From a virus, in IMG/VR virus record IMGVR_UViG_3300031578_000341, positions 1 to 23,412 of that record: a stretch of 23,412 bases of DNA. One strand, given 5' to 3'. Below are positions 1 through 23,412 of the stretch, piece by piece; position 1 is the first letter of the stretch, and each line of letters opens with the position of its first letter. Below the pieces are notes generated by a model, which did no database searches, had not been told where the DNA came from, and saw nothing but the letters and a program-made list of their open reading frames with translations. The position numbers and the translations under genes were made by a program.

Positions 1-1040
1 CCTTGGCTTCCGTCACCGCAGTCACCGTGGATGTGCCAGCCTTCGTGTCCAAGCTCTTCTATCTCAGCGTCGAAAGCCTGCTCGAACGTTTCCCACACTT
101 CACCGTCGATGCCAAGCTCAGCGCTCTCGTCGTAGAGCTTCCGGTTAACGTCCTTGAGCCAAGGGACGCATCCGTGACAAAGGTGGAGCGGCGCTTGTGC
201 TCCTTGCCTGATAGCAGCAGCTAGCTCGCGTGCGGCGTCTTTGCCGTGCTCCTCCGCTTGATCGTGCAGCGCGTCTTCCTTCGTTTTATACGTCGGGCTT
301 GCGTCTGAGAAGAGCGGTGCTCCGTGGCTCCCGATCGCTTCCACGTAGCGCTCCGGTCCGAAGCAAGGAAGCGCGCGCTTCTGATCGTCATCCTCCATAA
401 GCGATGCGATCATCGCAGCTTTCACCTTCGCTTCCTGCGCTGCAGCGCGTCCGGGCTCGTCGTCTGCGTCGATCGTGTCGAGCTCGTCGAGCGCTTCCAT
501 CACGCAGTGCCTGTCGTCGCCGAATGCGGGGAAGAGGAGCTCGACGCGCTCTTGTAACTCGTATAGGGCTTTATCGCTGTCGATCGCTGTGTCCACGCGA
601 GCGTCCAGCGCTGCTCGCCAAACGCCAGCTAGCGCGCATCGGAGCTCGACAAGCTCGCGCTCCTTTGCCGTTGCTGCTTCCTGATGACGCTTCGCGAGCG
701 CGCACGCTTGCCGTGCTCCTTCTTCGTTGCCGTCGCTTCGGTCCATCGCTTGTCGTAGGGCTTCTTTCGTCGTCTCGTAGTCCGGCATCACCGATCGAAG
801 CTCGTCTATCATACGCTCAAAAAGGACGGCAGCGCTCTCCTGCTCTTTGTTAGGACCGAAGGTCGCGCGCTTGTGCTTGTGCTTCGCTCCACGCTCGTAG
901 TAGCGGATAAGGTCCGCTAGCGTCTTGATCGATCCGTGCTCGTCCTTAAGCTCGCGCTCCTCTTCGTCGAGCTCCTTCTCCATCGCTGCTCGCCATGCGC
1001 GCGCGTCTGCTTCAAGCTCTCGCTTCTCTTGCTTCGTCAT
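1..1040 (-). CDS. Large acidic/helical protein of unknown function, C-terminus cut by window edge
   Basis: Reading the minus strand from the ATG at 1040 gives 346 sense codons with no stop before base 1, so the gene continues outside the window. It begins MTKQEKRELEADARAW. Its start overlaps the stop of the upstream gene (ATGA at 1037-1040), which argues for one operon. The first 140 or so residues are rich in Glu, Arg, Lys and Ala in helical patterns (for example EKELDEEERELKDEHG), probably coiled coil. Near the visible end are Cys and His residues (LHLCHGCVPWL, then GWHIHGDCGDG) that could bind a metal. No signal peptide or membrane segment is seen. Arg codons are mainly CGC and CGA, with little AGG. 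I do not recognise the family. Position in a leftward operon opposite the structural genes suggests an early or accessory phage function, by inference only. Confidence 0.8.
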   Translation of the reverse strand, partial: MTKQEKRELEADARAWRAAMEKELDEEERELKDEHGSIKTLADLIRYYERGAKHKHKRATFGPNKEQESAAVLFERMIDELRSVMPDYETTKEALRQAMDRSDGNEEGARQACALAKRHQEAATAKERELVELRCALAGVWRAALDARVDTAIDSDKALYELQERVELLFPAFGDDRHCVMEALDELDTIDADDEPGRAAAQEAKVKAAMIASLMEDDDQKRALPCFGPERYVEAIGSHGAPLFSDASPTYKTKEDALHDQAEEHGKDAARELAAAIRQGAQAPLHLCHGCVPWLKDVNRKLYDESAELGIDGEVWETFEQAFDAEIEELGHEGWHIHGDCGDGSQ

Positions 1041-1456
1041 CTTTGTTTCCTCTCACCTGTGACGATGCTACCGTCTGCCGTGATGATCATGCCAGCGAAG
1101 AAGAGCAGCGCCGACTCCTGCTTCTGTCCTTCGATCTCTACGTACCACGTAAAGTCGTGCTGGTAGACGCTCGCTCTGCTCTGCCACGCGTTCATCCGGG
1201 CTTTGGTCGTCGCGGTCATCCACGCTCCGTCGTCGAGCTTCACGCTTCCATCGGGGTAGAAGGTTACCACGTCCGTCGTGTGATACTGGATCGCCACCGG
1301 TCGCGGCTCTCCTGGTTTGATCCATCTGCCGTGCTCGTCGCAACAAACCCGGTGGACCGTGGTTGCTTTGATGCTAGGCACGTTGTAGGGCTTGTTGTTC
1401 CTTTTCCCCATAAAGTGTGCCAGCTCCGCGTAATTCGTCTGATGCTGCTTCATCAT
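1037..1456 (-). CDS. Conserved phage hypothetical protein, 139 aa
   Basis: The protein starts MMKQHQTNYAELAH at the ATG at 1456, preceded by a good ribosome site (GGGAAAGGAG). It ends with TGA at 1037-1039, overlapping the next gene by ATGA; its own start overlaps the 59-aa gene upstream the same way. The central part (AIQYHTTDVVTFYPDGSV, then LDDGAWMTATTKARMNAWQ) resembles a small protein found in many phage and actinobacterial genomes, where a His-Thr-Asp-Val-Val strand is followed by a G-W-x-T-x-T-T-x-x-R-x-N motif. Its function is unknown to me. Two adjacent Cys (VCCDEHG, residues 38-39) lie in the N-terminal half. The frame stays open upstream to an ATG at 1834, but from 1457 to 1632 the coding signal belongs to a different frame, so I prefer the short form. 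Confidence 0.75.
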   Translation of the reverse strand: MMKQHQTNYAELAHFMGKRNNKPYNVPSIKATTVHRVCCDEHGRWIKPGEPRPVAIQYHTTDVVTFYPDGSVKLDDGAWMTATTKARMNAWQSRASVYQHDFTWYVEIEGQKQESALLFFAGMIITADGSIVTGERKQR

Positions 1457-1632
1457 GCTCGCTCTCCTTTCCCGTAAGTTTGTAGCACCTTGCGTACGAG
1501 CGCTCGTGCTGCTGCCAGCGCTCTTGCGTCCTTGATGTTCAGCGGCGACTCCATCGCTACCACGGGCTCTAGCACGTCGTAGAGCTTCTGATCGATCGTC
1601 TCTAACCGTCGTAGTGCTTGGCTCATCCTCAT
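1453..1632 (-). CDS. Small helical protein, 59 aa, unknown
   Basis: The gene starts MRMSQALRRLETIDQKLYDV at the ATG at 1632 (alternative ATG two codons later at 1626) and ends with TGA at 1453-1455, sharing ATGA with the 139-aa gene. GAAAGGA lies about ten bases before the first ATG. The predicted protein is all helical with regular hydrophobic spacing, and it uses the operon's favoured codons (GAG, GCG, GCA, CTA, CTC, CGA). The overlapping frame reads as Arg/Ser-rich nonsense here. Upstream the frame is open for 12 more codons back to a TGA but contains no start. No family is recognised. Size and layout suit a small accessory or regulatory protein of the leftward operon, but nothing in the sequence fixes a function. 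Confidence 0.6.
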   Translation of the reverse strand: MRMSQALRRLETIDQKLYDVLEPVVAMESPLNIKDARALAAARALVRKVLQTYGKGERA

Positions 1633-1834
1633 CGCTTCCGGTCCTTTCGTCTTTTCCCACGCGAGTCATCCGCTCGCGCTCCTCCTCTTTCGTGCGGGGC
1701 TCTTCGCGCTGCTCCGCGTCGCGCTCCTCTTCGGTCATACGCGCTCCTCCTCTTTCATCGATGAGCCGTCCACGCGACGAGCGCTCGCTCGTGCTCTCGC
1801 TTCCGGCTCCGGGTTGGCTGTCTCTTTGTGTCAT
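1633..1834 (-). other. Leader or N-terminal low-complexity reading frame of the leftward operon
   Basis: Just downstream of the leftward promoter an ATG at 1834 (MTQRDSQPGAGSES), with GAAGGAG before it, opens a frame of Ser/Arg/Glu-rich sequence. A second ATG at 1738 (MTEEERDAEQREE) follows GAGGAGGAG at an ideal distance. Neither frame has its own stop: both run through the 59-aa gene in a poor-looking frame and merge with the 139-aa gene. They may be a disordered extension of that protein, an untranslated leader, or the front of a gene broken by a frameshift around 1640-1670, where the 59-aa frame becomes open. The sequence alone does not decide this. Confidence 0.35.
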
Positions 1835-1856
1835 CGGGCTTGCTCCTTCACCTCCC

Positions 1857-1885
1857 ATTAAAACACAGGAGGGACCCGGTGTCAA
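1857..1885 (-). promoter_or_regulatory. Sigma70-type promoter for the leftward operon
   Basis: On the minus strand a perfect -35 box TTGACA (1880-1885) is followed after 17 bases by TTTAAT (1857-1862), one mismatch from the -10 consensus. The start of transcription would be near 1850. That is about 16 bases before the ATG at 1834, with GAAGGAG in between. It points away from the structural genes. It is the best consensus promoter I found in the window. Confidence 0.7.
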
Positions 1886-2253
1886 GCTTCGTTTCCCGCT
1901 TCGGTCGCTCTGCGCTTCGGTCTTTGGCTCCTCCTGGTCGATCCTTCTTCCATGGGAACCCCACCGGGCTCCGGGTCCGGGGAGCGGGAGCGGGCTCCAC
2001 ACATCCGGCTCCTGGTTCCCCGGACCTTCGGTCCTTCCGGGTCCCATCCCCGATACCTAACGCAGAGGAGCCAACTAGCAAAGGACAACCGACAAGCAGG
2101 AGCCCGGAAACGGGGAGCCCGTACGGGAGGAGGTGGGCAGGAAGGGCGGTCTCCCTGTGGCTTGCCATCCAGATTCTGGCTCCCGGTATCCGGTACGGGC
2201 TCCGATTAATCAGAAGCGGGCTTCCGGGTATCGGAAAACGGGTTTAGCGGTCT

Positions 2254-2304
2254 CAACCACAATCGGTTGTAGTTGGGATAGTGCGTATCCACAATCGGTT
2301 GTGG
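2254..2304. promoter_or_regulatory. Pair of operator-like inverted repeats
   Basis: The core ACAATCGGTTGT occurs twice, at 2259-2270 and 2291-2302, in the same orientation. Each copy sits in a larger inverted repeat: CAACCACAA/TTGTAGTTG around TCGG at 2254-2275 (8 of 9 pairs), and CCACAA/TTGTGG around TCGG at 2289-2304 (6 of 6 pairs). The centres are 32 bp apart, about three helical turns, so dimers bound to both would lie on the same DNA face. This is typical of repressor or activator operators between divergent phage operons. The binding protein is not in the window. Confidence 0.6.
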
Positions 2305-2414
2305 GTCCTCCCCCGAAAGGAGAAAACGGGCGGGGGCCGGGGGGGTCCTCTTTCTCTCTACGCGCTCGCATTTGTCCGGATTTCGTTTGGCCCACCATAT
2401 GCCGGGTGAGACAC

Positions 2415-2443
2415 TTGGGTGAATGGTCGAGGGACGGTATAAG
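2415..2443 (+). promoter_or_regulatory. Candidate rightward promoter before the packaging genes
   Basis: TTGGGT at 2415-2420, a 17-base spacer and TATAAG at 2438-2443 make a reasonable promoter, about 130 bases before the first rightward gene. The -10 box and its flank (GGTATAAGAGGATGAAAG, 2436-2453) recur almost unchanged at 9354-9370 before the capsid genes, which raises confidence that the element is functional. Confidence 0.5.
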
Positions 2444-2463
2444 AGGATGAAAGTGGGGGATGC

Positions 2464-2482
2464 CGGTCCCCTTCGGGGACCG
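2464..2482 (+). repeat. Stable hairpin in the rightward leader
   Basis: CGGTCCCC and GGGGACCG pair perfectly over 8 bases around a TTC loop. No T-run follows (TCGAAAAGG), so it is not an ordinary intrinsic terminator. Lying 20 bases after the candidate promoter, it may be a leader-RNA structure for antitermination or mRNA stability. Confidence 0.5.
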
Positions 2483-2490
2483 TCGAAAAG

Positions 2491-2520
2491 GGATCGGGAT
2501 CGGGAAGGATCGGGATCGGG
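2491..2520 (+). repeat. Tandem direct repeat of GGATCGGGATCGGG
   Basis: GGATCGGGATCGGG occurs at 2491-2504 and again at 2507-2520, each copy itself being two GGATCGGG-like units. It lies just ahead of the packaging genes, a usual place for terminase binding sites (cos/pac). That role is only suggested by position. Confidence 0.5.
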
Positions 2521-2572
2521 GACCGGGGACCCGTTACCGCCGCGCGCACGTACGCGCGAGGGAGAACGCCGG

Positions 2573-2845
2573 ATGAAGGTACGGCATGGAAATCAAAGGA
2601 CCGGTAAGGTTAGGGCTGAGCCGCACGCGAAGGTCAAGCCCGGACCGCAAGCCGGGTCCCGTGCGTGCATATCAATCCTTCCGTCCGGTGATCCCTGTAA
2701 GAACGAATTCACATCGTCTTGGCCGGGAGAGCGCATCTGCCCGGCGTGTAGAAGGAGGTTTAAAGAGGTGCGCAACAGGGCGAGACCCATACCCCTGCAC
2801 GTAAGTGAGGAGGCAAACGAGGAGGAGGATAAGGACGATGGATAA
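2573..2845 (+). CDS. Small zinc-ribbon-like phage protein, 90 aa
   Basis: The protein starts MKVRHGNQRTGKVRAEP and is very basic in its N-terminal third. Cys32, Cys42, Cys56 and Cys59 form a zinc-ribbon-like pattern ending ERICPACRRRF. This matches the common small phage zinc ribbon in which a Cys pair is followed by a Phe-Ser stretch and then R-I-C-x-x-C-R. The Asp/Glu-rich tail ends in a TAA inside the next gene's start (ATGGATAA), so the two are translationally coupled. The frame stays open upstream to 2423, but that part is low-complexity Gly/Arg/Pro. A GGGAG site ten bases before 2573 supports the short start. It is the first gene of the rightward operon. Such proteins are usually thought to bind nucleic acid; here that is inference. 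Confidence 0.65.
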   Translation: MKVRHGNQRTGKVRAEPHAKVKPGPQAGSRACISILPSGDPCKNEFTSSWPGERICPACRRRFKEVRNRARPIPLHVSEEANEEEDKDDG

Positions 2846-3317
2846 GCAGGAGCGGAGGGCCGCACCGAGGCGATTCACCTTAGACGAGCTTCGGGCCATA
2901 CCCGTATTGAGGACGGCGCTGGACAAGCAACTGACCTACGAGGAAGAGCTACAAGAGGACGCCTCCAGGGGCTGTCAGACCTCGTGTCAGGTAAGTTTCG
3001 AGGTCGGCCCAATGTTGGGCCAAGAAGAGGATATAGGAAAGGATTTTGAAGGCCGGGAAATCGTCGCCCGACAGTTCACGGTAGACGACCTGCGGCGTCT
3101 TCACTGGCGGACGCGCGAACTTGCGCAACGTTACCGTTCCGGTGAGGAGAAGGAAGAAGAATACTTGTTGGGGCTCCAGCTTGCGACGATGCGGTATTTG
3201 CGTTGGCTGAGGGTCGAGATGGCCGCCGTTATGAACAAGGAATCCGAGAAGGAGATAAATGATGGCGAGAAAGAAGAAGGTGAAGAAGGAGCCAGCACCG
3301 GAGCCGGAGGCGGTTGA
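2838..3317 (+). CDS. Unknown 159-aa protein with internal duplication and one CxxxC pair
   Basis: It starts MDKQERRAAPRRFTLDELRA after AAGGACG; the start overlaps the upstream stop. The segment RRFTLDELRA (residues 11-20) is echoed by RQFTVDDLRR (78-87), each followed by a charged helix, so the protein looks like a tandem duplication of a 45-residue helical unit. Between the copies sits GCQTSCQVSFEVG with Cys46 and Cys50, a CxxxC pair strikingly like the tetrads of the Cys-rich tail-tip protein at the other end of the window. The tail is Glu/Gly-rich and ends within the next gene. Its place just before the terminase would fit a small terminase subunit or packaging accessory, but I see no helix-turn-helix and do not assign it. 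Confidence 0.7.
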   Translation: MDKQERRAAPRRFTLDELRAIPVLRTALDKQLTYEEELQEDASRGCQTSCQVSFEVGPMLGQEEDIGKDFEGREIVARQFTVDDLRRLHWRTRELAQRYRSGEEKEEEYLLGLQLATMRYLRWLRVEMAAVMNKESEKEINDGEKEEGEEGASTGAGGG

Positions 3318-3555
3318 AGAGGCGGAAGTTGCCGCCCCGGTAGAGGACGCTCAGAGCTTCGAATGCGGTACGCCAGCCGAGGCCACTAGGCTAGGCGAAC
3401 AGATGAGGGCGTCGGGAATCAAGGTGGCCATCCGGAAGACCGTGGTAATAGCCGAGCCGGAAACGAACGAGGACCGGATAGTTGAGGCCATAGCCGGTTG
3501 CGGCGTCATAAGTGAACAAGGTACGACGGCGTGGCCCGGCGCGGACGGCCCCTGA
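3259..3555 (+). CDS. Lysine-rich small protein upstream of the terminase, 98 aa
   Basis: It starts MMARKKKVKKEPAPEPEAVE after a strong GAAGGAG site, six bases before the ATG and inside the end of the previous gene. The first 30 residues are a disordered Lys then Glu/Pro/Ala tail. The remaining part (from SFECGTPAEATRLGEQM) looks like a small alpha/beta fold with IKVAIRKTVVIAEPETNEDR, where a basic strand and an NEDRIVEAI helix are clear. Two Cys are present. It ends one base before the terminase start. Such basic-tailed small proteins are common beside terminases, but I do not recognise this one. DNA or virion association is a guess from the Lys tail. Confidence 0.7.
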   Translation: MMARKKKVKKEPAPEPEAVEEAEVAAPVEDAQSFECGTPAEATRLGEQMRASGIKVAIRKTVVIAEPETNEDRIVEAIAGCGVISEQGTTAWPGADGP

Positions 3556-3556
3556 G

Positions 3557-5182
3557 ATGAGCAGCGGCACCGGGTCCTTCTTTGACGAGCTGGCCGCGTC
3601 GCTTGAGAACAAGGATGTAATATCCTGTTCGGAGTGGACGCGCCAGCACAGGCGCATTGGCGGGGCTCCATGGTCCTTCTCCCGTTATCCCTATCTTCGG
3701 GAAATCCACGATTGTCCGGCCCGGCGCATCGTCATCAAGAAGGGCGCGCAGATGGGCATTACCGAGGCGATGCTGAATGTGACGTTTCATACGCTCGACG
3801 TAAAGGGGAAGGACGTGCTGTACGTCCTCCCGACGAAGGACCCGGACGCTTCCGACTTCACGAGGGCGCGATTCGACCCCGCCCTTGAATCGTCTCCCCA
3901 CCTCTCGGAGATGTTCACGAACGTGTCGAACGTCGGCCATAAGCGCGCCGGGTCACTTAATCTGTTCGTGCGCGGGTCCAACTCGCGTTCCGGGCTCAAG
4001 ACGATACCGGTGGCGCTCGTCATCCTTGACGAGTACGACGAGATGATGGCGGAAAACCTACACCTCGCGGAGGAGCGGTTATCCGGTCACGTGGGCGGCG
4101 TGATGATAAGGCTCTCGACTCCCACCATCGAGGAATACGGTATAGCGAAGGAGTGGGGGCGCTCCGATCAACGTCAGTATTGGTTCCCCTGCCCGTACTG
4201 CCATAAACCTATAAAACTCGAATGGCCGGAAGCCTTCTACGTCGAAGAGCCTGAGTTACCCAAGACGGCTGAGATCATCTGCCCCCTCTGCAAGACGCCC
4301 ATGCCCCGCGCCAAGAAGATTAAGGCCATGTGTCGCGGAGAGTGGCGGGCCACCGAAGCCTCCGACGTTGCCGGGTTCCACATCAACCAGCTATACAGCC
4401 CCACCTTAGAGGCGTTCGAGATCGCGGAGAAGTGGAGGGACGCGCAGCACGATCAGCTGGCCGAGCAGGAGTTCTATAACTCTAAATTGGGAATGGAGCA
4501 TTCACCAGCCGGGAGTCGCGTCCAGCCGGACCAGATAGAGAGGTGCATCTCTAACTACGCTATGCAATACACCTCAGCCGGGGCTTGTATGGGGGTAGAC
4601 GTCGGTAAGCTCATTCACTTCGAGATCGCGGAATGGAAAGGTAAGGTGAAGCGGGTCCTTCAAGTGGGAAAGGTGATCGAGTTCCGGGAACTGGTTCCGA
4701 TAATGAGGGCGCATAATGTCTATTGCTGCGTGGTGGACGCTCGCCCGGAGACCCGCGAGGCTCGCCGGTTCCAGATGACCATGAATCAGACTTCGAAGAT
4801 AGTATGGCTGGCCTTCTACTTGCCCATCAAGCAGTTGATTAAGAAAAACGACGAGCAAGCTACCATTGACTTACACCGCACGGAGTCCCTGGCCATGGCG
4901 CAGAGCAGGTTTATTGAGGGCTCGGTCGTGCTCCCGTATGATGTACCTACGGAGTATAAAATGGGGATACGCGCGGTCACGCGCGTCATTCGAGAGACCG
5001 GGAAAAGGGAGCCGGAAGCCGTGTACGTAAAGACCGGCCCGGACCATTACGCCCACGCGGATAATTATTGCGAGATGGCGCGCGTGGTCCGACCGTTCGG
5101 CATCTTTCGCCCCATGGGACCGGATGACGTTCCGTTCGGTGATAACTTCCTCAGGACGTTGACGGGAGGGATGGTCCCGTGA
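3557..5182 (+). CDS. terL: Terminase large subunit, GpA-like (ATPase-nuclease)
   Basis: This 541-aa protein is the DNA-packaging motor, which uses ATP to pump the genome through the portal and cuts it with a C-terminal nuclease. The ATPase shows a Walker-A-like loop KKGAQMGITE near residues 60-70 and a Walker B strand VALVILDEYDEM near 150-161, followed by the coupling segment IRLSTPT. A zinc-ribbon pair (FPCPYC near 211, IICPLC near 241) and the size and order are those of the lambda gpA/PF05876 family. The nuclease core begins at CMGVDVG near 345, with Asp as first catalytic residue. I take the ATG at 3557, one base after the upstream stop, over the GTG at 3512, which overlaps the preceding gene by 44 bases. 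The stop overlaps the next start (GTGA). Confidence 0.93.
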   Translation: MSSGTGSFFDELAASLENKDVISCSEWTRQHRRIGGAPWSFSRYPYLREIHDCPARRIVIKKGAQMGITEAMLNVTFHTLDVKGKDVLYVLPTKDPDASDFTRARFDPALESSPHLSEMFTNVSNVGHKRAGSLNLFVRGSNSRSGLKTIPVALVILDEYDEMMAENLHLAEERLSGHVGGVMIRLSTPTIEEYGIAKEWGRSDQRQYWFPCPYCHKPIKLEWPEAFYVEEPELPKTAEIICPLCKTPMPRAKKIKAMCRGEWRATEASDVAGFHINQLYSPTLEAFEIAEKWRDAQHDQLAEQEFYNSKLGMEHSPAGSRVQPDQIERCISNYAMQYTSAGACMGVDVGKLIHFEIAEWKGKVKRVLQVGKVIEFRELVPIMRAHNVYCCVVDARPETREARRFQMTMNQTSKIVWLAFYLPIKQLIKKNDEQATIDLHRTESLAMAQSRFIEGSVVLPYDVPTEYKMGIRAVTRVIRETGKREPEAVYVKTGPDHYAHADNYCEMARVVRPFGIFRPMGPDDVPFGDNFLRTLTGGMVP

Positions 5183-5865
5183 CGAAGACTAAGGATATGA
5201 TACACCTCGTACCCTTCGATGAGCTGTCGAAAAAGAAACAGCGCGGTATAGTCGAGGAGCTTGGTCCGCCGATGACCGATGAGGGGGTCATTCGGGCGTA
5301 TTACAATAGACGGGCGCTCGGATGCGGGTATCGCTGGCACGAGTTTTCACCTAAGGGATTTCAACGCTGCACCGCCTACAAGAAAAATAAACGTGAGAGG
5401 AAGGGTCTCCAGTGCCGCTATTGGTCCATTCCCAGTAAGGATAAATGTAAGTTTCACGGGGGTCTGAACCCCATCAAGCACGGGATGTATTCGAGGTACA
5501 AGCAAGGCACGTTGGCTGAGAAGGCCGAGGAGTTCGCCGCCGAGCCGGGTATAAAGAGCCTTAGGGAGGAAGTGGGCATCCTGCGCGCCATGTTAAATAG
5601 ACAGTTGGAGAACGAGGATGATTCCGGGATCGTGGGGTTGGTTGATACCATCAGGAAGACGGTGACGGCGCTGGTGCAGATTGAGGAAGGTCTCAAACTG
5701 ACGCTGGACATCACGCAGGTGCAGGCCATGATCAAGCAGGTGACGGTTGTGATACAGGAGGAGGTCGCGGACGCGGAGTCGGTCAGTAAGATAGCGGACA
5801 GGCTTCGGAGGTTGGACGTTCTTCCCCGCCCAATGGCGGCTGAGGTTGTGGGGGCTGAAACATGA
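5179..5865 (+). CDS. Zn-motif phage protein, candidate terminase small subunit, 228 aa
   Basis: GTG start at 5179 in a GTGA overlap with terL. Residues 50-95 contain a likely metal site, Cys64-x14-Cys79-x10-Cys90-x2-His93, ending CKFHGGLNP and followed by IKHGMYSRYKQG. This Cys...FHGG...KHG signature is common in phage proteins encoded next to terminase large subunits, often annotated as small terminase or packaging-associated. Residues 115-210 are helical (EEVGILRAMLNRQLEN, then a long Val/Ile/Gln-rich helix), as expected for an oligomerising region. Coupling to terL supports a packaging role. The usual order is small before large, so either the order is inverted or one of the genes at 2.5-3.5 kb is the true small subunit. 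Confidence 0.6.
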   Translation: MTKTKDMIHLVPFDELSKKKQRGIVEELGPPMTDEGVIRAYYNRRALGCGYRWHEFSPKGFQRCTAYKKNKRERKGLQCRYWSIPSKDKCKFHGGLNPIKHGMYSRYKQGTLAEKAEEFAAEPGIKSLREEVGILRAMLNRQLENEDDSGIVGLVDTIRKTVTALVQIEEGLKLTLDITQVQAMIKQVTVVIQEEVADAESVSKIADRLRRLDVLPRPMAAEVVGAET

Positions 5866-6731
5866 TGCTCATGGACCCAATTAGTCATTCGGAATTGAAT
5901 TTTAAGGTCAACGCCGCCGAGAAATCGGCCCCGTGTATGGGGTCCATCCTGGAACTGGCTAGTGCTCTCATACAGGCCCGGCGCGCCTCGAAGCCTAGGG
6001 TGCTGGCCATGGGCGCGCACGCCATTAAGTTAGGGCTCAGCCCGATCATTATATCGCTGATCAGGAAACGGATATTTGACAGGCTCCTGGTCACGAGTTC
6101 GGTGCTCATCCACGATTACGAATTATCCGTTCTCGGCGCGACAAGTCAAGATGTGGATGAGGGTTTAAAGGACGGCACGTACGGTACGTGTGGTGAGACG
6201 GCGGAGTACGTGATGATGGCGGCCAAGGAATCCCACGAGCATCGAGGGTTGGGCGAGACCGCTGGCCATCTTATAAGGGAATGCGACGGCGAAGATTCTA
6301 TTCTTGCGGCGTGTGTTGAATCCAGGGTCCCCGTGGCCGTGGTGGTCGCTCTCGGAGCCGATACCGTGCACTGGCATAAGGGGTTCGACCCGGCGTTGAT
6401 CGCCGATGCGGCGTACATTACGCTATTACAAGTACCCGGATGGGTAGATGCGATGCACGATGGAGGCGTCTGGCTCAACGCCGGGTCCGCAGTCCTGCTC
6501 CCCGAAGTCTTCTTAAAGGGCCTCATGGTCGCGAGGCACGTAAGTCACGGGGAGAGGCCGCACGGGTTCACGACCGCCGTAATCGATCGGGAGGTATTGT
6601 ATAGGCCGATGGAGAACGTGCTGAGCCGCCCAGGCGGGCATGGCATCTTTATTCGGGCTTCATTAGAGTTCGCGTGGCCGTCACTACAATTGATGGCGTT
6701 ATCAATACAGGAGGGAGAGAACCATGTTTGA
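5862..6731 (+). CDS. Deoxyhypusine-synthase-like protein, 289 aa
   Basis: The start overlaps the upstream stop by ATGA, and its stop lies 8 bases inside the portal gene, so it is locked into the structural operon. Motifs in order are MGAHAIKLGLSPIIISLI (residues 46-63), LIHDYELSVLGATSQDVDEG, GLGETAGHLI, DSILAACVESRVPVAVVVALGADT, VWLNAGSAVLLPEVFLKGL and ARHVSHGERPHGFTTAVIDR. These match my knowledge of a bacterial family related to deoxyhypusine synthase (NAD-binding Rossmann-like fold; G-A-H-x-I-K-x-G-L-S-P-I-I-I, I-H-D-x-E, N-x-G-S-A-V-x-L-P-E-V-F-L-K-A signatures). I cannot identify the catalytic lysine with confidence. Why a phage keeps such an enzyme between packaging genes and portal is unknown: it could act on a host or virion protein, use NAD, or have become structural. 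Confidence 0.6.
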   Translation: MMLMDPISHSELNFKVNAAEKSAPCMGSILELASALIQARRASKPRVLAMGAHAIKLGLSPIIISLIRKRIFDRLLVTSSVLIHDYELSVLGATSQDVDEGLKDGTYGTCGETAEYVMMAAKESHEHRGLGETAGHLIRECDGEDSILAACVESRVPVAVVVALGADTVHWHKGFDPALIADAAYITLLQVPGWVDAMHDGGVWLNAGSAVLLPEVFLKGLMVARHVSHGERPHGFTTAVIDREVLYRPMENVLSRPGGHGIFIRASLEFAWPSLQLMALSIQEGENHV

Positions 6732-8172
6732 GGGACGGAAGAGACGTAAGGAAATAACGCGCCTGGAAGAAGAAATGCATATAGCGCGCCTTACTGCGGC
6801 CAAGGCTCTTTTCGAGTCGGCCAACCTAGGCGAGAGCATCCAGTCCAATTACGCCGATCCAGACCCGGATGAGGCAGAGTGGAGCCCCATATATACCAAG
6901 GGCTCGGCGGGCCGGGCGCTTACGGGATCGACCCACGAGACTATGCGTAAGGAGGCGAGGACTCTCGCCTTAACGAACCCGCACGCTCGTGGCGTACTGA
7001 GGTCCCTGGTTAAGTTCATACGCGGCCAGGGGTTCCAATTCAAGCTGTTGTGCGAGGACGCAGTCATCAAGGCCAGCGCCGACGACTACTGGTATGACTT
7101 CTGTAGGAAAAACAAGTGGGTGAGGCGCGAGCGCGAGATTATCCATAGAACCTTTCGCGACGGTGAGTGCTTTATTCGCTTCTTTGATAACGACCGGGGT
7201 ACGGACGTGCGCTTCGTCGATCCCAACCTCATCGGCGCGCCGCCTGAGAAGGTGGACGTGTCCGACGGCATCTTTACCCAGAGCGATGACGCTGAAACGG
7301 TTTTGGGGTATTACGTCAAGAGCGGTTACAATGAAAGCGATGCCAAGCTGTTGACGGCGGCGGAAATGCAGCATATAAAGATTAACGTGGATTCGGACGT
7401 GATGCGTGGAATCTCGCAGCTTTGGTGCATCAGGCGCAGGTTGCGCCAGTACGATACGTGGCTGCAGGACAGGCTCGTGCTGAATAAGATCAGGACGGCT
7501 ATAGCCATGGTCCGGTCGTGGGAGGCCGCGTCGCCCGATCAGCTCCTCGCCTTCGCCGAATCCCAAAAGACGGAGACCAAGACCGACTCCAAGACCGGGG
7601 ACAGTTATCGAAGTAAGATGATTCATCCGGGATCGATAGTCGATGTACCGGCTGGGATGACGCTGGAGTTTAAGTCGCCGAACGTAGACGCGAGAGACGT
7701 GGCCGTGGACGGTCGCGCCATCTTGCTGTCGGTGAGCGTGGGTGCTGGTCCCCCGGAGTATATGGTCACGGGCGACACCAGTCAAGCCAATTACGCCAGC
7801 ACGATGGTGTCCGAGAGTAACGGGGTCCGCGAGTTCCAAGACTGGCAGCAAGTTTTCGGTGAAGAATTCCATGAGATATGGTGGAGAGTGATCGAACACG
7901 GTATGCGCCTGGATGAAGTAAAGAAGCAGGTCAGGAACTACAAGCTCCAAGTTGTAGGCCCCTCAATGATCGCCCGCAAGCCCTTTGACGACGCGAGAGC
8001 CGGTCAAATTCTCAGCCAGCACGGCGTCATGTCTCGCGAGACGTGGGCGGCGCGCGAGGGGTTGAATTACCCGGAGGAGATGAGGCGCATGGCCGCCGAT
8101 GAATACAGCATTCAAGCAGGCGGCAAGCCCCCCGATGCCGATGAAGAGGAGGAACCTGAGGAGGAGGCGTGA
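6724..8172 (+). CDS. Portal protein, lambda gpB-like
   Basis: This 482-aa protein forms the ring at the capsid vertex through which DNA enters and leaves and to which terminase and neck dock. GGAGGGAGAG precedes the ATG. Recognisable portal features are the N-terminal segment THETMRKEARTLALTNPHAR (residues 71-90) then VLRSLVKFIRGQGF; FRDGECFIRFF near 141-151; RFVDPNLIGAPP near 160-171; MQHIKINVDSDVMRGISQLW in the stem region; and a C-terminal QRV-like part ending in an acidic tail (DADEEEEPEEEA). Length and motif order fit the lambda portal family (PF05136). It follows the terminase genes and directly precedes the minor head protein, with their stop and start overlapping (TGATG). Confidence 0.9.
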   Translation: MFEGRKRRKEITRLEEEMHIARLTAAKALFESANLGESIQSNYADPDPDEAEWSPIYTKGSAGRALTGSTHETMRKEARTLALTNPHARGVLRSLVKFIRGQGFQFKLLCEDAVIKASADDYWYDFCRKNKWVRREREIIHRTFRDGECFIRFFDNDRGTDVRFVDPNLIGAPPEKVDVSDGIFTQSDDAETVLGYYVKSGYNESDAKLLTAAEMQHIKINVDSDVMRGISQLWCIRRRLRQYDTWLQDRLVLNKIRTAIAMVRSWEAASPDQLLAFAESQKTETKTDSKTGDSYRSKMIHPGSIVDVPAGMTLEFKSPNVDARDVAVDGRAILLSVSVGAGPPEYMVTGDTSQANYASTMVSESNGVREFQDWQQVFGEEFHEIWWRVIEHGMRLDEVKKQVRNYKLQVVGPSMIARKPFDDARAGQILSQHGVMSRETWAAREGLNYPEEMRRMAADEYSIQAGGKPPDADEEEEPEEEA

Positions 8173-9329
8173 TGGTCATCGACTCCAAGGGCCTTGCCAG
8201 AATCCAACAAGACTGCGCCGACGACATCGTAGCCTACACGCTCGCGCTGGTGTGGCAGTCTCAAAAAATCGCCAAGTCGGCGATGGGAAGACTGGCTGCG
8301 GTCCACGACGATATAAATAAGAAGATGAGATGGGGATACCCTATTCCGGACGGGGCCGAGCCCCCGGTGATGATAGACGCCGGGGCGAAGGAGCGCTTGG
8401 TACTTGATCTCGTGAACATACGCGGGCAGGCTATAACGATTGAATACAACAGGCTGCGTGAATGGCTTATGGAACAGGCTCCCGTCGATTACCAAGTGAT
8501 GGAGTACGCCACCCGCGAGTTTCCTAAAATGGAAATAACCGAGGCCGAGGAAGAGCGTACGTTTCCCCTGAGCGAGACGCATGTTGATTGGAGAGATTTC
8601 GCACGTAAGGCGCACGTGTTTAGGGCTCCGGGAGAAGCGGAAGTGGTCAAAGCTATCATGGCTCCGGCACTGTGGGACGGCAAGTCGATACTTGACCGGT
8701 TTGATGATTTGGGGGAGATCGAGCGTCGTGCCATATCGTCATCCATCGCTACGTCGCTGCGCGAAGGCGAGGATATGGCGCGGGCCTCGCGTCGGTTGCG
8801 TGGGGTGACGAATACGACCGGGAGGCGCGCCAGTACGATCGCTCGTACGGAGATTATGCGCGTGAGTGACGAAATGAGGTTTTCGTTCTATGACAGCAGC
8901 AAAAACGTAATCCAGGGTCTGCAGTTTATGGCCACCTTGGACGAGCGGACGTGTGAAGTGTGCGCGATGTTTGACGGAATAGAATACTTTTATGAGCATC
9001 CGCCGCTGATTATGGACATGCCTCACCCCCCGATACATCCACTGTGCCGGTGCACCACGGTCCCCATCTCGCGGTTCTGGGAGATACTCGGTGTGCCCCC
9101 TCGTCCAGGTACTCCAGGAGGCTACCGAGCCGGGACGGGTATCCGCGTCAGTATGGATACGAACTTCGGCACATGGCTCCGGCGTATGGAGGAGAAACAG
9201 TCCGGGTACGGAAGACGCATCATCCGCAGTAAGGCCCGGTACGAGGAGTGGCTGGGTGGGGCGGACCTAACCGACATCGAAGGTATCAAGCGCATGGCCG
9301 TCAACATGGGCGCTCTCCCGGTATCGTAA
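8172..9329 (+). CDS. Minor head (head morphogenesis) protein, SPP1 gp7/Mu F-like
   Basis: This 385-aa protein binds the portal and is packaged into the head in small numbers. The C-terminal domain is diagnostic: STIARTEIMRVSDEMRFSFY, then DERTCEVCAMFDG (CxxC near residues 260-263) and PHPPIHPLCRCTTVPIS (near 283-299), the Cys/His arrangement of the Mu F/SPP1 gp7 family (PF04233). The N-terminal half is helical. The ATG at 8172 overlaps the portal stop by one base; a GTG one codon earlier (8169) is an alternative. A 57-base gap follows with a promoter candidate, the first real break since 3.3 kb. Confidence 0.87.
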   Translation: MVIDSKGLARIQQDCADDIVAYTLALVWQSQKIAKSAMGRLAAVHDDINKKMRWGYPIPDGAEPPVMIDAGAKERLVLDLVNIRGQAITIEYNRLREWLMEQAPVDYQVMEYATREFPKMEITEAEEERTFPLSETHVDWRDFARKAHVFRAPGEAEVVKAIMAPALWDGKSILDRFDDLGEIERRAISSSIATSLREGEDMARASRRLRGVTNTTGRRASTIARTEIMRVSDEMRFSFYDSSKNVIQGLQFMATLDERTCEVCAMFDGIEYFYEHPPLIMDMPHPPIHPLCRCTTVPISRFWEILGVPPRPGTPGGYRAGTGIRVSMDTNFGTWLRRMEEKQSGYGRRIIRSKARYEEWLGGADLTDIEGIKRMAVNMGALPVS

Positions 9330-9331
9330 GG

Positions 9332-9361
9332 TTGGCCGTTAACGTTCCCTGTTGGTATAAG
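9332..9361 (+). promoter_or_regulatory. Candidate promoter for the protease-decoration-capsid genes
   Basis: TTGGCC (9332-9337), an 18-base spacer and TATAAG (9356-9361) lie in the short gap before the protease gene. The block GGTATAAGAGATGAAAG (9354-9370) is the same as 2436-2453 except for one missing G. An internal promoter here would let head proteins be made in excess of terminase and portal, as virion stoichiometry needs. Confidence 0.5.
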
Positions 9362-9386
9362 AGATGAAAGAGGAGGAGTGTAGAAG

Positions 9387-10535
9387 ATGCCCTGGACGAC
9401 CGCCGACGTTGCCAGTAAGACGAAGGCCGCTAAAACCAAAGCCCAAAAGGAACGATGGGTCAGCGTAGCCAACAGCGCGCTGGCCTCCTGTATAAAGGAA
9501 CGCGGAGCGTCGGCAAGGGGCCGGTGCGAAGGATACGCGATACGAGTGGCGAACGCAGCTGTTAGAAGGGGGGTGGCTGAGAGCAAAATGGACGACTTTA
9601 TCGAAGTAACGGAGGCTCTGTCGGGGATTGGCCCGGACACGCGCATAGATAGAGAAAACCGCGTCATTCACAACGTTGCGGCTTTATCCCCGAACTCGGA
9701 GAACGAGAGATTTTACGAACCATCGGCCATGAGTCAAGCGGTCGGACTGTTGGAGGGCAAGAAGGTATTCTGCGATCACCCGGATTTGAGGGACCTCAGT
9801 AAGACGAGATCGGTGAGGGATTTGATAGGCCGCTTACGTGCGGTCAACATCGCGGCCAGTAAAGTTCGGGCCGATTTCCATGTGTTAAAGGGTCAGGAGT
9901 GGGTAATGGACCTTGCTGAATCTGACCCGGACGCGGCGGGGCTCTCCATCAACGCGCGGGTCCTCGCCCGTCGAGGCAGCGATCCGCTCAAAATAGTCGG
10001 CTTCGATAAGATACGCTCCTGCGATTTAGTGACCGAGCCCGCTACCACCAAGTCGATTTTCGAGTCAAAGACACCCACTGAGGATATAGTGGACGTACTG
10101 AAAGATTCCGTGGATGACATCATAGGGCTCCTGGAAAATCAGAGAGCCGATGTCCTTGAAGCAATCAGAGAGGAGGTGAAAACCGATATGGACGAGAAGG
10201 CTGTCATAGCCGGTCTGACGACCGAGCGCGACGGACTCAAAGTGGAAGTGGACGAGCTTCAAACCAAGATGGACGCGTTGGAGGCAGAGAAGAACAAGGA
10301 CACGCGGCTCTCGATGGTGGAGCAGAAGATAAAGGACGCGAAGCTGGCTGATGGGATCGTTTCCGACTTCTTTAAGGAGCAGCTCCTAGAGGCAGAGGAC
10401 GAAAAGGCAATCGACGCGCTGATTGCGGATCGCGTGAAGTTGGCTACGGCTGGAAATACGCCGACCTCTACTGTAGGTGGGGAGCCGGAGCTAACATCAG
10501 AACAGCTTGTGGAGGCGATACGGGGCTCGGAGTAG
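9387..10535 (+). CDS. Prohead protease fused to scaffold, with N-terminal ChaB-like segment
   Basis: This 382-aa protein follows a strong GAGGAGGAG site. Residues 1-65 (MPWTTADVASKTKAAKTKAQ, then WVSVANSALASC and AIRVANAAVRR) resemble the small ChaB-like W-x-x-V-A-N...A-I-R-x-A-N module often found next to phage heads. Residues 70-225 look like a serine prohead protease: VFCDHPD with His131 and AGLSINARV with Ser187 are the likely catalytic pair, and the domain closes with SCDLVTEPATTKSIFE (211-226). Residues 230-350 form a charged coiled coil (ERDGLKVEVDELQTKMDALE), the usual internal scaffold, ending in an acidic tail. It guides capsid assembly, then degrades itself. It lies before decoration and capsid genes, as expected. 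Confidence 0.75.
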   Translation: MPWTTADVASKTKAAKTKAQKERWVSVANSALASCIKERGASARGRCEGYAIRVANAAVRRGVAESKMDDFIEVTEALSGIGPDTRIDRENRVIHNVAALSPNSENERFYEPSAMSQAVGLLEGKKVFCDHPDLRDLSKTRSVRDLIGRLRAVNIAASKVRADFHVLKGQEWVMDLAESDPDAAGLSINARVLARRGSDPLKIVGFDKIRSCDLVTEPATTKSIFESKTPTEDIVDVLKDSVDDIIGLLENQRADVLEAIREEVKTDMDEKAVIAGLTTERDGLKVEVDELQTKMDALEAEKNKDTRLSMVEQKIKDAKLADGIVSDFFKEQLLEAEDEKAIDALIADRVKLATAGNTPTSTVGGEPELTSEQLVEAIRGSE

Positions 10536-10593
10536 AGGCCGAGTCGAGTAATTTCCCGGAAAGCGGACGAGCAAAACAAAGGGAGATCGAAGA

Positions 10594-11406
10594 ATGGCAG
10601 ATACGGCTAGACATGCAAGAGGCTACTCTGAACCAAGAATGATGGGAGTGGCCAGTGCAACGGTCATTGAGATCGGCGACCTGCTGTGGTACGACGTGGC
10701 GAATAACAACGTCATCAACATGGCGGCGCTGGTCTTCACCGACCTTGCAGGCGGGCAGCTCCGGAGTCATTTCCTGTTTGCGGGCGTCGCGCTCAGCGCG
10801 AGCGCCACCCTCAAGACCGATGACATCCGGGTAGCGACGGCAGGCGTGTTCAGGATGGCCTGCGGGTCGGCTGCGTTTGCGCTGAACGACCTCGTAGGCA
10901 TCGACGACAACGCTGGCGCGACCGCATACATGGACCAGCAGGTTATTCAGGTGACTGACCCGCAACTCGCTATAGGGCGCGTGGCGAAGGAATACGCCGC
11001 TGTCGCGACCGAGATCGAGATCGAGATCATGCCCCGCATCGTGCGCGGTGGTTGGGGTCCGGAGCCGATTCGGCTCACGGTAGCCTGCGCGACCGATGGC
11101 ACGACCACGTACATCATCTTCCCCACGGCGACCAGCGCCGAAGGCGCGCCGTTCAAGTTCCGCGTGCAGGATTGTCACATCATCAAGACGCACGCCAACG
11201 GTGGAGCAGGAGACACGTTGGAGTTGAAGAACGTGGCGAACGTCATCGGCACTGTGGTTTGCAACGTGAACGACACACTGCGCGCCGACGTTCCAGGTCT
11301 GAACGACGCGTACCACGACGTGGCCGAAGGCGCGCTGTTCAGCATCACGGCGACCAAGGCAACGAGTTCGCAGATGATCGCGTACATCGACATCCAGCCC
11401 ATTTAA
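10594..11406 (+). CDS. Head decoration protein, 270 aa
   Basis: The ATG follows AAAGGGAGATC. The first half (residues 5-140) is beta-rich, with a typical decoration-protein layout: an N-terminal arm (RHARGYSEPRM), alternating strands (VIEIGDLLWYDVANN), the FAGVALSASATLKTDDIRVAT block and GSAAFALNDLVGIDDNAGAT. This resembles the DUF2190-like capsid decoration or fibre family lying between protease and capsid in many phages. The second half (TVACATDGTTTYIIFPTATS onward) looks like an extra beta domain, perhaps an outward-facing capsid spike. Arg codons are mainly CGC, as in the capsid gene, fitting high expression. Role inferred from position and composition. Confidence 0.65.
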   Translation: MADTARHARGYSEPRMMGVASATVIEIGDLLWYDVANNNVINMAALVFTDLAGGQLRSHFLFAGVALSASATLKTDDIRVATAGVFRMACGSAAFALNDLVGIDDNAGATAYMDQQVIQVTDPQLAIGRVAKEYAAVATEIEIEIMPRIVRGGWGPEPIRLTVACATDGTTTYIIFPTATSAEGAPFKFRVQDCHIIKTHANGGAGDTLELKNVANVIGTVVCNVNDTLRADVPGLNDAYHDVAEGALFSITATKATSSQMIAYIDIQPI

Positions 11407-11422
11407 CTAGGCTCTAGACTGT

Positions 11423-11443
11423 AGGAGGAGGTGATTACACTTG
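11423..11443 (+). promoter_or_regulatory. Strong ribosome site selecting a TTG start for the capsid gene
   Basis: AGGAGGAGGTGAT (11423-11435) is a near-perfect anti-16S sequence, with GGAGG ending nine bases before the TTG at 11441. There is no ATG in frame until far inside the gene, so TTG is almost certainly the real start of the most abundant virion protein. Confidence 0.75.
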
Positions 11444-12571
11444 AAAGGCATCGTTTTAAAGAATCTGGTTGAAACGAAAGGCTCAAGGGCGGTATCGAGG
11501 CTCTTGGGCGACCTCCTGAGGGAGGGCAAGGTTCAGCCGGACGACTTCTCGGTGCAGGAGTTATGGGAAGCGCTGGTTGGCAGAATGAGCAAAACTCTGC
11601 CCACCGCTTACCGCAAGTCCGGATTTGTGGACGTAGCGGAGGCGGCTGTGGACACCACGGCCTTCGCAGACATCATGGGTCAAATCCTGATGTCGAGAGC
11701 CATGAACACCTACGCCGGGCAGGGTTATATCGGGGATAGGCTCGTCGATACCATTCGTACCACCAAGTTGGCCGAAAGGGCTCCCGGCTTCACGCTGCAG
11801 AACGACGTGGCCGAGGTAGACGAGGGTATGCCTTACCCCGAAAGCGGAATGGGCGACCAGTACGTGTCGTTCCTCTCAGGCAAGAAACGCGGCGTCCTCC
11901 TATCCATCACGGAAGAGGCGATTTTCCGGGACGAGACCGGATGGCTGTTGCGCTCAGCTGGGGAAGTCGGCGACTACGTGAGGGCGGATAAGGAAGGCCG
12001 CATAATCAACGTGGTTACCGGTACGACCAACGCTTACCGGATCAACGGTACGAACACGGCTCTCTACAGCGCGACCGCCGCAAGCGCCGGTGGGCACGGC
12101 AATCAGACCGCCGCAAATGCGCTCGTCGATTGGACCGACATCGATGTGTGTTTGCAGCTTATCGCTCTGCAGCGGAGAGTGGACCTGACGACCCCGGTTA
12201 GCATCGTGCCGACTCAGATGCTAGTGCCTTACGCTCTGTTTGCGAAGGCTTCCATGATCCTGAACTCGACCGCGATCACCGATGTCAACGCGACGACCAC
12301 GCCGCGATATCATCGTGAGAATCCGTTCCTGAACGCGTTCGAGCTGCTTACGAGCGTGAGGTTGGACGCGATCCTGGCTACCACGTGGTATCTGATGAAC
12401 GGTCCGAAGGCGTTTGTCTACCGTGAGCACTGGCCGTTCCAGGCTTTCCGCCGGGATCGAAACACAGAGGATGGCTTCAAGGCGGACATCGTTGCTCAGT
12501 TCAAGTTCCGTGAATGGGGGACTGCGGAGGTCATCGATCACAGGTGGACGTACCAATGTCCCGGAGCGTAA
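11441..12571 (+). CDS. Major capsid protein, HK97 fold
   Basis: This 376-aa protein forms the icosahedral shell. It uses a TTG start behind a very strong ribosome site. The N-terminal 50 residues are helical, as for an N-arm. The body contains the VDTTAFADIMGQILMSRAMN helix near residues 66-85, the ESGMGDQYVSFLSGKKRGVL stretch near 137-156, the ITEEAIFRDET segment near 158-168, and a C-terminal half with VSIVPTQMLVPYALFAKA and GPKAFVYREHWPFQAFRR. These are typical of the Mu-like/HK97-fold capsid proteins of phages with separate protease-scaffold genes. Position after decoration and before connector genes agrees. No maturation cleavage site can be read with confidence. Confidence 0.83.
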   Translation: MKGIVLKNLVETKGSRAVSRLLGDLLREGKVQPDDFSVQELWEALVGRMSKTLPTAYRKSGFVDVAEAAVDTTAFADIMGQILMSRAMNTYAGQGYIGDRLVDTIRTTKLAERAPGFTLQNDVAEVDEGMPYPESGMGDQYVSFLSGKKRGVLLSITEEAIFRDETGWLLRSAGEVGDYVRADKEGRIINVVTGTTNAYRINGTNTALYSATAASAGGHGNQTAANALVDWTDIDVCLQLIALQRRVDLTTPVSIVPTQMLVPYALFAKASMILNSTAITDVNATTTPRYHRENPFLNAFELLTSVRLDAILATTWYLMNGPKAFVYREHWPFQAFRRDRNTEDGFKADIVAQFKFREWGTAEVIDHRWTYQCPGA

Positions 12572-12583
12572 AAGGACGTACTG

Positions 12584-12763
12584 ATGCCATTCTACTACTA
12601 CAGGAAGGGCAAGAACGGCAAGACCGATCGGGTCGAACTCACGACTCCGACCGAGATGCTGCTCCTTGACATCCTGTTGGAGGAGAGGCGCATCGGTGAG
12701 GCGTTACGCAAACTGTCGGGGGTCCCGTCCGAGCAGGTCGGGGCTCCCGGCATTTCGGTTTAG
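12584..12763 (+). CDS. Small protein after the capsid gene, 59 aa
   Basis: ATG at 12584 after AAAGGACGTACTG (AAAGGA spaced about seven bases), ending TAG at 12761-12763. The protein starts MPFYYYRKGKNGKTDRVELT, with an aromatic and basic N-terminus, then an amphipathic helix (TEMLLLDILLEERRIGEAL) and a short tail. It fills the otherwise empty gap between capsid and connector genes. Small proteins here are often neck or capsid accessory proteins. No family is recognised and no function is claimed. Confidence 0.65.
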   Translation: MPFYYYRKGKNGKTDRVELTTPTEMLLLDILLEERRIGEALRKLSGVPSEQVGAPGISV

Positions 12764-12772
12764 GTGAGTGGC

Positions 12773-13003
12773 ATGGCGACATACCCAACGGAAGCCGAGT
12801 TGCAGGCGCGCAGAGCGGCGATAGAGGCGACGTTACTTGATATGGCCGTAAACCCCAAGCCTAGCTATCAAGTGGACGATAGGCGGATTGAATGGAATTC
12901 GTACGCGCGGGAGTTGCGGCTGCAGTTGCGCGACCTCAACCAAGCTATAGCCGCGCTCCCGGCCTTCGTCGAGACCCGATTCGACGACCCGACTGGATTA
13001 TAG
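12773..13003 (+). CDS. Small head-tail connector-type protein, 76 aa (DUF6148-like)
   Basis: The ATG at 12773 has AGGTGA five bases before it; a GTG at 12764 in the same frame is an alternative giving 79 aa. The protein is a helical hairpin: EAELQARRAAIEATLLDMAV, then YQVDDRRIEWNSYARELR and LRDLNQAIAAL. That layout resembles the small phage proteins of the DUF6148/gpW-like kind encoded just after the capsid gene, where they join the portal ring to the tail. It is followed six bases later by the next connector gene. Confidence 0.65.
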   Translation: MATYPTEAELQARRAAIEATLLDMAVNPKPSYQVDDRRIEWNSYARELRLQLRDLNQAIAALPAFVETRFDDPTGL

Positions 13004-13009
13004 GATTGA

Positions 13010-13402
13010 ATGATGGCTGGCGTAGTGGACCATTTCAAGACCGACTTGGACTTTATGTTCAATGAGCAGGCCGTGTCCGTAACGTACAGACAGAAGGAGA
13101 CTGCGGGCAGCAGCTTTACTGCCAGTACGGGCGTCATCGTTCGAGCATTCGAGGATATTGCATTGAGCGCTATTCGGGTTCGGCTGAACGTTCGAGAGGC
13201 GGAGGCTTCCGGGGGCATCGCGCAGGTGGGCGATTGCCGATTCTCGTTTCAGGCCGATGAATTGCTCGCCGGTTTTGTTGAGGGCCAGACCGAGCCCAAG
13301 GCCGAGGATAGGATTGTTGACGGTGCTGAGACCTTCCACGTTATTGGGCATATCTTGTCTTCTGATGAGAACGTCGCGAAGGTCTATTGCAGGAGAGAGT
13401 GA
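13010..13402 (+). CDS. Head-tail joining protein, 130 aa
   Basis: Double ATG at 13010 and 13013, preceded by TAGGATTGA. The sequence is mostly beta (QAVSVTYRQKETAGSSFTAS, then IRVRLNVREAEASGG, VGDCRFSFQADELL, EDRIVDGAETFHVIG). That is the pattern of small stopper or head-completion proteins, which plug or extend the portal channel and accept the tail. It sits between the DUF6148-like gene and the gp10-like gene, the usual place for this component. Assignment is from position and fold pattern, not a clear signature. Confidence 0.6.
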   Translation: MMAGVVDHFKTDLDFMFNEQAVSVTYRQKETAGSSFTASTGVIVRAFEDIALSAIRVRLNVREAEASGGIAQVGDCRFSFQADELLAGFVEGQTEPKAEDRIVDGAETFHVIGHILSSDENVAKVYCRRE

Positions 13403-13405
13403 CGA

Positions 13406-13948
13406 ATGCGGGCAAGCTCGTTTCTAGCCAACGTCAACCGACTGGCGACTCAGGAGTCCAGAGAATACGCCGAACTCTGCGTGCTCAACTTCGAACATAT
13501 GCGGTTCAGCAGGCAGATACGCAAGCTGATGAAGGTAGTGCCCGAAAAGGAAGTGGACTTGATAAAGGCGTTGGGCGTCAAGGTCATTCAAGGTGTTGTG
13601 CCTAGGACACCGGTAAGGACCGGGCGCGCGCGCGCGGGATGGTGGCGGGCGGCTACGGCCTTCGCGTTCAAGGCTCCAGAGATGGTTATTTCGGCCATGA
13701 CCGGGGGTGACCGAACCGGGGTCGCGGAAGGTATGGAGATGGGCGAGTACAGTGAGAATTTTGTAGGCCCGAACAAGTACATCGAGATAATCAACGCAGT
13801 CTGGTACATCGTCTTGTTGGAGTTCGGGCGCAGCAGCCAAGCCCCGGACGGTATGCTCCGGGTGACGATGCGCGAGATACGCGCGGACATCCAATACTTC
13901 TTACGCGGTCGTGGCGGGTTTTTTGCCGACGCTGTGAGGTCAACGTGA
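13406..13948 (+). CDS. Neck/tail completion protein, HK97 gp10-like
   Basis: This 180-aa protein follows AGGAGAGAG, and its stop overlaps the next start (GTGA). The HK97 gp10-like signature is clear: a helical N-terminus, then VVPRTPVRTGRARAGWWRA near residues 64-82, and the later AVWYIVLLEFGRSSQAPDGM near 131-150 followed by LRVTMREIRADIQYF. Members of this family bridge the connector and the tail terminator. The local GCGCGCGCGC run at 13625 encodes GRARAG and may be a slippage-prone spot. Confidence 0.85.
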   Translation: MRASSFLANVNRLATQESREYAELCVLNFEHMRFSRQIRKLMKVVPEKEVDLIKALGVKVIQGVVPRTPVRTGRARAGWWRAATAFAFKAPEMVISAMTGGDRTGVAEGMEMGEYSENFVGPNKYIEIINAVWYIVLLEFGRSSQAPDGMLRVTMREIRADIQYFLRGRGGFFADAVRST

Positions 13949-14385
13949 CGGTAGATATCGAAGACATTCAAACAGGGATCATGAGCGCGATTTCGAGCGC
14001 ATGGAGCGCCACGGCTGTGAATTGGCCCGGCGTCGAGTTCTCGTCCCATGGCCTTACTGAATGGATTCAGCCGATAGTGAGCCCGATTAACGGTTCTCCT
14101 TGCCGACGCGGCGAGCAGCACCAGCGCGGCATGTTGCTGGTCCACGTCTTCTTCGTCGCTGTTGCGGCCACGAACGCTTACCGAATACATGAACTCGCGG
14201 ACCTCTTGGGCGCTATTTTTAACCAGACCGATGTCGTGACTCCGGCGGGCAGGGACATCCGCTTTGAGGAGGGCGATTTCGGCTACCTGCGCGCTCCGGG
14301 TCCGCATAACCCGATAGATGCTCCGTTCGAGGGGCTGGTGTCCGGTACGGGGAGATACCCGTTCTTTCTGATAGAGAAAACTTAA
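13945..14385 (+). CDS. Tail terminator protein, 146 aa
   Basis: GTG start at 13945, coupled to the gp10-like gene. The fold pattern is an N-terminal helix (MSAISSAWSATAVNWPG), beta strands around PCRRGEQHQRGMLLVHVFFV, a helix AYRIHELADLLGAIFNQ, and a C-terminal strand pair (GTGRYPFFLIEKT). This matches tail terminators of the lambda gpU/DUF4128 kind, which cap the tail tube after it reaches full length and join it to the neck. Position between gp10-like and tube genes is exactly that of the family. Confidence 0.72.
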   Translation: MTVDIEDIQTGIMSAISSAWSATAVNWPGVEFSSHGLTEWIQPIVSPINGSPCRRGEQHQRGMLLVHVFFVAVAATNAYRIHELADLLGAIFNQTDVVTPAGRDIRFEEGDFGYLRAPGPHNPIDAPFEGLVSGTGRYPFFLIEKT

Positions 14386-14402
14386 AGGAGGTGATTTGAT
14401 TG
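14384..14402 (+). promoter_or_regulatory. Perfect anti-16S ribosome site selecting a TTG start for the tail tube gene
   Basis: AAAGGAGGTGAT (14384-14395) matches the 16S 3' end over 12 bases and overlaps the upstream stop codon. GGAGG ends eight bases before the TTG at 14400, the only sensible start in frame. Confidence 0.75.
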
Positions 14403-14897
14403 GCTGGCGAAGGCAAGGTCACCAAGAACCTGAGGGACGGACAATTAGTTATACAGGATAATGCTGCGGTGAACACCATCACCTTGGCGTTGGAGGAAGG
14501 GAACCTCAGCTTCACGGTAACGAAGAACGTGATCGAGGTGCTCGATCGCGGTGTTCTCAGCCACATGCGACAGGGCGACGAAGTGCCTGTAACCTTGTCG
14601 TTCGGTATCAAGTTCATAGAGTTCTATACCAGCGGCGACGACGAGACCCTTTATGAGGCCGTGATGAACGAAGCCGGGGGCGCTGCATGGATCTCTACGA
14701 ATGACGATGGCGGGGATGTTTACACGGTGGATATGCTCTTCACCATCGCGACGCCGACAAGTGGCGAAGAGGCTGAGATCATCACGTTCACGAAGGTTCG
14801 AGGCAATTTCACGTTCAACGAAGGAGACGAGTACAACACATTGGCCTTCGATGGTACGGCGTTCCAGACCGCGCCGACGATCGCTAAGGAATCGTAA
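14400..14897 (+). CDS. Major tail tube protein, 165 aa
   Basis: TTG start behind a perfect ribosome site, fitting a protein needed in hundreds of copies. The protein is beta-rich: EGKVTKNLRDGQLVIQDN, then TITLALEEGNLSFTVTKNV, a VPVTLSFGIKFIEFYTSG strand pair and the ending EAEIITFTKVRGNFTFNEGD. This is the pattern of siphovirus tube proteins, stacked as hexameric rings around the tape measure. It lies between terminator and tail assembly chaperones, as usual. No Ig-like extension is seen and no sheath gene precedes it, supporting a non-contractile tail. Confidence 0.75.
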   Translation: MAGEGKVTKNLRDGQLVIQDNAAVNTITLALEEGNLSFTVTKNVIEVLDRGVLSHMRQGDEVPVTLSFGIKFIEFYTSGDDETLYEAVMNEAGGAAWISTNDDGGDVYTVDMLFTIATPTSGEEAEIITFTKVRGNFTFNEGDEYNTLAFDGTAFQTAPTIAKES

Positions 14898-14936
14898 CTC
14901 CGGCGATGATCCGCTGGAAGAGGAGGAGGACTTAGG

Positions 14937-15473
14937 ATGAAGATTACAGGACTAGGAGAAGCGAAGGTCATTGACGTTGGGGAACTTGTTTTACCCCGTA
15001 GGGCAGGCCCTCCCATCAAACTGGTGTTGAGGGCCTTGCCTTTGGGGTTTAACGACAGGTCGGAGGAAATGTTTCCGCGACCGACTCCCCCGATGACGGG
15101 ATACGCGCGCGAGAAGAGCGGCACTAAGGGGAAATCCGTACTGGTGCGTGATCCGATGACGGGCCGCCCTCTCCCGATGTATGATGAAGCCGACCCCGCG
15201 TTCCAGGCTAAGCGCCGGGAGCGGAACCAACTCTCGACGACGGCCATGCTCCATTACGCCATGGGAGCGGACGCGAACATCGCATGGACATCGAAGCGGG
15301 ATACCTTCGCCAGCGATGTCGATTTCTATAAGGCCGTCTACAAGGAGATTGTAGATTTCGGGTTCTCCATCGGCGACTTTACGATGATGGTTGAGTTCAT
15401 CCTTGACATCTCCAATCTACGCGCCGATGACCTGAAAGAGGCTAAGGAGGATTTTTTATCCGAGATGTCATGA
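14937..15473 (+). CDS. Tail assembly chaperone, lambda G-like, 178 aa
   Basis: The ATG follows GAGGAGGAGGACTTAGG. The protein starts MKITGLGEAKVIDVGELVLP and ends in an acidic helix (DLKEAKEDFLSEMS). Lambda G-type chaperones bind the tape measure and recruit tube subunits; their frame continues into a second gene by -1 slippage in a fraction of ribosomes. Here T_TTT_TTA lies in frame at 15452-15458, five codons before the stop, and the -1 frame runs straight into the following 64-aa gene. The position between tube and tape measure is right. Residues 59-75 (AREKSGTKGKSVLVRDP) are a basic, probably flexible insertion. Confidence 0.77.
   Translation: MKITGLGEAKVIDVGELVLPRRAGPPIKLVLRALPLGFNDRSEEMFPRPTPPMTGYAREKSGTKGKSVLVRDPMTGRPLPMYDEADPAFQAKRRERNQLSTTAMLHYAMGADANIAWTSKRDTFASDVDFYKAVYKEIVDFGFSIGDFTMMVEFILDISNLRADDLKEAKEDFLSEMS
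15452..15458 (+). promoter_or_regulatory. Programmed -1 frameshift site (T_TTT_TTA)
   Basis: The heptamer T TTT TTA sits in the X XXY YYZ register: zero-frame codons are GAT TTT TTA. After a -1 slip the ribosome reads ATC CGA GAT GTC ATG ACG and enters the 64-aa frame, giving a G-GT-type fusion of about 242 residues. AAGGAGG lies immediately upstream (15444-15450). This is the standard arrangement of siphovirus tail chaperone genes. Confidence 0.8.
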
Positions 15474-15664
15474 CGGCACCGGAGAAGCCAGGTTTGAAAC
15501 ATACGGGGCGCACGATGTTGTACAGTAAGTATGCGGTTTGCGAGAGGTTCGGGATGACGCCGAGCGAGTTCAACCAGTTAGGCCGAGTCGAGCAGGTGAG
15601 GCTATTAGCGTATGAGGGGCTACGTCGCGATGAGGCGTGGGCCGCCTTCCATAAGGAATCCTGA
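15470..15664 (+). CDS. Tail assembly chaperone T-part, 64 aa, expressed by -1 frameshift
   Basis: The frame contains an ATG at 15470 overlapping the upstream stop, but no ribosome site at a useful distance. The natural route is frameshifting at 15452-15458, adding these residues to the upstream chaperone. The sequence (MLYSKYAVCERFGMTPSEFN, then GRVEQVRLLAYEGLRRDEAW) resembles the short helical T segment, which contacts tube subunits, with the typical F-G-x-x-P-S-E-x-x-x-L motif. It ends one base into the tape measure start (TGATG). Confidence 0.75.
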   Translation: MTAPEKPGLKHTGRTMLYSKYAVCERFGMTPSEFNQLGRVEQVRLLAYEGLRRDEAWAAFHKES

Positions 15665-17991
15665 TGTTACTTGAGCGGCTAGTGGCTAGAATCGAGGGCG
15701 TGGACACCAAGTTCCAGCGCGCGATGCGCGGGGTGGAGACGGGGACCGCGCGCTCGGCGTCCAGGGTTAAGCGTCTGTGGCTAGGAGTAGGTCTAGCCAT
15801 CGGCTTGGCGGTTGCCGCTGTCGTTATTTCCATAACCAGCATGGCCGCCCAGTATGAATACGAGATGCGGCAAGTCTGGACGTTGACGGATCAGACGGCG
15901 GAGGAGTTCGAGGGTTTGTCCGCCAGCGTCCTTGCAGCCGGGGCCGCAATGGGGCAGGCCGCTAACACGATGGCCAAGGCTACTTACCAAGCCGTATCCG
16001 GTAGCATCGAGTGGGAGCGGGCTACCAATTTCGTGACCTTGTCGGCTCAAGTGGCGCTGGCAGGCGCGACCGACGCCTTTACCGCCACTAACCTGCTCGT
16101 GCAGATCACGAATGCGTACAAGGAATCGTCCCTAGACGCCCACGAAGCCGCGCAAATTCTGTTCACGACGGTGAAGTACGGCGTAACCACCATTGAGCAA
16201 CTGGCTCCTACCTTGGGCCGCGTGGCATCCATGGCGGCCACCGCATCGATAGATTTCAGGGACCTAGGCGCGTGGATTGCGGCCACAACCTCCGTCATCG
16301 GCGAGACCGGAATAGCCATCACGGGTACGCGCGCCATGATTGCTGGAATGATCGACCCCACGAAAGAACAGGCCGAAGCCGCGCACGCGCTTGGTATCGA
16401 TTTCGGGCTGGCTGCGTTAGAGGCGCGCGGCCTATACGGCGTCATGAGGGACGTGCGCGAAGCTACATTCGGGAACGTTGAATCCCTCGTGAAATTGTTC
16501 CCGCAAATCCGCGCCCTGACGGCTGCCGCTGCGGGTTTACGGGGCGGATGGTTCCGATACCTTGAGACGTTGGAAGCCATGACCGATGAGACCAACGAGT
16601 TCGCAGAAGCCTCCGAGAAGATGTACGGTTCCACTAAGTTCATATGGAGCCGTATGGGTGCAAACATCAAGGCAGTAGGTATAGCGATTGGAACTTCGGC
16701 CAAGGAACTCACTGAGCCGTTCGCTAATTTAGTCTCGTGGCTGATAGAAACTAGAATTACATCGAGGTATGCCACCGAGGCGATGAGCAAGGCGCGGGAG
16801 CAGGTTAAGGAGTTCCGTCTAACCGCCGAGGAAACTGAGTATTGGACGGGCCGCCTCTTCGAGGCCGTGTACAAGAAGCCGGAAGCGGCCATGACGTTTC
16901 TGGACACGATCATATCGTCTTGGATGTCGGGTGCGGAAGCAGCTAGGCTCATGGGTCCGATCCTCGAGGAGATGTACGTCAAGCACCGTGATCTCATGGA
17001 GGAAGCGGCGGAGCGCGACATCCAGCTTACGGATACGGTCGCGGATGCCAAACGGACAGCCGAGAAAGCAGCCGACACCGCGCGACAGGCGGCCTTCGAC
17101 GAGCACCTTGACTGGCTAGAAGGCGCTTTCGATCGTGAGACTGGCCTCTTAAACGACGCGCTCAAGGATCGCAAGAAGCTCTACGAACAATACATCGACG
17201 AGATACAGAAACTCCATAAGGAACAGGCGCTCAGGGCGGAAACGGCGGAGGAGGAGATATTCGGGCTCCGTCTAGCACGCATGGGTGAAGGGGAACAGCT
17301 AGGCGCACTCACGACGTTTGCGGAAGACTTTTTTGCGCGCGCTGAAAAAGCGATGACCGTTGGGAGCTACGAGGAGGCGCGCCGACTCTTCGAGAAAGCT
17401 ATCGATTATTACACCAGAGCCGCGCAGGACGCGCCCGACCTCGACTTTGAAGGCATCGTAACCGACATCGAGAACATCCACCAGAGAATTAGTGAGGCTT
17501 TCGACTTGCAGGCGGAAGTGGCACTTGAATCAGCCAACGAGCAGGTGAATGCGATCGCCAAAATAGAAGCCGAGCTTGATGCGCTATATAAGAGGGCGCG
17601 CGAGGGCGCTGATATTATAGTTGAGGATAAGTGGGCGATGCAGGCCATTCAGGAAGTGCAAGCTGAACTCGCTAAGTTGACGGATAAGCGGATACGGATA
17701 ACGGTTGAAAGAGTATGGAATCCCCCGCTTGGTTATGATCCGAGCACGGTTGATCCGGGTTGGGGCGGATTTTACCCAAGTTCGATTCCGAGGGAATCGG
17801 AGCCGAGCGGCGTTCAATTGCGACCCGCCTTCGAAGATCAGTCGCCGGGCGCGAGTCTTGGCAAGGCCGAGTTTAATATGTACTTCAATGTGCCGGTTAC
17901 TAGAGAAACGGTCCGCGATGTGGTTATACCGGAAATGCAAGCGGCGGCGAAGCGCGGGCTGCTCACGCCGACGTTGGGGGGGCGGGGATGA
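15664..17991 (+). CDS. Tail tape measure protein, 775 aa
   Basis: Sets tail length and helps DNA entry into the host. The long protein starts MLLERLVARIEGVDTKFQRA, with a clear membrane segment near residues 38-60 (LWLGVGLAIGLAVAAVVISI). There follow Ala/Thr-rich helices typical of TP901-type tape measures (ITNAYKESSLDAHEAAQILF, then a TRAMIAGMIDPTKEQAEAAH stretch). A charged coiled coil lies near 480-530. Near 560-590 a TPR-like helix pair (GSYEEARRLFEKAIDYYTRA) is unusual. At about 0.15 nm per residue a tail near 115 nm is predicted. The stop overlaps the next start (ATGA). Confidence 0.88.
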   Translation: MLLERLVARIEGVDTKFQRAMRGVETGTARSASRVKRLWLGVGLAIGLAVAAVVISITSMAAQYEYEMRQVWTLTDQTAEEFEGLSASVLAAGAAMGQAANTMAKATYQAVSGSIEWERATNFVTLSAQVALAGATDAFTATNLLVQITNAYKESSLDAHEAAQILFTTVKYGVTTIEQLAPTLGRVASMAATASIDFRDLGAWIAATTSVIGETGIAITGTRAMIAGMIDPTKEQAEAAHALGIDFGLAALEARGLYGVMRDVREATFGNVESLVKLFPQIRALTAAAAGLRGGWFRYLETLEAMTDETNEFAEASEKMYGSTKFIWSRMGANIKAVGIAIGTSAKELTEPFANLVSWLIETRITSRYATEAMSKAREQVKEFRLTAEETEYWTGRLFEAVYKKPEAAMTFLDTIISSWMSGAEAARLMGPILEEMYVKHRDLMEEAAERDIQLTDTVADAKRTAEKAADTARQAAFDEHLDWLEGAFDRETGLLNDALKDRKKLYEQYIDEIQKLHKEQALRAETAEEEIFGLRLARMGEGEQLGALTTFAEDFFARAEKAMTVGSYEEARRLFEKAIDYYTRAAQDAPDLDFEGIVTDIENIHQRISEAFDLQAEVALESANEQVNAIAKIEAELDALYKRAREGADIIVEDKWAMQAIQEVQAELAKLTDKRIRITVERVWNPPLGYDPSTVDPGWGGFYPSSIPRESEPSGVQLRPAFEDQSPGASLGKAEFNMYFNVPVTRETVRDVVIPEMQAAAKRGLLTPTLGGRG

Positions 17992-18416
17992 GCGTAAAAT
18001 TTCAGTTGGGCGGCACGGTCTTCTACCTTCAAAACCCGGACCTCGCTAACGCCCCTGAGAGAAGACGTATGCAGGTTATCCGCCAGGGGGCCAGCGGCTG
18101 GTACTTCGTATACGATAAGGGCCATAACACCGTGATTTGGACGCTTCGATGGAGCAACTTGCGCGAGAGTGAAAAAGTTGCTTTGGATGATTTCTTTCTG
18201 AGCACGGTGCAGGGCGCTCTTAACATCTTTTCTTTCACCGACTGGAGGGGGAATCTTAAACAGGTCCAGTTCCTGCAGTCATCCATCGAGTTTACCGAGG
18301 TGGCCGATGCGCGTGTGGGGGCCGCAACAACTTTCTCTAGCGGCGGCGTGGATTACCCCACTACGACCAGGGAAAAGGGCGTGTGGGCGACGGAGATCAA
18401 ACTGCGGATAATTTAG
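17988..18416 (+). CDS. Minor/distal tail protein, 142 aa (lambda M-like position)
   Basis: The ATG overlaps the tape measure stop. The protein is beta-rich: KFQLGGTVFYLQNPD at the start, then VIWTLRWSNLRESEKVALDD followed by FFLSTVQGALNIFSFTDWRG and VQFLQSSIEFTEVAD. The Trp-x-Leu-x-Trp...F-F...G...F-x-F-x-D-x-x-G layout is that of small minor tail or distal-tail (Dit N-domain-like) proteins, where a ring of this protein joins the tube to the tip. It lies directly after the tape measure and before the large tip protein, as in lambda-like tails. Confidence 0.7.
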   Translation: MSVKFQLGGTVFYLQNPDLANAPERRRMQVIRQGASGWYFVYDKGHNTVIWTLRWSNLRESEKVALDDFFLSTVQGALNIFSFTDWRGNLKQVQFLQSSIEFTEVADARVGAATTFSSGGVDYPTTTREKGVWATEIKLRII

Positions 18417-18431
18417 GGGCTGTATTAGGCC

Positions 18432-21400
18432 ATGAAGACGTTATCAGCCGCAATGAAATTAGCGCGGGCTCGCCTGGGCACGTACCCGTGGAACGTCGTG
18501 CGATTTGATTGGGGCGGGGCCATTGGCAACAAGTGGTACAGCGATATACCTAGCGGGGACGCCAGCGGCAGTTCGGCGACGAACCTTGCCGTGCGGGTTG
18601 TGGATTGGGGGGCGTATACTCTGCCGCAGGCCGAGGGCCGTACGGCGGCAGCCGTCGCAGATATTACAATCACTTTGGACGACCGTGACGGCGTGATTCG
18701 TGGTTATATGCGGTCAGTCGGTCATACTCGAATCCCGGCTACGGTCTATCAGGTATTCTCACCTGCTGGCGCTGCGGACATGATCATTCTCTTGAAGGGC
18801 GTATCCGTTGCCCCATTTCACTGGCGCGAGATGGACGGCACTATCGCCATTGACATCACGGAGCGTGCGGGCCAATTCAATCAAGTGGTCGGCACCGTGG
18901 TCACCAGCGAAGATTGGCCTTATTTAGGCGCTGACCAATCCGCGATGTTGCCTATAGTCTTCGGGCGTGTTGATCGGCGCAAAGCCTTCTTGCTTGAGGG
19001 GACCGTAGAGACCTCTCTCTCTGCACCCCTTCAACAGGATGGTTGGGACCTTTATGTGAATGACAGTGAGGACTTCCCGCAAAACACCACCATTAAGTTA
19101 TGGCTTGACGGTGAAGTTATCCGGGGCCGTTTTAAAGATGGGAACAAATTCTGGACAGAATATCGTGGCGACAATTCGTATCAGGGCTTCGCCACCAGCA
19201 CCGCACAGCACCTACTTGAGGTGCGCTGCACGAATCTCCCGCCACCAATAAGTCAGTATATAGGTTTGCCGATCAGCATCCAGCGGGGCTTTGGGGCCTT
19301 TGCCGAAATTTACGAGCGGCAGATTGTGGGGGTCGATGCGAGTATCTCGGCGCTTTACTTCGATAGGGTCTGCTCTTATTATGATCCAACGGGGCGGATT
19401 GTTGATTGGTACGTGGTGGGCGGCGCGCCTATCCACATTGACGGCGAAGTACGCGAGCACCAGAAAGGCACGCGCGTCATACTAAAGCGTGACGCATATA
19501 CTTGGGTTGTAAACGACCAGCCAAGCAAAAGCGTGGTCGCCGTCGAGGCCTCGATTACGAACATAGCGAGGCGTAATTACTGGGGGCCGGACGACTTATT
19601 GGTTAGCGCGGCCCCTACTTCTGGTTATGCGGCAATTCCGCCGACCATGCGGACTATAAATTTATCCAATGGCGGCCTTATTGCGGGCAGGAATCTCACC
19701 ACCATTACGATGACGGTATTGCCCACGATGGTCGGGCCAGAGTTCGAGTTTACCGGCGACGACCTGTACGTTACGCTAAACGGCTGCTATGACGCAGGCG
19801 GCGCTACCGTTAAAAGTCCCCCCGATGTCATCCGCGAATTAGGGTATAGATACTTGGGCATGGAGGTTGGCGATTTTGACCAAGCGAGCTTTGAGGACGT
19901 AAAGGATCAGCTTACGTGGTGCCACTTCGGCTTCATGCTGCAGGATCAATATCAGGGCCTTGACCTGTTCGCCGATCTGGCCATGCAGGCAAGGTGCATG
20001 GTCACGTGGGAGGAGGGGAAAGCAAGGCTCCGTTATTTACGGGAAGGCCCTTACGGGGTGTGTGCAGCAACTGGCGGTGAGCAGCGCGAAGCTTGGAGCT
20101 TAGAAATACACCACGAGAGTCCGGAGGATGTCATCACCGAGATCGTCGCTAAATTTACGCGCAAGGCGAATAAGAGCGCCCACCACGTAGTACGGAGTGT
20201 GGGCGCAATGGCCATCTATGGTCGTAGGGTATTAAACTTGGATTTGTGGGCGCATAACCAAATTCAGACAGTTAGACCCGTAGCCGATTTCTGGTTGGAG
20301 CGCCTATCTCATGCCCATGAAAGAGGGCGCGCTAAGACCTTTCTTCGGCTGCTTGAAGTCGAAAGAGGCGACGTTCTGGAGGTTCGGTGGACGCCTGATT
20401 TCGTGACTCTTCACGGCGAGGTTATGAGTGTGCATCATCAGTTGGGGAATGCACCTGAGGATCGCATGGACAACGTAACGCTCGAATTCCGGCTGCCGCG
20501 TTGGGGCGGCTGCGAGAGCGGATGCGAAATGCCGTGCGAAGTGGGTACTGAGATGATGTATGATAAAGCTCTGGCTGGGTGCGAATTGGCTTGTACTTAC
20601 CATTGCCAGTCAACGTGCGAGGAAGCCTGTGAGATCACGTGCGTATCGGGCTACGAATTATCGATGGTCAGGAATAAGGAAGACTGGTTGGAGGGGTGCG
20701 CCTCCGCGTGCCAAGCCAACTGCACGACCACGTGTGTTGCGACTTGTCAAGTCGCCTGTGAAACCGCCTGTGCTTCGGGTTGTGAGGTCTATTGCGAAAC
20801 TACTTGCGAGTCGCATTGTGAAGTTTATTGCGAGACTGGCTGCGAAACGGAGTGTGAGTCGAGTTGTGAGACGGCGTGTCAGGCGGCTTGCCAAAGCGAG
20901 TGCGAGTCGGGCTGCGAACTTGGTTGCGAGACTGGCTGCGAAACAGACTGCGAATCGGGCTGTGAAACGGAATGCGAATTGGGCTGCGAAGTCTACTGTC
21001 AGACGGGCTGCGAATCAAGTTGCGAAGCTGGCTGCGAGACTGGCTGCGAATCAGGATGCGAGATAACGTGCCAGACCACTTGCGAGGCCGGATGTGAGAC
21101 CAGTTGTGAAACGGGGTGTGAGGTCACGTGCGAGACGGGATGTGAGGTTAGTTGCGAAACCGGATGTGAGGCCGCGTGCGAGAGCGGGTGCGAGGTAAGT
21201 TGCGAAGTCTCTTGTACGGCGGGCGGTTCCGAATGCTGCTACCTGCCGTGTTTCTGCTGGCACGACGATCTCGGCGATCCGTACCTTGAGGCTTGCACAT
21301 ATAATCCGCTCTGCGCGCCTTGGACGACGGGGAATTGCACCTATTCTCAGTACGGAGGCTGCGAGCCCGGATGCATCGACTACAATGATCTATTACCTTG

Positions 21401-21437
21401 GTCGTACTGGTACGAATCGAACAATTGCGCCGTATAA
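18432..21437 (+). CDS. Tail-tip/hub protein with C-terminal Cys-rich tetrad array, 1001 aa
   Basis: Position after the distal tail gene makes this the tail hub or tip. The ATG at 18432 has only weak ribosome signals (TAGGGG, TTAGG). Residues 1-693 are beta-rich with mixed domains and just a few scattered Cys; I find no sure family, though DITITLDDRDGVIRGYM (76-92) and MLPIVFGRVDRRKA look like tail-hub strands. From Cys694 to the end, 63 of 308 residues are Cys, spaced mainly four apart: 694-702 (3), 717-737 (6), then 756-928 (44 without interruption). A Trp/Tyr-rich end with 10 Cys closes the protein (SECCYLPCFCWHDDLGDPY to NNCAV). The tetrads are mostly C-E-x-x with x Thr, Ser, Val, Gly or Tyr. 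The array may form a rod or solenoid spike, modified by the radical SAM enzyme downstream; metal binding or disulfides are alternatives. Confidence 0.75.
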   Translation: MKTLSAAMKLARARLGTYPWNVVRFDWGGAIGNKWYSDIPSGDASGSSATNLAVRVVDWGAYTLPQAEGRTAAAVADITITLDDRDGVIRGYMRSVGHTRIPATVYQVFSPAGAADMIILLKGVSVAPFHWREMDGTIAIDITERAGQFNQVVGTVVTSEDWPYLGADQSAMLPIVFGRVDRRKAFLLEGTVETSLSAPLQQDGWDLYVNDSEDFPQNTTIKLWLDGEVIRGRFKDGNKFWTEYRGDNSYQGFATSTAQHLLEVRCTNLPPPISQYIGLPISIQRGFGAFAEIYERQIVGVDASISALYFDRVCSYYDPTGRIVDWYVVGGAPIHIDGEVREHQKGTRVILKRDAYTWVVNDQPSKSVVAVEASITNIARRNYWGPDDLLVSAAPTSGYAAIPPTMRTINLSNGGLIAGRNLTTITMTVLPTMVGPEFEFTGDDLYVTLNGCYDAGGATVKSPPDVIRELGYRYLGMEVGDFDQASFEDVKDQLTWCHFGFMLQDQYQGLDLFADLAMQARCMVTWEEGKARLRYLREGPYGVCAATGGEQREAWSLEIHHESPEDVITEIVAKFTRKANKSAHHVVRSVGAMAIYGRRVLNLDLWAHNQIQTVRPVADFWLERLSHAHERGRAKTFLRLLEVERGDVLEVRWTPDFVTLHGEVMSVHHQLGNAPEDRMDNVTLEFRLPRWGGCESGCEMPCEVGTEMMYDKALAGCELACTYHCQSTCEEACEITCVSGYELSMVRNKEDWLEGCASACQANCTTTCVATCQVACETACASGCEVYCETTCESHCEVYCETGCETECESSCETACQAACQSECESGCELGCETGCETDCESGCETECELGCEVYCQTGCESSCEAGCETGCESGCEITCQTTCEAGCETSCETGCEVTCETGCEVSCETGCEAACESGCEVSCEVSCTAGGSECCYLPCFCWHDDLGDPYLEACTYNPLCAPWTTGNCTYSQYGGCEPGCIDYNDLLPWSYWYESNNCAV
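20697..21215 (+). repeat. Coding tandem array: 44 Cys at exact 4-residue spacing
   Basis: Residues 756-928 of the tail-tip protein. The spacing is exact: 43 intervals of 12 bases from the TGC at 20697 to the TGT at 21213. Glu follows Cys in 33 of 44 cases, Gln in six. Both Cys codons and both Glu codons are mixed throughout. Short exact repeats such as GAGACTGGCTGCGAA occur near 20835, 20929 and 21031. Codon diversity argues against recent slippage and for selection on the protein pattern. Confidence 0.95.
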
Positions 21438-21443
21438 AGGAGC

Positions 21444-21944
21444 ATGATGGTGGCTGTGAAGATTCCAGCGGACGTGCGAGAGCTTTTCAGGCAGTGCCCG
21501 TTCCGCGAAGTCCGGGCAGTGATCCCGGAGGGCACTGCCATCTTGAGGTCAGGCGAAGTTTCTAAGTGCTTTGCCATCGACAAGGAACTCGGATTTCCTG
21601 CCGGGTCCGTTGGCGTCCACGAAAGCACGTGCGCGGCCTGCGTTTTATCCGGGGAGCCAGGATCGCTGGAGAATGAGGCGTTCAAGGTGGATATAAGCAG
21701 CGCCGCCATCGGGCGGATCGGTTCCGGTACGTGCCCCACAGGAACGAGCCGGGATGTGATTATAAGCAAGGCTCTCGCAGTGGGCGCGGGCAAGGAGCGC
21801 CTGCGGCTTGCACTTATCCGTGGAGTCAGCACGGTCGAAAGACTAAAGGCCGAAGGCAGAATCGATCCGGTGAATCCATTGACGGAAGAGGAGGCCATGC
21901 GCTTGGCCACAGAGTATGATCTACTGGAAGAGGTTGCGCCATGA
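21444..21944 (+). CDS. Unknown 166-aa protein between the Cys-rich tip and the maturase
   Basis: The start lies six bases after the tip gene's stop behind TAAAGGAG, and its own stop overlaps the next gene (ATGA), so it is made together with its neighbours. It begins MMVAVKIPADVRELFRQCPF. Cys18, Cys42, Cys63, Cys66 and Cys97 are present, with a CxxC in HESTCAACVLSGEPGS, suggesting a metal or Cys-handling site. The C-terminal 60 residues are helical (SKALAVGAGKERLRLALIRG, then LTEEEAMRLATEYDLLEEVA). I do not recognise a family. Context suggests a tail-tip partner, chaperone or modification cofactor, but that is inference only. Confidence 0.75.
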   Translation: MMVAVKIPADVRELFRQCPFREVRAVIPEGTAILRSGEVSKCFAIDKELGFPAGSVGVHESTCAACVLSGEPGSLENEAFKVDISSAAIGRIGSGTCPTGTSRDVIISKALAVGAGKERLRLALIRGVSTVERLKAEGRIDPVNPLTEEEAMRLATEYDLLEEVAP

Positions 21945-22210
21945 GCGTCAAGGAGGATTTCGCAAAGCAGTTGCGATTAGCGGCGAAGATAGGCCGGGCA
22001 TCGGGCAATCTGTCCGCAGTGCCGGAGGAAGTACGGAAGCAGCGCGAGGAAGCCTGCCGCGAGTGCTCCGCAAACGAAGTAGTGGATGGACGACCGCGCT
22101 GCTCCTATTGCGGCTGCGACGTGGAAGCACGACTGTCAAAGGCCGATGCCCTTTGCGCGAAGAATCTATGGCCCGCACTGACTGAGGAAATGTTAGGATT
22201 GCAGGATTAG
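21941..22210 (+). CDS. Small zinc-ribbon-like protein, 89 aa (DUF6171-like)
   Basis: The ATG overlaps the upstream stop. Cys39 and Cys42 (EACREC), then Cys54, Cys57 and Cys59 (PRCSYCGCDVEAR), then Cys72 near the end (LCAKNLWPAL) form a compact Zn-binding pattern. It resembles the small phage family with C-x2-C...C-x2-C-x-C...C-x5-W (DUF6171-like), whose function is unknown to me. The N-terminal 38 residues are helical and basic (KEDFAKQLRLAAKIGRASG). It ends ten bases before the radical SAM gene. It could assist maturation or be a coincidental tail-module gene. Confidence 0.7.
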   Translation: MSVKEDFAKQLRLAAKIGRASGNLSAVPEEVRKQREEACRECSANEVVDGRPRCSYCGCDVEARLSKADALCAKNLWPALTEEMLGLQD

Positions 22211-22220
22211 GGGGGATAGG

Positions 22221-23412
22221 ATGCTTAGAATACTGAACGCGGGCGCGGCACCTACAACCGGGACACTGCCGGGCGCAGCCGAGCCTCAAGTAACTTTCTT
22301 TGCCGTGCTTGGGGATCACTTCATATACGACGCTAATAGTATGGCCCTGGCGCATGTGGAGCCGGGGTTGTGGCGGACGTTGCGCGATAACGCGAGCGCG
22401 GGCGAGGAGTTCGGCGGTATATTCTGGAGCCGTAACAAGCCGCAATTTCATTCATACCCCCCAAGAACCCAAGCCCTCGTACTGAATGTGACCCATAACT
22501 GTAATCTCGCGTGCCGGTACTGCTTCGTCCGTAATATAGACGATTACCGGCGTGCGCGATTGCCTGAGATGACGTACGAGACTGCCATTGAAAGCATTCA
22601 GCATTTTTTCCCGCGCGGTAATAAGGTCCGTATTGATGTGGGGTTTTTTGGCGGGGAGCCCTTTTTACGGTGGAACCTCATGAAGCGCGTGGTCGAATGG
22701 GTCGAGAACGAGGCGAAGCAGCGCGGCGTCGAAAGGAAATTTTACGTAACCACCAATGCTACGCTCGTCGATGAAGAGAGGGCTAAATGGTTAGCGCTGC
22801 ATGAATTCAGTCCAACAGTTAGCCTGGACGGCAACGAGGTCACGCACAACGCCATGCGGCCTAGCCGAAACCCCAAACAAAATAGCTGGCTGATGACGAT
22901 GAAGGGGCTGGAACAGTTGGCGGCTGTCGGTCTCGGATTACGGGTAACGCTGCGTAGCACCTTTACAGGTGAGGGCGTCGATCTGACTGAGCGGTTGCGC
23001 GATTTGAACACGCTCGTCTGGCGGGGTATGGGCGGCGCTGTAGCCGTCGAGCCCTCTTCCCTCTCCGAAGCTAGCTGCATTGACGCTAGCGCCACCAAAG
23101 GACTCGTTTTCGATCCTAATAATATCCGAGCGCAACTTGGGTTCCAATACGAGCACGCGGCGGAGTGGTACATCGAGCAAATCAACGACGGTCGTAGGCC
23201 GCACTTCCATCACTTCGACATCTTTATCCGCCGACTCCTATGGTGCGAGCGCAATCCTTCGGAATGCGGGGCCGGTAAAGGGTATATATGTATAAATCCG
23301 GAAGGCCACGTCCACGCTTGCCACCGAGAAACGCGATCCCGGATAGGTGCATTACCTTATGGGATTGATGAGGAATTGCGGACGCCGTGGCTGGACAACC
23401 GGCTGTACGCGC
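22221..23412 (+). CDS. Radical SAM/SPASM peptide maturase, SCIFF/ranthipeptide type (3' end cut)
   Basis: 397 codons are visible, and the gene runs off the right edge. GGGGGATAGG precedes the ATG. An N-terminal part (VTFFAVLGDHFIYDANSMAL, residues 24-43) looks like the short beta domain before CteB-like enzymes, often peptide-recognising. The radical SAM core has Cys94-x3-Cys98-x2-Cys101 (VTHNCNLACRYCFV), FFGGEP at 142-147, TTNA at 177-180, SLDG at 201-204 and VEPSS near 276-280. The SPASM part shows SECGAGKGYICINPEGHVHACHRE (split here by convention as SECGAGKGYIC, then INPEGHVHACHRE) with Cys349, Cys357 and Cys367, the CGAG-x2-Y...P-x-G...CH motif of SCIFF maturases. Related enzymes (CteB, PapB, QhpD) make thioethers from Cys to Thr, Asp or Glu. 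Substrate here is inferred: the Cys/Glu array 0.8 kb upstream. Confidence 0.88.
   Translation, partial: MLRILNAGAAPTTGTLPGAAEPQVTFFAVLGDHFIYDANSMALAHVEPGLWRTLRDNASAGEEFGGIFWSRNKPQFHSYPPRTQALVLNVTHNCNLACRYCFVRNIDDYRRARLPEMTYETAIESIQHFFPRGNKVRIDVGFFGGEPFLRWNLMKRVVEWVENEAKQRGVERKFYVTTNATLVDEERAKWLALHEFSPTVSLDGNEVTHNAMRPSRNPKQNSWLMTMKGLEQLAAVGLGLRVTLRSTFTGEGVDLTERLRDLNTLVWRGMGGAVAVEPSSLSEASCIDASATKGLVFDPNNIRAQLGFQYEHAAEWYIEQINDGRRPHFHHFDIFIRRLLWCERNPSECGAGKGYICINPEGHVHACHRETRSRIGALPYGIDEELRTPWLDNRLYA

Follow-up and report, generated by a model that had tools for sequence, protein, structure and literature searches.

A tandem cysteine array on a phage tail-tip protein, its link to phage-encoded radical SAM/SPASM enzymes and a putative thioether modification

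Introduction

The closest described systems to the locus analysed in this study are the SCIFF pair CteA/CteB, PapA/PapB (freyrasin) and QhpD. In the SCIFF peptide CteA the thioether is reported to join Cys32 and Thr37, five residues apart, although a second study gives Cys32-Thr34 (PMC8326336). The thioethers formed by CteB, PapB and QhpD go to non-alpha carbons, and the Cys-Glu bond made by QhpD is formed through C-gamma (PMC8326336). PapB takes Cys-Xn-Asp motifs with n=0-6, accepts glutamic acid, and makes in-line as well as nested rings (PMC9413430). No report of glutamine as acceptor for enzymes of the CteB/PapB/QhpD class was found in the open-access literature searched. The target of QhpD, quinohemoprotein amine dehydrogenase, is a metabolic enzyme with a few cross-links. 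Among phages, those of Campylobacter carry 11-12 radical SAM genes, which were called highly unusual in 2010 and guessed to have a metabolic role (PMC2853527).

The DNA analysed here, termed the window, is the 23,412-bp virus record IMGVR_UViG_3300031578_000341 of IMG/VR (positions 1 to 23,412). It encodes a tail-tip protein with a tandem cysteine array and, three genes downstream, a radical SAM/SPASM enzyme. The locus resembles SCIFF in the modelled maturase fold, CteB being the best PDB match, in the SPASM cysteines and in a predicted acceptor five residues downstream of the donor. It differs from SCIFF in being carried by a phage, in having as candidate substrate a 1001-amino acid virion protein with about 40 donors in place of a short peptide, and in having glutamic acid or glutamine as predicted acceptor in place of threonine. 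The definition of a RiPP precursor, a short peptide with leader and core from which the leader is removed, is not met by a tail protein of this length, and neither a leader peptide nor a distinct recognition sequence could be identified in it. The repeated Cys-Xn-acidic motifs are shared with PapA, and PapB is known to tolerate glutamic acid, several spacings and both ring arrangements; however, the PapA motif is CX3D, whereas the phage arrays follow CX4[E/Q], with aspartic acid or asparagine after only 1.5% of interior cysteines and with the predicted acceptor adjoining the following donor. QhpD is alike in that its target is a protein subunit and not a peptide product, and in its Cys-Glu thioether, a bond proposed here for the phage protein; unlike the phage system, it is without a tandem array and is not viral.

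Results and Discussion

Phage and gene order

All features whose coordinates are given below lie on the + strand of the window. Since Terminase GpA, a lambda-family portal (PF05136), a Mu F-like protein, a capsid protein and a tape measure protein are recognisable, the phage is assigned by gene content to the lambda-like tailed phages and is probably a siphophage. The lambda-type tail-end gene order is satisfied, with portal, terminase and tape measure all upstream of the tip gene. The tape measure protein (775 amino acids; 15664-17991) matched Pfam PF10145 (5e-20), TIGR01760 (1e-21) and PHROG_991 (1e-34). Between the tape measure and tip genes lies a gene for a 142-amino acid protein (17988-18416) that occupies the same place in two sister phages, L146 and L013, with 69% conservation; no match was obtained for it with Pfam, PHROG and NCBIfam models, and it is likely a tail component on its position only.

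The tip gene (18432-21437) is followed by genes for a 166-amino acid protein (21444-21944), an 89-amino acid zinc-ribbon-like protein (21941-22210) and the radical SAM/SPASM enzyme (22221-23412). The spacings of 6 bp, -4 bp (a 4-bp overlap) and 10 bp bear out the tight operon described in the initial annotation. The 166-amino acid protein is 70% identical and in the same place in L146; its function is unassigned and family searches with Pfam, PHROG and NCBIfam models gave no match. The zinc-ribbon-like protein shows a CxxC...CxxC pattern, matches PHROG_13558 (4e-6, function unknown) and is 88% identical in L146. These two proteins were present only in the closest relative among those examined.

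The window ends inside the enzyme gene, of which it holds the first 397 of 509 codons; the remainder is found in L002, a 38.4-kb IMG/VR record identical to the window over 11,192 bp. Downstream of the enzyme, L002 carries genes for a GT9 glycosyltransferase and a methyltransferase, preceded by one for a small protein; a gene whose product combines UDG and DNA polymerase A domains follows further on. Inspection by eye of the operon and of the downstream part of this record revealed no protease or exporter gene. The gene order tip, 166-amino acid protein, 89-amino acid protein, enzyme, GT9 and methyltransferase recurs in L146, with 52-88% identity to the counterparts in the window or L002. GT9 was rejected as a general component since only five of the 23 array records described below, among the matches listed, contain it, in all five no more than about 2 kb from the enzyme; it is regarded as accessory. 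It may add sugar to serine or threonine residues of the array.

Tail-tip protein and cysteine array

The body of the tip protein (residues 1-690; 18432-20501) gave no Pfam match. A six-member tip-body profile (A2) matched lambda Tip attachment protein J (8iyk, E=4e-4; 9e7m, E=3e-4) over about 170 profile positions, and the tip homologue L151 matched PHROG_31 'central tail fiber J' (6e-4). On these profile matches the body is interpreted as a remote homologue of lambda gpJ. It is like protein J also in that its gene comes after that of the tape measure protein, but unlike it in ending in a cysteine array. The AlphaFold model of the body (pLDDT 46) was too poor to interpret. BLAST against isolate phages with the tip protein and array sequences gave no match, for which low-complexity filtering is the likely cause.

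Analysis of the 1001-amino acid tip protein revealed 69 cysteines, 63 of them within residues 694-999, which confirms an earlier count of 63 in the last 308 residues. The CX4[E/Q] array spans residues 694-928 (20511-21215). Its main run, residues 756-928 (20697-21215), contains 44 cysteines at an exact spacing of four and is preceded by two shorter runs (residues 694-702 and 717-737). Glutamic acid or glutamine follows 39 of the 44 cysteines of the main run directly, close to the 40 of 43 intervals for which these residues had been noted at or near this position. A distal segment (residues 929-1001; 21216-21434) adds 10 further cysteines and was aligned with L146, where it is largely conserved.

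Comparison of the main run with L146 and L013, whose tip bodies are 64-66% identical to that of the window, revealed that all 44 cysteines and nearly all glutamic acid and glutamine residues are kept. The same comparison showed 64-65 synonymous codon changes and 40-42 amino acid changes, the latter almost wholly at the two free positions. Because the cysteines and their glutamic acid or glutamine partners are retained in both phages despite this drift, the array is under selection as judged at codon level.

Radical SAM/SPASM enzyme

The enzyme matched the PapB (9e-41), SCIFF maturase (3e-39) and QhpD (6e-38) families, so that its earlier assignment to the SCIFF/PapB/QhpD class was right, with none of the matches above a curated cut-off. 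Its scores were 163.5 of 425 bits for TIGR03974, 161 of 340 for NF047865 and 160 of 453 for TIGR03906. Because these lie far below all curated equivalog cut-offs, the exact reaction cannot be read from a family name. PF04055 scored above its cut-off and the criterion for a radical SAM core is thus satisfied. The CX3CX2C cluster motif (C94, C98 and C101; 22500-22523) is invariant in an alignment of 15 phage enzymes (A3), as are the seven SPASM auxiliary-cluster cysteines (C349, C367, C401, C404, C410, C414 and C433); the full-length enzyme in L002 (509 amino acids) has a complete SPASM domain. The AlphaFold model of the enzyme (pLDDT 83) found CteB (5why/5wgg) as best PDB match (E 2e-24), with a TM score of 0.81 by target length for the whole model; the N-terminal recognition domain was not compared separately.

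The enzyme also resembled several sactipeptide maturase and anSME models, but weakly. Weak matches of 1e-11 and 1e-12 were obtained with TIGR04115 and NF038107, the families named for CXXX-repeat or Cys-every-fifth targets. These are alike by name, as SPASM enzymes paired with regular cysteine repeats; the weakness of the match sets the phage enzyme apart from them, as does the absence of any match between six array or cysteine-repeat proteins and the NCBIfam target families.

Linkage of arrays and enzymes

A search of viral contigs for DNA that could encode five C[EQ]xx units identified 23 records with genuine arrays among the matches listed. Genuine arrays were separated from simple CE/CQ repeats by the analyst, on free-position diversity and the presence of long ORFs, before the enzyme search; the array records are mostly fragments. 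A PapB-type enzyme was observed in 19 of these 23 records (18 at E<1e-10 and one at 1e-6) and in none of 31 random viral contigs (Fisher p=5e-11). The distance between array and enzyme was within 3 kb in 17 of the 19 records and about 7 kb or less in the other two. The initial annotation had proposed to examine whether SPASM genes lie within 3 kb of CxxxC arrays more often than by chance, and these results support its reading. It had also named equal arrays in phages lacking any radical SAM gene as a finding that would refute the reading; among the array records an array without the enzyme was observed only in four short or cut records of 7.9-17 kb, three of them below 9 kb and the fourth, of 17 kb, breaking off within the array.

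Among 50 simple-repeat control records from the matches listed, one strong enzyme match (G024) and one weak match (2e-4) were found; on inspection, the short CQxx array of G024 is genuine and is accompanied by four PapB-like enzymes. Six bacterial or archaeal array loci showed no enzyme in an 8-kb view, but in three of them (L226, L272 and L296) an enzyme gene lies shortly beyond its edge on the same strand; for L226 and L296 the contig numbers were assumed to match the accessions. L326, a tip-body homologue without array, has no such enzyme in its 21.9-kb record.

At three clostridial prophage-type loci (L203, L212 and L258) the array is carried by an Ig/Hoc-like virion protein and the enzyme gene adjoins. 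Homologues encoded by Faecalibacterium phage FP_Mushu and Phage nd4 are without array, and a reverse transcriptase gene adjoins them (that of nd4 was read by eye). In these homologues a by-eye reading of the sequence places an apparent lectin-type domain where the array would be. This may point to a role of the array in receptor contact, which is an inference.

Enzyme clades and repeat types

A reverse search of viral contigs with the enzyme alignment gave 195 relatives, 80 of which were kept. Most phage enzyme loci have a cysteine-rich repeat ORF nearby on the same strand. In the closest enzyme clade C[EQ] arrays were found at most loci, and remoter phage enzymes adjoin other cysteine repeats. 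The repeat types include C[EQ]xx, CTCNCNY, CNNxCYG, CxxC and others, some with serine/threonine or asparagine after cysteine. Mapped onto an enzyme tree of 77 rows, the labelled repeat types require six changes; 500 shuffles gave a mean of 15.5 and never fewer than 13. Enzyme clade clearly predicts repeat type in this tree, though part of the co-variation observed stems from common ancestry of enzyme and array.

The enzyme of Campylobacter phage CP220 groups by sequence with the CTCNCNY clade, and CP220 gp140 contains six or more such repeats. At the level of sequence, the gp140 repeat is a forward prediction from the enzyme clade that was fulfilled. The CP220-type enzyme gene and the gp140 gene were each found in 15 records from Campylobacter phages. 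Another cultured phage with a pair of repeat protein and enzyme is Erwinia phage Caitlin. The earlier reading of the array as partner of the maturase is supported by linkage, but its restriction to tail tips and to glutamic acid is not, as several virion proteins and other repeat types are involved; the cross-link itself remains inferred.

Donor-acceptor grammar

Analysis of 2,224 interior units from non-redundant arrays revealed glutamic acid or glutamine after cysteine in 90% and aspartic acid or asparagine in 1.5%. At the isolated first cysteine of a chain, glutamic acid or glutamine was observed at +1 in only 10 of 58 cases (17%). At the isolated last cysteine these residues occupy +5 in 29 of 40 cases, compared with 20 of 240 at other offsets, and several more stand at +6. 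In the window, C737-VSGY-E742 and C702-EVGT-E707 close runs and C756-ASAC opens one. Because glutamic acid and glutamine are scarce after the first cysteine yet kept at +5 of the last, the simplest reading is that each cysteine is probably paired with the glutamic acid or glutamine that follows the next cysteine, normally at i+5. Adjacency of cysteine and glutamic acid, the motif originally described, was rejected on the run-end statistics; CX4[E/Q], with the acceptor five residues downstream, fits better. The i+5 spacing is not absolute, since five-residue units ('CELGGCE') would put the acceptor at i+6 and three-residue units at i+4. The p-values are optimistic because the units are not independent observations.

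Proposed mechanism and alternatives

We propose that the enzyme acts on the tail-tip protein, which would be modified before or during virion assembly in a host inferred to be low in oxygen. The enzyme would abstract a hydrogen from the side chain of glutamic acid or glutamine, and the resulting carbon, most likely the gamma carbon by analogy with the Cys-Glu bond of QhpD, would bond to the sulphur of the cysteine five residues upstream. With each acceptor directly after the next donor cysteine, the product would be a series of thioether rings that interlock, some 40 of them in this phage if modification is complete, as we infer. Such a chain may form a stiff, redox-proof rod at the distal tail end, and its use in contact with or penetration of the host surface is likewise inferred. 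That enzyme and array work together is held with high confidence; that the product consists of Cys(i)-Glu/Gln(i+5) thioethers we regard as probable, the chemistry being inferred.

Joint action of enzyme and array would also be compatible with a different product, such as a sactionine at the alpha carbon, a bond from cysteine to a free position or to glutamic acid at i+1 or i-3, epimerisation or cysteine oxidation. SPASM enzymes as a class perform all of these, the weak matches to sactipeptide maturase and anSME models point the same way, and related phages have repeats with serine/threonine or asparagine after cysteine. The run-start and run-end statistics, however, favour a downstream i+5 acceptor and oppose i+1 and i-3, and the closest families and the closest fold are those of non-alpha thioether formers, so that a different reaction on the array appears unlikely without being negligible. 

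A rod held by disulfides or metal, beside an enzyme with an unrelated job, is conceivable since cysteines at every fourth position could stack or bind metal and the thioether chemistry is only inferred. It is considered very improbable: enzyme and arrays co-occur in many unrelated phages, enzyme clade tracks repeat type, the array-less homologue L326 is without the enzyme, and the i+5 acceptor rule would have no evident reason in such a rod. Simple CE/CQ stretches do exist in viral contigs, and the array might be thought a functionless low-complexity expansion or an assembly artefact. The genuine arrays are diverse at free positions and lie in long ORFs, retention of cysteine and glutamic acid or glutamine amid drift elsewhere contradicts a lack of function, and L146 and L013 stem from other contigs; this explanation is hardly credible. 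The thioether reading is the preferred one.

Conclusions

The chemistry inferred here is of a known kind; what would be new is its use on tandem arrays of virion proteins by phage-encoded enzymes. No description of such use was found in the open-access literature searched, in line with the initial annotation, whose author had not seen it described; subscription papers and preprints were outside the search, and priority is not proven. More broadly, we lean towards the view that phages of many lineages use their own radical SAM enzymes to construct virion appendages out of overlapping thioether rings in tandem. These would be stapled, redox-proof rods written in several repeat 'alphabets' (CX4[E/Q], CTCNCNY, CNNxCYG, CxxC and C[S/T]xx) with matched enzyme clades and with glutamine as a new acceptor, and this class would take in the radical SAM genes that have long been unexplained in Campylobacter and jumbo phages.

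If true, modification chemistry known from ribosomal peptides would double as a structural device of viruses, in which a genetically encoded repeat is turned into a covalent ladder without reducible disulfides by enzymes that the phage itself carries. Phages of this type would be a source of many new enzymes acting on long repeats in large proteins, with use in the making of stapled proteins. It would also account for the radical SAM genes, guessed to be metabolic, that many phages carry, cultured phages of Campylobacter and Erwinia among them.

Apparent replacement of the array, and its fusion to different virion proteins

Homologues of the array-bearing Ig/Hoc-like virion protein that lack the array were identified in Faecalibacterium phage FP_Mushu and Phage nd4 (L372:3251-6272 and L373:2053-4894). 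At these two loci, the array and the maturase appear to have given way to a diversity-generating reverse transcriptase together with the domain that it targets. Analysis of other phages revealed arrays on P2 gpI-like tail proteins (L118:3857-5476, L117, L055 and L155), indicating that the array has been fused to unrelated tail proteins.

Genes and enzyme arrangements around the maturase

A GT9 heptosyltransferase-like gene adjoins the maturase gene in several relatives, and in the 38.4-kb record L002 this gene (L002:11729-12760) is followed by a methyltransferase gene (L002:12702-13475). The products of these two genes may further modify the array, or else sugars on the host surface. Two intein-like inserts split the SPASM enzyme of the 172-kb phage record G007 (L171/L145), each of them at an auxiliary-cluster cysteine motif. 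In virus record G024 (L003/L216), four successive PapB-like enzymes adjoin a 209-amino-acid protein ending in a short CQxx stretch at its C-terminus.

Cysteine-rich proteins near radical SAM genes in named phages

Campylobacter phage CP220, a cultured phage whose numerous radical SAM genes were previously without explanation, encodes a repeat protein of CTCNCNY/CTCDCNY units (gp140, L375:8933-10537); a radical SAM gene, gp136, is located 2.2 kb downstream of it. Erwinia phage Caitlin has three tandem paralogous small ORFs (L370:3128-4169) with a common N-terminus and a cysteine-rich C-terminus, of which the first two contain C[S/T]xx; these ORFs adjoin two radical SAM genes (gp171 and gp172) and are in part unannotated or annotated on the opposite strand. 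Gut phage Phass-1 uses genetic code 15 and carries, at L369:6935-9671, a pair of radical SAM-like genes and, after them, the gene for a 174-amino-acid protein with a cysteine-rich segment at its end.

Arrays in archaeal contigs and bacterial isolates

C[EQ]-type cysteine arrays are also present in two contigs, possibly proviral, from Bathyarchaeota MAGs (L240 and L285), the array being followed by an enzyme in L240. Arrays with an adjoining enzyme were found in the named bacterial isolates Clostridium tepidiprofundi, Fervidicella metallireducens and Ezakiella peruensis (L261, L237 and L258), which are possible laboratory sources.
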